A stretch of DNA of 64,000 nt from Tsukamurella sp. TY48 (lineage in GTDB: Bacteria > Actinomycetota > Actinomycetes > Mycobacteriales > Mycobacteriaceae), in contig NZ_BPMV01000001.1 of NCBI RefSeq assembly GCF_019656655.1, forward strand, positions 868,001 through 932,000. Direction: 5' to 3'. The translations under genes and the position numbers were made by a program. Positions within the stretch are counted from its first letter, which is position 1; every line of letters starts with the position of its first letter. The notes beneath the pieces are model-generated. The model had not been told where the DNA came from. It made no database searches and saw only the letters and a program-made list of their open reading frames with translations. Positions 1-64,000 of the stretch are shown piece by piece.

Positions 1-657
1 GGCAACGGGCGCCACCTCGTCACCCCGGAACCGCAGACGGCCGTACGGATCGTCCTCGATGATCCAGAACCCGAATTCGTCCGCGAGCCTTGCCAGTTCC
101 GCGCGTCGCTCGGCCGAGAGCGTGGCACCACCGGGATTGTGGAAGTTCGAGACCGTGTGCACCACCCGCACACCGCCGCGTTCGAGGATGGGCCGCAGCG
201 CGTCGACGCACATGCCGTCGCCGTCCATCGGCACCGCCTCGATGTTCGCTCGCACGGTGGCGAACACCTGCAACGCCCCGGTGTACCCCGGGTCCTCCAC
301 GACCACCGTGTCGCCGGGATCGAGCAGCACCTGCGCCAACAGCGAGAGCGCCTGCTGCGAGCCGTGCGTGATCACCACCGAGCCGGCATCGCGCCCGATC
401 GCCGCCGATTCGCGGGCGTGCACCACCTCGCGGAGCGCGGGTGCGCCCGTCGTCAATCCGTACTGCAGGCTCGACGGTGCCGCCAGCGCCCGCGCCGCGG
501 CCGCGGCGATCCGCTCCGTGGGAAGCAATTCGGGTGCGGGCAGGCCACCTGCGAGCGAGATCACCCCCGGCCGGTCGGTGATCGCGAGTAGGTCACGGAT
601 CGCCGACCCGCGCACATTGCGCACGGCCGCCGACCCCAGTTCTCCGTGTGTCGTCAT
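1..657 (-). CDS. PLP-dependent aminotransferase, class I/II (C-terminal part missing)
   Basis: These are the first 219 codons of a fold-type I aminotransferase of the 2-aminoadipate/aromatic (LysN/MocR-catalytic-domain) kind; the rest lies beyond the window edge. Visible family marks are ISLAGGLPAPE near the N-terminus, the cofactor-phosphate loop THGSQQAL, the substrate/PLP region SNFHNPGG and the cofactor-binding Asp in EDDPYGRLRF. The Schiff-base lysine is expected further on and cannot be checked. There is no GntR wing-helix ahead of the enzyme domain, so this is a free-standing enzyme rather than a MocR regulator. The ATG at 657 was chosen because the conserved domain starts soon after it; no good ribosome-binding site precedes it. 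It is divergent from the kinase-like gene at 759, with a palindromic operator-like sequence between them. The substrate is unknown. Confidence 0.85.
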   Translation of the reverse strand, partial: MTTHGELGSAAVRNVRGSAIRDLLAITDRPGVISLAGGLPAPELLPTERIAAAAARALAAPSSLQYGLTTGAPALREVVHARESAAIGRDAGSVVITHGSQQALSLLAQVLLDPGDTVVVEDPGYTGALQVFATVRANIEAVPMDGDGMCVDALRPILERGGVRVVHTVSNFHNPGGATLSAERRAELARLADEFGFWIIEDDPYGRLRFRGDEVAPVA

Positions 658-690
658 GCGAAGACTCTGACACAGCGCGGTTCACAATGC

Positions 691-716
691 GAGATTCATA
701 TCTCATTCAATGAGAT
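691..716. promoter_or_regulatory. Overlapping inverted repeats between divergent genes (operator candidate)
   Basis: A perfect 17-bp palindrome ATCTCATTCAATGAGAT lies at 700-716. A second, overlapping inverted repeat (GAGAT at 691-695 with ATCTC at 700-704) shares its left arm, so the ATGAGAT/ATCTCAT word occurs three times in 26 bp. It sits in the AT-richer centre of the intergenic region between the aminotransferase and the P-loop gene, where a regulator could control both. No regulator gene is visible beside it. Confidence 0.6.
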
Positions 717-745
717 CGTTGGAGGTGTATCGCCCTCCGTCGGGC

Positions 746-751
746 TAGTGT
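746..751 (+). promoter_or_regulatory. -10 hexamer TAGTGT of a leaderless promoter
   Basis: TAGTGT ends 7 nt before the ATG at 759, and no Shine-Dalgarno sequence lies between. This geometry predicts transcription starting at or next to the start codon. Confidence 0.5.
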
Positions 752-758
752 CCGAGTC

Positions 759-1310
759 ATGCGCATCGTCGTCTCCGGTACCCATGCCAGCGGAAAGAGT
801 TCGCTGATCGACGATTTCGTCCGAGTGAACCCCGAGTACGAGGTGTTGCCCGACCCGTTCGACGCTCTCGCGGACCAGGCACTCGAGGTAGACGCCGGGT
901 TGTTCTACTCCCAGCTCGTGATCGCCGCCGACCGGCTGCGCGGACGGCGGCGAGGCGACCGGGTGATCGCCGAACGCGGCCCCATCGACTTCCTCGCTTA
1001 CCTCCACGCCCTTCGCGATCTGGGAAGGCCGAGCCGGTCCGCCGGATACATCGAGCGCGGCGCCGTAACCACGGCGCAGGCGATGACCTCGGTGGACCTC
1101 CTCGTCCTGCTCCCGCTGCAGCACCGCGACCCGATCACGGTCTCGGCGGACGAAGACCGGGAGCTTCGAGCCGCGACCGATGCCGCGCTCCTCGACCTCG
1201 TCGACGATCCCGACCTCATGGGGAGCACCCGGGTCGTCGAGGTCACGGGCCGGCCCGACGAGCGGCTCGCCCGACTCTGCGCCGCCCTGTCGCCGCCAGA
1301 AAGCCCCTAG
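759..1310 (+). CDS. P-loop ATP-binding protein (AAA_28-like nucleoside/small-molecule kinase)
   Basis: This 183-residue protein opens with a Walker A loop at the very N-terminus (GTHASGKSS, residues 7-15), as in small P-loop kinases. ERGPIDFLAYL around residues 71-81 resembles the DR(S/G)xxD lid/substrate motif of the AAA_28 and deoxynucleoside-kinase-like families. LLVLLPL near residue 115 is probably the core beta strand before the lid. No membrane segment or extra domain is visible. It is a single gene divergent from the aminotransferase and followed by a convergent oxidoreductase. The substrate cannot be inferred from context, and a nicotinamide riboside-kinase-like or nucleotide-kinase role is only one possibility. 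Confidence 0.75.
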   Translation: MRIVVSGTHASGKSSLIDDFVRVNPEYEVLPDPFDALADQALEVDAGLFYSQLVIAADRLRGRRRGDRVIAERGPIDFLAYLHALRDLGRPSRSAGYIERGAVTTAQAMTSVDLLVLLPLQHRDPITVSADEDRELRAATDAALLDLVDDPDLMGSTRVVEVTGRPDERLARLCAALSPPESP

Positions 1311-2038
1311 CCGAAGAACCTGGTGCCCGCGAGGGCCGCGTCGGGACCGGGGAGCAGGGTGTCCTCGTCCAGGTGCGCGCCGAAGTAGGTGGCCTGCGGA
1401 TCGCGGACCACTTCGCGCTCATCGCCGTTCGCCGCAAGAGCGCGCCGCACCAGCTCGTCGAGGGCGAAGGTGTCGGGCCCGGCCACCTCGGCGAAGCGGC
1501 CCAGCGGCGCGGCCGTGGCGGCGGAGGCCACCGCGGCCGCCACATCCGCGGAGGCGATCGGCGCGATGCCCGCGCCCGGCAGGCGGATCACACCGTCGAC
1601 GGTCGACGCGGCGGCGATGCCCGGTACGAACTCGAAGAACTGGGTGGCCCGCACGATCGAGTAGGGCACACCACCGTCACGGATCAACTCCTCCTGCTTG
1701 ATCTTTCCGCGGAAGTACCCGCTCTCCGCGAGCCGATCGGTGCCCACCACCGAGAGCGCGACGTGGTGCCGTACTCCCGCCGCCTTCTCCGCGGCCAACA
1801 GGTTGCCGGTGGATGCGGTGAAGAACTCCAGCACGGCGTCGTCCTCGAACGACGGGGAATTGGCCACGTCGATCACCACATCGGCACCGTCGAGCGCGCC
1901 CGCGAGCCCCTCCCCCGTCACGGCGTTGATCCCCGTGCTCGGCGCCCCCACGATCACCTCGTGTCCGTCGCCCCGCAGCACGCTCACCACCTGGGAACCG
2001 ATGAGTCCGGTACCGCCGATCACCACGAACTTCGCCAT
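1307..2038 (-). CDS. NAD(P)-binding SDR / NmrA-type oxidoreductase, ECF41 partner
   Basis: This 243-residue atypical short-chain dehydrogenase (NmrA/NAD-dependent epimerase group) has its dinucleotide-binding glycine motif GGTGLIG at residues 8-14. The catalytic SYK triad of classical SDRs is not evident, as usual for NmrA-like proteins. The ATG at 2038 is preceded by a strong ribosome-binding site (AGAAGGAGA on the minus strand); an upstream in-frame ATG at 2086 has none. It lies directly downstream of an ECF41 sigma factor. ECF41 genes are typically neighboured by carboxymuconolactone decarboxylases, oxidoreductases or epimerases (COE proteins), so this is its likely regulatory target. Its last 4 nt overlap the convergent gene that ends at 1310. 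Confidence 0.85.
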   Translation of the reverse strand: MAKFVVIGGTGLIGSQVVSVLRGDGHEVIVGAPSTGINAVTGEGLAGALDGADVVIDVANSPSFEDDAVLEFFTASTGNLLAAEKAAGVRHHVALSVVGTDRLAESGYFRGKIKQEELIRDGGVPYSIVRATQFFEFVPGIAAASTVDGVIRLPGAGIAPIASADVAAAVASAATAAPLGRFAEVAGPDTFALDELVRRALAANGDEREVVRDPQATYFGAHLDEDTLLPGPDAALAGTRFFG

Positions 2039-2107
2039 CTCGCTTCTCCTTCTGTGCCGGCCCGACGTCCGCGGGCTCTGCATCAAGGACCGGACAGCGC
2101 CGCGGTC

Positions 2108-2114
2108 TGTGACA
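2108..2114 (-). promoter_or_regulatory. TGTCACA: candidate -35 element recognised by the adjacent ECF41 sigma
   Basis: On the minus strand, TGTCACA stands 2 nt after the sigma-factor stop codon and about 70 nt upstream of the SDR start. TGTCACA is the -35 motif reported for ECF41 promoters. The matching -10 (CGTC-like, about 16 nt on) is imperfect: CGGT occurs at 2092-2089. The call therefore rests mainly on the -35 and its location. Confidence 0.45.
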
Positions 2115-2116
2115 GC

Positions 2117-2974
2117 TCAGCCGAAATCAGTGAGCTTCTCCGGGTTCATGACCCACATGAGCTGCGAGATCCCGCTGTCGTCGGCACTCACGCAGAGCAG
2201 CGCGGAGGGCCGCCCGTCGTGCAGGAACAGCGCCGCGGGCTGGCCGTTGGCCTCCACGATCCGCACCTGTGCGTCCGGCCAGAACCGGGTGGAGAATCCC
2301 GCGACGAACCGGGCCACGTCGTTGCCGCCCACCACCGTGCGGCGCGCGGCCCGGCGCACACCGCCGCCGTCGGTCTCGCTCACCACGTCCGCGGCCAGTA
2401 CCGCTTCGAGGCCGGCGACATCGCCCGCGTGCGCGGCGGCCAGGAAGGCGTCCAGCAGCGTGCGCAGCCGGTCGCGCGAGGCGGTGGTGCGCCGCTCACC
2501 GTCGACCCGCTTGCGCGCGCGGCTCACCACCTGCCGCACCGCGGGCTCGCGCATCTGCAGGATCTCGGCGATCCGGTCGTACGGGTAGTCGAAGGCCTCC
2601 CGCAGCACGTACGCCGCGCGCTCCGCCGGACCGAGCCGCTGCAGCACGTGCAGCACCGCCAGCTCCAGCGCAGCGCGGCGCTCGGCCCCGAGCTGCGGAT
2701 CGGACTCCGTGTCCACAGGGGTGGGGAACCAGGGACCCACATAGGCCTCGCGCCGCGCATGCGCCGACTGGGCGAGATTGAGCGCGAGCCGCGTCGCCGT
2801 CACCACGAGGAAGGCCTCGGGATCGCGGACGTCGGTGCGGTCACCGCCCGCCCAGCGCAGCCACGCGTCCTGCACCACGTCTTCGGCATCCGGTGCGGAG
2901 CCGAGGATGCGGTAGGCGATGCCGAACAGCCGCGGGCGGGCGCGGGTGAACGCGTCGAGCGCGGTGTCCGGCAC
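2117..2974 (-). CDS. sigJ: ECF41-family RNA polymerase sigma factor (SigJ-like)
   Basis: This 285-residue sigma factor has region 2 in its first ~90 residues (RPRLFGIAYRILGS, DAEDVVQDAWLRW) and region 4 around 110-165 (YVLREAFDYPYDRIAEIL, PAVRQVVSRARKR). It then carries a C-terminal SnoaL/NTF2-like extension of about 110 residues. Two ECF41 hallmarks are present in the extension: TDGGGVRRA and a terminal NPEKL. In ECF41 proteins the extension replaces a separate anti-sigma factor and tunes activity; no anti-sigma gene is adjacent here. The start is GTG at 2974, only 6 nt after the lpdA stop, so it may be co-transcribed with lpdA. M. tuberculosis SigJ has the same architecture but lies elsewhere in that genome. 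Confidence 0.88.
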   Translation of the reverse strand: MPDTALDAFTRARPRLFGIAYRILGSAPDAEDVVQDAWLRWAGGDRTDVRDPEAFLVVTATRLALNLAQSAHARREAYVGPWFPTPVDTESDPQLGAERRAALELAVLHVLQRLGPAERAAYVLREAFDYPYDRIAEILQMREPAVRQVVSRARKRVDGERRTTASRDRLRTLLDAFLAAAHAGDVAGLEAVLAADVVSETDGGGVRRAARRTVVGGNDVARFVAGFSTRFWPDAQVRIVEANGQPAALFLHDGRPSALLCVSADDSGISQLMWVMNPEKLTDFG

Positions 2975-2980
2975 GGGCGG

Positions 2981-4384
2981 CTACGCCAGATCGTCCTGAC
3001 GCATCAACTGACGCGCGGCCTCGGTGACCGAACCCGCGAGCGACGGATACACCGAGAAGGTCTGCGCCACATCGTCGACCGAGAGTCCGTTCTGCACCGC
3101 CAGCGTGAGCGGCAGGATCAGCTCGGAGGCGTTCGGCGCCACCACCACGCCACCGATCACCATGCCGGTGTTGGGACGGCAGAAGACCTTCACGAAACCG
3201 CGCTTGAGGCCGGACATCTTCGCGCGCGGGTTGGTCGCGAGCGGCAGCATCACGGTGCGGGCCTGGTACGTGCCCTCGTCGATGGCGGCCTGCGAGACGC
3301 CCACCGTCGCGATCTCGGGGCGGGTGAAGATGGCCGAGCTCACGGTCTTGAGCTTGACGGGCGAGACGCCCTCGCCGAGCGCGTGGTACATCGCGACGCG
3401 GCCCTGCATCGCGGCCACCGAGGCCAGCGGCAGCACGCCGGTGCAGTCGCCGGCGGCGTAGATGCCCGGCACCTTGGTGCGCGAGACGCGGTCCACGGGG
3501 ATGTAGCCGCCCTTGTTCAGCTCGATGCCCACGTCCTCGAGGCCGATGCCCTCGGTGTTCGGGATCGATCCCACGGTCATCAGGCAGTGCGAGCCCTCCA
3601 CGGTGCGCCCGTCGGTGAGCCGCACGATCACGCCGTCCTCCGTGCGCTCCACCTTGTCGGCGTAGGCGCGCTTGACCAGCGAGACACCGCGATCGACCAG
3701 CGCGTCCTCCAGCACCAGCGCCGCGTCCTCGTCCTCGTGCGGCAGCACGCGGTCGCGCGAACTCACCAGGGTCACCTTGATGCCCAGCTCGGTGTAGGCG
3801 TGCACGAATTCGGCACCGGTCACACCGGAGCCCACCACCACCAGGTGGCTGGGCAGCTCCTCCAGGTCGTAGAGCTGACGCCAGGTGACGATGCGCTCAC
3901 CGTCGGGCTGTGCGGACTCCAGCACGCGGGGCGACGCGCCGGTGGCGACGAGCACCACATCGGCCTCCAGCGTCTGCTCCCCGCCGGACGGGGTCACCAC
4001 GTTCACCACGTGCTGCGCCATGCCCGGGCTGCTGGGCGCGAACGAGGCGCGGCCGCGGATCATCCGCACGCCCTCCCCCGCGAGCCGGGCGCGGATGTCG
4101 GCCGACTGCGCGGCGGCCAGGTCCTTGACGCGGCTGTTGATCCGCTCGACGTCGATCTCGACGCGCTCGAAGTGCAGCTCGATGCCCAAGTCCACCGCGC
4201 GCCGGGTCTCGGTGCGGATGCCCGTCGAGGCGATGAACGTCTTCGACGGCACGCAGTCGTAGAGCACGCACGCGCCGCCGATGCCGTCGGCCTCGATCAC
4301 GGTCACGTCGCCGCCGTGCGCCACCGCCACGAGCGCCGCCTCGTACCCGGCCGGACCGCCGCCGATGATCACGATGTTCGTCAT
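2981..4384 (-). CDS. lpdA: Flavoprotein disulfide reductase-family NAD(P)H:quinone oxidoreductase LpdA
   Basis: This 467-residue FAD/NAD(P) enzyme is orthologous by order to M. tuberculosis Rv3303c. It has an FAD-binding motif at the N-terminus (IIGGGPAGYEAA), a second dinucleotide fold (VVGSGVTGAEFV) and the second FAD contact GIYAAGDCTG. Its redox-loop region reads GGACVLYDCVPSK, so both cysteines of a CxxxxC disulfide are present (about residues 39 and 44); M. tuberculosis LpdA lacks one of them. The C-terminal HPT motif of true disulfide reductases is replaced by VYPSL, so lipoamide dehydrogenase activity is not expected. The start at 4384 rather than the upstream in-frame start is supported by the FAD motif position and by TAGCGT 7 nt upstream. 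It probably acts in the cytosol in quinone reduction or oxidative defence. Confidence 0.92.
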   Translation of the reverse strand: MTNIVIIGGGPAGYEAALVAVAHGGDVTVIEADGIGGACVLYDCVPSKTFIASTGIRTETRRAVDLGIELHFERVEIDVERINSRVKDLAAAQSADIRARLAGEGVRMIRGRASFAPSSPGMAQHVVNVVTPSGGEQTLEADVVLVATGASPRVLESAQPDGERIVTWRQLYDLEELPSHLVVVGSGVTGAEFVHAYTELGIKVTLVSSRDRVLPHEDEDAALVLEDALVDRGVSLVKRAYADKVERTEDGVIVRLTDGRTVEGSHCLMTVGSIPNTEGIGLEDVGIELNKGGYIPVDRVSRTKVPGIYAAGDCTGVLPLASVAAMQGRVAMYHALGEGVSPVKLKTVSSAIFTRPEIATVGVSQAAIDEGTYQARTVMLPLATNPRAKMSGLKRGFVKVFCRPNTGMVIGGVVVAPNASELILPLTLAVQNGLSVDDVAQTFSVYPSLAGSVTEAARQLMRQDDLA

Positions 4385-4391
4385 GGGTCCA

Positions 4392-4397
4392 ACGCTA
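4392..4397 (-). promoter_or_regulatory. -10 hexamer TAGCGT of leaderless lpdA promoter
   Basis: On the minus strand TAGCGT is followed by exactly 7 nt and then the lpdA ATG at 4384. No ribosome-binding site is present. Confidence 0.55.
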
Positions 4398-4460
4398 TCG
4401 TCCGCCGCCGCGACGCGTGCGGGCACCATCGCACCCGACCGCCCACCCGGGCCGGCGCGC

Positions 4461-4466
4461 TAAAGT
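4461..4466 (+). promoter_or_regulatory. -10 hexamer TAAAGT of leaderless promoter for the GGCT-like gene
   Basis: TAAAGT is followed by 7 nt and then the GTG start at 4474. It is divergent from the lpdA promoter 64 nt away. Confidence 0.5.
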
Positions 4467-4473
4467 CTGACCT

Positions 4474-4974
4474 GTGCCGATCTACGCCGCCTACGGCTCC
4501 AACATGCACCCCGACCAGATGGCCGAGCGCGCCCCGCACTCGCCGATGTACGGCACGGGGTGGATCCACGGCTGGCGCCTGACCTTCTCCGGCGAGGACA
4601 TCGGCTGGGAGGGCGCGCTCGCCACCGTCACCGAGGACCCGTCCGATCCGGACGCCAAGGTCTTCGTGGTGCTCTACGACGTGACCACCGACGACGAGGT
4701 CTCCCTCGACCGCTGGGAGGGCTCCGAGCTGGGTATTCACGTCAAACTCAAGGTGCGGGTGGAGCTCACCGACGGGGGTTCCGTGCTCGCCTGGTTGTAC
4801 GTGGTGGACGCCTTCGAGGGCGGCTTGCCCTCAGCCCGCTACCTCGGTGTGATGGCCGACGCCGCGTACATCGCCGGCGCGCCGCAGGAGTACGTCCTCG
4901 ACATCCGCACCCGCGAGTCCCGCAACGTGGGCCCCGGTCCCGGCGCCGCCGCCGACGGTGCGCCGGAGGCCTGA
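4474..4974 (+). CDS. Gamma-glutamylcyclotransferase-fold protein (Rv3304-like)
   Basis: This 166-residue GGCT/AIG2-like protein has the diagnostic substrate loop YGSN at residues 7-10, followed by MHPDQM, and aspartate/glutamate-rich beta strands typical of the cyclotransferase barrel. It is the positional counterpart of Rv3304, divergent from lpdA as in M. tuberculosis. Family members cyclise gamma-glutamyl amines or act as gamma-glutamylamine cyclotransferases; the actual substrate here is unknown. The start is GTG at 4474. The last ~20 residues are low-complexity Gly/Ala/Pro and probably disordered. No signal peptide is seen, so it is cytosolic. Confidence 0.82.
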   Translation: MPIYAAYGSNMHPDQMAERAPHSPMYGTGWIHGWRLTFSGEDIGWEGALATVTEDPSDPDAKVFVVLYDVTTDDEVSLDRWEGSELGIHVKLKVRVELTDGGSVLAWLYVVDAFEGGLPSARYLGVMADAAYIAGAPQEYVLDIRTRESRNVGPGPGAAADGAPEA

Positions 4975-5018
4975 CGTCAGTCAGCTCCGGAGGTCGGTGG
5001 GGGCCGCCCGCCGACGAG

Positions 5019-5405
5019 TCAGGCCAGGACGATCCACAGCGCGATGGCGATGACCGCGAGGAGCATCACAGCTGGGATCGCGGCCAGGCTCCAGACCACC
5101 GTGGCGGTGCCCGCGCCGGGACGCGACTGCGGCACCAGGCCGATCCGCCCGTACCCCATGCCCATGTGCGGGCTCGTGTAGTAGACCGTGGCCATCTGCC
5201 CGGGTGCCACTGGCACGTCCAGATTCACCCAGCCCTGCGTGGTGGGATAGGTCTCGGTCACGGCCACGCGATGCACCCCGGGCGTGACGGGAACCACCAG
5301 CCAGTTCAGGTTCGCGGTTTGCATCATGCCGTCGACCACCACCATCGGCACGGCGCCCAGCACTCGGTCGAGCTCGATCCTGATGGCGGAGGGTGCTGCT
5401 GTCAT
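5019..5405 (-). CDS. Hypothetical protein with C-terminal membrane anchor
   Basis: This 128-residue protein of unknown function has a predicted beta-rich N-terminal region of about 95 residues (for example VVPVTPGVHRVAVTE and VPVAPGQMATVYY) and one hydrophobic C-terminal segment (about residues 103-127, AAIPAVMLLAVIAIALWIVL). It is therefore probably tail-anchored, with the bulk of the chain on the cytosolic side. The central beta pattern resembles small PEGA/DUF-like domains, but I do not recognise a family. The ATG at 5405 is the only convincing start. It is convergent with the GGCT gene and may share a transcript with the small gene at 5475-5693. Confidence 0.6.
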   Translation of the reverse strand: MTAAPSAIRIELDRVLGAVPMVVVDGMMQTANLNWLVVPVTPGVHRVAVTETYPTTQGWVNLDVPVAPGQMATVYYTSPHMGMGYGRIGLVPQSRPGAGTATVVWSLAAIPAVMLLAVIAIALWIVLA

Positions 5406-5474
5406 GCCCGAAAGCTATGCGGGCGCGCCTAAGGCACGATTGCCGGACGCTTGTGATCGCGCGTACGACCGAGG

Positions 5475-5693
5475 TCAGGCGGCCTCGGGGCCGCAGGCCT
5501 TCGCCGACGGGGCCGGCTCGATGGCCGCCGCCAGGCGCCGCAGCGCACCGGCGACGGTGAGCCGCAGCCCGGGCCGCGGACGATCCTCGCGGTGCCGTGT
5601 CGTCGCTTCGTCGTGCAGATCCGCCAGCCGGGCATAGACTGCTGCTACCGGTGGATCCGATGTCAGGTTCCAGTGTTCTCGATATCCGCTCAT
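5475..5693 (-). CDS. Small hypothetical protein
   Basis: This possible gene encodes 72 residues from the ATG at 5693, beginning MSGYREHW. An in-frame TTG at 5729 would add 12 residues, but TTG is less likely. The product is basic and helical (VYARLADLHDEATTRHRED), with no membrane segment and no recognised domain. It lies 69 nt upstream of the tail-anchored hypothetical on the same strand and is divergent from the DUF5937 regulator at 5749. Coding status is uncertain, because GC-rich DNA generates many open frames of this size. Confidence 0.35.
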   Translation of the reverse strand: MSGYREHWNLTSDPPVAAVYARLADLHDEATTRHREDRPRPGLRLTVAGALRRLAAAIEPAPSAKACGPEAA

Positions 5694-5748
5694 ATCCCGA
5701 GTACACGCGAACCGCGGCGAAGGTTCCAACGATTTAGGTGGCGCCTAC

Positions 5749-6735
5749 ATGTTGACCTACGTGCTGGACGTCGGCGATCTGGCCGACGCCCGATTCGTGC
5801 TGTCCCCCTTGAACGAGACCGCGCTCAGCCTGTTCCACCTCCGCTCCGATCTCTCGTTCGGTCCGCACCTGGCGCGCTGGCGCCACGACGCCCTCGCCCG
5901 TCGAGACCATTTCGACCACGCAACCATCACGGCCTTGGTCTCCCCTTCCGGCGCGCAGATACCCGACTTCCTGACTCCGCCGCCAGCGGGGAACGCGCGC
6001 CCGAGTTTCGACGAGCACGTGCGCCTCGTCGCGAGCGCGGATGCCGACGCAGTGCGGCAGCAGCTCGTGCAGCTCGGCGAGGGCGCTCCCGTGAGCCCCG
6101 TCCTGGAGACGCTGCTCAGCGACCCCGACCCGGCCGGGCACATCGCCGATGTACTCGCGGACTACCACCGCGCGGCGATTCACCCCCATTGGCCGGCCAT
6201 CGAACGCATCCTCGAGTCGGATATCACCTATCGGGGACGCGAGCTGGCAGCGGGAGGTCCGGCACAGCTGTTCCGATCGTTGACGCCCCGGGTGGCGTGG
6301 AACCGCACGGGAGAACTTCGGATCGATGTGTCCTGCGCATCGGCGAGCGGCGAATTCGCCTCCGACGGCCGGGGCCTGTCGCTCGTTCCCAGCATCTTCA
6401 TCGGCGGCGTGGGTGCCGCCCACGACCCGAACTGCGCCGCACCTCATATCGCCTACCCGGCAAGAGGTTCCGCCACGCTCACCGAATCCGCACCGCCCGT
6501 CGCCGCCGACGCGCTGCGCAAGCTGATCGGTGCGGCGAAGGCGGACCTGCTGGTGGCACTGGAGGAACCATCGGCGGTCAGTGAGTTGGCTCGCGTTCTG
6601 GGGGTGTCACCGTCGGCGATCTCGCAGAGCCTGAAGGTGCTCAGCGCCAACGGGATCGTGGACAGTGCTCGCTACGGCCGCCGGGTCCTGTACCGGCGCA
6701 CCGCGATCGGGGACGCCCTCGTCACCCGCCGATGA
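5749..6735 (+). CDS. DUF5937-type transcriptional regulator with C-terminal ArsR-like winged helix
   Basis: This 328-residue regulator has an N-terminal DUF5937-like region of about 250 residues, starting with FVLSPLNETALSLFHL, as in actinobacterial two-domain ArsR relatives. The C-terminal winged helix covers roughly residues 265-328: ELARVLGVSPSAISQSLKVL is the helix-turn-helix and YGRRVLYRRTAIGDAL the wing. The effector is unknown and no metal-binding Cys motif is seen. The ATG at 5749 has AGGTGG at a suitable distance. It stands alone between a divergent small gene and convergent amiA1, so its targets cannot be named from context. Confidence 0.8.
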   Translation: MLTYVLDVGDLADARFVLSPLNETALSLFHLRSDLSFGPHLARWRHDALARRDHFDHATITALVSPSGAQIPDFLTPPPAGNARPSFDEHVRLVASADADAVRQQLVQLGEGAPVSPVLETLLSDPDPAGHIADVLADYHRAAIHPHWPAIERILESDITYRGRELAAGGPAQLFRSLTPRVAWNRTGELRIDVSCASASGEFASDGRGLSLVPSIFIGGVGAAHDPNCAAPHIAYPARGSATLTESAPPVAADALRKLIGAAKADLLVALEEPSAVSELARVLGVSPSAISQSLKVLSANGIVDSARYGRRVLYRRTAIGDALVTRR

Positions 6736-6740
6736 TCGCC

Positions 6741-6768
6741 GCGTGGGGGACGACGGCCTCCCCCACGC
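6741..6768. terminator. Hairpin terminator between convergent genes
   Basis: GCGTGGGGGA (6741-6750) and TCCCCCACGC (6759-6768) form a perfect 10-bp stem with an 8-nt loop, 5 nt after the regulator's stop codon. There is no U-run, but GC-rich actinobacterial terminators often lack one. The remaining 130 nt before the amiA1 stop hold no other feature I can support. Confidence 0.6.
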
Positions 6769-6902
6769 AACCTCGCCTCCCCCACCGCACGATGTGCTTC
6801 CGATGGGGGTCGGAGTGAATTCACCGCGGATCGGCGCGGCGCGGGGGACGAACGCCCCTCACCCCTAGAGCTCCGAAGCCGCGCCCGGAACTCCGCGGAA
6901 GA

Positions 6903-8087
6903 CTATTCCGCCGAGCCGAAGACCACGTTGGTGAGCACCTTCACACCCATCTCCAGCGCGCGCTCGTCGAGCACGAAATCCGGCTGGTGCAGGTCGTATT
7001 GGCGTCCCTCGCCCGACCACACGCCCAGCCGGGCCATGGCGCCGGGAGACTCCTCCAGGTACCAGGAGAAGTCCTCGCCGCCGCCGGACTGCGGGGTGTC
7101 GGTCACGCCGTCGGGCGAGACGGCGAGCGCCGCCGCCGACAGGATCGCGGTGGCCCGTTCCTCGTTGATCACCGGCGGCACGCCGCGGGTGTAGTTGACC
7201 TCGTACTTGATCCGCAGCGGCGAGAGCAGCCCGTCGATGATGTCGCGGACCAGCGGCTCCAGCGTGGCCCAGATGTGATGCTCCCCGGTGCGCACGGTGC
7301 CGTGCAGGGCACCGATCTGCGGGATCGCGTTGGGCGCGGAGCCACCGTTCGCCGCTCCCCACACCATGATCGTTCCCGATCGCGGGTCCACCCGGCGCGA
7401 GAGCACGCCCGGCAGCCCGGTGATCACGGTGCCCATCCCGTAGATGAGGTCCGAGGTCAGGTGCGGACGGGACGTGTGACCGCCCGGTGAGTGCAGGATC
7501 ACCTCGACGTGATCGGCGGCGGAGGTGATGGCACCCGACCGCACGCCGATCCTCCCCACCTCGATCCGCGGGTCGCAGTGCAGCGCGTAGATCCGGGAGA
7601 CACCGTCCATCACGCCGTCGCGGACGGCGGACAGCGCACCGCCGGGCATGACCTCCTCGGCGGGCTGGAAGATCAGCCGCACCCCCACCGGCAGCTCGCC
7701 GGCGGCATCGGCCTCGGCCAGCGCGAGCGCGGTACCCAGCAGGATCGTGGTGTGCGCATCGTGTCCGCACGCATGCGAGACACCGGGATTGCCCGACTGG
7801 AAGTCCAGGCCGGTGGCCTCGTGGATGGGCAGCGCGTCCATATCAGCGCGCAGCGCCACCCGCTCACCGGTGCTGGGACCGAGGTCGCACACCAGCCCGG
7901 TGGTGGAGAGCTTGCGCGGGTGCAGGCCCGCGGCCGTGAGTGCTTCGAAGACGACCTTCGTGGTGCGCTGCTCGCGCCAGGACAGCTCGGGGTGCGCGTG
8001 CAGATCGCGGCGGAAGTCCCGCAGCCAGTCGCTCTTGCGCTGCAACCACTCGTCGACCCGGGCCGATGCGCCCGTCGTGCCGCTCAC
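6903..8087 (-). CDS. amiA1: M20 family metallo-amidohydrolase AmiA1
   Basis: This 394-residue peptidase M20 amidohydrolase (Rv3305c counterpart) would hydrolyse N-acyl amino acids, hippurate-like amides or peptides using two metal ions. Visible metal/active-site motifs are RADMDALPIHE, HACGHDAHTT, the acidic FQPAEE motif (catalytic Glu region) and GGGEDFSWYLE near the C-terminus. The dimerisation lid lies between them (SPGGHTSRP). The start is GTG at 8087; this GTGA overlaps the amiB1 stop by 4 nt, implying translational coupling. No signal peptide is present, so it is cytosolic. The natural substrate is not known. Confidence 0.9.
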   Translation of the reverse strand: MSGTTGASARVDEWLQRKSDWLRDFRRDLHAHPELSWREQRTTKVVFEALTAAGLHPRKLSTTGLVCDLGPSTGERVALRADMDALPIHEATGLDFQSGNPGVSHACGHDAHTTILLGTALALAEADAAGELPVGVRLIFQPAEEVMPGGALSAVRDGVMDGVSRIYALHCDPRIEVGRIGVRSGAITSAADHVEVILHSPGGHTSRPHLTSDLIYGMGTVITGLPGVLSRRVDPRSGTIMVWGAANGGSAPNAIPQIGALHGTVRTGEHHIWATLEPLVRDIIDGLLSPLRIKYEVNYTRGVPPVINEERATAILSAAALAVSPDGVTDTPQSGGGEDFSWYLEESPGAMARLGVWSGEGRQYDLHQPDFVLDERALEMGVKVLTNVVFGSAE

Positions 8088-9283
8088 TGTCCGCCGTTCC
8101 TTCCCCGGCGCTCGGCCCCGTCCTGTAGCCGTGCGCGCTCCGTCTCGTCCTCCGCGACCGCGGCGAAGGCGGCGGCCAGGGCGAGCGCACCGTCGCGCAC
8201 GGCCCGGTCGGCCGAGGGACTCGCGGCGGCGGCCGTGAATTCGGGCTGGTGGGTCACGGCACCGTCGGTCTCCAGGCCGATCAGCGGATGGATCGACGGT
8301 ACAGCGTGGCTCACATTGCCCATGTCGGTACTCCCCAGGGGCACCGCCCGCTCGTACTCGGGCGCCACCGGATCGCGACCGATCGCGATGGCCGCGGCCC
8401 GGTACGCGTCGGCCAGGGCGTCGTCGCTGCGGAGCTCGGAGTAGCTCGGCGAGACCTCGCGGACTTCGTGGGTGCAGCCGGTGGCCAGCGCCCCCGCCGC
8501 GAAGCAGTCGTCCGCCCGCGCGGCCAGCCGCTCCAGGGATTCCGCGGTCTCCGCGCGCAGGTAGTACAGGAGTTCGGTCGCGGCGGGTACCACGTTCGGC
8601 GCGGTGCCGCCTTCGCTGACGAAGCCGTGCAGTTGCTGGCCCGGTTCCAGGTGCTGGCGCAGGAGCCCCAGCGCCACCTGGGCCACAGTCGCGGCGTCGC
8701 CCGCATTGCGCCCCGCCCAGGGGGCCGCGGAGGCGTGCGCCTCGCGTCCGGTGAAGGCGATCGCGAGGTCGGCGAGCGCCAGGGTGCGCGTGCGCACCAC
8801 GTCGAAGGGGGCGGGATGCACCATCCCGGCGCAGGCGACACCGTCGAAGGCGCCGCGCCGCAGCATGAGCACCTTGCCTGCGCCGGACTCCTCCGCCGGA
8901 GTCCCGTACACCTCCACGGTGAGCCCGAGCTCGTCGGCGACGGAGGCGAGCGCGAGGCCCGCGCCGACGCCCGCGGCGGCGATGATGTTGTGCCCGCACG
9001 CATGCCCGATGCCGGGGAGGGCGTCGTACTCGGCGAACACCGCCACCCGGAGCGGCCCCGAGCCGCTGCGCGCGACGAAGGCGGTCTCGAGATCGGCGAT
9101 GCCGCGGGTCACCGCGAAGCCGTGCCCGGCGAGCGCATCCGCGACCAGCCCCGAGGCGTAGTGCTCCTCGAAGGCCAGCTCGGGCCGCGCGTGGACGGCA
9201 TGGCTGAGCGCCACCAGTTCGGGCGCTGCGGCGTCGACCGTCTCGGTCAGGCGGGCGAGGGTGGAGGTGACGGGCACCGGCAC
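8084..9283 (-). CDS. amiB1: M20 family metallo-amidohydrolase AmiB1
   Basis: This 399-residue M20 hydrolase is of the aminobenzoyl-glutamate (AbgB)-like subgroup and is paralogous to its neighbour (Rv3306c counterpart). Motifs include EYDALPGIGHACGHN at about residues 76-90, PAEESGAGK and a short lid region. The start is GTG at 9283, 2 nt after the crotonase-gene stop. It overlaps amiA1 by 4 nt. The crotonase, amiB1 and amiA1 genes read in one direction with almost no gaps and probably form one operon. The tandem pair may have different chain-length or acyl preferences; this is inference. Confidence 0.9.
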   Translation of the reverse strand: MPVPVTSTLARLTETVDAAAPELVALSHAVHARPELAFEEHYASGLVADALAGHGFAVTRGIADLETAFVARSGSGPLRVAVFAEYDALPGIGHACGHNIIAAAGVGAGLALASVADELGLTVEVYGTPAEESGAGKVLMLRRGAFDGVACAGMVHPAPFDVVRTRTLALADLAIAFTGREAHASAAPWAGRNAGDAATVAQVALGLLRQHLEPGQQLHGFVSEGGTAPNVVPAATELLYYLRAETAESLERLAARADDCFAAGALATGCTHEVREVSPSYSELRSDDALADAYRAAAIAIGRDPVAPEYERAVPLGSTDMGNVSHAVPSIHPLIGLETDGAVTHQPEFTAAAASPSADRAVRDGALALAAAFAAVAEDETERARLQDGAERRGRNGGQ

Positions 9284-9285
9284 CG

Positions 9286-9996
9286 TCAGCCGAACTTGAC
9301 TTCGGTCGTGGGCACCGCGAGATCGGCGATCAGCGGCGCGTGCAGATCGTTCTTGATCTTGTTCAGCGTGGGGCCGTCGGCCGCGGCGTTCGCGGCGGCG
9401 CGCGCCGTCGCGGAAGGCAGCAGTTCGGCCTCCGAGGCGGTCGCCTGGGCGATGCCCGCGGCCACCGCGTCGCCGCCGCCGTAGCGCCGTCCGGTGGTCA
9501 TCGCCTCGACGGCGGTCTGGTACGGCAGTCGCGAACGGAGCAGCGTGGCCATGCCCACCGTGAAGCCCATCTGGAGACTCACCTCGGGGAGACAGAAGAA
9601 TCCGCGATCCTCGCGCATCACGGTGAAATCGCAGGAGAGGGCGAGCATCGCGCCCGCACCGAAGGCGTGGCCGTTCACCGCGGCCACGGTGGTCATCGGG
9701 AAGGTGAGCAGTCGGCTGAACACGGTGTGCACCCGGTCCAGGTAGGCGGGGAGCTCACCCACGTTGGCCAGGATGTACATCACGTCGAGACCGTTGGAGA
9801 AGAACTTGCCGGTGGCGGTGACGACCAGCGCGGCGGGCGACCCGGCCGCCTGCGCCTCGATCTCATCGAGGCGGGCGTGCACCGCATCGACCCAGTCCGG
9901 GGAGAAGCGGTTCTCCGGGTTGGTCTCCGAGAGCTCGACGCCCTCATCGCCCAGGAACAGAGTGAAGACGTCGTCGGTCCGCGTGACGTAAGGCAT
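9286..9996 (-). CDS. Enoyl-CoA hydratase/isomerase (crotonase) family protein
   Basis: This 236-residue crotonase-fold protein has the oxyanion-hole regions TGKFFSNGLDV and NGHAFGAGAMLAL and, further on, PEVSLQMGFT. The second acid residue of classical hydratases is not evident, so isomerase or thioesterase activity is equally possible. Starts at 10002 and 9996 are both ATG; 9996 was chosen because TATCGT lies exactly 7 nt upstream, the leaderless geometry seen throughout the window. It is divergent from deoD, with only 32 nt between start codons, and is followed at 2-nt spacing by amiB1. Confidence 0.82.
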   Translation of the reverse strand: MPYVTRTDDVFTLFLGDEGVELSETNPENRFSPDWVDAVHARLDEIEAQAAGSPAALVVTATGKFFSNGLDVMYILANVGELPAYLDRVHTVFSRLLTFPMTTVAAVNGHAFGAGAMLALSCDFTVMREDRGFFCLPEVSLQMGFTVGMATLLRSRLPYQTAVEAMTTGRRYGGGDAVAAGIAQATASEAELLPSATARAAANAAADGPTLNKIKNDLHAPLIADLAVPTTEVKFG

Positions 9997-10003
9997 GGAC
10001 ATC

Positions 10004-10020
10004 ACGATAGCCGCTAGCAT
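10004..10020. promoter_or_regulatory. Divergent leaderless promoters of crotonase gene and deoD
   Basis: The minus-strand -10 TATCGT (10009-10004) ends 7 nt before the crotonase ATG at 9996. The plus-strand -10 TAGCAT (10015-10020) ends 8 nt before the deoD ATG at 10029. Both promoters must fit in a region so small that each -35 would lie inside the opposite gene. Confidence 0.55.
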
Positions 10021-10028
10021 CTGGGGCC

Positions 10029-10865
10029 ATGGCGCAACTGCACTCGGCACGCGACTCCGGCATCGACGATCCCTCCGCTGCGGCCCGCGAAGCGGCCGCG
10101 GCGCTCACCGCCGCCACGGGCGGTGAACCCTTCGATGTGGCGGTGGTGCTCGGCTCCGGCTGGGCGCCCGCGGCGGAGGCGTTGACGGCGCGCGGCACCG
10201 CGATCGGGTCCGTCCCGATGGCGGATCTCCCCCACTTCGCACCGCCCAGCGCCGCCGGTCACAAGGGCACCGCGATCGCGCTGGCCGTGGGCGGTAAGCG
10301 AGTGCTGGTGCTGCTGGGCCGCACCCACGCCTACGAGGGCCACGACCTGTCCCGCGTGGTGCACCCCGTGCGCACGGCCTGCGCGGCCGGAGCGACCACG
10401 GTGATCCTCACCAACGCAGCGGGCGGTCTGCGCGAGGGCATGTTCGTCGGCGAGCCCGTGCTCATCGAGGACCACCTGAACCTCACCGCCCGTTCGCCGC
10501 TCGTCGGCGCGGAGTTCGTGAACCTGGTGGACGCCTACTCCCCCGCGCTGCGGGCGTTGGCGCGCACGGTCGATCCGACGTTGAAGGAGGGCGTGTACGC
10601 GGGTCTGCCCGGCCCGCACTACGAGACGCCCGCCGAGATCCGGATGCTGCGCACGCTGGGCGCCGATCTGGTGGGGATGTCCACGGTGCACGAGACGATC
10701 GCCGCCCGCGCGGCCGATGCGGCTGTGCTGGGCATCTCGCTGGTGACCAACCTGGCGGCGGGGATCACGGGCGAACCGCTCAACCACGAGGAAGTACTGG
10801 AGGCGGGCCGCGAGGCGGCGGCACGCATGGGTGGCCTGCTCGCCGACGTGATCGAGGCGATGTAG
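10029..10865 (+). CDS. deoD: Purine nucleoside phosphorylase
   Basis: This 278-residue trimeric-type (class I) purine nucleoside phosphorylase (Rv3307 counterpart) splits inosine/guanosine and their deoxy forms with phosphate into base and (deoxy)ribose-1-phosphate. Motifs are the phosphate loop [21 protein letters not shown], the active-site stretch [11 protein letters not shown], the ribose/purine contact GMSTVHE and VTNLAAG. Length and motif order are normal for the family. It is leaderless by position (TAGCAT, 8 nt upstream). pmmB begins at its last stop-codon base, so the two are co-translated; pmmB may process pentose or hexose phosphates. Confidence 0.95.
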
Positions 10866-12478
10866 TGAGCACGCCGCAGGCACTGGCCTGGATCGCCGCC
10901 GACCCCGATCCGCAGACCCGTGCCGAGCTGGAGGCGCTCGGCGCCGAGGAGCTCGCGGAGCGCTTCGCCGCGCCGCTCACCTTCGGCACCGCCGGGCTGC
11001 GCGGGCCGGTGCGCGGCGGACCATCGGGGATGAACGTCGCGGTGGTCACCCGGACCACCTGGGCACTCGGCGAATGGCTCAAGGGCAAGTGCCTGGGCGG
11101 CGGCACCGTGGTGGTGGGCCGGGACGCCCGGCGCGGCAGTGAGGCCTTCTTCGCGGCGGCCACCGAGGTGCTCGCGGCGCAGGGCTTCGCCGTGGTCGCG
11201 CTGCCCGAACCCGGTCCCACGCCGTGGGTCTCGTTCGCCACCAAGGCGCTCGGCGCCGTCGCGGGCGTGCAGATCACGGCCTCGCACAATCCGCCCGCCG
11301 ACAACGGCTACAAGGTGTACCTCGACGGCGGCGCCCAGCTGGTGGCACCCGCGGATGCGGAGATCGAGAAGCTGATCGACGGTGCGCCCGGCGCATCCTC
11401 GATCGAACGCGCTGCGGTGCCGCAGGATCCGCGCGCCACCGAGGTGATCGCCGCGTACCTGGACCGGGTCGCCTCGCTCACCGGCGCACCGGCGGCGCCG
11501 CTGCGGATCGCACTCACGCCGATGCACGGGGTGGGCGGCGCGGTCGCGGTGGAGGCGCTGCGGCGCAGCGGTTTCGACGATGTGCACGTGGTCGAGGAGC
11601 AGTTCGTCCCGGACGGCGAGTTCCCCACGGTCACCTTCCCCAATCCCGAGGAGCCGGGCGCGGCCGACCTGCTGCTGGCGCTGGCGGAACGGGTGGAGGC
11701 CGACCTCGCGGTCGCGCTCGACCCGGACGCCGACCGGTGCGCCCTCGGCGTGCGCGGCCCCGACGGCTGGCGGATGCTCACCGGCGATGAATCCGGTTCG
11801 CTGCTCGGCGATCACCTGCTCGCCTCGCCGCTGCCCGGCGCACCGTCGGATGCGCTGGTGGCCACGACCATCGTGAGTTCCGAACTGCTCGGCGCGATCG
11901 CGGAGAGCCACGGAGCGCGGTACGCCCGCACCCTGACGGGCTTCAAGAACCTGGTTCGCGCCGGGTCCGGTCTGGTCTTCGCGTACGAGGAAGCGTTGGG
12001 CCTGTGCGTGGACCCGGCCGCGGTGCGCGATAAGGACGGCATCTCGGCGGCCGTGGTCGCCGCCTCCTACGCGGCGTCGCTCAAGGCGGCCGGCCGCGGC
12101 CTGCTCGACGCCCTGCACGATCTGTACCGCCGGCACGGCGTATACCTCACCAGCCAGTACTCGCTGCGCGTGGAGGACGTCTCGCGGATCGCCGCGATCA
12201 TGGCCCGGCTGCGCGCCGATCCCCCCACCGAGGTGGCCGGAACCCCGGTCGCCTGCGAGGATCTGCAGCAGGCCCGTCCGGCCACCGACGCCCTGGTCTT
12301 CCGCGGCGACGGGGTGCGAGTCACCGTGCGGCCCTCGGGAACCGAGCCGAAGGCGAAGTTCTACCTGGAAGTGGTCGAGCCGGTGTCGGACGACCGGGTC
12401 GATGCCGCGGTCGACGGTGCGCGGGCGCGGCTGTCCGCCGTCACGGAGACGGTGCGCGGCTGGGCGGAGCTCGCGTGA
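10865..12478 (+). CDS. pmmB: Phosphohexomutase (phosphomannomutase-type) PmmB
   Basis: This 537-residue alpha-D-phosphohexomutase (Rv3308 counterpart) interconverts 1- and 6-phosphosugars (or 1-/5-phosphoribose in related phosphopentomutases). All four domain signatures are present: ITASHNPPADNGYK with the phosphoserine at about residue 140, the Mg-binding loop DPDADR, the sugar-recognition loop YEEALG, and the phosphate-binding RPSGTEPKAK in domain 4. The start is GTG, sharing one base with the deoD stop. Given its operon partner deoD, a phosphopentomutase role (ribose-1-P to ribose-5-P) is plausible but unproven. Confidence 0.92.
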   Translation: MSTPQALAWIAADPDPQTRAELEALGAEELAERFAAPLTFGTAGLRGPVRGGPSGMNVAVVTRTTWALGEWLKGKCLGGGTVVVGRDARRGSEAFFAAATEVLAAQGFAVVALPEPGPTPWVSFATKALGAVAGVQITASHNPPADNGYKVYLDGGAQLVAPADAEIEKLIDGAPGASSIERAAVPQDPRATEVIAAYLDRVASLTGAPAAPLRIALTPMHGVGGAVAVEALRRSGFDDVHVVEEQFVPDGEFPTVTFPNPEEPGAADLLLALAERVEADLAVALDPDADRCALGVRGPDGWRMLTGDESGSLLGDHLLASPLPGAPSDALVATTIVSSELLGAIAESHGARYARTLTGFKNLVRAGSGLVFAYEEALGLCVDPAAVRDKDGISAAVVAASYAASLKAAGRGLLDALHDLYRRHGVYLTSQYSLRVEDVSRIAAIMARLRADPPTEVAGTPVACEDLQQARPATDALVFRGDGVRVTVRPSGTEPKAKFYLEVVEPVSDDRVDAAVDGARARLSAVTETVRGWAELA

Positions 12479-13014
12479 GCGGGCCGCGCGGTTCCGATTC
12501 CGGCCGCACCCGGGTGATCGCGGTGGCCGTGGTGGTCGGCGTGCTGATCGTGGTGGCCGCCGCCGCGGGTGCGACGGCCTTCGTCAACGGCCGGGAGGAC
12601 AGCGCGCCGACCGCGGCACCGTCGTCGTCCTCCGCCGTGCAGGCGGCACCGTCGACCGCGTCGACGAGCCCGGCCGTGCCGACCCCCGAGCCGCCCGCGC
12701 CCACGGTCCCGGGCACCGACCGGCAGGGATTCATCGGCACACCGGCCCGGTGCGCGGATGCCGATCCCGCCCGGATGATCGTGCTCACCGCCACCTCGCA
12801 GGCGGTGGTGTGCGCCCGCGGCGATGCGCTGTACTACGCGGGCTGGCGCTCGGACACCGGCGTGGGCACCCGCATCGACGGTGTGCTGCCCGCCGGGCCC
12901 GGCTGGGTGGCACGCGCACCGGACGCCACCATCAACATCACCCCGCAAGGGCTGGTGATCTCCACCGCCACGGGCGAATTCACCGAACCGGCCACCGGAT
13001 TCTGGGCCGGCTGA
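12475..13014 (+). CDS. Hypothetical single-pass membrane protein with extracellular domain
   Basis: This 179-residue protein has a short basic N-terminus, one transmembrane helix (about residues 13-38, VIAVAVVVGVLIVVAAAAG), a Ser/Thr/Pro/Ala-rich linker (about 45-85) and a compact C-terminal domain of about 95 residues with two cysteines (PARCADA and VVCARG) that could pair outside the cell. I do not recognise the domain. The GTG start overlaps the pmmB stop (GTGA), so it is the third gene of the deoD-pmmB transcript. Its last codon is 4 nt from the end of convergent upp. Confidence 0.7.
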   Translation: MSGPRGSDSGRTRVIAVAVVVGVLIVVAAAAGATAFVNGREDSAPTAAPSSSSAVQAAPSTASTSPAVPTPEPPAPTVPGTDRQGFIGTPARCADADPARMIVLTATSQAVVCARGDALYYAGWRSDTGVGTRIDGVLPAGPGWVARAPDATINITPQGLVISTATGEFTEPATGFWAG

Positions 13015-13018
13015 GGCA

Positions 13019-13648
13019 TCAGGTCCAGCGGGGGCCGAACTGGCGATCGCCCGCATCGCCGAGGCCCGGCACGATGTACGCGTTCTCGTTGAGCCCGCGG
13101 TCCACGGCGGCCGTCACCAGCCGCACCGGGTGGCCGCAATCGGCGAGCGCCTGCACGCCCTCGGGCGCCGCGACCACGCACACCGCGGTCACATCGGTGG
13201 CGCCGCGCTGCGCGAGCAGTCCCAGCGTCTCCACCATCGAGCCGCCGGTGGCGAGCATCGGGTCGAGCACGAACACCGGGCGCCCGGCCAGGTCGGCGGG
13301 CAGCGACTGGAAGTAGGGCTCGGGGACGTGCGTCTCCTCGTTGCGCCCCATCCCGACGAAGCCCACCTGCGATTCCGGCAGCATCGCGTGCGCCTGGTCC
13401 ACCATGCCGAGCCCGGCGCGCAGCACCGGTACCAGCAGCGGGGGTGCGGCGAGCCGCGCACCGTCGGTCACCTCCAGCGGGGTGGTCACGGGCTCGGCGA
13501 CCACGGCCGCATCGCGCATGGCCTCGTAGACCAGCATCTGCGTGAGTTCCTTGAGGGCGGCCCGGAACGACGCGTTGTCGGTGGAGACCGCGCGGAGGGC
13601 GGTGAGCCGGACGGCGGCCAGGGGGTGGTCGACCACGGTGATCTGCAT
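13019..13648 (-). CDS. upp: Uracil phosphoribosyltransferase
   Basis: This 209-residue enzyme converts uracil plus PRPP to UMP (pyrimidine salvage); it is the Rv3309c counterpart. Recognisable parts are [10 protein letters not shown], the PRPP-binding loop [11 protein letters not shown] with the following helix, and the uracil-binding C-terminal segment (PGLGDAGDR). Length is normal. The ATG at 13648 is preceded by TACGCT at 6 nt, suggesting a leaderless transcript. It is convergent with the deoD operon and divergent from the secretion-like gene pair at 13712. Confidence 0.95.
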
Positions 13649-13654
13649 GGGGCA

Positions 13655-13660
13655 AGCGTA
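13655..13660 (-). promoter_or_regulatory. -10 hexamer TACGCT of leaderless upp promoter
   Basis: On the minus strand TACGCT is followed by 6 nt and the upp ATG at 13648. No ribosome-binding site is present. Confidence 0.45.
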
Positions 13661-13711
13661 TCGGGAACCCCGCGGGCATCTGGACCGTCCAATTGATGAG
13701 GGGGTACGGGC

Positions 13712-14029
13712 ATGGAGGAATTCCAGATGGATCTGCCGTCGGTGGTGAGCGCCGGCGGCGCGCTGGGCTCGCTCGCCACGGCGGTGACCGCGGTGACCGG
13801 CGCGGGCGCGGCGACGGGGGCCGCACTCACCCCGGTGTTCGGCGTGGTGGGCGGCGATTACCTGGCCGGCCTGCTGGGCGCGGTCGCGGCCACCGATACC
13901 GAGTTGGCGCGGTTGGCCGCGTTCTACGCCTCCGCCGCGGCGGGTGCGGCGCAGACGGTGGCCTCGGCGGCGGCCACGGAGGCCGGCGGGACCGCATCGC
14001 TGCTCGGCGTGATCGGCGGCGCGGTGTGA
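13712..14029 (+). CDS. Small Ala/Gly-rich helical protein, EspC/WXG100-like partner
   Basis: This 105-residue protein, extremely rich in Ala, Gly, Thr and Val, has two probable helical regions around a central [17 protein letters not shown] stretch. It has no signal peptide. Size, composition and position (upstream of and translationally coupled to a WXG-containing hydrolase) resemble EspC/DUF2580-type type VII secretion partners. Neither a WXG motif nor the YxxxD/E export signal is present, so the assignment rests on context. The ATG at 13712 follows a GAGGGGG-type ribosome-binding site, and its stop overlaps the next gene's GTG by 4 nt. Confidence 0.6.
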
Positions 14030-15189
14030 ACGGGATCGTGCAGGCGCTCGCGGCGCCCCTGCGTTCCCTCCTCGACGCCTTCGGCACGGGTGATCTGACC
14101 ACCGCCGGGGTCGATGCGGCGATCACGGCGATCCAGACGGAGCTGGACCGCATCAGCGCGCAGACCCGCACCACGAACGTCTCGGTGGGACAGGCGTGGA
14201 CGGGCGTGGACGCCGGCGCGGCGCAGCGCACCATCGGCACCGGGGGCATCTCGGCCGGTGACCTGTCGCAGCACACCGGGGCCCTCAAGGAGTCGGTCAC
14301 GGTGGCCGCCGAGAAGGTGCGCACCGGCCAGGCCGATCTCCAGCGGATCCTCGACTCCTTCGTCCAGCAGGCCGAGGCGGCGAACCCGTCGCTGGCGAAT
14401 CCCACCGGGCTCATCGCCGTGCTCACGCTGGCCGCCGATCATCTGCAGCAGGCGCTCGACGTGCTCAAGCGGGTGCGCGGCGAGCTCGACGGCGAGACCG
14501 GCAAGGTCAACGAACTCGCGTCCAGCACGCCCACCGCACCCGGCACCGTCGACGGCGGTGGTGCGGCCACCACGCCGGCCTCGGCCACCGGGACCGCCCC
14601 GGCCGCCACCGCCTCGCCCGGTAGCGGCGCGAGCACCGGCGGTGGGGGTTCGTCCGGGGGCGGTGGGTTGAGCACGCTGCCGGCCGCGCTCACGGGATCG
14701 TCGGGCGGCTCCGGCCGGGGCACGGGCGGGTCGAAGGCGCAGGCGACGAGCGCGAAGAGCACGAAGGGGAGCGCCACCACCACCGACGCGAAGGGCGGGG
14801 TGTCGATCCGGCTGCCCGACGGCTCGGTGGTGAAGGCACCGAACGCGAAGGCCGCCGCGGCGGTCCAGGCGGCGCTCACGCAGATCGGAGTCCCGTATGC
14901 GTGGGGCGGGACCGCGCCGGGCGTCGGATTGGACTGCAGCGGCCTCACCCAGTGGGCCTACCGGCAGGCGGGCCTCGAACTGCCGCGGATCGCGGTGGAC
15001 CAGGTGGTGGGCTCCCAGGTCAGCGCATCGAATCTGCAGCCGGGAGATCTGGCGGTGTGGGACGGCCACGTCGCCATGGTGGTGGGCAACGGCATGATGG
15101 TGGAGGCGGGAGACCCCGTGCAGCTCTCCTCGATCCGCACCGACAACATCGGCCAGGGATTCCATGGCTTCTGGCGGCCCACCGGCTGA
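14026..15189 (+). CDS. NlpC/P60 endopeptidase with N-terminal WXG-like domain
   Basis: This 387-residue protein has three parts. Residues 1-155 are helical, with a WTG (WXG-type) turn at residue 58 and [13 protein letters not shown] later. Residues about 165-260 form a low-complexity Ala/Gly/Ser/Thr linker. The C-terminal NlpC/P60 domain (about 270-387) has catalytic Cys about 304 in [12 protein letters not shown] and His about 348 in [10 protein letters not shown]. Such domains cut D-gamma-glutamyl-meso-diaminopimelate bonds in peptidoglycan. There is no signal peptide; together with the WXG turn this suggests export by a type VII (ESX-like) route. GTG at 14026 overlaps the stop of the upstream partner gene. 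It has no counterpart at this spot in M. tuberculosis. Confidence 0.82.
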
Positions 15190-15202
15190 CGGTGCGGTGC
15201 AC

Positions 15203-15208
15203 TAGTGT
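15203..15208 (+). promoter_or_regulatory. -10 hexamer TAGTGT of leaderless promoter
   Basis: TAGTGT is followed by 7 nt and the ATG at 15216, giving the Rv3311-like gene its own promoter just after the NlpC/P60 stop. Confidence 0.5.
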
Positions 15209-15215
15209 GGGCGCC

Positions 15216-16523
15216 ATGGCGTCTGACATCGTCCCGATCGAACTCGGCCTCACCGACGGCCCGGTGTACACCCTGTGGGCTCCCCGCTGGCGGGACGGCG
15301 AGGACGAATGGGAGGCCTTCCTCGGTCTCGACGAGGATCTGTACGGCTTCTCCTCCGTGGCCGAGCTGGTGGCCTTCGCCCGCAGCGGCGCGGCCAACGA
15401 CCTCGATGATCACCCGGCGTGGGAGGCCCTCACCACGCTGCCCGCGGAGGCCTTCCTCCCCCGCGAGGACCGCAGCTTCGACCTGATCTCGGTGCCCGAG
15501 CTGGCCGCCGAGGAGCCGACTCCCGAGGTGATCGCGGAGCTCGAGGACACCCTGGAGATCGTGGGCCTCATCGGCGAGGTGTGCGAGCTGATCGATGTCA
15601 CCAAGTTCTTCAACGGCAACCCCGTGCTGGGCACCGTCCGGATCGGCACCCGCAACTTCGAGGGCCGCGAGGGCGCTGAGATGTGGCACAAGGTGGGCCA
15701 GATCATCAGCCGCAAGTGGGACGACGTGGTCGATGCCATCGAGACCGTGGTGAGCGCCCCGAAGGTCGCCGCCTCGGCCACCGATACCGCGGAGCAGGAG
15801 CTGGCCGTGGCCGCCGAGAAGGCCGCCGCCCTCGCCGCCGACAACGCCGAGCTCGAGGACGACGACCTCGACACCCTCGACGACGAGCTGGACACCGATC
15901 TCGACGACGAGACGGAGGCCGACGAGGCCGAAGCCGACGGCGAGGACGAGGACGACGAGGAGTTCGAGGAGGACGACTCGTTCTGGGGCCAGGTGGGGAT
16001 CGACCCGATCAAGATCATCACCTCGGACGGCGAGTACTACACGCTGCGCTGCTACCTCGACGACAGCCCGATCTTCTTGGGCCGCAAGGGCAAGATCTAC
16101 GTCTTCGACTCCCCCGGTGCGCTCGCCCGCTACCTCGCGGACGATGCGGACAGCGACCTGTCGGCCGTGTCGACCTTCGACGAGGTGCAGGTGGCCGCCA
16201 CCGACGGTTCGCTGGAGGTGGACGTGCTCGACGAGAACGTCTACGTGCTGCCCGGCATCGGCGAGGACATCGCCGACGGTCCGCGGCGCATCGACCGCGA
16301 CCAGCTGGACCTCGCGGTCGAGCTGCTGCTCGATTCCGCCGACTTCGCGGACGACGATTCGGTGCGGGACGCGCTGCGCCCCACCACCCCGCTCGGATTC
16401 TTCGTCTCCTACGCGCTGGATCCGCAGCCGCGGCGCCTGGCCCCGTCGGGCCCGTTCGACAACGAGGCGGAGGCGTGGCGGGCCCTCGAGCACGATCTCG
16501 AGGACCGCCTCACCAAGAAGTAG
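15216..16523 (+). CDS. Conserved mycobacterial-type protein of unknown function (Rv3311-like)
   Basis: This 435-residue soluble protein matches Rv3311 by position and character. It has two folded-looking halves: an N-terminal region (about 1-205) containing VTKFFNGNPVLGTV, and a C-terminal region (about 265-435) containing IKIITSDGEYYTLRCY and FLGRKGKIYVFDS. They are separated by a highly acidic stretch of about 50 residues (roughly 215-260) made almost only of Asp and Glu. No enzyme motif, signal peptide or membrane segment is seen. Some databases name relatives primosomal protein, but nothing in the sequence supports that. The ATG at 15216 has a leaderless-type promoter. Confidence 0.8.
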   Translation: MASDIVPIELGLTDGPVYTLWAPRWRDGEDEWEAFLGLDEDLYGFSSVAELVAFARSGAANDLDDHPAWEALTTLPAEAFLPREDRSFDLISVPELAAEEPTPEVIAELEDTLEIVGLIGEVCELIDVTKFFNGNPVLGTVRIGTRNFEGREGAEMWHKVGQIISRKWDDVVDAIETVVSAPKVAASATDTAEQELAVAAEKAAALAADNAELEDDDLDTLDDELDTDLDDETEADEAEADGEDEDDEEFEEDDSFWGQVGIDPIKIITSDGEYYTLRCYLDDSPIFLGRKGKIYVFDSPGALARYLADDADSDLSAVSTFDEVQVAATDGSLEVDVLDENVYVLPGIGEDIADGPRRIDRDQLDLAVELLLDSADFADDDSVRDALRPTTPLGFFVSYALDPQPRRLAPSGPFDNEAEAWRALEHDLEDRLTKK

Positions 16524-16526
16524 CGG

Positions 16527-17654
16527 CTAGCCGATCAGCACGGCGTAGCCGGGCTTGATCACATCGTCGATGATGGCCAACCGCTCGTCGAAGGGCAGGA
16601 AGGCCGACTTCATCGCGTTGATGGTGAACCGCTGCAGGTCCGACCAGCCGTAGCCGAAGGTCTGCACCAGCTTGAGCATCTCGCGGCTCATCGAGGTGTC
16701 GCTCATCAGCCGGTTGTCGGTGTTCACGGTCACCCGGAATCGCAACTGCGCCAGCAGGTTGAACGGATGCTGTTCGAGCGAGGCGACGGCCGCCGTCTGC
16801 ACGTTGGAGCTGGGGCACAGCTCCAGCGGGATGCGGGCGTCGCGCACCCGCGCGGCCACCAGGCCCAGTTCGGCGCCGGAGAAGTCCTTGGAATCGGGGC
16901 CGACGCCCGCGGGGAGCGTGATGTCGTCCACGATCCGCACGCCGTGTCCCAGCCGGTCGCAGCCGCAGAAGGCCAACGCCTCGTGGATCGACGGCAGACC
17001 GAAGGCCTCACCGGCGTGAATGGTGAACGGCGCCGAGTGATCCCGCATGTACTCGAAGGCGTCGAGGTGCCGGCTGGGCGGGAAGCCCGCCTCGGCACCG
17101 GCGATGTCGAAGCCCACGGCGCCGCGGTCTCGCCAGCGCACGGTGAGCTCGGCGATCTCCCGGGACCGGGCGGCGTGCCGCATCGCGGTCACCAGGCAGC
17201 GCACCACGATGGGCCGGCCGGCCTCGCGAGCGGCGGCCTCGCCCTGCGCGAAGCCGGACAGCACCGCCTCCATCACCTCGTCGAGGGAGAGGCCGCGCTC
17301 GGTGTGCTGTTCGGGCGCGAACCGCACCTCGGCGTAGACCACACCGTCCTCGGCGAGGTCCTCCGCGCATTCGCGGGCCACGCGGGCGAGCGCCTCCGGC
17401 GTCTGCATCACGCCGACGGTGTGCTCGAAGGTCTCGAGGTACTTCACCAGCGAGCCGGAGTCGGCCGCCTCACGGAACCAGGTGGCCAGCTCGGGTTCGG
17501 TGCTCGCCGGGAGGTTCTGGTAGCCCGTCTCCTCGGCCAGCTCCAGGACGGTGCGCGGCCGCAGCCCGCCGTCCAGGTGGTCGTGCAGCAGCACCTTGGG
17601 CGCGCGGCGCAGGGAGGACAGATCGATGGGGGTGGGTCCGACCGGATTAGCCAT
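16527..17654 (-). CDS. add: Adenosine deaminase
   Basis: This 375-residue zinc enzyme converts adenosine/deoxyadenosine to inosine/deoxyinosine, feeding DeoD. All metal and active-site motifs are present: HDHLDGG near residue 24, the substrate Gly region [15 protein letters not shown], the Zn/catalytic pair in [15 protein letters not shown] and the second metal Asp in VNTDNR. Length is typical. It is the Rv3313c counterpart. The ATG at 17654 is preceded by TAGCGT at 6 nt on the minus strand (17666-17661). The stop lies 4 nt from the convergent Rv3311-like gene. Confidence 0.95.
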
Positions 17655-17660
17655 GCCGCA

Positions 17661-17666
17661 ACGCTA
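17661..17666 (-). promoter_or_regulatory. -10 hexamer TAGCGT of leaderless add promoter
   Basis: On the minus strand TAGCGT precedes the add ATG by 6 nt; no ribosome-binding site lies between. The hexamer sits just upstream of the response-regulator stop. Confidence 0.5.
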
Positions 17667-17671
17667 CCCGG

Positions 17672-18298
17672 CTAGCGCTCCGCGAGGTAGGTGAGGATGG
17701 CCCGGACCCGCCGGTTCCCCTCCTCCGGGGGCAGGTCGAGCTTGGCGAAGATGTTCGCCACGTGTTTGGCCACCGCAGCATCGGACACCACGAGGGCGGC
17801 GCCGATCTCGGCGTTGCTGCGCCCCTCGGCCATCAGGCCGAGCACCTCGCCCTCGCGCGGGGTGAGGCGGTCGAGCACGGTGGTGGTGAACATCTTCTGC
17901 ACCACCTCGGGATCGACCACCACGCCACCCGCGGCCACGGTGTCCAGCGCGCGCACGAAGTCGCCGACCCGGCCCACTCGCTCCTTGAGCAGGTACCCCA
18001 CGGCGCCGCCGGTGTCCAGCAGGCGGCGGGCGTACGCGGCGGCCACGTACTGCGAGAGCACCAGCACCGGAAGCTCGGTGCGGGCGGAGCGCAGCTCCAG
18101 TGCGGCGCGCAGGCCGTCGTCGCCGTGGCCGGGCGGCATCCGCACGTCCGTCACCACCAGGTCGACGGTGCCGGTGTCCACCGCCCGGAGCGCATCGGCG
18201 TCGCCGAGCAGGCCGATCACCTCGTGACCGGCCCGCTCGATGATGCGTTGCAGCCCCTCGGCCAGCAGCACGGAATCCTCGGCCACCACGATGCGCAT
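17672..18298 (-). CDS. NarL/LuxR-family response regulator
   Basis: This 208-residue regulator has an N-terminal receiver domain (acidic pair in VAEDSV, phosphoacceptor Asp 51 in VVTDVRMPP, conserved Lys in LLKERV) and a C-terminal LuxR helix-turn-helix of about 60 residues (LTPREGEVLGLMAEGRSN then DAAVAKHVANIFAKL). It pairs with the histidine kinase immediately upstream. TAGCCT at 18311-18306 lies 7 nt before its ATG, so it may have a private leaderless promoter in addition to read-through from the kinase gene. The regulon is unknown. This gene pair is an insertion relative to the M. tuberculosis gene order. Confidence 0.9.
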   Translation of the reverse strand: MRIVVAEDSVLLAEGLQRIIERAGHEVIGLLGDADALRAVDTGTVDLVVTDVRMPPGHGDDGLRAALELRSARTELPVLVLSQYVAAAYARRLLDTGGAVGYLLKERVGRVGDFVRALDTVAAGGVVVDPEVVQKMFTTTVLDRLTPREGEVLGLMAEGRSNAEIGAALVVSDAAVAKHVANIFAKLDLPPEEGNRRVRAILTYLAER

Positions 18299-18322
18299 GC
18301 CCTGCAGGCTAGCGGCAGCGGA

Positions 18323-19576
18323 TCAGGGCAGGGACCAGTGCAGCGTGGTGGGGCCGCCCACGGGGCTCAGGACGGTGAGGGTGGCACCCATCGACTCGGC
18401 TCGCTCCACCAGGCCGGCGAGCCCGGTGCCCGCGGCCACATCCGCGCCGCCGGAGCCGTCGTCGGTCACCGTCATCGCGGGCGGTTCGCCGGTGAAAACG
18501 ATGCGCACCGCGGTCGCACCGCCGTGCTTGATCGCGTTCGTGACGGCCTCACTGGCCGTGTAGTACATGGCGCGCTCGACCTCGGTGGGCAGGCGCCGGC
18601 CGTGCGGCCAGCCCTCACCGGCGATGACCTCCACGCGCAGCGGGCCACCCAGTTCGGCGCAGGCGGCCTCGACCCCGGCATCGTCGAGCACCTGCGGGTG
18701 CACGCCCCGGACGGTGTCGCGCAGGCCGGCCATCGCGCGTTCCAGGCGGGCCTGGGCCTGGGCCACCTCGCCGCGCACGGCCTCGTCCTCCACGGACTGC
18801 TGCAGCATCCCCAGCTGCATCGACAGGCTCACGAGGTCCTGCTGGGGGCCGTCGTGCAGGTCGCGCTCGATGCGGCGCCGCTCCCCCTCGAAGGAGTTCA
18901 CCAGTACGCCCCGTGAGGCCTGCAGCCGCGCGACGAGCCGCCGCAGCTCCTCCTCGCGCGGGCTCAACAGTGCCTGCGCGAGGGCCACGTTCACGGCCGA
19001 TACCGCGTAGGCGACGTACACACCGACGGCGCCGAGCGCGATCCCCACCGCGCACAGGGCGAGGGCGCTGAGCTGGTTGTCGATGGTCCAGCCGAAGACG
19101 TTGTACTGCTCGGTCTCCGCGAGCCAGGGCGCCAGGATCAGTCCGCCGACGAGGGCGCCGTAGACCATCACGCCGAGCGAGATCAGCGGTCCGAAGGCGG
19201 CCAGGATGAGCCCGTAGACCACCTCGCGCCAGGTCGCGGCCTCGCCGAGCCGGTGCCCGGCGCGCGCGGTGACCGAACCGTCGAGCGGCGGGTGCGGGTC
19301 GGCGATCGGCGCCGCCTGCATCAGTGTCACGCGCCATCGCTCCAGCTTCGCGGTGTAGTACGACCACACCGGTGCGAGCGGCAGCAGCACGATCACCACG
19401 TACAGGAGGAAGAGCACCCAGCCGATGGCCAGCGAGCAGATCAGGTACGCCAGCCCGCGCCACGAGGCCGACGAGCCCAGCAGTTCACTCGGGGTCCGCA
19501 GCGGCGCGAACAGCGCGGAACGCCGGGGTGTTTCGGGCGGGTACGGGCCGGTGGGGGTCATGGCGGTTTCGATCAT
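18323..19576 (-). CDS. Sensor histidine kinase (HisKA_3 / DesK type) with membrane sensor domain
   Basis: This 417-residue membrane kinase has four hydrophobic segments in two pairs within the first ~200 residues (for example GLAYLICSLAIGWVLFLLYV and VVYGLILAAFGPLISLGVMV), matching the putative sensor domain common in actinobacterial DesK-like kinases. The HisKA_3 box carries the phosphorylated His at about residue 241 (ERDLHDGPQQDLV), and a HATPase_c domain follows (TNAIKHGG, VTDDGSGG). The ATG at 19576 was preferred to that at 19561 because TAACGT lies exactly 7 nt upstream of it. The signal is unknown; such pairs often answer envelope stress. Confidence 0.9.
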   Translation of the reverse strand: MIETAMTPTGPYPPETPRRSALFAPLRTPSELLGSSASWRGLAYLICSLAIGWVLFLLYVVIVLLPLAPVWSYYTAKLERWRVTLMQAAPIADPHPPLDGSVTARAGHRLGEAATWREVVYGLILAAFGPLISLGVMVYGALVGGLILAPWLAETEQYNVFGWTIDNQLSALALCAVGIALGAVGVYVAYAVSAVNVALAQALLSPREEELRRLVARLQASRGVLVNSFEGERRRIERDLHDGPQQDLVSLSMQLGMLQQSVEDEAVRGEVAQAQARLERAMAGLRDTVRGVHPQVLDDAGVEAACAELGGPLRVEVIAGEGWPHGRRLPTEVERAMYYTASEAVTNAIKHGGATAVRIVFTGEPPAMTVTDDGSGGADVAAGTGLAGLVERAESMGATLTVLSPVGGPTTLHWSLP

Positions 19577-19583
19577 GCCCGAG

Positions 19584-19589
19584 ACGTTA
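19584..19589 (-). promoter_or_regulatory. -10 hexamer TAACGT of leaderless kinase promoter
   Basis: On the minus strand TAACGT precedes the ATG at 19576 by 7 nt, which decides the start of the histidine kinase. Confidence 0.5.
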
Positions 19590-19662
19590 GGGCGGCGTCG
19601 AGCCCCGCACACGGGAGCGCGGGCCCCGATCCGGGGTGGTGCCAGCACTACCCTCGGGCGGC

Positions 19663-19668
19663 TAGCGT
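19663..19668 (+). promoter_or_regulatory. -10 hexamer TAGCGT of leaderless promoter
   Basis: TAGCGT precedes the ATG of the 2-hydroxyacid dehydrogenase at 19676 by 7 nt, divergent from the kinase promoter 74 nt away. Confidence 0.5.
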
Positions 19669-19675
19669 GACGGAC

Positions 19676-20602
19676 ATGCGCATCGCGATCCTCGACGACT
19701 TCCAGGGCGTGGCCCTGCAGTACGGCGATTTCTCCGGGCTCGACGTCACCGTCTTCACCGAACCGCTCACCGATGTTCCGGCACAGCTCGCCGGGTTCGG
19801 CGCGGTGGTGGCGATGCGCGAGCGCACCCGGTTCCCGGCGGAGGTGCTGCGCGCGCTGCCCGATCTGAGGCTCCTGGTCTCCACCGGGCGGCGCAACGCC
19901 GCGATCGATCTCGCAGCGGCCTCCGAGGCGGGGATCACCGTGTGCCACACCAGGTACCGTCCCGCCGCCGCGGCCGAGCACACCTGGGCGCTGATCCTCG
20001 CCGCGCTGCGGCACGTACCGGAGGAGGACGGCAACATCCGGGCCGGACGGTGGCAGAGCACCGTCGGCACCGAGCTCGACGGTGCGGTGCTCGGCCTGGT
20101 CGGGCTGGGCAACCTCGGGCGGCGTGTGGCCCGGGTGGGCGCGGCCTTCGGCATGGAGGTGCTGGCCTGGTCGTCGAACTTGGACCCGGCGCGCGCCGCG
20201 GAGGCCGGTGCGACCGCGGTGAGCAAGGAGGAGCTGTTCGCGCGCGCCGACGTGCTCTCGATCCACTACGTGCTCTCCGAGCGATCGCGCGGCATCGTCG
20301 GTGCCGAGGACATCGCGCGGATGCGGCCGGGAGCGCTGCTGGTCAACACCTCCCGGGCGGGCGTGCTCGACACGGCCGCCGCGGCGGCAGCGGCCCGCCG
20401 CGGCGACATCCGGCTCGCACTGGACGTCTTCGACGCCGAGCCCCTGCCCGCCGGCGATCCGCTGCGCGAGCTGCCGAATTCGGTGCTCACCGGGCACATC
20501 GGCTACGTCACCGAGCAGCAGTACCGGGTCTTCTACGGCGATGCCGCGGAGGACGTGCGCGCCTTCCTGGCGGGCACGCCCGTCCGCGTCATGAATCCCT
20601 AG
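19676..20602 (+). CDS. D-2-hydroxyacid dehydrogenase family protein
   Basis: This 308-residue NAD(P)-dependent dehydrogenase of the 3-phosphoglycerate/formate dehydrogenase group has a Rossmann motif GLGNLGRRV at about residues 141-149, the catalytic Arg in NTSRAG, the acidic partner in DVFDAEPLPAGDPL and the catalytic His in TGHIGY. It lacks the ACT/ASB regulatory domains of SerA, so it is not the serine-pathway enzyme. Substrate specificity cannot be inferred. Its stop codon overlaps the deoA stop by 4 nt in convergent orientation. It is inserted, with the two-component system, between add and deoA. Confidence 0.88.
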   Translation: MRIAILDDFQGVALQYGDFSGLDVTVFTEPLTDVPAQLAGFGAVVAMRERTRFPAEVLRALPDLRLLVSTGRRNAAIDLAAASEAGITVCHTRYRPAAAAEHTWALILAALRHVPEEDGNIRAGRWQSTVGTELDGAVLGLVGLGNLGRRVARVGAAFGMEVLAWSSNLDPARAAEAGATAVSKEELFARADVLSIHYVLSERSRGIVGAEDIARMRPGALLVNTSRAGVLDTAAAAAAARRGDIRLALDVFDAEPLPAGDPLRELPNSVLTGHIGYVTEQQYRVFYGDAAEDVRAFLAGTPVRVMNP

Positions 20603-21909
20603 ACGGTCACCCGGTCGAGCACGAGCGAACCCCGCGGGCTCGCGGTCCCGCCGATGACGGCGGCCCCGTCGAGCGCGGCGACCGCACCGTCGAACTTCTC
20701 CGGGGTGTCGGTGTGCAGGGTGAACAGGGGCTCGCCCTCGGTGACGGTGTCGCCGACGCTCGCATGCCAGGTGACGCCGGCCCCGGCCTGCACGGGCTCG
20801 CCCTGCCGCTCCCGGCCGGCGCCGAGCCGCCAGGCCGCGATGCCGACGCCCATCGCGTCGAGCTCGGTGAGCACGCCGGAGGCCGGCGCGGCCACGGTGC
20901 GGGTGTGCTTCGCGACGGGCAGCGGCGCATCGGGATCACCGCCCTGCGCGGCGATCATCGCCCGCCAGCTGTCCATGGCCTTCCCGTTGGCGAGGTGCTC
21001 GGCGGGGTCGGCGTCGACGCCCGCGAGGGCGAGCATCTCCTTCGCGAGCGCCAGCGTCAGCTCCACCACGTCCGACGGTCCGCCCCCGGCCAGCACCTCG
21101 AGCGACTCGGCCACCTCGAGGCCGTTGCCGGCGCTGCGGCCGAGCGGGGTGGACATGTCGGTGAGCAGCGCGACGGTGTCCACGCCGGAGTCGTGGCCGA
21201 GCGCGACCATGGTCTCGGCGAGCTCGCGCGCCTGCTCGTGGGTCTTCATGAAGGCGCCCTTGCCCACCTTCACATCGAGCACCAGCGACGCGGTGCCCTC
21301 GGCGATCTTCTTGCTCATGATCGAGCTGGCGATCAGCGGGATGGCTTCCACGGTGGAGGTCACATCGCGCAGTGCGTAGAGCTTCTTATCGGCGGGCGCG
21401 AGTCCGGAGCCGGCCGCGCAGATCACGCCGCCCACCTTCTCCAACTGGTCGAACATCTGCTCGTTGGTGAGGTCGGCGCGCCAGCCGGGGATGGCCTCCA
21501 GCTTGTCGAGGGTGCCGCCGGTGTGGCCGAGCCCGCGGCCGGAGAGCTGGGGAACGGCGACGCCGTAGGAGGCGACGAGCGGGGTGAGCGGGAGGGTGAT
21601 CTTGTCGCCCACGCCGCCGGTGGAGTGCTTGTCGGTGGTGGCCAGCGGCGCGCCGTCGCGGCGCAGGCCGGAGAAGTCCATGCGCTCACCGCTGGCGATC
21701 ATGGCCGCGGTCCAGCGCGCGATCTCGCGGCGGTCCATGCCGTTGAGGAAGATCGCCATCGCGAGCGCCGACATCTGGTAGTCCGCCACCTCGCCGGTGG
21801 TGAACCGATCGATGATCCAGTCGATCTGGCCGTCCGTGAGGGCCTTCCCGTCGCGCTTCGCGGCGATCACGGATACCGCGTCGAACACCTCGGTCGAATC
21901 GGAACTCAT
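20599..21909 (-). CDS. deoA: Thymidine phosphorylase
   Basis: This 436-residue pyrimidine-nucleoside phosphorylase splits thymidine/deoxyuridine with phosphate. Motifs are the substrate/phosphate loop TDKHSTGGVGDK, SGRGLGHTGGTLDKLE (the family signature), the alpha-lobe helix MSALAMAIFLNGM and the C-terminal beta barrel. It is the Rv3314c counterpart. The ATG at 21909 overlaps the cdd stop by 4 nt, so cdd and deoA are co-translated and together deaminate and then phosphorolyse pyrimidine deoxynucleosides. Both may be influenced by the IdeR-like box upstream of cdd. Confidence 0.95.
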   Translation of the reverse strand: MSSDSTEVFDAVSVIAAKRDGKALTDGQIDWIIDRFTTGEVADYQMSALAMAIFLNGMDRREIARWTAAMIASGERMDFSGLRRDGAPLATTDKHSTGGVGDKITLPLTPLVASYGVAVPQLSGRGLGHTGGTLDKLEAIPGWRADLTNEQMFDQLEKVGGVICAAGSGLAPADKKLYALRDVTSTVEAIPLIASSIMSKKIAEGTASLVLDVKVGKGAFMKTHEQARELAETMVALGHDSGVDTVALLTDMSTPLGRSAGNGLEVAESLEVLAGGGPSDVVELTLALAKEMLALAGVDADPAEHLANGKAMDSWRAMIAAQGGDPDAPLPVAKHTRTVAAPASGVLTELDAMGVGIAAWRLGAGRERQGEPVQAGAGVTWHASVGDTVTEGEPLFTLHTDTPEKFDGAVAALDGAAVIGGTASPRGSLVLDRVTV

Positions 21910-22307
21910 CGGTTGACCTCTTCCAGATCGTCGGGCCCGAAGGCATCGGGCAGCAGGCGGCTCAGCGGCACGGGGCCGGAGCGGTGATCGACGAGGAGCT
22001 CTCCCCCGCCGTGTTCGTAGAGAAGTTGCCGGCACCGGCCGCACGGCATGAGGATGTCGCCGTTGGCGTTGGTACAGCTGAAGGCGAGCAGTCGGCCGCC
22101 GCCGGAATTGTGAAGCGCACTCACGAGTCCGCACTCCGCGCAGAGTCCGAGCCCGTATGAGACATTCTCCACATTGCAACCCGACACCAGCCGGCCGTCG
22201 GTGGTGATAGCCGCGGCCCCCACGGGATAGCGGGAATAGGGTGCGTAGGCCCGTCCCATGGCTTCGACGGCGGTGCGCCGCAACGTCTCCCAGTCGATCT
22301 CCGGCAC
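21906..22307 (-). CDS. cdd: Cytidine deaminase
   Basis: This 133-residue zinc enzyme converts cytidine/deoxycytidine to uridine/deoxyuridine. CNVENVSYG precedes the first zinc ligand and catalytic Glu in CAEC, and the second pair is PCGRC, as in tetrameric homologues. It is the Rv3315c counterpart. GTG at 22307 gives the family-length N-terminus (MPEIDWETL); an in-frame ATG at 22349 would add 14 atypical residues. A GGAAGG sequence about 13 nt upstream may serve as ribosome-binding site. It is divergent from sdhC. Confidence 0.92.
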   Translation of the reverse strand: MPEIDWETLRRTAVEAMGRAYAPYSRYPVGAAAITTDGRLVSGCNVENVSYGLGLCAECGLVSALHNSGGGRLLAFSCTNANGDILMPCGRCRQLLYEHGGGELLVDHRSGPVPLSRLLPDAFGPDDLEEVNR

Positions 22308-22350
22308 CGTGGACCACACCCTTCCGAAACACTGTTGACGATGAATCAAT

Positions 22351-22369
22351 TTATGTCAGGCAAACCTAA
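22351..22369. promoter_or_regulatory. IdeR/DtxR-type iron box between cdd and sdhC
   Basis: TTATGTCAGGCAAACCTAA matches the IdeR/DtxR consensus TTAGGTTAGGCTAACCTAA at 16 of 19 positions. It sits in the only AT-rich patch of the roughly 240-bp cdd-sdhC intergenic region, 44 nt upstream of the cdd GTG and 181 nt upstream of the sdhC ATG. IdeR binds such boxes when loaded with Fe(II). On the minus strand, CATAAATT beside it could be part of the cdd promoter. The rest of the intergenic region (22370-22549) is an untranslated leader-like stretch with no feature I can name. Confidence 0.65.
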
Positions 22370-22549
22370 CTAATTCTATTCGGCCCCAACGGATCGGGAC
22401 CGTGGTTTCGATTCCACATTCCCGTGGGTTTAAGGTCAAGGCGTGGGTTCAGGTACACGTCGGGATTGAGGCGCCGTCCGGGCTGACGAGCTGCCCGAGG
22501 TGCCGATTCCCGCCGCGTCCATCAACGATGATGTCGAAGGCAGGGCTCG

Positions 22550-22954
22550 ATGAGCAGTACTACTGAGGTGGTGGCGGCGAAGGAGCCGCGCCGCGTCTCC
22601 CTCTACAAGGGCGACCCGGGAATGTTGAACTGGGTGCTGCACCGCATCAGCGGCGTCACCATCTTCTTCTTCCTGTTCGTCCACGTCCTCGACACGGCGG
22701 TCATCCGCATCGATCCCGAGGCCTACGACGCCGTCATCAAGACGTACAAGACGCCGCTCATCGGTCTGCTCGAGATCGGCCTCGTCATGGCCATCCTGTT
22801 CCACGCCCTCAACGGCGTCCGCGTGATCCTGGTGGACTTCTGGAGCAAGGGCGTGCAGTACCAGAAGGCCATGTCGATCGCGGTGTGGGTGGTCTTCCTG
22901 ATCACCGGCGCCGGCATGGCGGCCCGTCTCCTCTACATCATGTTCACGAACTAG
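22550..22954 (+). CDS. sdhC: Succinate dehydrogenase cytochrome b556 subunit
   Basis: This 134-residue membrane anchor of complex II has three transmembrane helices. The first carries the family signature HRISGVTIFFFLFVHVLDT, whose histidines are heme/quinone-site candidates; the second and third are IGLVMAILFHALNGVRVIL and AVWVVFLITGAGMAARLLY. It is the first gene of sdhCDAB, as in Rv3316-3319. The ATG at 22550 is preceded by a GAAGGCAGGG ribosome-binding region. With SdhD it binds heme b and passes electrons to menaquinone. Confidence 0.94.
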   Translation: MSSTTEVVAAKEPRRVSLYKGDPGMLNWVLHRISGVTIFFFLFVHVLDTAVIRIDPEAYDAVIKTYKTPLIGLLEIGLVMAILFHALNGVRVILVDFWSKGVQYQKAMSIAVWVVFLITGAGMAARLLYIMFTN

Positions 22955-22965
22955 GGGGCCGATAC

Positions 22966-23433
22966 ATGACCACCGCGAACGAGCCCAAGCTCGCGAAGAC
23001 GCTGCTCAAGCAGTACGACCGCCCGGCTTCGCTCGACAACCCCCGCTCCCCGCACCGTCCCACCGGCGGCAACTTCGAGAAGTACGCGTGGCTGTTCATG
23101 CGCTTCTCGGGCATCGCGCTGCTGGTGCTGGTGTTCGGCCACGTCTTCATCATGCTGGCGCTCGACAGCGAGGGCGTGCACCGCATCAACGCCGCCTTCG
23201 TCGCCCAGCGCTGGGCCAGCCCGTTCTGGCAGATCTGGGACATCACCATGCTGTGGCTCGCGCAGCTGCACGGCGGCAACGGCCTGCGCGTGATCATCGA
23301 TGACTACGCCCGCAAGGACCGCACTCGGTTCTGGCTCAAGGCACTGCTCGTCCTGTCGATGATCCTCGTGGTCGGCCTCGGCTCGTACGCGCTGCTCACG
23401 TTCGAACCGGCCTCCGTGCCCACCGCGCAGTAG
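22966..23433 (+). CDS. sdhD: Succinate dehydrogenase hydrophobic membrane anchor subunit
   Basis: This 155-residue partner of SdhC has a polar N-terminal region of about 45 residues and then three transmembrane helices (FMRFSGIALLVLVFGHVFIM, the central helix around ITMLWLAQLHGGNGLRVII, and LLVLSMILVVGLGSYALL). Histidines in helices 1 and 2 are candidate heme ligands. The ATG at 22966 follows AGGGGG, 11 nt after the sdhC stop. Confidence 0.93.
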   Translation: MTTANEPKLAKTLLKQYDRPASLDNPRSPHRPTGGNFEKYAWLFMRFSGIALLVLVFGHVFIMLALDSEGVHRINAAFVAQRWASPFWQIWDITMLWLAQLHGGNGLRVIIDDYARKDRTRFWLKALLVLSMILVVGLGSYALLTFEPASVPTAQ

Positions 23434-23457
23434 CGCCAGGAAGGACTCACCCGCATC

Positions 23458-25209
23458 ATGCAGGAACATCGTTACGACGTGGTGATCATCGGCGCCGGCG
23501 GCGCCGGTATGCGCGCGGCCATCGAGGCCGGCCCTCGCGCCCGCACTGCGGTGCTCACCAAGCTCTACCCCACTCGCTCCCACACCGGTGCCGCCCAGGG
23601 CGGCATGTGCGCCTCCCTGGCGAACGTCGAGGAGGACAACTGGGAGTGGCACACCTTCGACACGGTCAAGGGCGGCGACTACATCGTCGACCAGGACGCC
23701 GCGGAGATCATGGCCAAGGAGGCCATCGACGCGGTGCTCGATCTGGAGAAGATGGGCCTGCCCTTCAACCGCACCCCCGAGGGCAAGATCGACCAGCGCC
23801 GCTTCGGCGGTCACACCCGCGATCACGGCAAGGCGCCCGTGCGCCGCGCCTGTTACGCCGCGGACCGCACCGGCCACATGATCCTGCAGACGCTGTACCA
23901 GAACTGCGTCAAGCACGACGTGGAGTTCTTCAACGAGTTCTACGTGCTCGACATCGCGCTCACCGAGACCGAGGACGGTCCCGTCGCCACCGGCGCCGTG
24001 GCCTACGAGCTGGCCACCGGCGAGCTGCACGTCTTCCACGCCAAGGCGATCATCTTCGCCACCGGCGGCTCGGGCCGCATGTACAAGACCACCTCCAACG
24101 CCCACACCCTCACCGGTGACGGCATGGGCATCGTCTTCCGCAAGGGCCTGCCCCTGGAGGACATGGAGTTCCACCAGTTCCATCCGACGGGCCTCGCGGG
24201 CCTGGGCATCCTCATCACCGAGGGCGTCCGCGGCGAGGGCGGCATCCTCCGCAACGTCGACGGTGAGCGGTTCATGGAGCGCTACGCCCCCACCATCAAG
24301 GACCTCGCGCCCCGCGACATCGTCGCGCGGTCGATGGTGCTCGAGGTGCTCGAGGGCCGCGGCGCCGGACCGAACAAGGACTACGTGCTCCTGGATGTCA
24401 CGCACATCCCGGAGGAGACCCTGATGGCCAAGCTGCCGGACATCATGGAGTTCTCGCGCACCTACCTCGGTGTCGACCCGGTCACCGAGCTGGTGCCCGT
24501 GTACCCCACCTGCCACTACGTGATGGGCGGCATTCCCACCAACATCCACGGTGAGGTGCTGCGCGACAACGAGCACGTGGTCCCCGGCCTGTACGCCGCC
24601 GGCGAGTGCGCCTGCGTCTCCGTGCACGGCGCCAACCGCCTGGGCACCAACTCGCTGCTCGACATCAACGTCTTCGGCCGCCGCTCCGGCATCGCCGCCG
24701 CCGAGTACGCCAACACCCACGACTTCGTCCCGCTCCCGGAGAACCCGGCCGAGATGGTCGAGAACTGGGTCGCGAACATGCTCAGCGATCACGGCAACGA
24801 GAACGTGATGGCCATCCGCACCGAGCTGCAGCAGACGATGGACAACAACGCCGCCGTCTTCCGCACCGAGAAGACCCTCACCCAGGCCCTCGAGGACGTG
24901 CGCGCCCTCAAGGCCCGGTACGAGCACGTCACGGTCACCGACAAGGGCAAGCGCTTCAACAGCGACCTGCTCGAGGCCATCGAGCTGGGCTTCCTGCTGG
25001 AGCTGGCCGAGGTCACCGTGGTCGGCGCCATCAACCGCAAGGAGACCCGCGGCGGCCACGCCCGCGAGGACTACCCGAACCGCGATGACGAGAACTTCAT
25101 GGTGCACACCATGGCGTACAAGGAGGGCGAGGGCCTGGAGTCCGGGATCCGTCTCGACACCAAGCCCGTCGTGCAGACCCGCTACGAGCCGATGGAGCGT
25201 AAGTACTGA
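23458..25209 (+). CDS. sdhA: Succinate dehydrogenase flavoprotein subunit
   Basis: This 583-residue catalytic subunit oxidises succinate to fumarate on covalently bound FAD. The FAD-binding motif is IIGAGGAGMRAAIEA at the N-terminus, RSHTGAAQGG contains the histidine that carries FAD, and FHPTGLAGLG and VRGEGGILRN form the dicarboxylate site. HGANRLGTNSLLD follows, and a helical C-terminal domain completes the chain. The ATG at 23458 has an AGGAAGG ribosome-binding site 24 nt after sdhD. It shares one base with the sdhB start. Confidence 0.97.
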   Translation: MQEHRYDVVIIGAGGAGMRAAIEAGPRARTAVLTKLYPTRSHTGAAQGGMCASLANVEEDNWEWHTFDTVKGGDYIVDQDAAEIMAKEAIDAVLDLEKMGLPFNRTPEGKIDQRRFGGHTRDHGKAPVRRACYAADRTGHMILQTLYQNCVKHDVEFFNEFYVLDIALTETEDGPVATGAVAYELATGELHVFHAKAIIFATGGSGRMYKTTSNAHTLTGDGMGIVFRKGLPLEDMEFHQFHPTGLAGLGILITEGVRGEGGILRNVDGERFMERYAPTIKDLAPRDIVARSMVLEVLEGRGAGPNKDYVLLDVTHIPEETLMAKLPDIMEFSRTYLGVDPVTELVPVYPTCHYVMGGIPTNIHGEVLRDNEHVVPGLYAAGECACVSVHGANRLGTNSLLDINVFGRRSGIAAAEYANTHDFVPLPENPAEMVENWVANMLSDHGNENVMAIRTELQQTMDNNAAVFRTEKTLTQALEDVRALKARYEHVTVTDKGKRFNSDLLEAIELGFLLELAEVTVVGAINRKETRGGHAREDYPNRDDENFMVHTMAYKEGEGLESGIRLDTKPVVQTRYEPMERKY

Positions 25210-25979
25210 TGACCGCCACCGCTGAATTCCCGTCATCGACCGTCAATCCGCCGGTCCCGCCCGGGTCGACCATGGTCACGATCAAGGTCTACCGGTTCAA
25301 CCCGGAGGATCCCGACGCGGCCGGCTGGCAGAGCTACAAGGTCCCCGCGCTCCCCTCGGACCGCTTCCTGAACCTGCTCCTGTACATCAAGGGCTACCTG
25401 GACGGCACCCTCACCTTCCGCCGGTCCTGCGCCCACGGTGTGTGCGGCTCGGACGCCATGCGCATCAACGGCGTGAACCGGCTCGCCTGCAAGATGCTGA
25501 TGAAGGACTTCCTGCAGGAGGGCAAGGAGATCACCGTCACCGTCGAGCCGATCCGCGGCCTGCCCGTGGAGAAGGACCTCGTGGTCGATATGGAGCCCTT
25601 CTTCGACGCCTTCCGCGCCGTGAAGCCCTACCTGATCACCTCGGGTAATGAGCCCACCCGCGAGCGCATCCAGTCGCCCACCGATCGCGAGCGCTTCGAC
25701 GACACCACCAAGTGCATCCTGTGCGCGTGCTGCACCACCAGCTGCCCCGTGTACTGGATGGACGGCTCGTACTTCGGCCCCGCGGCCATCGTGAACGCTC
25801 ACCGGTTCATCTTCGACAGCCGCGACGAGGGCGCCGCCGAGCGTCTCGACATCCTCAACGACGTCGACGGCGTGTGGCGCTGCCGCACCACCTTCAACTG
25901 CACCGACGCGTGCCCCCGTGGCATCCAGGTGACGAAGGCCATCCAGGAGGTCAAGCGCGCCCTCCTGTTCAGCCGCTAG
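25209..25979 (+). CDS. sdhB: Succinate dehydrogenase iron-sulfur subunit
   Basis: This 256-residue electron-transfer subunit has an N-terminal [2Fe-2S] domain (SCAHGVCGSDAMRING with a later LACK) and a C-terminal ferredoxin-like domain whose cysteines lie in CILCACCTTSCPVYW and CRTTFNCTDACPRGI, for the [4Fe-4S] and [3Fe-4S] clusters. Three Fe-S clusters plus heme make this operon iron-costly, which gives meaning to the iron box upstream of sdhC. The ATG at 25209 overlaps the sdhA stop. Confidence 0.97.
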   Translation: MTATAEFPSSTVNPPVPPGSTMVTIKVYRFNPEDPDAAGWQSYKVPALPSDRFLNLLLYIKGYLDGTLTFRRSCAHGVCGSDAMRINGVNRLACKMLMKDFLQEGKEITVTVEPIRGLPVEKDLVVDMEPFFDAFRAVKPYLITSGNEPTRERIQSPTDRERFDDTTKCILCACCTTSCPVYWMDGSYFGPAAIVNAHRFIFDSRDEGAAERLDILNDVDGVWRCRTTFNCTDACPRGIQVTKAIQEVKRALLFSR

Positions 25980-25998
25980 CCATTACTGCAGCCCGAGG

Positions 25999-26031
25999 CG
26001 CCCCGGATCTCGCACGAGGTCCGGGGCGTTC
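25999..26031 (+). terminator. Terminator after sdhCDAB
   Basis: CGCCCCGGA (25999-26007) pairs perfectly with TCCGGGGCG (26020-26028); the loop is 12 nt and TTCT follows. It lies 20 nt after the sdhB stop. Confidence 0.75.
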
Positions 26032-26054
26032 TCGTATCCGCCGAGAGGATCGCC

Positions 26055-27221
26055 GTGACCGCCGATGACGCACTGATCACCACCCCGATCGACGGCGGCC
26101 TGCTGCGCGGCCACCTCGACCTGGAGCACACGGCACGGGGTCTTCTGCCGCATCGGCTTCCGCCCGCCGCGCGCCGCCGGATCCCCGACGAGCGGCTCGC
26201 CTCCGCGGAGGCGCAACCCGCGGGCGTGCGGCTGGTTTTCCGCACGGCGGCCACCGTCGTCGAGCTCGAGACGATCCCCACCAAGCGCGTGTACGCCGGT
26301 TTCCCGCCGCGACCCGACGGTGTCTACGACCTCGTCGTCGACGGTCACCCGGTGGCGCAGGCGACGGTTCCCGGCGGCGATGTGGACACCGTGGTCGATA
26401 TGGCGACGCAGGAGACCGAGCACACCGAGGGTCCTTCCGGCACAGCACGATTCACCGACCTTCCGGCGGGTGACAAGCGCGTGGAGATCTGGTTGCCGCA
26501 CAACGAGGCCACCGTGTTGGTCGCGCTGCGCTCGGACGCACCGATCGCGCCGGACGGTGATCGCCCCCGGGTCTGGCTGCATCACGGCAGCTCGATCAGC
26601 CACGGCTCCAACGCCACTCACCCCACGGGGAGCTGGCCGGCGATCGCGGCGGCCGCAGCGGGTGTCGACCTGATCAACCTCGGATTCAGCGGTAGCGCGC
26701 TGCTCGATCCGTTCGTCGCCCGCGCGATCCGGGACACCCCGGCCGATCTGATCAGTCTCAAGATCGGCATCAACATCACCAACGGCGACGTGATGCGCCT
26801 GCGCGCCTTCACCGCGGCCGTGGACGGCTTCCTGGACACGATCCGCGACGGTCACCCCACCACCCCCCTACTGCTCGTCTCCCCCATCCTGTGCCCGATC
26901 CAGGAGCACACCCCCGGGCCCGTGATGCCCGTCCCCACGGGCGACGGCCTGCGGTTCGAGGCGACGGGCGATCCGGAGCAGGTGCGATTCGGACGGCTCA
27001 CGCTCACGGTGATCCGGGACGAGCTCGCGCGGATCGTGGCGAACCGCGCGGCCGACGATGCGAACCTGCACCTGCTCGACGGCCGAGCCCTGTACGGCAC
27101 ACAGGACCACGATCGCCTGCCGCTGCCCGATGCACTGCATCCCGACGGTGCCACACACCGGCTGATCGGTACCCGGTTCGGCGCGACGGTCTTCGGAGCG
27201 GGCGGCGTTTTCGCTCAGTGA
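26055..27221 (+). CDS. SGNH/GDSL-type hydrolase with N-terminal beta-sandwich domain
   Basis: This 388-residue two-domain esterase-like protein has a beta-rich accessory domain at about residues 1-165 and the SGNH hydrolase at about 170-388. Block I is GSSISHG (nucleophile Ser), block II NLGFSGSAL, block III KIGINITNGD (an Asn-containing loop), and block V ends in DALHPDGATH with the catalytic Asp/His. This arrangement is typical of carbohydrate-esterase-like SGNH proteins. No signal peptide is present. The start is GTG at 26055 with a GAGAGGA ribosome-binding site. The substrate is unknown. It lies between the sdh terminator and the RHH-ABC operon. Confidence 0.82.
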   Translation: MTADDALITTPIDGGLLRGHLDLEHTARGLLPHRLPPAARRRIPDERLASAEAQPAGVRLVFRTAATVVELETIPTKRVYAGFPPRPDGVYDLVVDGHPVAQATVPGGDVDTVVDMATQETEHTEGPSGTARFTDLPAGDKRVEIWLPHNEATVLVALRSDAPIAPDGDRPRVWLHHGSSISHGSNATHPTGSWPAIAAAAAGVDLINLGFSGSALLDPFVARAIRDTPADLISLKIGINITNGDVMRLRAFTAAVDGFLDTIRDGHPTTPLLLVSPILCPIQEHTPGPVMPVPTGDGLRFEATGDPEQVRFGRLTLTVIRDELARIVANRAADDANLHLLDGRALYGTQDHDRLPLPDALHPDGATHRLIGTRFGATVFGAGGVFAQ

Positions 27222-27302
27222 CACCATCCATGCATCACGTGTGAGCTGGCATTTCTTCCATTTCTGACACCAATCCCTTGACATGACACCACAGTGGTGT
27301 CA
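27217..27302. promoter_or_regulatory. Operator array: three TGACACCA direct repeats plus an inverted copy, with -35 box
   Basis: TGACACCA occurs at 27217-27224, 27264-27271 and 27284-27291, and inverted (TGGTGTCA) at 27295-27302. The last two form the perfect palindrome TGACACCACAGTGGTGTCA (27284-27302). Copies two and three are exactly 20 nt (two helical turns) apart. A perfect -35 box TTGACA (27278-27283) abuts the palindrome, so binding would block RNA polymerase; no convincing -10 box was found. The array lies just upstream of a ribbon-helix-helix gene, the natural candidate for its ligand. Confidence 0.7.
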
Positions 27303-27312
27303 CTCTAATGTC

Positions 27313-27837
27313 ATGGACCTCACGCCCTTCGTCAACGAACTCCAGCGACAGCTGGCCGGCCCGGCCGAGCGCGAACTGTCCGACGCCGCCGACAACGGTG
27401 TCGACGATCCGCGCGAGGCCGCCGAGCGGCTCGCCGCGAGCCTGGACGCCGCCACGCGGCTCGTCCTGCTCGACGCGCTGTCCGCAGCGACCGCGTCCAT
27501 CACCCGCGACCTGGCGCCCGGCTCGGTCGACCTTCGGCTCCGCGGCCGCGAGGTGGACTTCGTCGTCACGCAGCCGCAGGGCGATGTCGACGGCGGTGCG
27601 ACCGAGGCGGTCGCCGCGGCGCCCGGAATCCCGTTGGACGACACCGGGTCCACCCGAACCACGCTGCGCCTCCCGGACGCGCTCAAGGCCCGCGTCGACG
27701 AGGCCGCCGCGGCCGACGGGCTGTCGGTGAACACCTGGCTGGTCCGCGCGGTCGCCGCGGCCGTCGCCCCCAAGCAGCGACGGTCCTCACCACGCCCCCT
27801 GCGCACCAGCGACGACTTCGCCGGCTGGGCGAGGTAA
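27313..27837 (+). CDS. Ribbon-helix-helix (Arc/HicB-like) DNA-binding protein
   Basis: This 174-residue protein has an N-terminal helical region (about 1-80), a short beta region and a C-terminal ribbon-helix-helix domain (about residues 115-155). RTTLRLPDALKARVDEAA is the beta strand plus first helix and GLSVNTWLVRAVAAAV the second helix. RHH dimers bind short direct or inverted repeats, matching the operator array immediately upstream. No HicA-like toxin gene is adjacent, so it is better seen as the regulator of the following DUF4097-ABC genes than as an antitoxin. The ATG at 27313 gives the best N-terminus; an in-frame ATG at 27283 lies inside the operator. Confidence 0.75.
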   Translation: MDLTPFVNELQRQLAGPAERELSDAADNGVDDPREAAERLAASLDAATRLVLLDALSAATASITRDLAPGSVDLRLRGREVDFVVTQPQGDVDGGATEAVAAAPGIPLDDTGSTRTTLRLPDALKARVDEAAAADGLSVNTWLVRAVAAAVAPKQRRSSPRPLRTSDDFAGWAR

Positions 27838-27872
27838 CCCGCCTCCCCCGCCCCCTTCGATCACCTGCTCAG

Positions 27873-27891
27873 CCCCGCGAACCCCGCGGGG
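27873..27891 (+). other. GC-rich hairpin between RHH gene and DUF4097 gene
   Basis: CCCCGCG (27873-27879) and CGCGGGG (27885-27891) form a 7-bp stem with a 5-nt loop and no U-run. It could partly terminate or stabilise the operon mRNA between the regulator and the export genes. Confidence 0.35.
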
Positions 27892-27933
27892 CGGGCCGAC
27901 CACACCCGAAAACGGTCTCCCGAAAGGAAACTC

Positions 27934-28779
27934 ATGCCCACCTTCGATACCCCCTCCCCCATCGACCTCGCCGTCAACCTGCAGGTCGGCGACCTCGAGG
28001 TCGTCGCCGGTGACCGCGCCGACACCGTCGTCACGGTCACCCCGACCTCCCCCTCCAAGGAGGCCGACCGGCGCGCGGCCGAGAGCACCCGCGTCGAGTT
28101 CGACGGCGCACGGGTCACCGTGGTGGCCCCCAAGCCCAAGTTCAGCCTGTTCGGCCCGTCCGAGTCCGTCGATGTGCGGGTCGAGCTCCCCGCCGGCTCC
28201 CGGCTCACGGCCGAGGTCGCGTACGGCGGGACCCGCAGCACGGGCCGCCTCGGCGCCACCCGGATCAAGAACCCCGGAGGTCTCGTCGAGCTCGGTGACA
28301 CCGGCGCCCTGTGGGTGCGGGCCGGCCACGGCAACGCCACGATCGGCGATGTCGACGGCTCCGCCGAGGTGACCGCCGACCACGGCCAGATCCGAGTCGG
28401 GCGGATCGCCGGCGACGCCCGGCTCAAGGCCTCGCACGGCAGCGTCCGCGCGGAGGAGACGGGCGGCGCCGTCGAGGCGAACCTCTCGTACGGCGACCTC
28501 GACATCACCCGGTCCCTCGGATCGGTGACGGCGAAGACCGCCTACGGCTCGATCACGCTGCAGGAGGTGGTCTCCGGTTCGGTCGAGGTGGAGAGCGGCT
28601 ACGGCCAGGTCACCGTCGGCGTGAGCGCGGGCACCCCCGCCTGGCTCGACCTCAGTTCCAAGGAGGGGCGCGTCCGCAACGAGCTCGACGGTGACGAGTC
28701 CCCGTCCGACCTCGAGAACTCCGTGTCCGTCATGGCCCGGACCAAGTACGGCGACATCGCCATCCGACGCGCCCGCTGA
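27934..28779 (+). CDS. DUF4097 (adhesin-like beta-helix) protein
   Basis: This 281-residue protein is dominated by short repeating beta strands with GxV/GxI turns (for example VTADHGQIRVGRIAG, ANLSYGDLDITRSL and TAYGSITLQEV), the DUF4097 right-handed beta-helix pattern. There is no signal peptide or membrane helix, so it appears cytosolic. It starts at the ATG at 27934 after a good GAAAGGAAA ribosome-binding site. In many actinobacteria such genes stand directly upstream of DrrAB-type transporters, as here. Its biochemical role is unknown; a sensor or scaffold for the exporter is possible. Confidence 0.82.
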   Translation: MPTFDTPSPIDLAVNLQVGDLEVVAGDRADTVVTVTPTSPSKEADRRAAESTRVEFDGARVTVVAPKPKFSLFGPSESVDVRVELPAGSRLTAEVAYGGTRSTGRLGATRIKNPGGLVELGDTGALWVRAGHGNATIGDVDGSAEVTADHGQIRVGRIAGDARLKASHGSVRAEETGGAVEANLSYGDLDITRSLGSVTAKTAYGSITLQEVVSGSVEVESGYGQVTVGVSAGTPAWLDLSSKEGRVRNELDGDESPSDLENSVSVMARTKYGDIAIRRAR

Positions 28780-28808
28780 GCGCGCCGCCCCGAAGAAGGA
28801 GACACCCC

Positions 28809-29606
28809 ATGACCATCACCACCACCGACACCGCGATCGCGGTGCGCGGGATCGAGAAGGCCTACAAGGATCTACAGGTGTTGCGGGGCGTCGAGTTCGA
28901 CGTCTCCACCGGGAGCATCTTCGCCCTGCTCGGCTCCAACGGCGCCGGCAAGACCACCCTGGTCCGGATCCTGTCCACGCTGCTGCGCCCGGATGCGGGC
29001 ACGGCGATCGTGCACGGCTACGACGTCCGCGAGGATCCGCAGCAGGTCCGCGAATCCATCAGCCTCACCGGGCAGTTCGCCGCGGTCGACGAGGTCCTCA
29101 CGGGCCGGGAGAACCTGATCCTCATCGCCCGGCTGCGCCACGAGGCCGACCCGGAGGCGGTGGCCGACGACCTGCTCGACCGGTTCCGGCTCACCGATGC
29201 CGGCGGCCGCAAGGTGGGCACCTACTCCGGGGGCATGCGCCGCCGGCTGGACATCGCCATGAGCCTGATCGGCGACCCCGCGGTGATCTTCCTCGACGAG
29301 CCCACCACCGGCCTCGACCCCGAAGCACGCATCGACGTCTGGGAGGTGGTCAAGGATCTCGCGGCGCGCGGCACCACGGTGCTGCTCACCACCCAGTACC
29401 TGGAGGAGGCGGAGCAGCTCGCCGACCGCATCGCCATCCTGCGCGACGGCCGCATCATCGCCAACGGCACACTCGCCGAACTCAAGCAGCTGCTGCCGCC
29501 CGCGAAGGTCGAGTACGTCGAGAAGCAGCCCACGCTCGAGGAGATCTTCCTCGCGCTCACCGGCACCCCCACCGAAGCCCGTCCCGAGAACCGAGGCCGA
29601 TCATGA
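28809..29606 (+). CDS. DrrA-type ABC transporter ATP-binding protein
   Basis: This 265-residue ATPase subunit has Walker A GSNGAGKTT (about residues 44-52), the signature YSGGMRRR, Walker B VIFLDEPTTGLD and the H-loop-equivalent TTQYLEEAEQLADRI. Q in the switch position and the C-terminal tail PTLEEIFLALTG place it in the daunorubicin-resistance (DrrA/NodI) subfamily that drives two-component exporters. The tail is shorter than in typical DrrA. The ATG at 28809 follows AAGAAGGAG. It overlaps the permease gene by 4 nt (ATGA). The exported substrate is unknown. Confidence 0.9.
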   Translation: MTITTTDTAIAVRGIEKAYKDLQVLRGVEFDVSTGSIFALLGSNGAGKTTLVRILSTLLRPDAGTAIVHGYDVREDPQQVRESISLTGQFAAVDEVLTGRENLILIARLRHEADPEAVADDLLDRFRLTDAGGRKVGTYSGGMRRRLDIAMSLIGDPAVIFLDEPTTGLDPEARIDVWEVVKDLAARGTTVLLTTQYLEEAEQLADRIAILRDGRIIANGTLAELKQLLPPAKVEYVEKQPTLEEIFLALTGTPTEARPENRGRS

Positions 29607-30373
29607 CCACGCACGCCGTCTCCGATACCAATGCCCTGCTGGGGCGTTCGCTCAAACACATCACCCGCAGCGCCGACACCATCATCACCACCGCGCTCAC
29701 GCCGATCGCCATGATGCTGTTGTTCGTGTACGTCTTCGGCGGCGCGATCAAGACCAGCACGGGGTCGGAGAACTACGTCAACTACCTGTTGCCGGGCATC
29801 CTGCTCATGGCGATCGCGTCGGGTATCGCGTACACCGCGCTGCGGATGTTCAACGATATGCACGGCGGCATCTTCGAGCGCTTCCAGTCGATGCCGATCG
29901 CGCGCTCGTCGGTGCTGTGGGCGCACGTTCTCACGTCGATGGTCTCGAACGCGATCACCGTACTGATCATCATCGGCGTGGCGCTGCTGATGGGCTTCCG
30001 GTCCTCGGCCGGCCCCCTCGCCTGGCTGGGCGTCTTCGGCATCCTGGCGCTGTTCACGTTGGCGCTCACGTGGATCGCGGTGATCGCGGGGCTCTCGGCC
30101 AAGACGGTCGACGGTGCCAGCGGCTTCTCCTATCCGCTGATCTTCCTGCCCTTCATCAGTTCCGCGTTCGTGCCCACCGACACCATGCCGGGCCCGGTGC
30201 GCGCCTTCGCCGAGAACCAGCCCGTCACCTCGATCGTCAACACCATCTCCGCGCTGCTCGCCGAGCGGCCCGTGGTGGCATCCGATCTGGTCTCGGCCCT
30301 CGCCTGGTGCACCGGCATCCTGGTGGTGGCCTACGCCGTGGCGATGATCGTGTACCGCCGCAAGATCAGCTGA
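29603..30373 (+). CDS. DrrB-type ABC transporter permease
   Basis: This 256-residue ABC-2 family membrane subunit has six predicted transmembrane helices. FERFQSMPIARSSVLWAHVL is the conserved EAA-like cytoplasmic loop, and the segment around PTDTMPGPVRAFAENQPVT before the last helix is typical of DrrB proteins. It should form a homodimer with two copies of the ATPase to export a hydrophobic or glycosylated molecule. It is the last gene of the RHH-DUF4097-ABC operon. Confidence 0.9.
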   Translation: MTTHAVSDTNALLGRSLKHITRSADTIITTALTPIAMMLLFVYVFGGAIKTSTGSENYVNYLLPGILLMAIASGIAYTALRMFNDMHGGIFERFQSMPIARSSVLWAHVLTSMVSNAITVLIIIGVALLMGFRSSAGPLAWLGVFGILALFTLALTWIAVIAGLSAKTVDGASGFSYPLIFLPFISSAFVPTDTMPGPVRAFAENQPVTSIVNTISALLAERPVVASDLVSALAWCTGILVVAYAVAMIVYRRKIS

Positions 30374-30382
30374 TCCCGTGAT

Positions 30383-30419
30383 CCGCTACGCCGCGTGCCC
30401 TCCGCACGCGGCGCAGCGG
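30383..30419. terminator. Strong bidirectional hairpin terminator
   Basis: CGCCGCGTGC (30389-30398) pairs perfectly with GCACGCGGCG (30404-30413) around a 5-nt loop. The stem extends by CCGCT/AGCGG (30383-30387 with 30415-30419) after one mismatch. It lies between the convergent ABC operon and the MFS gene, so it serves both strands. Confidence 0.8.
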
Positions 30420-30433
30420 TCTGCGTTCCTCGG

Positions 30434-31969
30434 CTAGCTGCTGACGGCGTCCTGATCCTTGCGCAGGTGCACGGGCGTCGCGAAGCACATCACGGCGATG
30501 AAACCGAAGATCAGCGCCGTGGCGGGCAGGTAGATGCTGTTGCCCATCGCATCCGCGAACGGCCCCTTGAGGAAGTCCGGCAGCGGTCCCACCGAGGTGC
30601 TCAGCGCGTCCTGTGACGGCGCCTGACCCGGCGGGAACGCCGGGGTCAGCTTGGCCTGCAACTGGTTCTGCATGAGCACGCCCACGGCGGCGCTGCCCAG
30701 CACGGCACCCACCTGGCGGGTCATGTTGTACACACCCGATCCGGCACCGGCGAGCGGCAGCGGCAGGTTGCGGTTCGCGGTGGTGGCGAGCGGCCCCCAG
30801 ATGAAGGCATTGCCCACGCCCATGAGGGCGATGGGCGCCAGAATCCCCACCACCGGCGTGGTCGGCGAGGCCACCGCACCGAGCCAGAACAGGGCGATCG
30901 AGTTCGAGGCGAAGCCGAAGCCCGCGAGGTAGCGGGGGTGCACCTGGTCGATCAGCTTGCCGGACAAGGGCGCCAGGCCGCCGGAGATCACGGCGAGCGG
31001 GATCAGCAGCAGCGCCGAGCGGGTGGGAGTGAGTCCCATCGACTTCTGCGCGAACAGCATGAGCGGGATCGACATGCCCGTCACCGAGAATCCCATGGTG
31101 GCGATCGCGACGTTGGCGAGCGAGAAGTTGCGGTCCTTGAACAGCGTGAGCGACATCAGCGGCTCGGGCGCCTTGGTCTGCCACCACACGAACACCACCA
31201 ACAGCACCACACCCGAGATGATCAGGGTCCACACGCCGATCGGCACCGGGCCGAGGTGCCAGATGGTGCCCCAGTCGTACTTCTGTCCCTCCTGGAGGCC
31301 GAAGGTGAGCAGGAACAGGCCCGCGGCGCTCAGCACGATGCCGGGGATGTCGAGCCGGTGCTTGTGCGTGGGCAGCGAGGGCACGAGCCGCATCGCCAGT
31401 ACGAAGGCGATCACGCCCACGGGCACGTTGACGAAGAACACCCACTCCCAGCCGAGGCGGTCCACCAGGACGCCGCCGGCCAGCGGCCCGACGAGGATCG
31501 CGACGCCCGCCACCGAGCCCCACAGCGCCATCGCGCTGCCGCGCTTGTCCGCCGGGAAGGTGCGGGTGATCACGGCCATCGTCTGCGGCGTCATCAGGGC
31601 GGCGCCGAAGCCCTGCACCACGCGGGCCGCGATCAGCATTCCGGCGGTGCCGGACAGGCCGCACCACGCCGAGGCGGCGGTGAAGATCACCAGGCCGATC
31701 AGGTAGAGGTTCTTGGGCCCGTACATGTCGCCGAGCCGTCCGGCCAGCAGCAGCGGCACCACGTAGGCCAGGAGGTAGGCGCTGGTCACCCAGACCACGC
31801 TGTTGAGATCGGTTCCGAGCCCCACCATGATCGAGTCGGTGGCCACCGAGACGATGGTGGAGTCCACCAGGATCATGAAGAAGCCGATGACCATGGCCCA
31901 CAGCGCGGGCCACGGACGGTAGTTCGCGGGGAGTCCGCCGCCGGCGGGGCGGTCGTCAGTCGTCGTCAC
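30434..31969 (-). CDS. MFS drug transporter, DHA2 (EmrB/QacA) family
   Basis: This 511-residue proton-coupled exporter with 14 predicted transmembrane helices has motif D1-like DSTIVSVATDSI in helix 1, GRLGDMYGPKNLYLIG (motif A) in loop 2-3 and motif C-like GPLAGGVLVDRLGWEWVFFV. The start is GTG at 31969, overlapping the upstream PadR gene by 14 nt, so both are on one transcript and the exporter is under PadR control. Substrates are probably lipophilic cations or drugs, by family. Confidence 0.9.
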   Translation of the reverse strand: MTTTDDRPAGGGLPANYRPWPALWAMVIGFFMILVDSTIVSVATDSIMVGLGTDLNSVVWVTSAYLLAYVVPLLLAGRLGDMYGPKNLYLIGLVIFTAASAWCGLSGTAGMLIAARVVQGFGAALMTPQTMAVITRTFPADKRGSAMALWGSVAGVAILVGPLAGGVLVDRLGWEWVFFVNVPVGVIAFVLAMRLVPSLPTHKHRLDIPGIVLSAAGLFLLTFGLQEGQKYDWGTIWHLGPVPIGVWTLIISGVVLLVVFVWWQTKAPEPLMSLTLFKDRNFSLANVAIATMGFSVTGMSIPLMLFAQKSMGLTPTRSALLLIPLAVISGGLAPLSGKLIDQVHPRYLAGFGFASNSIALFWLGAVASPTTPVVGILAPIALMGVGNAFIWGPLATTANRNLPLPLAGAGSGVYNMTRQVGAVLGSAAVGVLMQNQLQAKLTPAFPPGQAPSQDALSTSVGPLPDFLKGPFADAMGNSIYLPATALIFGFIAVMCFATPVHLRKDQDAVSS

Positions 31970-32537
31970 AGGAGACCTTCCATTCCAGGGTTCCGTTGTT
32001 CAGCCGGTCGAGCAGGCCGCGCAGCCAGGCCGCCTCGGCCTCCGCCATCGCGGCGAGGTAGTCGATGTCGAGCAGGTGCGCCTGCGCCACATGGGTCGTG
32101 GCGCGGGCGTGGCCGGACCGCAGTGCGGCGGCCCGGCTCTCGGTCTGATGCAGGCGCGCGCCGAGCAGGTCCACCACGAGGTCGCGGTCCAGGCGGTGCG
32201 CCTCGGCGAGGGCGAGCGGGAACTGCGGGTACTCCTCGGCCGGCCGGGCCAGTAGGTCGACCACGGTGGCCTGCAAGCGGTCCCGGCCCTCGGGCGAGAT
32301 CGTGTAGGTGGTGCGCTCGGGACGGTTGCCCTCGCGATCGACGCCCTGGGCGGACACCAGTCCGTCGTCCGCGAGGCGGTTCACGGTGTGGTACAGCGAT
32401 CCGGCCCGGAGCTTGACCACCAGGTCCTCGTGCCGCTGCACCATCGTGGTGAACATCTCGTAGGGATGCATATCCCGCTCGGTGAGCAGGGCCAGAGCCG
32501 CCACTGCCAGGGGCGTCAGGGGCCGATTCCGCGCCAT
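31956..32537 (-). CDS. PadR-family transcriptional regulator
   Basis: This 193-residue regulator has an N-terminal winged helix (LAVAALALLTERDMHPYEM, then KLRAGSLYHTVNRLADDGLV and the wing RPERTTYTISPEGRDRL) and a C-terminal helical dimerisation region (about 100-185) of the Vir/PadR-C2 type. It lies upstream of and overlaps an MFS exporter gene, the classic arrangement in which a drug releases PadR from the operator. The ATG at 32537 follows an excellent GGAGGTGG site. An inverted repeat covers its -35 region (32584-32606). Confidence 0.9.
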   Translation of the reverse strand: MARNRPLTPLAVAALALLTERDMHPYEMFTTMVQRHEDLVVKLRAGSLYHTVNRLADDGLVSAQGVDREGNRPERTTYTISPEGRDRLQATVVDLLARPAEEYPQFPLALAEAHRLDRDLVVDLLGARLHQTESRAAALRSGHARATTHVAQAHLLDIDYLAAMAEAEAAWLRGLLDRLNNGTLEWKVSCDDD

Positions 32538-32566
32538 CTTCCACCTCCCATCCGCGACCGCCGGCA

Positions 32567-32613
32567 ACGCTACGCCACGATTACTCCAAGTGGAATATTT
32601 GGAGTGGAATTAC
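32567..32613 (-). promoter_or_regulatory. PadR-MFS promoter with inverted- and direct-repeat operator
   Basis: The minus-strand -10 is TAGCGT (32572-32567). The -35 region is overlapped by a perfect inverted repeat ACTCCAA-N9-TTGGAGT (32584-32606). On top of it, GTGGAAT is directly repeated at 32591-32597 and 32605-32611. This placement predicts autorepression by the PadR protein encoded immediately downstream. Confidence 0.65.
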
Positions 32614-32696
32614 CGCCCATACCGGCCGAAACCACCCTCGCGGGATGGTCGAGGTGTGTGCTGATCGCGGTTCTTGACCGCTCCGCGCGGGAACGC

Positions 32697-33584
32697 CTAG
32701 ATCTGCGCGATGTCGGTGACCCGCCAGGCCCGGGCGGGCGACGGCGACTTCCCGCAGGACGCCGTCCGCGGCTCGAGTTCGGTGGCCGCCACGGCGACCC
32801 GCCACGCGCGTCCGTCGGTGTGGTGCACCGTCGCGATACCGCTCGCCGCACCGTGCTTCGGCACGGGCCCGGTCTCGACGGTGACCCGGAGCGCGTCCGG
32901 ATCGCACGGCGGGATCGACTCCCGCACCGCGACCTCGGCGACCTGACCGACGGACGGGGTCGAGGAGCGGCCGCGCAGCCCCACCGTCGAGACGGTGCCG
33001 GCGCGCGCGGCATCGAAGACCTCCTGCGCCTCGCCGGCGGACAACCGCCCGTAGGTGTAGCCGGTGGGCAGCACGATCAGCACCGGGGCGAAGCGGTGAC
33101 CGCCGGTGTGCGAGCACTCCCACACCACGGGATCGGGATAGTGCGCGGCGAGTTCGGCCGCCAGGGGGCGGCCGCGCACCGCGCAGCACACGTCCCGCTT
33201 GCCGTTCGTGCACACCAATGCGATCGGCTCCGCCGGCGCGCCGGCGGCGGGATCGTCCACTGCCAGCGCGGGGATCTGCGCGTCGTCGTCGATCACGAAG
33301 GCGCGCAAGGAGGTCCGTCCCGCCTCGCTCCGGGCCACGAACACCCGGCGCGGGCCGCGGGGCCCGTCGGCGCGGCCGGGACGGCGGATCAGCAGGACGC
33401 GCAGGCCGCGCTCCTCCGCGAATCGCTCGATGGCGGCACCGATCTCCGGCGCGAAGGTCTCGCCCGAGAACGGGTCCCGCCCCCAGCCCGCATTGTTCTC
33501 GATGCACAGCCAGCCCGGTTCCTGCGTCGCCGTACCGGGCAGCGGTTCGTCGACGAAGTCCGAGCAGCGAGGAGTCTGGTGCAT
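32697..33584 (-). CDS. Sucrase/ferredoxin-like family protein
   Basis: This 295-residue protein has the family's paired cysteine/histidine motifs: CSDFVDEPLPGTA at the N-terminus, CTNGKRDVCCAVRGRPLA (about residues 124-141) and CSHTGGHRFAPV (about 156-167). The central part is a thioredoxin-like [2Fe-2S] ferredoxin fold. The family is named after a plant sucrase-like protein, but no hydrolase activity is implied; redox function is more likely. The ATG at 33584 is preceded by TACAAT at 6 nt (leaderless). It is divergent from an MFS exporter, with both promoters inside one MarR-like operator. Confidence 0.85.
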   Translation of the reverse strand: MHQTPRCSDFVDEPLPGTATQEPGWLCIENNAGWGRDPFSGETFAPEIGAAIERFAEERGLRVLLIRRPGRADGPRGPRRVFVARSEAGRTSLRAFVIDDDAQIPALAVDDPAAGAPAEPIALVCTNGKRDVCCAVRGRPLAAELAAHYPDPVVWECSHTGGHRFAPVLIVLPTGYTYGRLSAGEAQEVFDAARAGTVSTVGLRGRSSTPSVGQVAEVAVRESIPPCDPDALRVTVETGPVPKHGAASGIATVHHTDGRAWRVAVAATELEPRTASCGKSPSPARAWRVTDIAQI

Positions 33585-33590
33585 GAATCA

Positions 33591-33623
33591 ATTGTATGTT
33601 TACAATCATTGTGTGTCTACAAC
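33591..33623. promoter_or_regulatory. Shared MarR-type operator containing two divergent leaderless promoters
   Basis: The perfect palindrome ATTGTA-TGTT-TACAAT (33591-33606) is followed by a near copy ATTGTG-TGTC-TACAAC (33608-33623), 17 bp on. The right arm TACAAT is a -10 box 6 nt before the MFS GTG at 33613. The left arm read on the other strand is an identical TACAAT 6 nt before the ATG at 33584. Binding of one MarR dimer would cover both -10 boxes. Confidence 0.75.
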
Positions 33624-34989
33624 GATCTCGGAGCCGAGGGCCCGGCGCAAGCAGCTGGTCCTGCTCACGTGCAGCCTCAGCCTGCTGATCGTCTCGATGG
33701 ACGCCACGATCGTCAACGTCGCGCTCCCGTCGATCCGCACCGATATGGCGGCCTCGGTCCAGCAGTTGCAGTGGGTGGTGGACGTCTACACCCTCACCCT
33801 CGCCGGCCTGCTGGTACTGGCGGGCGCCGCCGCCGATCGTTTCGGGCGGCGCCGCGTGTTCCGGATCGGCCTGATCGCCTTCGCGGTCGGCTCCCTGCTG
33901 TGCAGCGTCGCGCCCACCGTCGGGGTCCTCATCGCCGCCCGGTTCACCCAGGCCGTCGGCGGCTCCATGCTCAATCCGGTGGCCATGTCGATCATCACCG
34001 CCACCTTCACCGGCCGGGCCGAGCGCGCGCGGGCGATCGGCGTGTGGGGCGCCGTCGTGGGCATCTCCACTGCGCTGGGCCCACTCGTCGGCGGCATCCT
34101 CATCGAATCGCTGGGATGGCGCTCGGTGTTCTGGATCAACCTGCCGATCTGTGCGCTCGCGGTGGTCCTCACCTTCCTCGTGGTCCCCGAGTCGAAGGCG
34201 GCCCGGATCCGGCCCGTCGATCCGTGGGGCCTCGTGCTCGCCGTGGCGGTGGTGTTCACCCTGGTCTTCGGCCTGATCGAGGAGCAACCCCTGGTGTTCC
34301 TCGGCACCGCGGCCGCGCTCGCCGCCTTCGTCCTGCACGAGCGCCGGCACCCGTCCCCGTTCCTGGACCTGCGCTTCTTCCGCAGCATCCCGTTCTCGGC
34401 GGCCACACTCACCGCGGTGTGCGCCTTCGCCGCCTTCGGCGCCTTCCTGTTCACCATGTCGATGTACCTGCAGGAGACGCGGCACCTCTCGGCCGTCCAC
34501 GCGGGCCTGATGTTCCTGCCGATGGCGCTCGCCGTGCTCATCTGCTCGCCGATCTCGGGCCGGCTGGTGGCGAGCTACGGCGCGCGACCCTCGCTGCTCG
34601 GTGCCGGGCTGCTGATGACCACGGGCGCCGTGCTCCTCACCGCGATCCATCCGGACACCCCGCTGCCCCTGATCGCGGTGATCTTCGCGATCTTCGGGAC
34701 CGGCTTCGGCCTGGTGAACGCACCGATCACCAACTCGGCCGTGAACGGCATGCCGCTGGACCGGGCCGGCGCCGCGGCGGCGCTCGCCTCCACCAGCCGC
34801 CAGGTGGGCGTCAGCATCGGCGTGGCCCTGGCGGGCCTGTCCGCCGGCGCTCAGCTCTGGTGGATCGTGGCCGGCACCACGAGCTGCGTGCTCGCACTCG
34901 GCGTGGTCTCCACCGGTCCGGCCGCCGCACGCTCGATCGAGCGCATCGCGCCCCTGCTGGAGGATCGCGAGGGCGCCGATGCCCGCTGA
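33613..34989 (+). CDS. MFS drug transporter, DHA2 family
   Basis: This 458-residue exporter has about 12-14 transmembrane helices, with motif D1 DATIVNVALPSI in helix 1, motif A DRFGRRRVFRIG and motif C-like GPLVGGILIESLGWRSVFWI. GTG at 33613 was chosen because TACAAT lies 6 nt upstream. An in-frame ATG at 33583 would lie upstream of the promoter and overlap the divergent gene's start codon. It overlaps the MarR gene by 11 nt, so exporter and regulator form one operon. Confidence 0.9.
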   Translation: MSTTISEPRARRKQLVLLTCSLSLLIVSMDATIVNVALPSIRTDMAASVQQLQWVVDVYTLTLAGLLVLAGAAADRFGRRRVFRIGLIAFAVGSLLCSVAPTVGVLIAARFTQAVGGSMLNPVAMSIITATFTGRAERARAIGVWGAVVGISTALGPLVGGILIESLGWRSVFWINLPICALAVVLTFLVVPESKAARIRPVDPWGLVLAVAVVFTLVFGLIEEQPLVFLGTAAALAAFVLHERRHPSPFLDLRFFRSIPFSAATLTAVCAFAAFGAFLFTMSMYLQETRHLSAVHAGLMFLPMALAVLICSPISGRLVASYGARPSLLGAGLLMTTGAVLLTAIHPDTPLPLIAVIFAIFGTGFGLVNAPITNSAVNGMPLDRAGAAAALASTSRQVGVSIGVALAGLSAGAQLWWIVAGTTSCVLALGVVSTGPAAARSIERIAPLLEDREGADAR

Positions 34990-35410
34990 ACCCGTCACCC
35001 GGCCCGATCCCGACGAGGTCTGGGGCTCCCTGGTCCGCGTGGCCTTCGACGGCCGCGACGGCTGGCGCCGGGCCGTCGTGGAGCGGACCGGATTGCCGTT
35101 CAGCCGGATCCGCGCGCTCACGCGGCTCGCCAGATCCGGGCCCATGACGCTCAAGCAGCTCGCGCACGCCGCCACGATGGACCCGCCGGCGACCACCGTC
35201 ACCGTCAACGACCTGGAGGAGCGCGGCCTCGTGGTGCGGGACACCGATCCCGCGGACCGCCGCGCGAAGCTGGTGACGCTCACCGATGCGGGCCGCGCCG
35301 TCGTGGCCCTCGTCGCCGATACGCCCGATCCCGCTCCCGCGCCGTTGCGCGAGTTCACGCCCACGGAGTTGGGCGCCCTCGCCGACATGCTTCGCCGCTT
35401 GCAGGAATGA
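34979..35410 (+). CDS. MarR-family transcriptional regulator
   Basis: This 143-residue winged-helix regulator has LTRLARSGPMTLKQLAHAA and PPATTVTVNDLEERGLVV as the helix-turn-helix and recognition helix, and DPADRRAKLVTLTDAGRAV as the beta wing with its conserved DxR. It ends with a short dimerisation helix. It overlaps the upstream MFS gene by 11 nt. By the usual logic of marR-exporter operons it should bind the tandem ATTGTA-N4-TACAAT sites at 33591-33623 and be released by an effector, derepressing both the exporter and the divergent ferredoxin-like gene. Confidence 0.9.
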   Translation: MPAEPVTRPDPDEVWGSLVRVAFDGRDGWRRAVVERTGLPFSRIRALTRLARSGPMTLKQLAHAATMDPPATTVTVNDLEERGLVVRDTDPADRRAKLVTLTDAGRAVVALVADTPDPAPAPLREFTPTELGALADMLRRLQE

Positions 35411-35424
35411 CGGAGCCCGCCGGA

Positions 35425-35430
35425 TACGAT
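35425..35430 (+). promoter_or_regulatory. -10 hexamer TACGAT of leaderless dacB1 promoter
   Basis: TACGAT precedes the ATG at 35439 by 8 nt. No ribosome-binding site lies between. Confidence 0.45.
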
Positions 35431-35438
35431 TCGAGCCG

Positions 35439-36740
35439 ATGACAGCTCGACTTCTCCGGTGTGCGCTCGCCGCCTGCCTGGTCGGGGGCCTCGCCGCCCC
35501 CGGCCTCGCTGCCGCCGTCCCACCTCCTCCGCCCACGCCCGGCGTTACCACCGTCCCCGCGGTCACCACGCTGAACACGGACTCCTGTCCGCACAAGCAG
35601 GTGGCGCCGCCCGCCGTCGACGCCTCCGAGGTGCCCGCCCCTGGGAAGCCCGCCCCGAAACCGCTGCCGGTCCCGAAGCCGCCGGTGGGTGGCGAACGCC
35701 TGTCGGGCTGCGGCGTCGTCGCGCCCGACGGTGCGCCGCCCGCACCGCAGGGCATCGACTCGGCCGGCTGGTTGGTGGCCGACCTCACCGACGGCACCGT
35801 GCTGGCCGCCAAGGATCCGCACGGGCGGTACCGGCCGGCCAGCACCATCAAGCTCCTTCTCGCCCAAGTGGCGCTGCGTGACCTCGATCTCGACACCGTG
35901 GTCGACGGGACCGCCGAAGACGCCGCGCAGGAGGGTGATTCGGCGGGCGTCGCCCCCGGAGGCCGGTACACGGTACGGCAGCTCATCGAGGGGCTGATGC
36001 TCATCTCGGGCAACGACACCGCGCACGCTCTCGCCCGCCAGCTGGGCGGGGTCGACGCCGCGGTCACGAAGATGAACGACCTGGCGAAGTCCTTGGGGGC
36101 GCGCGACACCCGCGCCGCCACACCGTCCGGCCTGGACGGACCGGGCCAGACCACCAGCCCCTACGATATGGCGCTGATCCTGCAGAACGCACTGCGCGAC
36201 AAGCGGTTCACCGAGATCGCCTCCACCCGCCAGATCACCTTCCCCGGCCATCCGCCGGTGCCCACCACCGCGCCGCCCACACCGCTGCCGCCCGGCGCAA
36301 CGCCGCCCCCGGCACCGACCTCCGTCGCGCCGTATCCGATCGTCAACGAGAACCGGATGCTCACCGATGTCCCCGGTGCGGTGGCGGGGAAGAACGGCTT
36401 CACCGACGATGCGAAGAAGACCTACGTGGGCGCCGTCGATCGGGACGGCCGCCGGTACGTGGTGGTGCAGTTGTTCGGCCTGGCGTACACGGGCAACACC
36501 TACTGGGATCAGTTCCGGCGCCTCCTCGACTACGGCGTCGGGCTGCGCGGCAGTTCGGTGGGCACGCTGGTCTCCCCCGCCGCCGGCGCCACCCGCGAGC
36601 GGCCCGCGGTGCCGGAGACCACCGCATCCGAGGCTTCCGGCGGTATGGGCACGGGTACCCGGATCGCGATCGGCCTCGGCGGTCTGGTGGTGATCGGTGC
36701 GCTCGTCGGCGCCGCGATGCGCACCAGCCGGGGGCGCTGA
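35439..36740 (+). CDS. dacB1: D-alanyl-D-alanine carboxypeptidase (penicillin-binding, DacB1-like)
   Basis: This 433-residue secreted, membrane-anchored serine DD-carboxypeptidase (Rv3330 counterpart) trims pentapeptides of peptidoglycan. It has a signal peptide at about residues 1-25 (LLRCALAACLVGGLAAPGLA) followed by a Pro-rich stretch. The SxxK motif is PASTIKLL, the SxN motif LISGNDTAH, and the third motif reads GKNGFT instead of KTG, a variant seen in several DacB proteins. A C-terminal helix (GTRIAIGLGGLVVIGALVGA) anchors it, with a basic end RTSRGR. A Pro/Thr-rich insertion sits before motif three. Confidence 0.92.
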   Translation: MTARLLRCALAACLVGGLAAPGLAAAVPPPPPTPGVTTVPAVTTLNTDSCPHKQVAPPAVDASEVPAPGKPAPKPLPVPKPPVGGERLSGCGVVAPDGAPPAPQGIDSAGWLVADLTDGTVLAAKDPHGRYRPASTIKLLLAQVALRDLDLDTVVDGTAEDAAQEGDSAGVAPGGRYTVRQLIEGLMLISGNDTAHALARQLGGVDAAVTKMNDLAKSLGARDTRAATPSGLDGPGQTTSPYDMALILQNALRDKRFTEIASTRQITFPGHPPVPTTAPPTPLPPGATPPPAPTSVAPYPIVNENRMLTDVPGAVAGKNGFTDDAKKTYVGAVDRDGRRYVVVQLFGLAYTGNTYWDQFRRLLDYGVGLRGSSVGTLVSPAAGATRERPAVPETTASEASGGMGTGTRIAIGLGGLVVIGALVGAAMRTSRGR

Positions 36741-36741
36741 G

Positions 36742-38226
36742 ATGACCTCCTCGATCCTGGAACCCGTGCCCGACAAGGGACTGCGCTCGGACTCCCTGGG
36801 TCTGCTGGGCAACATGGCGATCGGCCTGTCGTCCACGGCGCCCGCCTACAGCCTGGCCGCCACCCTCGGTTACGTCGTGGCCACGGTGCACGACAAATCG
36901 CCCGCCATGTTCGCCCTGGCGTTCATCCCGATGCTCATGGTGGCGGTGGCCTACCGGGAGCTGGCCGACGCGGTGCCCGACTGCGGCACCACCTTCACCT
37001 GGGGCAGCAAGGCCTTCGGCCCGTGGGTGGGCTGGATGGGCGGCTGGGGCCTCGCGGTCTCGGCGATCATCGTGCTGGCCAACGTCGCCGAGATCTCGGG
37101 CGTGTACCTGTTCCGCTTCCTCGGCATGCCCGAGCTGGCGGATTCGCGCTGGCTGGTGACCGGGTTGGGGTGCGCCCTGATCGTGGCGATGACCTGGGTG
37201 AGCTACCGCGGCATCGTGGTCTCCGAACGCCTGCAGAACGTGCTGATGGCCATCCAGTTCGCCGTCCTGGTGTTCGCCGCGGTGGCGGCCCTGGTACTCG
37301 TGTACTCCGGCCGGGCCGGAGCACAGGCGGTGCGCCCCAGCTGGTCCTGGCTCAATCCGGCCGGACTCAGCGCCTCGCAGATCGCCGCGGCGGTGATCCT
37401 GTGCATCTTCCTGTACTGGGGCTGGGACGCCTGCCTCGCAGTGGGCGAGGAGACGAAGGGCTCGGCCACCACACCCGGACGGGCGGCGGTGCTCTCGACC
37501 GTCGTCCTCCTCGGCACCTACGTGCTCGTCGCCGTGGCCGTGCAGGCCTACGCCGGCTTCGGCACCACCGGGATCGGCCTGAACAATCCCGAGAACCGCG
37601 ACGACGTACTCACCGTGCTCGGCGCACCCGTGGGTGGCGCCGTGCTCGCCGGACTACTGCTGCTGACCGTCGCGATCTCGGCACTGTCCTCGACGCAGTC
37701 GACGGTGTTGCCCACGGCCCGCGGCACGCTCGCGATGGCGGTGTACAAGGCGGTGCCCGACCGATTCGCGCGGGTCGATCCGAAGTACCTGACACCGTCC
37801 TTCGGCACGGTCGTGATGGGCGCCTCCGCCCTGCTGTTCTACCTGACGCTGTCCGTGGTCAGCCGCAATGCGCTCGAGGACTCGATCAAGTCGCTGGGCC
37901 TGGCGGTCGCCTTCTACTACGCGATCACGGCCTTCGCGTGCGTCTGGTACTTCCGCCGCACACTGTTGCGGTCGGCCCGGAACTTCGTGCTGCGGTTGCT
38001 GTTCCCGCTCCTGGGTGGGCTCACTATGGTGTGGGCCTTCGGACAGAGCGCCGTGGACATGATCGCGCCCGACTACGGTGCCACCACCATCGGCGGGATC
38101 GGCGGCGTCTTCGTACTGGGCGTGGGCATGCTGGTGCTGGGGATCCCGCTGATGATCGCGTGCGCCGTCCACCGGCCTGCCTTCTTCCGCGGCGTGACCC
38201 TCCCGCGGGACGCTGCGGAGCGCTGA
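36742..38226 (+). CDS. APC-family amino acid permease
   Basis: This 494-residue transporter has 12 predicted transmembrane helices. The first is the glycine-rich helix typical of the amino acid-polyamine-organocation superfamily (LGLLGNMAIGLSSTAPAYSL). DCGTTFTWGSKAFGPWVGW and GWDACLAVGEETKGSATTPG are the conserved cytoplasmic loop and helix-6 region. The substrate is unknown; amino acids or polyamines by family. The ATG is 1 nt after the dacB1 stop, suggesting co-transcription. It is convergent with the DJ-1-like gene. Confidence 0.87.
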   Translation: MTSSILEPVPDKGLRSDSLGLLGNMAIGLSSTAPAYSLAATLGYVVATVHDKSPAMFALAFIPMLMVAVAYRELADAVPDCGTTFTWGSKAFGPWVGWMGGWGLAVSAIIVLANVAEISGVYLFRFLGMPELADSRWLVTGLGCALIVAMTWVSYRGIVVSERLQNVLMAIQFAVLVFAAVAALVLVYSGRAGAQAVRPSWSWLNPAGLSASQIAAAVILCIFLYWGWDACLAVGEETKGSATTPGRAAVLSTVVLLGTYVLVAVAVQAYAGFGTTGIGLNNPENRDDVLTVLGAPVGGAVLAGLLLLTVAISALSSTQSTVLPTARGTLAMAVYKAVPDRFARVDPKYLTPSFGTVVMGASALLFYLTLSVVSRNALEDSIKSLGLAVAFYYAITAFACVWYFRRTLLRSARNFVLRLLFPLLGGLTMVWAFGQSAVDMIAPDYGATTIGGIGGVFVLGVGMLVLGIPLMIACAVHRPAFFRGVTLPRDAAER

Positions 38227-38230
38227 GGAA

Positions 38231-39034
38231 TCAGCGCTTGAGGGCACCCTTGAGCAGTGTGCGCGCAGTCTTGCGGGTGGTCTCGGAGGCAGTGCTGTAG
38301 TGGCCGCTGCGGAAGGGCGGCTGCGGGTCGTACTCGATGCTCAGCTGCGCCGCCTCGGCCGTCGCGCGGTCTCGGATCCGCGAGATCAGCCACAGCGTGC
38401 AGTCGAGCCCGGAGGATACCCCGGCGGCGCTGACGAACTGGTCCGATCGCACGATCCGGGCCTCGGGCCGGGGCTTCGCCCCCAGTGATCCGAGGAGGTC
38501 CATCGCGATCCAGTGGGTGGTGGCGGGACGTCCCGCCAGCAGGCCCGCGTGCGCCAGGATCAGCGCGCCGGTGCACACCGAGACCGTCCAGGTCGCCCGG
38601 CCGCTGGTGCGGGACACCCAGTCCCGCAGCACTGTCCGCCGCCCCGTGTCATCGGCCGACGGTCCGCCGGGCACCAGCAGCACATCGGCGGGCTTCGCCG
38701 TGGCGAAGGAGTGCGTGGCCGGCAGCCGCAGCAGACCCGAGTCCATCCGCACCGGCGCACCGTCTTCACTGACGAACTGCATCGTGACGCCCGGAACGTA
38801 ATTGAGGAGCTCGTAGGGTCCCACCGCGTCGAGGGCCGTCATGCCGTCGTACAGCAGGATGGACACCACCACGGCGCGGCCCGCCTCGAACGGCGCCGGC
38901 GCACTGCCGTGCTCCTCGATGCCCGTCTGGCCCTGGTCATTCGGCGCCGCGGACGCACCACCGGCCACCGCCGCTGCCGCCGCGGCGGCAGATACCCCTG
39001 CGCCGGCGATCACGGCTCGTCTACTCACTGTCAT
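38231..39034 (-). CDS. Exported DJ-1/PfpI-family (GATase1-like) protein
   Basis: This 267-residue protein has a twin-arginine-type signal (SRRAVIAGAGVSAAAAAAAV, then an ASA cleavage-like site at about residue 30) and a class I glutamine-amidotransferase-like domain (about 50-235). The nucleophile elbow is SVCTGALILAHAGLL with Cys at about 145, and VPGGPSADD forms the acidic/glycine motif. It resembles the sensor domain of AraC/GlxA-type regulators but has no helix-turn-helix. An exported, Tat-type leader on this fold is unusual. AAGAAGGG precedes the ATG at 39034. Its function is unknown; isonitrile hydratase-like or deglycase activity are options. Confidence 0.8.
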   Translation of the reverse strand: MTVSRRAVIAGAGVSAAAAAAAVAGGASAAPNDQGQTGIEEHGSAPAPFEAGRAVVVSILLYDGMTALDAVGPYELLNYVPGVTMQFVSEDGAPVRMDSGLLRLPATHSFATAKPADVLLVPGGPSADDTGRRTVLRDWVSRTSGRATWTVSVCTGALILAHAGLLAGRPATTHWIAMDLLGSLGAKPRPEARIVRSDQFVSAAGVSSGLDCTLWLISRIRDRATAEAAQLSIEYDPQPPFRSGHYSTASETTRKTARTLLKGALKR

Positions 39035-39166
39035 CTGGTCCCTTCTTCCGGTCACTATCTGGACCGTAGTCCGGTCAGCGGCGGCGCGGAACCCGTAACC
39101 CGCTCCCCGCAACGGATTTTCATGAATCCTTCACGCCCGCGGTGACCTCGGCCACCGGCCAACTGC

Positions 39167-39208
39167 CACGGGTCAACAACCACGGGTCAACAACCACGAC
39201 TCAACGGC
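39167..39208. repeat. 14-bp tandem repeat, three copies
   Basis: CACGGGTCAACAAC occurs exactly at 39167-39180 and 39181-39194, and as a diverged third copy CACGACTCAACGGC at 39195-39208. It lies in the gap between the DJ-1-like gene start and the YihY stop. GGGTCAACAAC could be a protein-binding half-site, but no gene start is close on its right side. Confidence 0.8.
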
Positions 39209-39214
39209 GGCGGA

Positions 39215-40213
39215 TCAGCGGCGGCGGCGCACCAGCGCGCCGAGGCCGATCCCCGCGACCAGGCCCGCCGCACCCGCCGCCACGCTGCGGCCGGGATCGG
39301 ACTCCTGCCGGATCACCGGCGAGATCACCACCGGGTCGGGTACCGCGGGGATCACGTACTGCTGATTGCGCGGGTCGGTCGCCGCCCACGCCGTCGCGAA
39401 CAGCACGATCCGCGCCGTGAAGTAGATGAACAGCATGATGCCGAGGATCGGCCCGAAGGTCGCCCCGGCGGGCCCCTTCATGGTGTTGCCGATGAGAAGG
39501 GCGGCCACCTGCATGAAGGCGTAGAAGACGATCGACGTCAGGAGCCCGGCGCGCAGGGCGTTGCGCCACGGGAACTGCACCCGCGGAAGCTTGGCGATCA
39601 CGAAGGTCCACAGGGCCCAGCCGGCCAGGATGGTGACGATGATCGTGGCGGTGGTGACCAGCCCCTGCAGGCCCGGAACGTCACCGAGGCCGAGCGCGTC
39701 GAGGATCTTCGAGGTGAGCGGACTGTTGCCGACCGCCATGAGGGCGATGCAGGCCACGATCACCACGAACAGGCCGATGAGGGCTCCGAGGTCCTGCAGC
39801 TTGGTCTTGACGAAGTTCTGCTCGGGGACCTCGCTGTCCCACATCGCGGTCAGCGCGGCGCGGACGTTCGACATCCACCCGAGACCGGCCCAGAGTCCAC
39901 CCGCGAGGCCCACGATGCCGACGGTGCCGCGCGAGCCGATCGCCTGATCGATGAGGTCGTTGACCGATTTGCGCAGGCTCTCGTCGCTGATCGCCGAATT
40001 GATCGTGAGCTTGAGCTCGGCGAGCAGGTCCGCGTCGTTGATCAGGACGTAACCACCGACCGAGAAGGCGACCATGGCCAGCGGGAACAGCGCGAAGACG
40101 CTGAAGTAGGTGATACCCGCGCCGAAGTAGTCGCCCTTCTTGTCCTGGTACCGCTCGGCGGCGGCCATGAGGTGATCGAACCATGGCCAGCGCTGCCGAT
40201 ACTTGTCGAGCAT
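39215..40213 (-). CDS. YihY/BrkB-family inner-membrane protein (YhjD-like)
   Basis: This 332-residue integral membrane protein (Rv3335c counterpart) has six predicted transmembrane helices and the family's N-terminal DYFGAGITYFSVFALFPLAM. Other conserved parts are GGLWAGLGWMSNVRAALTAMW and GATFGPILGIMLFIYFTARI. The long C-terminus is hydrophilic with a last short hydrophobic stretch and terminal RRRR. Members were once called ribonuclease BN by mistake; E. coli YhjD can suppress loss of Kdo-lipid A export, suggesting a lipid-transport role. The ATG at 40213 has a perfect AGGAGGT site, 29 nt after trpS, forming an operon with it. Confidence 0.88.
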   Translation of the reverse strand: MLDKYRQRWPWFDHLMAAAERYQDKKGDYFGAGITYFSVFALFPLAMVAFSVGGYVLINDADLLAELKLTINSAISDESLRKSVNDLIDQAIGSRGTVGIVGLAGGLWAGLGWMSNVRAALTAMWDSEVPEQNFVKTKLQDLGALIGLFVVIVACIALMAVGNSPLTSKILDALGLGDVPGLQGLVTTATIIVTILAGWALWTFVIAKLPRVQFPWRNALRAGLLTSIVFYAFMQVAALLIGNTMKGPAGATFGPILGIMLFIYFTARIVLFATAWAATDPRNQQYVIPAVPDPVVISPVIRQESDPGRSVAAGAAGLVAGIGLGALVRRRR

Positions 40214-40242
40214 CCCCGGACGACCTCCTGCTTTGCAACCGC

Positions 40243-41475
<1,233 letters not shown>

Positions 41476-42285
41476 CTAGTCGCGGTACTCGACGGTGACC
41501 GGCGCGTGGTCCGACCAGCGCAGGGCGTAGGTGTCCGCGCGTTCCACCCGCGCTGCTGTCGCGCGGGCGGCGAGGGCGTTGTTCGCGATCTGCAGGTCGA
41601 TCCGCCAGCCGGAGTCGTTGTCGAAGGCCTTGCCGCGCCACGACCACCAGGCGTACGGGCCCGGCGTATCGGGATGCAGCTCGCGAACGACGTCGGTGAA
41701 GGGACGGCCGGCACCGATGTAGGTGCTCATCCACTCCCGCTCCTCGGGGAGGAAGCCCGAGTTCTTGACGTTGCCCTTCCAGTTCTTGATGTCCAGTTCG
41801 GTGTGGCCGATGTTCCAGTCACCGCACACCACCACGTCGCGCCGGCGGCGTCCGAGCTTGGTGAGGTACTCGCCGAACTCCTTGCGGAAGCGGTCCTTCT
41901 CGTCCTGGCGTTCGGTGCCCACATCGCCCGAGGGCAGGTAGAGCGAGCCGACGGTGAGCGTGCCGAAGTCCGCCTCCAGGTATCGGCCCGCCTCGTCGAA
42001 TTCGGCACTGCCGAAGCCGATGCGCACCGCATCGGGCTCGCGGCGCGAGAGGATCGCGACGCCGTTGCGGCCCGCGGTCGACGATTCCGCCGCGGTGACG
42101 TGCCACCCCTCGTCGAGAGCGGGCGCGAGCGCGGTCAGCGTCTGCTTGTGCGTGGCACGCACCTCCTGCAGGGCGACGACGTCGGCCTTCGTCGCATGCA
42201 GCCAAGGCAGCATCCCGAGGTTCTCCTCGGACCGCTGCTTGACCGCGGCGCGGATGCCGTTGACGTTGATCGACGTGATGATCAT
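41476..42285 (-). CDS. xthA: Exodeoxyribonuclease III / AP endonuclease
   Basis: This 269-residue metal-dependent DNA repair nuclease cuts at abasic sites and degrades 3' ends. Motifs are SINVNGIRAA (N7-like), the metal Glu in VVALQEVRA, GDWNIGHTELDIKN, and the C-terminal RIDLQIAN and RWSDHAPVTVEY with the catalytic Asp-His. The ATG at 42285 overlaps the barstar stop (ATGA), so it is the last gene of the RNase-barstar-xthA transcript. Confidence 0.94.
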   Translation of the reverse strand: MIITSINVNGIRAAVKQRSEENLGMLPWLHATKADVVALQEVRATHKQTLTALAPALDEGWHVTAAESSTAGRNGVAILSRREPDAVRIGFGSAEFDEAGRYLEADFGTLTVGSLYLPSGDVGTERQDEKDRFRKEFGEYLTKLGRRRRDVVVCGDWNIGHTELDIKNWKGNVKNSGFLPEEREWMSTYIGAGRPFTDVVRELHPDTPGPYAWWSWRGKAFDNDSGWRIDLQIANNALAARATAARVERADTYALRWSDHAPVTVEYRD

Positions 42286-42713
42286 GCGAGCGCCGCCACG
42301 GTGAGACCGGCATCGGACCAGGCTGCGCGGACAGCAGCATCGTCGGCATCGGGGCCGGTGCTCAGCAGCACCTGGACGCCCCGGTCGGCGAGCACCGAGA
42401 CGAAGACGTCGAACGAATCCGCCTCATCCGCGAGAACCTGCTCGGCCTCGGCGATCGCGACCACCACCAGGGCCGGGCCGCCCAGCCAGCCCAGGTCTCC
42501 CAGACAATCCGCGAGGGCGTCCCAGTTCGCACCGAAGTCGAGCGGGAACTGCAGGACGGCGGACAACTCGTCGAGTAGCGCCGCCTTGGCGCGCATGCGG
42601 CTGCCGCGGGCGACGAGCACGCGGGGCCGCTCGCGCTGCTTGAGGCTGTCGAGATCGGCGCTGGTGAGCGCCGCCCCGGAGCCGGAGGCCAGGAACTGCG
42701 GAAGAGTGCTCAT
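42282..42713 (-). CDS. Barstar-family RNase inhibitor
   Basis: This 143-residue cytosolic protein has the barstar fold. The central DFGANWDALADCLGDLGWL is the family signature, containing the acidic helix that plugs the barnase active site; a beta strand (PALVVVAIA) and a final helix follow. The ATG at 42713 overlaps the stop of the upstream RNase gene by 4 nt (ATGA), ensuring the inhibitor is made together with the enzyme. It should protect the producer against any RNase that remains in or re-enters the cytosol. Confidence 0.88.
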   Translation of the reverse strand: MSTLPQFLASGSGAALTSADLDSLKQRERPRVLVARGSRMRAKAALLDELSAVLQFPLDFGANWDALADCLGDLGWLGGPALVVVAIAEAEQVLADEADSFDVFVSVLADRGVQVLLSTGPDADDAAVRAAWSDAGLTVAALA

Positions 42714-43177
42714 CGGATCCTCGTGAAGGTCTCGTAGTGGTCGAGGGTGTACCAGGCGCTGCCGTCCGAGCCGGTGATGATGCGTTCGGCATCCCGGCCG
42801 CGGTTCGGTTTCTTGATGTTGACGTCCCACTCGGTGTAGCGCACCTTCTTGCCGTCCGCACCGGTGGCCGGCAGCCGCTTCTCGAAGTTGCCGAAGTTGC
42901 GGCCGCCCTGCGTTCCGGAGCCGTCCTTCGGCGGCCAGGTGCCGGCGTCGATCTTGGCGAGCGTGTCGGAGACCCGTTGGGGTACGGCCGTGTTGGCCGC
43001 GGAGCGGGACGGGGCACCGGGTTTGGCGGTGACCGAGCGCGAGGCGCCCGACGGGGCCTTGGCGGCCGCCGACGTGGCGCCCGCGGATTCCGCCGCCGGT
43101 TGGCTCGACTTACCGCAGGCCGTGAGACCGAACACCGCGAGCAGGGTGATCGCGCACAGCGCGAGGATCCTTCGCAT
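42710..43177 (-). CDS. Barnase/RNase Sa-family ribonuclease lipoprotein
   Basis: This 155-residue protein has a lipoprotein signal (MRRILALCAITLLAVFGLTA then Cys about 21 as the lipobox cysteine), an Ala/Ser-rich linker (about 25-65) and a C-terminal guanyl-specific RNase domain. Expected active-site residues are present: Glu in TEWDV, Arg in GRDAERIITG and His in LDHYETFTRI. Tyr in AWYT also matches RNase Sa. Normally such enzymes are fully secreted; here a lipid anchor would hold it at the outer face of the membrane. The ATG at 43177 rather than that at 43201 is supported by TAGGGT 7 nt upstream. The barstar gene follows, overlapping by 4 nt. Confidence 0.85.
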   Translation of the reverse strand: MRRILALCAITLLAVFGLTACGKSSQPAAESAGATSAAAKAPSGASRSVTAKPGAPSRSAANTAVPQRVSDTLAKIDAGTWPPKDGSGTQGGRNFGNFEKRLPATGADGKKVRYTEWDVNIKKPNRGRDAERIITGSDGSAWYTLDHYETFTRIR

Positions 43178-43184
43178 GGGCCCG

Positions 43185-43190
43185 ACCCTA
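43185..43190 (-). promoter_or_regulatory. -10 hexamer TAGGGT of leaderless RNase-barstar-xthA promoter
   Basis: On the minus strand TAGGGT precedes the RNase ATG at 43177 by 7 nt. The hexamer overlaps the last codons of the MFS gene. Confidence 0.45.
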
Positions 43191-44372
43191 CCGGCGGGCA
43201 CCGACAGGTTCCGGGGCGCGGCGCGCCGCCAGCAGGCCGATGCCGAAGACGCCCAGGCCCGCGACGGCCAGGCCGCTGCCGACCAGCGCCGGTGCCGTGT
43301 AGCCGTAGCCTGCGGCGATCACGGCACCGCCGAGGAAGGCACCGAGAGCGTTGGCGATGTTGAGCGCCGAATGGTTGAGGGTGGCGGCCAGGGTCTGCGC
43401 CTCCCCCGCGACGTCCATCAGGCGCGTCTGCAGCGCGGGGACGAGTGCCGACCCGGTGAGGCCGATGAGGAAGAACAGCGAGATCGCGGCGACCGGCTCC
43501 GGCGCGAACGCCGAGAACAGCGCCTGCAGCACCACGAGACCGGCGAGCGTGGCGACGATCGACCGGTTCACCGAGAAGTCGGCGGCACGACCGCCCACCA
43601 CGTTGCCGATCACCATGCCCACGCCGTACACCGCGAGCACGAACGGCACCGCGGACTTCTCCAGCCCGGACACACTGGTCAGAGTGGTGCTGATGTAGGT
43701 GTAGACCGCGAACATGCCGCCGAACCCGACCACACCGGTGAGCAGCGCGAACCACACCTGCGGGCGGCGCAGGGCGCCGAGCTCGGTGAGCGGGTTGGTG
43801 ACGGGGATGTCGACGGCGGGCAGCCACACCAGGAGCGCGATCACCGTGGCGGCGCCGATCACCACGACCACCGACAGCGCGTACCGCCAGCCGAAGGCGT
43901 CGCCGAGCCAGGTGGTGAGGGGGACTCCGATCACGTTGGCCACGGACAGGCCCATGAGGACCTGGCCGACGGCGCGCCCGCGGCCCGCCGGTCCGGCGAG
44001 GTGCGCGGCGACGAGCGCGGCCACCCCGAAGAAGGCGCCGTGCGGCAGGCCCGCGATGAAGCGCGCGGCCATCAGGGTCTCGTAGTTGGGCGCGATCACC
44101 GAGAGCGTGTTGCCGAGGGTGAAGGCCACCATCAGCGCGACGAGCAGGGTGCGGCGCTGCTCGCGGGCGAAGGCCGCGGCGATGAGCGGAGCGCCCACCA
44201 CTACGCCGAGGGCGTAGGCGGCGATCACATGGCCGGCGACCGGTTCCGATACGCCGAGATCAGCCGCGATGTCGGGGAGCAGACCCATCGCCGCGAATTC
44301 GGTGGTGCCGATCCCGAAGCCTCCGAGGGCCATCGCGCCGACGGCAAGACTGATGCGCGTGGATGGGTTCAC
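43188..44372 (-). CDS. MFS transporter, DHA1 (AraJ/YdhP-like) family
   Basis: This 394-residue 12-helix exporter of the arabinose-efflux type has GTTEFAAMGLLPDIAADLGVS in helix 1 with its loop, ARFIAGLPHGAFFGVAALVA in helix 4 (motif C region), and QTRLMDVAGEAQTLAATLNH before helix 11, which is typical of this subfamily. GTG at 44372 gives the family N-terminus (NPSTRISLAVGAMAL); GTG at 44387 would add five residues. Neither has a clear ribosome-binding site. The substrate is unknown. Confidence 0.85.
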   Translation of the reverse strand: MNPSTRISLAVGAMALGGFGIGTTEFAAMGLLPDIAADLGVSEPVAGHVIAAYALGVVVGAPLIAAAFAREQRRTLLVALMVAFTLGNTLSVIAPNYETLMAARFIAGLPHGAFFGVAALVAAHLAGPAGRGRAVGQVLMGLSVANVIGVPLTTWLGDAFGWRYALSVVVVIGAATVIALLVWLPAVDIPVTNPLTELGALRRPQVWFALLTGVVGFGGMFAVYTYISTTLTSVSGLEKSAVPFVLAVYGVGMVIGNVVGGRAADFSVNRSIVATLAGLVVLQALFSAFAPEPVAAISLFFLIGLTGSALVPALQTRLMDVAGEAQTLAATLNHSALNIANALGAFLGGAVIAAGYGYTAPALVGSGLAVAGLGVFGIGLLAARRAPEPVGARR

Positions 44373-44479
44373 ACGCCGGTGCAACACCGCGCGGGCGCGA
44401 TTGGTTCCCCATCGCGCCTGTGAACTCCTTCACAGGGCGGGGCCTTCCCCGCTACCCCTGCCGCCCGAATCCGGTCGGT

Positions 44480-44485
44480 TATGAT
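44480..44485 (+). promoter_or_regulatory. -10 hexamer TATGAT upstream of the SAM-IV riboswitch
   Basis: TATGAT would start transcription near 44492, just before the first riboswitch stem, so the whole aptamer is included in the metX leader. Confidence 0.5.
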
Positions 44486-44492
44486 GCAGGCC

Positions 44493-44611
44493 AGGTCATG
44501 AGTGTCAGCGTCAAGCCCCGGCTCGCTGACCGGCAACCCTCCGCCGCGGTGGGGTGCCCCGGGTGATGACCAGGTTTCCCGGCGGACAGCCGCGCCGGGC
44601 GGCAAACGCGA
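44493..44611 (+). ncRNA. SAM-IV riboswitch in the metX leader
   Basis: The aptamer begins with GGTCAT (44494-44499), which pairs with ATGACC (44566-44571) as stem P1. Inside are AGTGTCAGCGTCAAGCCCCG and GCTGACCGGCAACCCTCC, the SAM-binding core shared by SAM-I and SAM-IV RNAs. GCGGTGGGGTGCCCCGGGTG follows directly and P1 closes without a P4 arm, which together with the downstream GC-rich stem-loop (about 44577-44600) is the SAM-IV arrangement of Actinomycetales. High S-adenosylmethionine should lower metX expression, probably by hiding the ribosome-binding site about 40 nt downstream. Confidence 0.85.
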
Positions 44612-44622
44612 GAAGAGGTTCG

Positions 44623-45777
44623 GTGACCATCAGCATTCCCGCAGGCAGGACCGATCGCAGTCACGCAGGTGACTGGGCGCGGGTTCCCGACGGTGCGATG
44701 CAATCGGTCGGGATCGGCGCCTTCCGGCTGGAATCGGGCGAGGTCCTCGACGATGTGACGATCGCCTTCCAGCGCTGGGGGGCGCCCAATGAGGCCGCCG
44801 ACAACATCGTGCTGGTGCTGCACGCACTGACCGGCGATTCGCACGCGGCCGGCCCCGCCGACGGCGAGCACGGCCAGGCGGGATGGTGGAACGGACTGAT
44901 CGGTTCCGGTGCACCGGTGGACACCGACGAGTGGTGCGTGGTCTCGGCCAATGTCCTGGGCGGATGCTCGGGGTCCACCGGCCCGTCGTCGGTGGCCGCC
45001 GACGGCCGCAGGTACGGCTCGCGATTCCCGACGATCACCGTGCGCGACCAGGTGGAGGCCGAACGCGAGCTGCTGCGAGCTCTCGGCGTCCGGGAGATCG
45101 CCGCGGTCGCCGGCGGCTCGATGGGCGGCGCCCGGGCCCTGGAGTGGGCCGTGAGCCATCCCGATTCGGTGCGCGCCGCACTGGTGCTCGCCGTCGGCGC
45201 CCGGGCCACGGCGGATCAGATCGGCACCCAGACAACGCAGATCCAGGCGATCACCTCCGATGCGAACTGGCGCGGCGGCGATTACCACGATTCCGGCCCC
45301 GCGCCCGAGGCCGGCCTGGGCATCGCCCGCCGGATCGCGCACCTGACCTATCGCACCGAGATCGAACTCGACTCGCGCTTCGCCAATCACCCTCAGGGCG
45401 AAGAGGATCCACTGAACGGAGGACGGTACGCCGTGACCTCCTACCTCGATCACCAGGCGTCGAAGCTGGTGCAGCGCTTCGACGCCGGCAGCTACGTGGT
45501 GCTGTCGGAGGTACTCAATCACCATGACGTCGGCCGGGGCCGCGGCGGCGTCGAGGCCGCCCTGCGCGGCTGCCCCGTGCCCACCGTGGTGGGCGGCATC
45601 GATTCCGACCGCCTCTACCCGCTGCGCCTGCAGCAGGAGATCGCCGATCTGCTCCCCGGCTGCGAGGGGCTGCGCGTCGTGCACTCCCGCGACGGCCACG
45701 ACGGCTTCCTCACGGAGAGGGATGCGGTAGCCGAATTACTCACCGCGACGATGGAACTGGCCCGCCGACCACGCTGA
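44623..45777 (+). CDS. metX: Homoserine O-acetyltransferase
   Basis: This 384-residue alpha/beta-hydrolase-fold enzyme transfers acetyl from acetyl-CoA to L-homoserine in methionine synthesis (the Rv3341 counterpart, called metA there). The nucleophile elbow is [13 protein letters not shown] (Ser at about 157), the catalytic Asp lies in [11 protein letters not shown] and the catalytic His in [26 protein letters not shown] is the conserved oxyanion/homoserine region. GTG at 44623 follows AGAAGAGG, while longer in-frame starts would lie inside the riboswitch. metY is not adjacent here. Confidence 0.95.
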
Positions 45778-45787
45778 GCCGCAAGCG

Positions 45788-47191
45788 CTACGCCGCGGGC
45801 GTGGTCACGGTCGGCGACTCGGGCGCCTGCTCCCCCGCCGATGGCTGCACGGGCGCGGGCGGTACGTCCGGCCCGGAGGCACCCTCGGGAAGGTGTGCCC
45901 CACCGCCCACGATCGGCAGCGGCGGATGCTCGGACGTGGGCGACGGCGCGGTCGGCGTTCCGGTGCCACCCGTCGTGGGCACGCCGGGACTGGTCGGACT
46001 CGGGGTGCCCGTCGTCGGGCTGCCGGTGGGCGGAGTCGGCAACAGGATCGTGGGCCAACCGGTACCCGGCGTGGATGGGACGGTGGGCGTCGTCGGCAGC
46101 GGCCCGACGGTGCGGCCGGGGGTTCGCGTCCGCGGCGCAGTGGGCGGCGGAGCGAAGGTCGTCATCACGGGCGGCACCGTGACCTCGTCGCGGGGATGAT
46201 CGCGGGGCACGTTGGTCGGCACCACCAGCTCGCCGCCGGCCAAGGTGGTGGTCGTCGAGGTGAACTCCTCACGAGTCGTGCTGCCCTGCACCGCATCCGA
46301 CGTCGTGGCATCGGTCACCAGGGGCAACCGGTCGGTGCTGTCCCCAGTGGGGCCGATGAGGCCGGTCGCGTAGGTCGTGATGAGGACGGCGAAGGCGAGC
46401 GCCGCCACCACCAGTACCGGGAGGATGGTCGCAGTGAGCCGCACGCTGTGCCCACCGAAGGCGCCGAAGCCGGAGCCGAGGCGGGCCGTGCCCGCAGGGG
46501 CGGCGCCGGCGGTCCGATCGGCGGCCAGGAGCGCCGCGCCCGTGGCCGCGACCGCTTCCGGCTCGTCGACGTCCACCGTCTCGATGTGAGAGGTACGGGC
46601 CACACCGGAGATCGCCTCGCGGATCGCGGCGTGCTGGGCGCCACCGCCGATCAGGACCAGCGCCTCGGGCGGGGTACCGGCCCCGTCGACCACTCCGCGG
46701 ACGAATTCCGCTGCGGCGCGCGGTGTATCGAATCCGGGTTCGGTGCCGGAAACGGCGACCGCGGTGGTGCGGGCGGTCGCGGTCACGGCACCGTCGGTCA
46801 CGGTGTGCACCCGCATCCCACCGGCCCCGATATCGGCGATCAGCGTCACGGAATAGCGGGCGATGGCTCCACTGTCGTCGAGCGCGCGGAGCACCGCATC
46901 GGTCTCGCGCACGACCTCGGCGGCGCGGAGTTCGCCGCGGATGCCGAACCGCGCCGCCAGCAGATCGCGGCGGGTGCGCACGGCGACGGCGGAGGCATCG
47001 ACGGGGCGTTCGGCGCGGGCGGCGAGCAGGTCGAAGCCCGAGGCCAGCAGGTCGCTGCGGCGGCCCAGACGGTAGGGGCCGGGGTCGATGGTGCGGGTCT
47101 GCTGACCGACGACCTCGCCGTCCTCCCATTCGAGCAACACGCAGTGGACCGGGCCGCGACCGATGGAAGCGCCGAATGACGTGGTGGTCAT
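45788..47191 (-). CDS. Membrane protein with N-terminal actin/Hsp70-like domain and Pro/Thr-rich tail
   Basis: This 467-residue protein has an N-terminal region of about 230 residues that looks like an actin-fold ATPase: ASIGRGPVHCVLLEW as a phosphate-1-like strand, ADIGAGGMRVHTVTD as phosphate 2, and VLIGGGAQHAAIREAI as the adenosine motif, in the order seen in Hsp70 and sugar kinases. One transmembrane helix follows (LTATILPVLVVAALAFAVLI), then about 170 residues of Pro/Thr/Gly-rich sequence outside the membrane. Similar proteins occur in mycobacteria (DUF7159-like); function unknown. The ATG at 47191 has a perfect GGAGGT site. It is convergent with metX. Confidence 0.75.
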   Translation of the reverse strand: MTTTSFGASIGRGPVHCVLLEWEDGEVVGQQTRTIDPGPYRLGRRSDLLASGFDLLAARAERPVDASAVAVRTRRDLLAARFGIRGELRAAEVVRETDAVLRALDDSGAIARYSVTLIADIGAGGMRVHTVTDGAVTATARTTAVAVSGTEPGFDTPRAAAEFVRGVVDGAGTPPEALVLIGGGAQHAAIREAISGVARTSHIETVDVDEPEAVAATGAALLAADRTAGAAPAGTARLGSGFGAFGGHSVRLTATILPVLVVAALAFAVLITTYATGLIGPTGDSTDRLPLVTDATTSDAVQGSTTREEFTSTTTTLAGGELVVPTNVPRDHPRDEVTVPPVMTTFAPPPTAPRTRTPGRTVGPLPTTPTVPSTPGTGWPTILLPTPPTGSPTTGTPSPTSPGVPTTGGTGTPTAPSPTSEHPPLPIVGGGAHLPEGASGPDVPPAPVQPSAGEQAPESPTVTTPAA

Positions 47192-47264
47192 GGGCACCTC
47201 CGATCACGTCGCATTAGTCCGTTATCTGGTCACATCGTACCCGATACGAAATCGTTACATACGT

Positions 47265-47278
47265 CATCCTGAAGGATG
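47265..47278 (-). terminator. Small hairpin after the folD-DUF3017 genes
   Basis: CATCC (47265-47269) and GGATG (47274-47278) enclose a 4-nt loop, about 40 nt beyond the DUF3017 stop on the minus strand. The stem is short, so termination is uncertain. Confidence 0.3.
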
Positions 47279-47316
47279 AAATGCGATGACCGCAGACGAC
47301 GTGTGCCGCGCGGCGT

Positions 47317-47631
47317 CTACTTCGTTCCGAGCGGGCTGATCTTCCAGGTCACGACCAGGATCGCAATCGCGGCGAGCGCCAGTACGGTGGTGTCGAACCA
47401 GCGGCTGCGGACGCGCAACAGGCCCTGCCGGCGATCGGGCAGGGTGGCCCGCAGTACGGCAGCGAGTCCGGTACCGGCACCGAAGACGACGAGGCCTCGC
47501 CGCCAGTACTCGAGCCCCACGAGGACCATGCCCACCGTCAGCACGCCGATCACCGAGGCGTATCCGGCGTTCGCCACCACCGACCGCACCACTCGGGCGC
47601 GGCGGTACCGGACGACCTCGGACTCGGTCAC
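47317..47631 (-). CDS. DUF3017 family membrane protein
   Basis: This 104-residue protein (Rv3355c counterpart) has three predicted transmembrane helices: NAGYASVIGVLTVGMVLVGL, LVVFGAGTGLAAVLRATL, and FDTTVLALAAIAILVVTWKI near the C-terminus. The basic N-terminus (RYRRARVVR) should stay in the cytosol. The start is GTG at 47631, directly abutting the folD stop, and folD-DUF3017 adjacency is conserved in actinobacteria. The function is unknown. Confidence 0.82.
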   Translation of the reverse strand: MTESEVVRYRRARVVRSVVANAGYASVIGVLTVGMVLVGLEYWRRGLVVFGAGTGLAAVLRATLPDRRQGLLRVRSRWFDTTVLALAAIAILVVTWKISPLGTK

Positions 47632-48498
47632 TCAGGCCCCGTCCGCACGCGCCAGATCGCGTTCGGCGGCGTCGATCACGTTGCACAGAAGGAAGGCCCG
47701 GGTCAGGGGGCCGACCCCACCGGGGTTGGGCGAGAGGTACCCGGCGACCTCGGCCACCTCGGGGGCGACATCGCCCCGAAGCCCGTCGGCGGTGCGGCTC
47801 ACGCCCACGTCGAGGACGGCCGCACCGGGCTTGACCATGTCGGCGGTGATCAGCCCCGGCACACCGGCGGCGGCGATCACGATGTCGGCGCGCCGGACCT
47901 CGGCCGCCAGGTCACGAGTGCCCGTGTGGCACAACGTGACCGTGGCGTTCTCGGTGCGACGGGTCAGGAGGAGGCCGATCGGCCGGCCCACGGTGACCCC
48001 GCGACCGATCACCACCACGTGCGCGCCGTTGATCTCCACGCCGTACCGCCGCAGCAGGTAGACGATGCCGTGCGGGGTGCAGGGCAGCGGTCCCTCGGCG
48101 CCGAGCACCAGCTTGCCGAGATTGGTCGGGTGCAGGCCGTCCGCGTCCTTGGCGGGGTCGATCCGCTCCAGGATCGCGTTCTCGTCGAGGTGCTTGGGCA
48201 GGGGCAGCTGCACGATGTATCCGGTGCACGCCGGATCGGCGTTGAGATCATCGATCACGGCCTCCAGCTCGGCCTGCGAGATGTCGGCCGGCAGATCGCG
48301 GCGGATCGACTCGATGCCCACCTTGGCGCAGTCCGCGTGCTTGCCCTTGACGTAGGAGTGCGAACCCGGGTCGTCGCCCACCAGCACGGTGCCCAGCCCG
48401 GGCGCCACACCGCGGGCGCGCAGCGCGTCCACGCGCCCTCGGAACTGCTCGAAGAGCTCGTCGCGGGTCGCTTTGCCATCCAGAACACGTGCGGTCAC
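47632..48498 (-). CDS. folD: Bifunctional methylenetetrahydrofolate dehydrogenase/cyclohydrolase
   Basis: This 288-residue enzyme interconverts 5,10-methylene-THF and 10-formyl-THF with [26 protein letters not shown] includes the catalytic Lys and Tyr region, [17 protein letters not shown] and [11 protein letters not shown] line the active site, [13 protein letters not shown] is the NADP fold, and the family ending [18 protein letters not shown] is present. GTG at 48498 (MTARVLDGK) was chosen over ATG at 48516 because TAGACT lies 7 nt upstream of it and the length fits mycobacterial FolD. Confidence 0.95.
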
Positions 48499-48505
48499 GA
48501 CCAGC

Positions 48506-48511
48506 AGTCTA
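48506..48511 (-). promoter_or_regulatory. -10 hexamer TAGACT of leaderless folD promoter
   Basis: On the minus strand TAGACT precedes the GTG at 48498 by 7 nt; the alternative ATG at 48516 lies upstream of the box and could not be transcribed from it. Confidence 0.5.
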
Positions 48512-48585
48512 TCCATTCGAGCTGCGCACAACACATTCAGCCGATTCGATGAGCGCTCGGCCTCACTTCGTTCGATACTGAAAGC

Positions 48586-49164
48586 ATGACTACCAACAAT
48601 CCCCTGCAGCAGGGCATCAAGAGCACGTGGCAGACGACGCTGTTCCTGGGCATCGTGTCGATCGTCATGGGCGCGATCATCGCGGCGTGGCCCGGCCCCA
48701 CCACGTTGGTCGTCGGCGTGCTGTTCGGCGTCTTCCTGATCCTGACCGGCATCTTCCAGGTGATCTCGGGCCTGGTCGGTGAATCGCAGCACCGGGTGCT
48801 CGCCGTGATCAGCGGCGCACTGTCGCTCATCCTGGGCGTCTTCTGCTTCCGCGACGACGTCTACAACTCGATCACCGTGCTCGGCATCTGGATCGGCATC
48901 AGCTGGATCTTCTTCGGCATCACCTCGATCACCATCGGCTTCGCCAACAAGTCGCTGCCGAACCGGGTCTGGGTGATCATCCTGGGCATCCTCACCGCGA
49001 TCGGCGGCTTCGTGCTCGTCTCCTACCCGTACGAGGTGCAGATCCTCGTGCTCATCTCCGGCATCTGGGCGATCGCGATCGGCATCGTCGAGGTGGTCGC
49101 GGCCTTCCAGCTGCGCAGCGCGGCCGGCAAGTTCGAGAAGAAGGTCTCGGACTTCGTGAGCTGA
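48586..49164 (+). CDS. HdeD/DUF308 family membrane protein
   Basis: This 192-residue protein has six predicted transmembrane helices in three similar pairs (for example [38 protein letters not shown] and [18 protein letters not shown]), the pattern of HdeD proteins linked to acid resistance in E. coli; the molecular role is unclear. The C-terminus is short and charged ([11 protein letters not shown]). The ATG at 48586 is divergent from folD. A large hairpin follows it (49182-49227) and may act as its terminator. Confidence 0.85.
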
Positions 49165-49181
49165 CCACCCCCAGCAGTGGT

Positions 49182-49227
49182 GAATGCGGAACACGGGTGA
49201 CAGGATCGTCACCCGTGTTCCGCATTC
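49182..49227. repeat. 20-bp perfect inverted repeat covering the trmL start
   Basis: GAATGCGGAACACGGGTGAC (49182-49201) is perfectly complementary to 49208-49227, with a 6-nt loop AGGATC. The right arm contains the trmL GTG (49215) and the next four codons, while AGGA of the loop is the only possible ribosome-binding sequence. It may act as terminator for the HdeD gene, as an RNA switch over trmL initiation, or as a protein-binding palindrome in DNA. Confidence 0.85.
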
Positions 49228-49679
49228 TGTTCTTCGAACCCCGGATCGCGCCCAACACCGGCAACGCGATCCGGCTCGCGGCGGTGACCGGGTGCGAACT
49301 GCATCTCGTCGAGCCGCTGGGCTTCGACCTCTCCGAGCCCAAGCTCCGGCGCGCGGGACTCGACTACCACGACCTCGCGCACGTGCGGGTGCACGCCGAT
49401 CTCGCCGCCGCATGGACCGCCCTGCGTCCCGAGCGCGTCTTCGCCTTCACCGCCCACGCGCAGCGATTCCATCACCAGATCGAGTACGCACCGGGCGATG
49501 TCCTGCTGTTCGGGCCCGAGCCCACGGGCCTGCCGCCCGAGGTGCTCGGCGATCCGCACGTCACCGAGTCGGTGCGGATCCCGATGCTGCCCTCGCGGCG
49601 TTCGCTGAACCTGTCGAACGCCGCCGCCGTGGTCGCCTACGAGGCTTGGCGCCAGCAGGGATTCGACGGCGGCGTCTGA
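49215..49679 (+). CDS. trmL: tRNA (cytidine(34)-2'-O)-methyltransferase (SpoU/TrmL family)
   Basis: This 154-residue SPOUT-fold enzyme methylates the wobble-base ribose of tRNA-Leu isoacceptors using AdoMet (Rv3366-like by position). Motif 1 is [16 protein letters not shown], with the shared LRRAGLDYH segment. The knot region is [11 protein letters not shown], and the C-terminal [20 protein letters not shown] closes the AdoMet site. Starting at GTG 49215 (MFRILFFEP) gives the same length as E. coli TrmL; GTG 49197 would add six residues. The start codon lies inside a very stable hairpin. Confidence 0.9.
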
Positions 49680-51638
49680 CTACTCCTTCGGCTCGTTGTA
49701 GCCGGTCTGGCTGTTGAGGATCGGGCGCAGCCGCGCCGTCTTCTCGGCGTTCCAGCCGGGCGGTTCCAGGATCGCCGCCCAGGCGTCCGCGGCCGCCTTG
49801 ACGTAGCTGTGGCCGTGGCCGTCGGGCACGTTCACCGCCACCGCCATATCGGCCGAGACCTGGAGGAAGGTCACGATCGGCACCCACGACACCGACGAGA
49901 GCACGTCGTTGCCGCGCTTCTCCCGGAGCCAGTCCGGCTTGCTGAAGGCGAGTTCGGGCTTCCACCGTCCGATCGGGTCGGACGCGTGCTGCAGGTACAC
50001 CACGCGCGGGTAGCTCCACGGCTGCTCGGGCTTGGTGAGGTCCTCGGCGTTGGCGGCGAAGCGGATGTTCGCGCCCTGCTGGTACACCGGGAGCCACTCG
50101 GGCGAGCCGGCGTCGCGCTGCCGGGTCATCTGCACCCACATCTCGTTGTTGAACGTGGGACCCGAGAACAGCGCACCGTCGGTCCGCGCCAGGATGTTGT
50201 TGGGCGAGAGGAAGGGAGCCTCGCCACCGAACGAGCCCAGGCTCTCACCGAAGATCACGAGCTTCGGCCGCTGACCTTCGGGCAGCGACTTGACCTTCTT
50301 ATCGACGGCCTCGAACAGGGCCTGTCCGGCCTGGAGCGCGTTCTGCTTGTCGACCAGGAACGACAGCCAGCTCGGCAGGAACGAGTACTGCATGCTCACG
50401 ATGGCCGAGTCGCCGTTGTACATGTACTCCAGTGCGCCGGCCTCGGCCTCGTTGACCCAGCCGGTGCCGGTGGTCGTGGCGACGGCGACGATCTTGCGCT
50501 GCAGGCCGCCCGTGCGCTCGAGTTCGGCGGCGGCCTTCTCGGCGATCACCTTGTACCGGTTCGGGTCCGAGGCATCGATGGAACCGAGACCCGAGTAGGT
50601 GCGGATCGGCTCCATCGCCGGGGTCCCGTTGAACGCGGTGAGGTGCTCCACCGTCTGGGCGTTGGAGACGAAGATCCGGCCCTGCTTGCCCAGCGAGGCC
50701 CAGCTGACGAGCGATCCCGGTCCGCCGGAGCGCAGCGGGCTGGTCGGCTCGGGCCGGTCGTTGCCGCCCTCCCGGTTGACCTTCGAGAAGGTGGTGTTCA
50801 TCGCGTCCATCGCGCCGCGCACGACCACGCCGTTGATGATGCCCACCGAGAGCAGCAGGACCAGGGCGACGGCGACCACGGCGGAGACCCGCGGCGGCGA
50901 GACCTTCTCGAGCTGACGGATGAGCCACCGGACGACCCACCGGATGGCCTTGCCGAATTCGACCAGGATGTACAGCATCACCACCGACAGCACGGCGATC
51001 TCGACGTAGTCGATCGGCACCAGGTGCTCGGTGGCCATCATGTCGCGCAGTTCGTCCTGCCAGCGGTCGAACCAGATCACCATGCCGATGGTGCCGACCA
51101 CGCCCACGCCGATCAGCACGGGCCAGTAGCGGGCGGGAGGCTTGGGGCTGCTGTCCTGCGACCGCATGAATCGCACCAGCCACACCGCGAAGACGCCGAG
51201 GCCGTAACCGATCGCGCCGGAACCGCCGCTCACCAGGCTCTGGAAGAGGGGGCCGCGGGGCAGCAGCGACGGGGTCAGGGAGAACCAGATGAAGACGAGG
51301 CCGACCGCGGTTCCCGTGAAGGTGTAGCGGCCTCTCCACCAGGCACCGAAGCGGGTGAGGAGGTTCCCCTCCTTCGCGGCGACCGCGGTCGCCGGCGCGG
51401 GCGCCGCATCGTCGGAGGCCGCGGGCGCCGCATCGTCGGAGGCCCCGGGAGTCGCGTCGTCGGTGGTCGCGGGAGTCGCGTCGTCGGCGGTCGCGGGCGC
51501 GGTATCGGCGGGTGTCGCCTCCGCGGCCTCGTGCTTGCCGACCTGGGGTGCTGCGACCACCTTCGGAGCGTCGGCTGCGGCCTGCTCTGCCGAGCGGGAC
51601 CCGCTCGGCTCGTCGGGCGACTCGTCGACCTTGCTCAT
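49680..51638 (-). CDS. Membrane-anchored alpha/beta-hydrolase family protein
   Basis: This 652-residue protein starts with about 95 acidic, Ala/Thr/Asp-rich residues that include a tandem repeat. Then come about five transmembrane helices (roughly 110-290; for example GTAVGLVFIWFSLTPSLLP and YVEIAVLSVVMLYILVEFG). The C-terminal hydrolase domain of the actinobacterial Abhydrolase_9 family follows, with nucleophile elbow VIFGESLGSFGGE and catalytic His in PDGHGHSYV. No enzymatic activity is established for the family; a lipase or envelope role is possible. The ATG at 51638 has an AGGAGGT site. Confidence 0.85.
   Translation of the reverse strand: MSKVDESPDEPSGSRSAEQAAADAPKVVAAPQVGKHEAAEATPADTAPATADDATPATTDDATPGASDDAAPAASDDAAPAPATAVAAKEGNLLTRFGAWWRGRYTFTGTAVGLVFIWFSLTPSLLPRGPLFQSLVSGGSGAIGYGLGVFAVWLVRFMRSQDSSPKPPARYWPVLIGVGVVGTIGMVIWFDRWQDELRDMMATEHLVPIDYVEIAVLSVVMLYILVEFGKAIRWVVRWLIRQLEKVSPPRVSAVVAVALVLLLSVGIINGVVVRGAMDAMNTTFSKVNREGGNDRPEPTSPLRSGGPGSLVSWASLGKQGRIFVSNAQTVEHLTAFNGTPAMEPIRTYSGLGSIDASDPNRYKVIAEKAAAELERTGGLQRKIVAVATTTGTGWVNEAEAGALEYMYNGDSAIVSMQYSFLPSWLSFLVDKQNALQAGQALFEAVDKKVKSLPEGQRPKLVIFGESLGSFGGEAPFLSPNNILARTDGALFSGPTFNNEMWVQMTRQRDAGSPEWLPVYQQGANIRFAANAEDLTKPEQPWSYPRVVYLQHASDPIGRWKPELAFSKPDWLREKRGNDVLSSVSWVPIVTFLQVSADMAVAVNVPDGHGHSYVKAAADAWAAILEPPGWNAEKTARLRPILNSQTGYNEPKE
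51403..51498 (-). repeat. 24-bp coding tandem repeat, four copies
   Basis: Four 24-bp units (51403-51426, 51427-51450, 51451-51474, 51475-51498) encode successive 8-residue blocks of the type ATxDDATP / ASDDAAPA in the N-terminal acidic region of the membrane hydrolase. The first two units are nearly identical, so copy number may vary between strains. Confidence 0.75.
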
Positions 51639-51678
51639 GCGACCTCCTGGTTCACTGTCCCGTATCGGAGCTAGCTAA

Positions 51679-53118
51679 TCATGCCCCGTCCTCGGCCGCT
51701 GCGCCTGCAAAGGTGTACGGGATCGGTTCCGCCCGATTCGGGTCCACCGCGATCGGTCTGCCCAGCTGAGGAAAGGCGCGCTGCGCACAGCGCGGACGGT
51801 CGCACACCTTGCAGCCCGCACCGATCGGCGTGAACGATTCCGGGTCGTCGAGCGCGAGCCCGCGGGAGTACACCAGGCGGTGGGCGTGCGCGAGATCGCA
51901 GCCGAGTCCCACCGCGAAGTCGCGCCCCTGACCGAGGTAACCGGCCCCGGCGTCCGAGGTGGTGCGCGCCACCCAGAGGTAGCTGCGGCCGTCGGGCATC
52001 TGGGCGACCTGCGTGCGGATCCGCCCGGGCGTGGCGAAGGCGTCGTGCACCACCCACAGCGGGCAGCTCCCGCCCACGCGGGAGAAGTGGAAAGCGGTGG
52101 CCGACTGCCGCTTCGAGATGTTGCCGGCCCGGTCGGTGCGCACGAGGAAGAACGGGACACCGCGGCGGCCGGGACGCTGCAGGGTGGAGAGCCGGTGGCA
52201 CACCGTCTCGAATCCCACCTCGAATCGGGCGCCCAGCAGGTCCACGTCGTAGCGGAGCTCCTCGGCGGCGCGCAGGAACCGCTCGTAGGGCAGGACCAGC
52301 GCCCCGGCGAAGTAGTTCGCGAGTCCCACCCGCGCCAGCGCCCGCGAGTGCGTCGGCAGGGACCCGGCCTCGCCGATCACGCCCTCCATCGCGTCCGCCT
52401 GCGTGAGGAAGGCGAGTTGCGTGGCGATCTGGAAGGCGCGCTGCCCGTGATCGAGCCGGCGCGCGAGGGTCAGCACGCCGGATTCCGCGTCGAAACTGCG
52501 ACGCGGGCCGGGCCGGTCGGGCTCGCCCTCCCCGATCCGGACGGTGACGCCGTGCTCGTCGCGCAGGAGCCGCGCCAGTTGCAGGTCCAGGCCGCCCACG
52601 GTGAGCCCGCGGCTGTCGAAGAGCTCCTCGGCGGCGATGTCCAACACCGGGATGTGGTTGCGGTGGTCGTAGAAGAAGTCGCGCACGTCCTCGTAGGGCG
52701 TCGACACCGCTCCCCCGGCACCTCCCGCGGAGACGCCCGTCGAGAGCCGCTCCACCTGCTCGGTCGCGCCCCGGAGCTGCCGGTGCATCGCGACCATCGC
52801 ACGCGCCACCGCCGGGGACCGGGCCACCAGATCGTCGAGCTCGGCGGGCCCCACGTCTCCCGCCTCGCCGTTCTCGACGAGCGCATCCTGCAGGTCGGCG
52901 ACCAACCGGGCGTCCGATTCGGCGGCGAAGAAGGCCATATCGAGGTCGAAGGTGGTGTTGAGCCGCATCAACACGGGGACCGACAGCGGCCGCTGATCGT
53001 TCTCCAGCTGGTTGATGTAGCTGACCGACAGCCCCAGCGCCTTCGCGAGGGCCGTCTGGGTGAGGCCCCGCTCGTCCCGCAGGCGCTTGAGGCGCGGACC
53101 CACGTACAGCCTCTGCAT
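51679..53118 (-). CDS. prpR: Propionate/acyl-CoA-responsive regulator PrpR (RamB-like)
   Basis: This 479-residue regulator (Rv1129c-like) has an N-terminal Cro/C1 helix-turn-helix (LKRLRDERGLTQTALAKAL, LSVSYINQLENDQRPLS), a central IrrE-like region (about 150-300) and a C-terminal short-chain fatty-acyl-CoA-binding (ScfR) domain. Near the C-terminus GAGCKVCDRPRCAQRAFP provides cysteines for the [4Fe-4S] cluster reported in M. tuberculosis PrpR; the zinc-peptidase HExxH is absent. It is divergent from prpDBC, the expected target. The ATG at 53118 follows TAGATT at 6 nt (leaderless). Confidence 0.92.
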   Translation of the reverse strand: MQRLYVGPRLKRLRDERGLTQTALAKALGLSVSYINQLENDQRPLSVPVLMRLNTTFDLDMAFFAAESDARLVADLQDALVENGEAGDVGPAELDDLVARSPAVARAMVAMHRQLRGATEQVERLSTGVSAGGAGGAVSTPYEDVRDFFYDHRNHIPVLDIAAEELFDSRGLTVGGLDLQLARLLRDEHGVTVRIGEGEPDRPGPRRSFDAESGVLTLARRLDHGQRAFQIATQLAFLTQADAMEGVIGEAGSLPTHSRALARVGLANYFAGALVLPYERFLRAAEELRYDVDLLGARFEVGFETVCHRLSTLQRPGRRGVPFFLVRTDRAGNISKRQSATAFHFSRVGGSCPLWVVHDAFATPGRIRTQVAQMPDGRSYLWVARTTSDAGAGYLGQGRDFAVGLGCDLAHAHRLVYSRGLALDDPESFTPIGAGCKVCDRPRCAQRAFPQLGRPIAVDPNRAEPIPYTFAGAAAEDGA

Positions 53119-53124
53119 GGTCGG

Positions 53125-53229
53125 AATCTAGCACCACCGGCTTTCGCAACTTTCGCAATCTTCGTCGGTGCGGTTCGCACAGATACACATCTGCAACATC
53201 TTTCGCGCGCTGGGCGTCGTGCATAGCGT
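53125..53229. promoter_or_regulatory. prpR-prpDBC divergent control region with TTTCGCAA repeats
   Basis: The prpR -10 is TAGATT (53130-53125). Two tandem 9-mers TTTCGCAAC/TTTCGCAAT (53142-53159) overlap its -35 region and resemble the TTTGCAAA-type sites of PrpR/RamB with an extra C. A further TTTCGC (53201-53206) lies exactly 17 nt before the prpD -10 TAGCGT (53224-53229). A GTGCG-GTT-CGCAC palindrome (53168-53180) is in the middle. PrpR probably controls both itself and prpDBC here. Confidence 0.6.
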
Positions 53230-53266
53230 GTGAAGGAACCGTCCCGTCCGTGAAGAGGAGCCAACT

Positions 53267-54772
53267 GTGCAGACCCACTCCGTGCGCACCCACCGCTCGG
53301 CCGAGAACTTCCCCCGCGAGGAGCACCTCGCCTGGAAGGTTGCGCAGGTGGCCGCCGATCCGGTGGCCGTGCCGGAGGACACCGCGGCGATGGTGATCAA
53401 TCGGATCATCGACAACGCCGCGGTCGCGGCGGCCTCGCTGGCGCGCAGGCCCGTCGCGAACGCGCGGGCCCAGGCGGTGGCGCACCCGTACGCGCCGGGT
53501 TCGACGGTGTTCGGTGTGCCCGGCCGGTTCTCGCCGGAGTGGGCGGCGTGGGCGAACGGCACCGCGGTGCGCGAGCTCGACTTCCACGACACCTTCCTGG
53601 CCGCGGAGTACAGCCACCCCGGGGACAACATTCCGCCGATCCTCGCGGTCGCGCAGCACACCGGAGCGAACGGCGCCGATTTGATCCGCGGTCTCGCCAC
53701 CGGCTACGAGATCCAGATCGATCTGGTGCGTGCGATCTGCCTGCACGAACACAAGATCGACCACGTGGCGCACCTCGGCCCGTCCGCCGCGGCCGGGATC
53801 GGCGCCCTGCTGCACCTGCCCGCCGAGACGATCTATCAGGCGATCGGGCAGGCGCTGCACACCACCACGGCCACACGCCAGTCCCGCAAGGGTGAGATCT
53901 CCTCGTGGAAGGCCTACGCGCCGGCCTTCGCCGGGAAGATGGCGGTCGAGGCCGTCGATCGTGCGATGCGGGGCGAGGGCGCACCGTCGCCGATCTGGGA
54001 GGGCGAGGACGGCGTGATCGCCTGGCTGCTGGGCGGTCCGGAGGCGCAGTACGAGGTGCCGCTCCCCGCTCCCGGCGAGGCGAAGCGGGCGATCCTCGAC
54101 TCGTACACCAAGGAGCATTCGGCCGAGTACCAGAGCCAGGCGCCGATCGACCTCGCACGCCGGATGCGCGAGCGGATCGGCGATCTCACGCAGATCGAGA
54201 AGATCGTGCTGCACACCAGCCATCACACGCACTACGTGATCGGCACCGGCTCGAACGATCCACAGAAGTTCGATCCACGCGCTTCCCGCGAAACCCTCGA
54301 CCACTCGGTGATGTACATCTTCGCGGTCGCCTTGCAGGACGGCGGCTGGCACCACGAGCGGTCGTACGCGCCGGAGCGGGCCCAGCGGCCCGACACGGTG
54401 GAGCTGTGGCGCCGGATCTCCACGGCCGAGGATCCCGAATGGACGCGGCGATACCACTCGACGGACCCGGCCGAGAAGGCCTTCGGCGCTCGCGCGGAGG
54501 TCACCCTCACGTCCGGCGAGGTCATCGTGGACGAGCTGGCCGTAGCCGATGCGCACCCGTTGGGCGCCAGGCCCTTCGCCCGCGAGCAGTACATCCAGAA
54601 GTTCCGGATCCTCGCCGACGGGGTGATCGAGAAGGACGAACAGGACCGCTTCCTGGAGGCGGCGCAGGCCACCGCGAGCCTCGGGGCCGGAGAACTGGAT
54701 CTGCTCACGTTCACCGTGACCGACGAGGTGCTCGCCCGCGCTCCGCAGCTTCCCGGTGGGCTGTTCCGGTGA
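53267..54772 (+). CDS. prpD: 2-methylcitrate dehydratase
   Basis: This 501-residue MmgE/PrpD-family enzyme dehydrates 2-methylcitrate in the methylcitrate cycle that disposes of propionyl-CoA. Family marks are [20 protein letters not shown], the conserved [20 protein letters not shown] (substrate region) and the C-terminal small domain ending [11 protein letters not shown]. The GTG start at 53267 has GAAGAGGAG at good spacing. It overlaps prpB by 4 nt. Induction by PrpR under propionate or cholesterol growth is expected from M. tuberculosis. Confidence 0.94.
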
Positions 54773-55695
54773 GCACGGACATCTCGGGCCTGTTGGCGGC
54801 GGCTCCGTCGGCGAACGACAAGCGCAGGGCACTGCGCGCCGGACTGGCCTCGGATCGGATCGTCCGCATACCGGGCGCCTTCAATCCGCTCACCGCCAAG
54901 CTCATCCAGGAGATCGGGTTCGAGGGCGTGTACGTCTCCGGCGCGGTGGTGGCCGCCGATCTCGCGCTGCCGGATATCGGGCTGACCACTCTGACCGAGG
55001 TGGCCACCCGGGCGCAGCAGATCGCGCGGGTCACGGACCTGCCCACCCTCGTCGACGCCGACACCGGCTTCGGCGAACCGATGAGTGCGGCGCGCACCGT
55101 GACCGTGCTGGAGGATGCGGGATTGGCCGGGCTCCATCTGGAGGACCAGGTGAACCCGAAGCGCTGCGGACATCTCGACGGCAAGGCCGTGGTGCCAACC
55201 GAGGAGGCGGTGCGCCGGATCCGGGCCGCCGTGGCCGCCCGGCGCGATCCGGACCTCGTGATCTGCGCACGGACCGATGCCGCGGGCATCGAGGGAATCG
55301 ACGCGGCGATCGGGCGGGCTCGGGCCTACGCCGATGCCGGGGCGGACCTCATCTTCACCGAAGCCCTGTACACCCCATCGGATTTCGAGCGCTTCCGCGC
55401 CGCGGTGGATGCCCCGCTGCTGGCGAACATGACTGAGTTCGGCAAGTCGGAGCTCATCGACGCACAGACCCTGGAATCGATCGGCTACAACGCGGTGATC
55501 TATCCCGTGACCACGCTGCGGCTCGCGATGTTCGCCGCCGAGGAGGGCCTGCGGGCCATCGCCACCACCGGCACCCAGAAGGACCTGCTGGACCGGATGC
55601 AGCACCGCAGCCGGCTCTACGAGTTGCTGCAGTACGAGCGCTACAACGATTTCGATTCCGGCATCTTCAATTTCACCCTCTCCAGGAGTCAGTGA
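54769..55695 (+). CDS. prpB: 2-methylisocitrate lyase
   Basis: This 308-residue member of the isocitrate lyase/PEP mutase superfamily splits 2-methylisocitrate into pyruvate and succinate. [24 protein letters not shown] (Mg-binding Asp), the catalytic-loop [11 protein letters not shown] with the active-site Cys, and ICARTDAAG are all present. It is PrpB-sized rather than the larger AceA. M. tuberculosis lacks a dedicated prpB and uses isocitrate lyase, so the complete prpDBC operon is a difference from it. The GTG start overlaps the prpD stop. Confidence 0.94.
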
Positions 55696-56813
55696 TGACC
55701 GATCGCGCCACGATCTTCAAGGGCCTCGCCGGTGTGGTGGTGGACACCACCGCCGTTTCGAAGGTGGTGCCCGAGACCAACTCCCTGACCTACCGGGGCT
55801 ATGCCGTCCAGGACCTCGCGGCCAAGTGCAGCTTCGAGGAAGTGGCCTTCCTGCTGTGGAACGGCGAGCTCCCGGACGCGGAGACGCTCGCCCGGTTCGA
55901 GTCCGCCGAGCGCGCAGCGCGGGTGGCGGATCGCTCGCTGCTCGAACTGATCGCCGGGCATCCCGTCACTTGCCATCCGATGGACGTGGTGCGCACCGCG
56001 GTCAGCTACCTCGGCGCCGAAGATCCCTTCGAGGACGACACCCGACCCGAGGCCAACCACGACAAGGCACTGCGGATGATGGCGGTGCTGCCCACGATCG
56101 TGGCCGCGGATCTGCGGCGCCGGCGCGGGCTGCCGCCGATCGCACCGGACCCGTCGCTCGGCTTCGCCGCGAACTTCCTGCGGATGAGCTTCGGCGAGGT
56201 TCCGGCACCCGAGCTGGTGCGGGCCTTCGAGGTCTCGCTGATCCTGTACGCGGAGCACAGCTTCAACGCCTCGACCTTCGCGGCCCGCGTGGTCACCTCC
56301 ACGACCTCGGACATCTACAGCGCCGTCACCGCGGCGATCGGTGCTCTCAAGGGCAAGCTCCACGGCGGCGCCAACGAGGCGGTCATGCACGATATGACGG
56401 AGATCGGCGATCCCGCCCGTGCCGAGGCCTGGCTGCGGGGCAAGCTCGCCCGCAAGGAGAAGGTGATGGGCTTCGGGCACCGCGTCTACAAGAACGGCGA
56501 CTCGCGGGTCCCCACCATGAAGGCGGCGCTCCATCAGATCGCCGAGCACACCGACGGCGCGGTCTGGGTGCGGATGTACGACGTCCTGGAGCACACCATG
56601 GACGAGGCCACCGGGATCAAGCCCAACCTCGACTTCCCCACCGGTCCGGCCTATCACCTGCTCGGCTTCGAGACCGAGGTCTTCACGCCCATCTTCGTGA
56701 TGGCGCGGATCACCGGGTGGACCGCCCACATCATCGAGCAGACCGCGGCCAATGCGCTGATTCGTCCGCTCTCCGAGTACGTCGGCGTCCCGCAGCGCCC
56801 GGTGGTGGCCTAA
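55695..56813 (+). CDS. prpC: 2-methylcitrate synthase
   Basis: This 372-residue member of the citrate synthase family condenses propionyl-CoA with oxaloacetate. Citrate-synthase active-site motifs are GGANEAVMHDM (His), MGFGHRVYKNGDSR (His) and the Asp in PNLDFPTGPAYHLLGF, the latter being typical of the methylcitrate type. NELYAEHSF-like SLILYAEHSFNASTFAARV is the family signature. ATG at 55695 shares a base with the prpB stop; GTG at 55692 is an equal alternative. It is the last gene of the operon; no hairpin terminator was evident after it. Confidence 0.93.
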   Translation: MTDRATIFKGLAGVVVDTTAVSKVVPETNSLTYRGYAVQDLAAKCSFEEVAFLLWNGELPDAETLARFESAERAARVADRSLLELIAGHPVTCHPMDVVRTAVSYLGAEDPFEDDTRPEANHDKALRMMAVLPTIVAADLRRRRGLPPIAPDPSLGFAANFLRMSFGEVPAPELVRAFEVSLILYAEHSFNASTFAARVVTSTTSDIYSAVTAAIGALKGKLHGGANEAVMHDMTEIGDPARAEAWLRGKLARKEKVMGFGHRVYKNGDSRVPTMKAALHQIAEHTDGAVWVRMYDVLEHTMDEATGIKPNLDFPTGPAYHLLGFETEVFTPIFVMARITGWTAHIIEQTAANALIRPLSEYVGVPQRPVVA

Positions 56814-56911
56814 CTGATCCCGGCCCCTACGCTGGTCACGCGCCCGATCGCGGATCCGAAGCAACCGGTCGCCATCATTATTCATCGGATGTTTAGCTAG
56901 CCAGGGCATTC

Positions 56912-56967
56912 TTTGCGACCAGCAAATGCGGGATCGGCCCAGCAATCCACGATCGGCGGGATAACAT
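56912..56967 (+). promoter_or_regulatory. pca promoter region: TTTGC-N5-GCAAA repeat and -10 TAACAT
   Basis: The inverted repeat TTTGC (56912-56916) / GCAAA (56922-56926) uses the same words as RamB/PrpR sites. A -10-like TAACAT lies at 56962-56967, giving a leader of about 95 nt before the GTG at 57070. The remaining bases between prpC and pca show nothing else I can support. Confidence 0.4.
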
Positions 56968-57069
56968 TGATCGGGTCTCTCGCCCACTACGCGTGAGACT
57001 CGGCATGGCGGCGCAGCGAACTCCGTGGCACCGGCATCGACCCCACCGCACAACGACGGGAGCACCCCA

Positions 57070-60000
57070 GTGACAGCCACCGATGGCCCGGCCGTGACGA
57101 TGTTCGACAAGGTCCTGGTGGCCAACCGCGGCGAGATCGCGATCCGCGGATTCCGCGCCGCCGTCGAGAGCGGCGCCAAGACCGTGGCGGTGTACCCGTA
57201 CGAGGATCGCAACTCCCCGCACCGGCAGAAGGCCGACGAGGCGTACCAGATCGGTACGGAGGGCCATCCGGTCCGCGCCTACCTGAGCGTCGACGAGATC
57301 ATCCGGATCGCCAAGCACGCCGGCGCCGACGCCGTGTATCCGGGCTACGGATTCCTCTCCGAGAACCCGGAGCTGGCCGGCGCCTGCGCCGAGGCGGGGA
57401 TCACCTTCGTGGGCCCGCCGAAGGAGGTCCTCGAACTCACCGGCAACAAGGCCCGCGCGATCGCCGCGGCGCGGGCGGCCGGCCTGCCGGTACTCACCTC
57501 GTCCGCGCCGTCGGCGGATGTGGACGAGTTGCTCACTGCCGCGCAGGACATGCACTTCCCCGTCTTCGTCAAGGCGGTCGCCGGCGGTGGCGGCCGCGGC
57601 ATGCGCCGGGTGGCCGAGCTCGACGATCTGCGTGACGCGATCGAGATCGCCTCGCGGGAAGCGGAATCCGCCTTCGGCGATCCCACCGTCTTCCTGGAGG
57701 AGGCGGTGATCGATCCGCGCCACATCGAGGTGCAGATCCTGGCCGATACCGCGGGCAACGTGATCCACCTGTTCGAGCGGGACTGTTCCTTGCAGCGCCG
57801 GCACCAGAAGGTGATCGAGATGGCGCCGGCGCCGAACATCTCGGACGAGCTGCGCGAGCGGCTCTGCACGGATGCGGTCAATTTCGCGACGTCCATCGGC
57901 TACAGCTGCGCGGGCACCGTCGAATTCCTCGTCGATCCGCAGGGCCGCCACGTCTTCATGGAGATGAACCCGCGGATCCAGGTGGAACACACCGTGACCG
58001 AGGAGGTCACCGACGTCGACCTCGTGGCCGCGCAGCTGCGCATCGCCGCGGGAGCCACGCTCCCGGAGCTCGGACTCACCCAGGACGCGATCCGGCTCAA
58101 CGGCACCGCGTTGCAGTGCCGCATCACCACCGAGGACCCCACCGACGGATTCCGTCCGGACACCGGCCGCGTCACCGCGTACCGCACCCCGGGCGGCGCC
58201 GGTATCCGGCTCGACGGCGGCACCTCGGTGGGCGCGGAGATCAGCCCGCACTTCGATTCGATGCTGGTCAAGCTCACCACGCGCGGTCGCGACCGGCAGA
58301 CGGCGATCGTGCGCGCCCGCCGCGCACTCGCGGAGTTCCGGATCCGCGGCGTGGCCACCAACATCCCCTATCTGCAGGCCGTGCTCGCCGATCCCGACTT
58401 CGTGGCCGGGAAGGTGACCACGTCCTTCATCGAGCAGCGCCCCGAACTGCTCACCGCCCGCGGTTCCTCCGATACCGCGAGCAAGATCCTGCGCTATCTG
58501 GCCGATGTCACCGTCAACAAGCCGCACGGCGTGCGCCCGACGAAGGTGTACGCCACCGACAAGCTCCCGCCCGTGGATCTGTCGGCGCCCGCACCGGACG
58601 GCTCCAAACAGCGCCTCACCGCCCTCGGCCCGGCGGGATTCGCCGCCGACTTGCGCGCACAGACGGCACTCGCAGTCACCGACACCACCTTCCGCGACGC
58701 CCACCAGTCGCTCCTCGCGACCCGCGTGCGCACCTCCGCCCTCGCCACGATCGCGCCCTACGAGGCGCGCCTCACACCACAGCTGCTGTCGGTGGAGGCC
58801 TGGGGCGGCGCGACTTACGATGTGGCGCTGCGCTTCCTGCACGAGGATCCGTGGGAGCGGCTCGCCACCCTCCGCGAGGCGATGCCGAACATCTGCCTGC
58901 AGATGCTGCTCCGCGGCCGGAACACGGTGGGCTACACGCCGTATCCACAGCAGGTGACCGATTCCTTCGTGGCCGAAGCCGCGGCGACCGGCGTGGACAT
59001 CTTCCGGATCTTCGACGCCCTCAACGACGTCGAGCAGATGCGGCCCGCCATCGAGGCCGTGCTCGCCACGGGCACCGCCGTCGCCGAGGGGCGCTCTCCT
59101 ACACCGGCGACCTCGCCGATCCCGCCGAGACCCTGTACACGCTGGACTACTACCTGGGCGTCGCGGAGAAGATCGTCCGGGCCGGCGCCCACGTCCTCGC
59201 GATCAAGGACATGGCCGGGCTGTTGCGCCCCGCCGCGGCCGACAGGCTGGTGCGCGCGTTGCGCAGCGAGTTCGACCTGCCGGTGCACGTGCACACGCAC
59301 GACACCCCGGGCGGACAGCTCGCCACCTACCTGGCGGCGTGGAACGCGGGGGCCGATGCCGTCGACGGTGCCGCGGCGCCGTTGTCGGGCACCACGAGTC
59401 AACCCTCGCTGTCGTCGATCGTGGCCGCCACCGCGCACACCGAGCGCGACACCGGCATCGATCTCGCCGCGGTCTGCGCGCTCGAGCCCTACTGGGAGGC
59501 CGTCCGCGGCGCCTACGCACCCTTCGAATCGGGACTCAAGGCCCCGACGGGTCGCGTCTACCACCACGAGATCCCCGGCGGTCAGCTGTCGAACCTGCGG
59601 CAGCAGGCGGGAGCCCTGGGACTCGCGGAACGCTTCGAGGACATCGAGAACGCCTACGCCGACGCCGACCGCATGCTGGGCCGCCTGGTGAAGGTCACAC
59701 CGTCGTCGAAGGTGGTGGGCGACCTCGCCCTGGCCCTGGTGGGCACGGGCGTCTCCGCCGAGGAGTTCGCCGCCGATCCGGCGCGCTACGACATCCCCGA
59801 CTCCGTGATCGGGTTCCTGCGCGGTGAGCTCGGCACGCCGCCCGGCGGGTGGCCGGAGCCGCTGCGCAGCCGCGCCCTGCAAGGGCGCGCGGAGGCGACG
59901 CCCGTCACGGAAGTACCCGAGGCCGAGGCGACCGAGCTCGCCGCTTCGTCCGAGCAGCGGCGAGCGGCACTGAGCCGCCTGCTGTTCCCCGGGCCGATGC

Positions 60001-60485
60001 GCGAATTCACCGAACATCTGGCGGAATTCGGCGACGTCTCCAAGCTCTCCACCAACCAGTTCCTGTACGGGCTGCGGCAGGGCGAGGAGCACCGGGTGCA
60101 GCTCGCGACCGGCAAGGAACTGCTGATCAAGCTCGACGGCGTGGGCGAACCCGATGAGCACGGCAATCGCACGCTGGTGTGCACGCTCAACGGACAGCTG
60201 CGCACCGTCGCCGTGCGCGACCGTGCGGTCCAGGCCGATGTGCCCGCCGCGGAGCGCGCCGACAAGGCGAACCCCGGCCACGTGGCCGCCCCGTTCGCCG
60301 GGGTGGTGACACCCACGGTGCACGCCGGATCGACGGTGGCGGTGGGCGATCAGATCGCCACCATCGAGGCGATGAAGATGGAGGCGGCGATCACCGCGCC
60401 GGTGACCGGCACCGTCTCCCGGGTCGCGCTCGCCGGACCCACCCAGGTGGACGGCGGCGATCTGGTGGCCGTGATCGAGGGCTGA
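57070..60485 (+). pseudogene. pca: Pyruvate carboxylase with an apparent 1-nt frameshift (likely sequencing error)
   Basis: The gene reads as a complete pyruvate carboxylase of about 1,138 residues (Rv2967c-like) except for one missing base. Frame 1 (57070 to about 59091) encodes biotin carboxylase (KVLVANRGEIAIRGF, GGGGRGMRRV, EMNPRIQVEHTVTEE) and the start of the carboxyltransferase barrel (TDTTFRDAHQSLLATR). After VAEG, homology continues only in the -1 frame (ALSYTGDLADPAE onward) through KDMAGLLRP, HTHDTPGG and the biotin site EAMKMEA near the C-terminus. GAGGGGCGC at 59086-59094 would be in frame if the G-run had five G, not four. GTG at 57070 has a GGGAG site. The enzyme forms oxaloacetate from pyruvate (anaplerosis). 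If the shift is real, the protein stops at 59691 and is inactive. Confidence 0.88.
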
Positions 60486-60497
60486 CCGCGTCGTGGT

Positions 60498-60731
60498 TCA
60501 GTCGTCCACGGCGAAGCGCTTGGTACGGCTGGTGTGTCCGGCCACCAGCCGGATCCGCGATTTCGGCACCCCGAGGTGATCGGCGAGCAGCCGGACGGCG
60601 GCCTGATTGGCGCGGTTCTCGGTGGCGGGCTCTCGGACGATGAGGGTGAGCGCACCGTCGTCGGCGATCTCGACCGCGGGGCCACGACGGCTCCCGGGTT
60701 TGATCGTGCACGTGACGATGCGCGGGCTCAT
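60498..60731 (-). CDS. DUF167/YggU family protein
   Basis: This 77-residue alpha/beta protein carries the DUF167 pattern: an N-terminal strand with KPGSR, the central VREPATENRANQAAVRLLADHLGVPKSRIRLVAG-like core (helix plus strand) and a final SRTKRFAVDD. The family is widespread and of unknown function; the surface is basic and may bind nucleic acid. ATG at 60731 is preferred; GTG at 60737 adds two residues. It is convergent with pca and divergent from the CHAP-like gene. Confidence 0.8.
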   Translation of the reverse strand: MSPRIVTCTIKPGSRRGPAVEIADDGALTLIVREPATENRANQAAVRLLADHLGVPKSRIRLVAGHTSRTKRFAVDD

Positions 60732-60760
60732 GCGCACATCGTCTCAGGTCCCGATGTCGG

Positions 60761-60766
60761 TACCGT
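60761..60766 (+). promoter_or_regulatory. -10 hexamer TACCGT of leaderless promoter
   Basis: TACCGT precedes the ATG at 60773 by 6 nt, without a ribosome-binding site. Confidence 0.4.
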
Positions 60767-60772
60767 GGTCGC

Positions 60773-61369
60773 ATGGGGATGCGGAGAATCGGTATCGGCG
60801 CCGCTTCGGCGGCGTTGGCCCTCGTGCTGCTGGCGTGCGGTGTGCTCTGGCTGTCGACGGTGCGCGAGACCCCGCTCACCCGCCACCTGCCCGCCGAGCT
60901 GCGGCCGCGGGTGTTCCCCGTGGTGCAGACGGACGGGCTGGCGCCCGAACGGGTGCGGATCGTCGACAACCTCCGCCGCGAGTTCGCGCAGAACCGGCCG
61001 GGCACCGATTTCTCCGAGGGCGTGGTCGAGCCGTGGTGCGCCGATTTCGTCTCGACGGTGCTGCGCGATTCCGGTCTCGCGGTGCGCAACCCGAATTCGG
61101 GCACGTGGAGGATCCCCGGCGTGTACACGCTGACGGAGTACTTCCAGCGCGAGGGGAGATTCCGTCCCGCGGGCTACGTGCCCGCGGTCGGCGACGTCGT
61201 CCTCTACGCACCGGAGCATCGGTTCGGCCAGCACACCAACTTCGTGGTGGCGGTGGCCGATGGCGTGGTCACCACCGTCGGCGGTAACCAGCCGGGCGGG
61301 ATCACGGCGCTGACCTTCGATCACGCCGACACGGCCGGTGTCGTGGGCTATGGGATCCCGGTTCGGTGA
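60773..61369 (+). CDS. Exported CHAP-like (cysteine amidohydrolase) protein
   Basis: This 198-residue protein has an N-terminal signal or anchor helix (about residues 7-28, IGAASAALALVLLACGVLWL) and an extracellular CHAP-like domain. Cys in EPWCADFVSTVLRDSG is the candidate nucleophile, and His in GQHTNFVVAV with Asn/Gln in GGNQPGG the expected partners. CHAP domains cleave peptide or amide bonds in peptidoglycan. The LLAC sequence could also be a weak lipobox, but the hydrophobic stretch continues past it, arguing for an uncleaved anchor. The stop overlaps the patatin start. Confidence 0.75.
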   Translation: MGMRRIGIGAASAALALVLLACGVLWLSTVRETPLTRHLPAELRPRVFPVVQTDGLAPERVRIVDNLRREFAQNRPGTDFSEGVVEPWCADFVSTVLRDSGLAVRNPNSGTWRIPGVYTLTEYFQREGRFRPAGYVPAVGDVVLYAPEHRFGQHTNFVVAVADGVVTTVGGNQPGGITALTFDHADTAGVVGYGIPVR

Positions 61370-62331
61370 GCTCAGTCATCACCGCGTTGAGCAGGCGCAT
61401 CGCGGAGGGCAGCCGGCCCGGAGAACGGTCCGACGGGCAGCGGATCGCGCTGTCGATCGAGGGTGGCGGCTCGCGCTCGGCGTACTCGGCGGGAATGGCG
61501 ATGGCCGTGGAGGAGCTGGGTCTGCTCCCCGCCTTCGATGCGGTGTACGGCACGTCCGGCGGCGGGCTCAATGCGGCGTGGTTGCTGTCCGGCGAAGGCT
61601 CGGCCTGGTTGCCTTCGTGGGGGTGGGACGATGTGCTGGCCGAGCGGGTGGTGCACCCGCGCCGCGTGCTGCGCGGTGGCGTCGTGGTGGACACCCGGCA
61701 CCTGGTGGAGCGGGTGTACTCGGCGGTGACGCCGATGAACTTCGATGCAATCCTGGCGAATCCGATCACCCTGCACCCACTCGCCGTGGATGCCGCCACC
61801 CGACAGGCGGCCGATCTCGCCCCGCTGATCACCGACCACGCGTCGTTGCGGTCCGCTCTGCGGGCGACCACTGCGCTGCCGTTGCTCGCCGGTCCGCCGG
61901 TGCGGCTCGGTGGGCGGGAGTGGTTCGACGGTGGCCTGGCCGAGAAAGTGCCGTTCGCGACGCCGCTCGCGCAGGGCGCCACGCATCTGGTGATGCTGCG
62001 GACGGTTCCCGAGTCCGCACCGCCCCGCGCCTCGCGGGGCGAGACACTGATCCTGGACGCCTATTTCGCCGCGCGGCGCCGCTTCCGCGCGGCACCCAGT
62101 GGTTTCGATGCTCCGGCGGCCCGGATCGCCGAGCACGCCGTGCTGCAGATCTGGTCACCCGCTGACGGCCCGGAGGTGGGGCGCCTGTCCCGCGACGGTG
62201 CGGTCATCTCGCGCGCGGTCGAGCTCGGCCGGGCTGCGGCGATGGACGTGCTCTCCGCCGCAGGACCGGCACACCGCGAATCGGCTCGGATGATCGACCG
62301 TGAGAACGCCCTCCGCCGCTATCGCGGTTGA
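61366..62331 (+). CDS. Patatin-like phospholipase/acyl hydrolase
   Basis: This 321-residue serine lipid hydrolase has the glycine-rich oxyanion loop EGGGSRSAYSAG, the nucleophile elbow YGTSGGGLNAAW and the catalytic Asp in WFDGGLAEKVPF, all in normal order and spacing. There is no signal peptide, although the C-terminal third contains several Arg-rich surfaces. The lipid target is unknown. GTG at 61366 overlaps the CHAP-like gene's stop (GTGA), so a wall-lytic and a lipid-lytic enzyme are made from one transcript. Confidence 0.87.
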   Translation: MSSVITALSRRIAEGSRPGERSDGQRIALSIEGGGSRSAYSAGMAMAVEELGLLPAFDAVYGTSGGGLNAAWLLSGEGSAWLPSWGWDDVLAERVVHPRRVLRGGVVVDTRHLVERVYSAVTPMNFDAILANPITLHPLAVDAATRQAADLAPLITDHASLRSALRATTALPLLAGPPVRLGGREWFDGGLAEKVPFATPLAQGATHLVMLRTVPESAPPRASRGETLILDAYFAARRRFRAAPSGFDAPAARIAEHAVLQIWSPADGPEVGRLSRDGAVISRAVELGRAAAMDVLSAAGPAHRESARMIDRENALRRYRG

Positions 62332-62333
62332 TT

Positions 62334-62756
62334 TCAGTCGGCGGCGACGGGTGTGCCCTGGTGGAACAGCACCGACCACCGGTTCTCGCGGCGCTTCCAC
62401 ACGGTGAGGCGGCGGGTGACCCGGTCGCCCTGGATCAGGGTGTAGGTGAGCAGGTAGGTCGAGGCACCGGTGGCGCGCACCTGGAAGTCGCTGGTCTCCC
62501 AGTCGTCGAGCGCCGGATCTGCGTATCGCTGTTCGAGCACCGACCACACGTAGTCCCTGCTGTACCGCTTCCCGGACGCGCCCACCTCCCAGAAGTCGGG
62601 GGCGGTGAGGGCGAGGAAATCCTCCCGGGTGGTTCCCCACTCCGGGCGGTGGAAGATCGGCTCGCGACGGCGCAGGTCCTCGAGGACCTCGCGCAGTTCG
62701 CGCGCCGTGGTGCGATCCGGTTCGCGCTCGATGTCCCGCGGGTCGAGCGCGGTCAC
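62334..62756 (-). CDS. NTF2/DUF4440-like protein
   Basis: This 140-residue protein has a predicted cone-like NTF2 fold: an N-terminal helix (ELREVLEDLRRREPIF), then GTTREDFLALTAPDFWEVG, and strands ending TRRLTVWKRRENRWSVLFHQGTP. DUF4440 proteins include steroid isomerase-like enzymes and structural folds without activity; no catalytic residues can be named here. GTG at 62756 overlaps the upstream SnoaL-like gene by 4 nt, so two NTF2-fold proteins are co-translated and could form a heterodimer (inference). It is convergent with the patatin gene. Confidence 0.72.
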   Translation of the reverse strand: MTALDPRDIEREPDRTTARELREVLEDLRRREPIFHRPEWGTTREDFLALTAPDFWEVGASGKRYSRDYVWSVLEQRYADPALDDWETSDFQVRATGASTYLLTYTLIQGDRVTRRLTVWKRRENRWSVLFHQGTPVAAD

Positions 62757-63082
62757 CCCTCGCGGATCGTCATGGAGGCGATCTTGTCGCCGTCCACGGC
62801 GAAGGTGAACTCGCTGAGACCGTTCGCGTGGGTGCTGCGCCAGTCGCCGATCACCACGACGGTGGATCCGTCCACGGTCACCTTTTCGGGTGTCAGGACG
62901 CCCTTGGCGCCGAGGAACTCCCCGTCGCTCCACTTCTTGATCGCGGCCCGGTCGGGGAAGACCCGACCCCAGTCGTCGACGAATCCGGTGTCGGTGAAGG
63001 CGTTCAAGAAGCCCTGCTCGTCGCCGGCGTTGACGGCGGCGATGAACGTCGCGACAGGTTCGGGGACGGTGACGTCTGACAT
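62753..63082 (-). CDS. SnoaL-like (NTF2-fold) protein
   Basis: This 109-residue NTF2-fold protein has FIAAVNAGDEQGFLNAFTDT, the classic first helix and loop, with DDWGRVFPDRAAIKKWSD next and WRSTHANGLSEFTFAVDGDKI forming the sheet. Such proteins act as cyclases or isomerases or bind small molecules; no assignment is possible. The ATG at 63082 follows GGAGT. It is transcribed away from dnaE2's end and coupled to the DUF4440-like gene. The 96-nt gap to the dnaE2 stop shows no clear terminator. Confidence 0.75.
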   Translation of the reverse strand: MSDVTVPEPVATFIAAVNAGDEQGFLNAFTDTGFVDDWGRVFPDRAAIKKWSDGEFLGAKGVLTPEKVTVDGSTVVVIGDWRSTHANGLSEFTFAVDGDKIASMTIREG

Positions 63083-63178
63083 GTTCACTCCAATCGTCGG
63101 GTGCCTCCCACCGTACTCAGGTTCGCCATACCTATGTACTCGCGGTGTCGAGATACCCACAAGCGGACCTTGTGACGC

Positions 63179-64000
63179 CTACTGCCAGTCGCGCGAACGC
63201 GAGGGCACCGTCAGGTCCATGCGTTGCAGCCGATCCGCGACCACGGTGACCGCGCCCTCGGCGTTCTGCAGCTTGCCGCGGATCAGCAGCGCGGGCGCGG
63301 ATTGCGCCAGCCGCCGGTAGCGCGCCCACAGGCCCTGACTGCACACCACGTTCACCATGCCCGTCTCGTCCTCCAGATTGATGAACGTGACGCCGCCCGC
63401 GGTGGCGGGGCGCTGCCGGTGCGTCACGGCGCCACCCACCAGGACCCGGTCACCGTCGGGCAGGGAGAGCAGGCGATCGGCCGTGATCACCCCGAGCTCG
63501 TCGAGCTTCGGGCGCAGGAACTCCGTGGGGTACTTCCCGACGGTGACCGAGGTGGCCCAGACGTCTGCGGCGGCGAGTTCGGTCTCGCTCATGCCGGGCA
63601 GGGTGGGCGGGGCGCCCGCGGTCGCGGTGCCCGGCAGACGGTCCGGTCGCTCACGCGCCGCCGCCCCGGCCTCCCACAGCGCCTGCCTGCGGTCGCGGCC
63701 GAAGCAGTCGAGCGCCCCCGAGGTGGCGAGCGCCTCCGCCTGTGCCACGGTGAGTTCCACCCGGGAGGTGAGATCGGTGAGCCGCGTGTAGGCACCGTGC
63801 GCGTCCCGTTCGGCGACGATCCGCTCGGCCAGTTCGTCGCCGATGGTGCGGATCGCGGCCAGACCCAGCCGCACCTCCAGTCCGGCGTTCTCCAGGTTCG
63901 CCCAGGGCAGGCTGATGTTCACGTCCGGACCGTGCACGGTGACCCCGTGCCGCCGCGCATCGGCCACCAGGGACTGCGGGGAGTAGAAGCCCATGGGCTG
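63179..64000 (-). CDS. dnaE2: Error-prone DNA polymerase DnaE2 (C-terminal part)
   Basis: The final 274 codons of the damage-inducible C-family polymerase (Rv3370c counterpart) are present; the polymerase core lies outside the window. QPMGFYSPQSLVADARRHGV is the end of the fingers region, ENAGLEVRLGLAAIRTIGDE and FGRDRRQALWEA the tandem HhH part. The OB-fold follows (GGVTFINLEDETGMVNVVCS), and the chain ends DLTVPSRSRDWQ, the usual DnaE2 terminus. It works with ImuA'/ImuB in SOS mutagenesis in mycobacteria. Confidence 0.95.
   Translation of the reverse strand, partial: QPMGFYSPQSLVADARRHGVTVHGPDVNISLPWANLENAGLEVRLGLAAIRTIGDELAERIVAERDAHGAYTRLTDLTSRVELTVAQAEALATSGALDCFGRDRRQALWEAGAAARERPDRLPGTATAGAPPTLPGMSETELAAADVWATSVTVGKYPTEFLRPKLDELGVITADRLLSLPDGDRVLVGGAVTHRQRPATAGGVTFINLEDETGMVNVVCSQGLWARYRRLAQSAPALLIRGKLQNAEGAVTVVADRLQRMDLTVPSRSRDWQ

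What the first reader, a model, noticed from the sequence alone, without database searches (positions are those of the whole stretch)
33583..33623. Divergent leaderless promoters built from the two halves of one palindrome
ATTGTA-TGTT-TACAAT gives a TACAAT -10 box on each strand, and each box is exactly 6 nt from a start codon (ATG 33584 minus, GTG 33613 plus). A near-identical second site follows 17 bp on. One MarR dimer would thus silence two leaderless genes, an exporter and a ferredoxin-like protein, by covering both -10 boxes. The regulator is encoded in the exporter operon. Operator, -10 boxes and transcription starts are compressed into 40 bp.
Basis: partly seen in the sequence, partly recalled or inferred. 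Interest (0 to 1): 0.75.

Follow-up and report, generated by a model that had tools for sequence, protein, structure and literature searches.

The report
One palindrome, two leaderless divergent promoters
In this bacterium a repressor's likely DNA binding site also contains the promoter boxes of two genes that run in opposite directions and seem to start without any leader RNA; the site is old and widely conserved for the exporter gene, while its use by the second gene looks like a recent add-on made when the exporter and its repressor came to lie next to that gene.

Summary
O1 (ATTGTATGTTTACAAT, 33591-33606) gives TACAAT on each strand, 6 nt from a start codon (ATG 33584 minus, GTG 33613 plus). 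O2 (33608-33623, 13/16 identical) contains the GTG. The host is inferred to be a Tsukamurella. The exporter side is well supported by comparison: in 87 of 90 MFS loci a NANNNT box (TANNNT in only 14, mostly CACAAT) lies 6 nt before the start, 7 nt in the other 3; O2 forces rare codons (third-base GC 0.06 at codon 3, 0.89 in the gene body). A strict tandem-operator search found one site in each of 29 of 251 family genomes, control 0; behind it comes the exporter in 21 and the MarR gene in 8. So it is most likely the operator of the MFS-MarR unit. The divergent half is young: 2 of 90 loci. In the 14 other genus genomes Suc_Fer stands apart from MFS-MarR, already with a TANNNT box 6 nt (13) or 7 nt (1) from its ATG. 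The cassette came to lie upstream of it, and the left half-site, TACAAC on the minus strand in 64 of 87 loci, is TACAAT here. MarR binding, start sites and co-repression of Suc_Fer remain inferred.

The parts
33591..33606 (.). Operator O1, ATTGTA-TGTT-TACAAT (core TTGTN6ACAA 33592-33605)
   Evidence: O1 core exact in 69 of 87 aligned MFS loci
33608..33623 (.). Operator O2, ATTGTGTGTCTACAAC, with the MFS start codon inside it (core 33609-33622)
   Evidence: O2 core exact in 46 of 87 loci; start codon in the same register in 29 of 29 tandem-operator loci
33601..33606 (+). -10 box TACAAT of the MFS-MarR operon, right half of O1
   Evidence: NANNNT-N6-start in 87 of 90 MFS loci (first base T in 14), N7 in 3
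33591..33596 (-). -10 box TACAAT of the Suc_Fer-like gene, left half of O1 read on the minus strand
   Evidence: same in sister genome G010; TANNNT-N6-ATG in 15 of 16 genus orthologs
33614..33619 (-). -35-like TAGACA, 17 nt before the minus -10, inside O2
   Evidence: consensus scan only
33613..34989 (+). DHA2-type MFS exporter, predicted leaderless GTG start
   Evidence: PF07690, E 3.9e-65; TIGR00711, 261.1 bits against cut-off 230.2
34979..35410 (+). MarR-family regulator, overlapping the MFS gene end by 11 nt
   Evidence: PF01047, 49.4 bits against cut-off 24.6
32697..33584 (-). Sucrase/ferredoxin-like protein (Suc_Fer), predicted leaderless ATG start
   Evidence: PF06999, 71.6 bits against cut-off 34.9
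33583..33585 (+). Upstream in-frame ATG with a GAGGAG-like stretch before it: rejected alternative MFS start
   Evidence: in G010 the same ATG is followed by AAT TAA

Best explanation
The site is the autoregulatory operator of a portable MFS exporter-MarR repressor operon. Two TTGTN6ACAA palindromes, 17 bp apart, cover the -10 box (O1) and the transcription start plus first codons (O2) of a leaderless mRNA; MarR dimers on them would keep RNA polymerase off until an inducer releases them. In this Tsukamurella and one sister genome the operon lies directly upstream of a formerly separate Suc_Fer-like gene that already had the leaderless spacing, and the left half-site of O1, in most relatives TACAAC on the minus strand, is TACAAT, 6 nt from the Suc_Fer ATG. 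Suc_Fer is therefore most likely transcribed from the same palindrome in the other direction (-10 in O1, -35-like in O2), under the same MarR repression and in mutual exclusion with the exporter promoter. Shown by sequence comparison: the operators, their register with start codons, the conserved spacing, the change of place. Inferred: binding, start sites, repression of both genes, induction by a ligand.
For: NANNNT-N6-RTG in 87 of 90 MFS loci, N7 in the other 3. Tandem operator TTGTN6ACAAN3TTGTN6ACAA in 29 of 251 family genomes, one site each, reversed control 0; behind it MFS in 21 of 29, MarR in 8 of 29 with the MFS after it; start codon at the same place in O2 in 29 of 29. Within the genus 6 of 13 genomes with a close MFS have the exact tandem site, 0 of 3 without one. 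Starts MSTT and MNTT occur in both proteins. Third-base GC 0.126 at codon 2 and 0.057 at codon 3 against 0.886 in the gene body; ACA is 3.9% of Thr codons in the body but stands at codon 3 in 47 of 87. Suc_Fer has TANNNT-N6-ATG in 15 of 16 genus genomes, N7 in 1. In 14 of 14 other genus genomes Suc_Fer lies beside the carboxypeptidase gene with no MFS-MarR between. Window and G010 differ at 3 places from the minus ATG to the end of O2, none in a half-site core or -10 box. In-frame stop two codons before the Suc_Fer ATG.
Against: No transcript or binding data. Only 14 of 87 MFS boxes are strict TANNNT; 70 begin with C. 222 of 251 family genomes lack the exact tandem site, and how many of them carry the gene pair was not counted. 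The outward TACAAT occurs in 4 of 87 loci, and two of these (L124, L157, Mycolicibacterium) have no start codon 4-9 nt away, so it also arises with no gene to serve; start triplets 4-9 nt from the mirrored hexamer are common (33 of 87). The divergent use rests on two sister genomes. The window's plus promoter lacks the TTGCC/TTGAC block of the relatives' consensus. The loci are related, so counts are not independent, and the 79 named loci are the best of a capped list of 80 from 201.
Confidence: 0.75

Rival explanations
1. The exporter starts at the upstream in-frame ATG 33583 with a Shine-Dalgarno-like GAGGAG; O1 and O2 then lie inside its coding sequence and the mRNA has a leader.
For: ATG 33583 is in frame and GAGGAG lies about 9 nt before it.
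Against: In the sister genome the same ATG is followed by AAT TAA. The start at the 33613 position keeps its -10 spacing in 87 of 90 loci.
Confidence: 0.04
2. The exporter side is as described, but Suc_Fer is not meaningfully controlled by MarR: its minus -10 merely fell within O1, and Suc_Fer is transcribed at a housekeeping level or mainly competes with the exporter promoter.
For: Suc_Fer is present in 16 of 16 genus genomes and in 14 of these is not next to MFS-MarR. Its box there is mostly TACGGT, so TACAAT may simply keep up expression.
Against: A repressor on 33591-33606 would cover the whole minus -10; escaping it would need MarR to be mostly off DNA (inference).
Confidence: 0.2
3. The palindromes bind another regulator, for example the neighbouring PadR (31956-32567).
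For: A PadR gene lies about 1 kb away and stays near Suc_Fer in the genus.
Against: The tandem operator goes with the MarR-MFS pair and sits before MarR where MarR is first (8 of 29); no such palindrome stands before Suc_Fer in the other genus genomes (upstream sequences), where PadR is near.
Confidence: 0.04

Closest known systems
Leaderless promoters of mycobacteria (Cortes et al. 2013, PMC3898074; passages seen)
   Same: TANNNT -10 motif centred 7-12 bp upstream of 73% of primary start sites, purine starts preferred, no -35 motif found; a figure legend shows prpD and its divergent regulator both giving leaderless mRNAs and calls closely juxtaposed divergent promoters common.
   Different: In the passages seen the two -10 boxes are not described as halves of one operator palindrome.
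Bidirectional promoters by -10 symmetry (Warman et al. 2026, PMC12825309; passages seen)
   Same: Symmetric DNA lets RNA polymerase bind in two orientations, one excluding the other; an efflux/repressor pair (acrAB/acrR) is an example.
   Different: There start sites lie either side of or within a shared -10 element, most often 18 bp apart, 10 and 23 also common; here the -10 boxes are separate (4-bp gap) and the predicted starts are 29 bp apart.
MarR-type repressors of actinobacteria: Ms6508 MarR (PMC4143341) and CrtR (PMC5401885); passages seen
   Same: MarR regulators encoded with or beside their target, binding an inverted repeat at the promoter; Ms6508 MarR protects -35 to -7 from its start codon; crtR is said to be leaderless and is divergent from its target.
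   Different: Other operator sequences; the passages seen do not describe an operator that includes the start codon or -10 boxes on both strands.

Membership tests
Leaderless actinobacterial promoter | TANNNT box about 6-7 nt before a start codon | tested here: met
   both strands in the window; Suc_Fer 15 of 16 at N6, 1 at N7. In MFS relatives the position is kept (87 of 90 N6, 3 N7) but the first base is T in only 14 of 87
Leaderless actinobacterial promoter | no Shine-Dalgarno before the used start | tested here: met
   by eye only, and the upstream sequences
Leaderless actinobacterial promoter | mRNA 5' end at the start codon | not testable with these tools
   needs 5' end mapping
MarR-autoregulated efflux operon | MarR winged-helix protein encoded with the transporter | tested here: met
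   PF01047 above cut-off; MFS and MarR hits together in 19 of 20 fetched stretches, which were chosen for MarR hits save the one miss, L053
MarR-autoregulated efflux operon | conserved palindrome over the operon promoter | tested here: met
MarR-autoregulated efflux operon | MarR binds it and is released by a ligand | not testable with these tools
   needs gel shift
Bidirectional promoter of the Warman/Grainger type | shared -10 element, start sites about 10, 18 or 23 bp apart | tested here: not met
   -10 boxes disjoint, predicted starts 29 bp apart
DHA2 MFS exporter | TIGR00711 above curated cut-off | tested here: met
   261.1 against 230.2 bits
Suc_Fer-like (PF06999) | Pfam model above gathering score | tested here: met
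   71.6 against 34.9 bits; no solved relative by sequence (two hits, best E 0.39); cluster binding not tested

The most novel reading that the evidence does not exclude
A repressor operator built from -10 boxes is a ready-made second promoter. When a portable exporter-repressor cassette with such an operator comes to lie beside another gene, one substitution in the outward half-site turns it into a leaderless promoter, so the neighbour gains a promoter and a repressor in one step. The same operator dictates the first residues of whatever protein it precedes.
Probability: 0.45. Interest if true: 0.65.

Novelty: new variant of a known kind. Interest (0 to 1): 0.52.

Why it matters
If true, it is a case, placed on a tree of relatives, in which an operator became a promoter for a new neighbour, and it shows DNA-level constraint writing the N-terminus of two unrelated proteins. 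Leaderless genes let operator, promoter and coding start share about 40 bp, which makes promoter capture and the cost of that compression directly testable. It also predicts start codons for an exporter and a regulator in many Mycobacteriales.

Tried and rejected
Upstream MFS start at ATG 33583: rejected by the in-frame TAA in G010. PadR as regulator: unlikely by synteny. Shared -10 bidirectional promoter of the known type: spacing does not fit. Divergent leaderless use in other species: start triplets 4-9 nt from the mirrored hexamer occur in 33 of 87 loci, at exactly 6 nt in four (window, L034, L107, L118), but only the window and L034 combine this with a hexamer ending in T. A heuristic for divergent genes flagged 25 of 87, but missed the known Suc_Fer of L034 and flagged doubtful ones, so I do not use its count. 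Solved-structure searches: Suc_Fer no relative, MarR many distant MarR structures; neither changed the reading. Apd1-like [2Fe-2S] proteins were looked up (listing and abstract starts only) and not used.

Errors of mine: the pattern was mis-spaced by one base and did not match the window itself, so its 0 of 401 is meaningless; one search read some loci on the wrong strand (redone); one search had one query in the wrong frame (redone). Rows dropped before the 90-locus count: L094/L035 (MFS broken across contigs), L046 and L052 (MarR-first order; L052 has TACAAT-N6-ATG before MarR), and unnamed loci that duplicate named ones. The tree used 33 of the 90.

Novelty searches: (open-access PMC library, capped lists, mostly titles and abstract starts seen; one search returned 0 papers) showed no paper whose listing describes this operator. 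That is weak evidence of absence.

Full report
What is there. The window holds, around 33.6 kb, a minus-strand Suc_Fer-like gene (32697-33584), a plus-strand DHA2 MFS exporter (33613-34989) and a MarR gene (34979-35410) that overlaps the exporter by 11 nt. Between the two divergent start codons lie 28 bp. They contain O1, ATTGTATGTTTACAAT (33591-33606), whose halves read TACAAT on either strand, 6 nt from each start codon. O2, ATTGTGTGTCTACAAC (33608-33623), lies 17 bp on, holds the exporter's GTG and runs into its first codons. The coordinates of the finding are right.

Chance. ATTGTN5TACAA with one mismatch allowed has 3 matches in 64 kb, all at these two sites, against 0.14 expected. In the whole genome a single palindrome is unremarkable: TTGTN5TACAA has three places, two of them here, but its reversed control has 7 and 8. 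The tandem form has one site in the own genome with up to 3 mismatches, the reversed control one match. Back-to-back TANNNT-N6-RTG boxes occur once in the window and in 0 of 100 simulated windows.

The exporter promoter is old. I compared 90 MFS loci: the window, 79 of the 80 named loci (itself the best 80 of 201; L094 dropped as broken) and 10 unnamed relatives. In 87 of 90 an in-frame ATG or GTG follows a NANNNT box by exactly 6 nt (CACAAT 62, TACAAT 9, CAAAAT 8, TATAAT 5, AACAAT 3), so the place is kept but strict TANNNT only in 14. In the other three the spacing is 7. By eye there is no Shine-Dalgarno. A TTGCC/TTGAC block stands 18 nt before the -10 in the consensus; the window lacks it, the Suc_Fer start being there. 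The cores TTGTN6ACAA are exact for O1 in 69 of 87, for O2 in 46 of 87, for both in 37 of 87.

O2 is a DNA signal inside the gene. Third-base GC is 0.126 at codon 2, 0.057 at codon 3 and 0.345 at codon 4, against 0.886 from codon 11 on. ACA makes up 3.9% of threonine codons there, but stands at codon 3 in 47 of 87 genes. The genes are related, so these are not independent counts.

The operator goes with the MarR-MFS unit. A strict search for the tandem operator in 251 family genomes gave 29 genomes with one site each; the reversed control gave none. The first gene behind it is the MFS in 21 of 29 and the MarR gene in 8 of 29, in those 8 with the MFS after it; behind the MFS the MarR gene was visible in 7 of 21, the held stretch ending too early in the others. 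In 29 of 29 the start codon lies at the same place in O2. MSTT and MNTT begin members of both protein families, because the operator writes the codons. In the genus, 6 of 13 genomes with a close MFS have the exact tandem site and 0 of 3 without one. The other 222 family genomes lack the exact site; some deviate by a base or two (for example G003, G005) and I did not count how many carry the pair.

The Suc_Fer side is young. Suc_Fer orthologs exist in 16 of 16 genus genomes. In 15 of 16 a TANNNT box lies 6 nt before the ATG, in G007 7 nt, so this gene had the leaderless spacing before. In the 14 genus genomes other than the window's and G010 its neighbour is the carboxypeptidase-like gene that in the window follows MarR, with no MFS-MarR between. 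In the two of these whose MFS-MarR surroundings I compared (G005, G006) the pair lies between a membrane-protein gene and nfeD; in G009 and G015, which have no MFS match at E 1e-100, these two are neighbours. In the window's genome nfeD is on another contig, with no match to the membrane-protein gene within the 1.5 kb held. The MFS tree (33 of 90 loci) puts the window and G010 together (100/100) inside the Tsukamurella clade (100/100). So the unit has changed place as a cassette, and in the ancestor of the window and G010 it came to lie upstream of Suc_Fer; where it came from is not settled.

How the second promoter may have arisen. On the minus strand the left half of O1 reads TACAAC in 64 of 87 loci and TACAAT in 4 of 87: the window, L034 (G010), L124 and L157. 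The last two have no start codon 4-9 nt away. In the two Suc_Fer genomes the ATG stands exactly 6 nt away. One substitution thus separates the common operator half from an outward -10. Between the minus ATG and the end of O2 the window and G010 differ at three places (a spacer base, a centre base of O1 and the first base of the exporter's start codon), none in a half-site core or -10.

Mechanism, with status. Shown by comparison: anatomy, conservation, association with MarR, change of place. Inferred: MarR dimers on O1 and O2 exclude RNA polymerase from both promoters; O1 covers both -10 boxes, O2 covers the exporter's start and a -35-like TAGACA of the Suc_Fer promoter (consensus only); the promoters exclude each other, their predicted starts being 29 bp apart. 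The ligand is unknown.

Comparison. Leaderless divergent pairs are known in M. tuberculosis (PMC3898074, passages). Promoters bidirectional by symmetry are known, with shared -10 elements and starts most often 18, also 10 or 23 bp apart (PMC12825309, passages). MarR operators over promoters are known (PMC4143341 and PMC5401885, passages). The combination here, operator halves as separate -10 boxes for two leaderless genes and a second operator around a start codon, was not in the listings. I therefore rate it a new variant of a known kind.

Noticed in passing
31956-32567 (-) and 30434-31969 (-): A PadR regulator overlaps a second DHA2-type MFS gene by 14 nt; an AT-rich repeat-containing stretch (about 32580-32613) lies upstream and, unlike the finding, a GGAGG-type Shine-Dalgarno precedes its likely ATG.
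   Followed up: no
G000:C2:234491-234504 (inside L053): Only other TTGTN5TACAA place of the genome (TTGTTCTTGTACAA); a further target or, given the control counts, a chance match.
   Followed up: no
L094 (CAJCHX010000469.1), same length as G007:C469: A contig titled Acidobacteriaceae bacterium carries Tsukamurella-like MFS and MarR genes, and G007 is placed in the window's genus: the record title looks wrong.
   Followed up: no
L042 and L038: In two other Tsukamurella the MFS-MarR pair sits between a membrane-protein gene and nfeD, which are neighbours in G009 and G015: a second landing site of the cassette.
   Followed up: partly
33569-33585 (+): A GAGGAG-like stretch and an in-frame ATG inside the Suc_Fer start could mislead gene callers into a false leadered exporter start.
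   Followed up: yes
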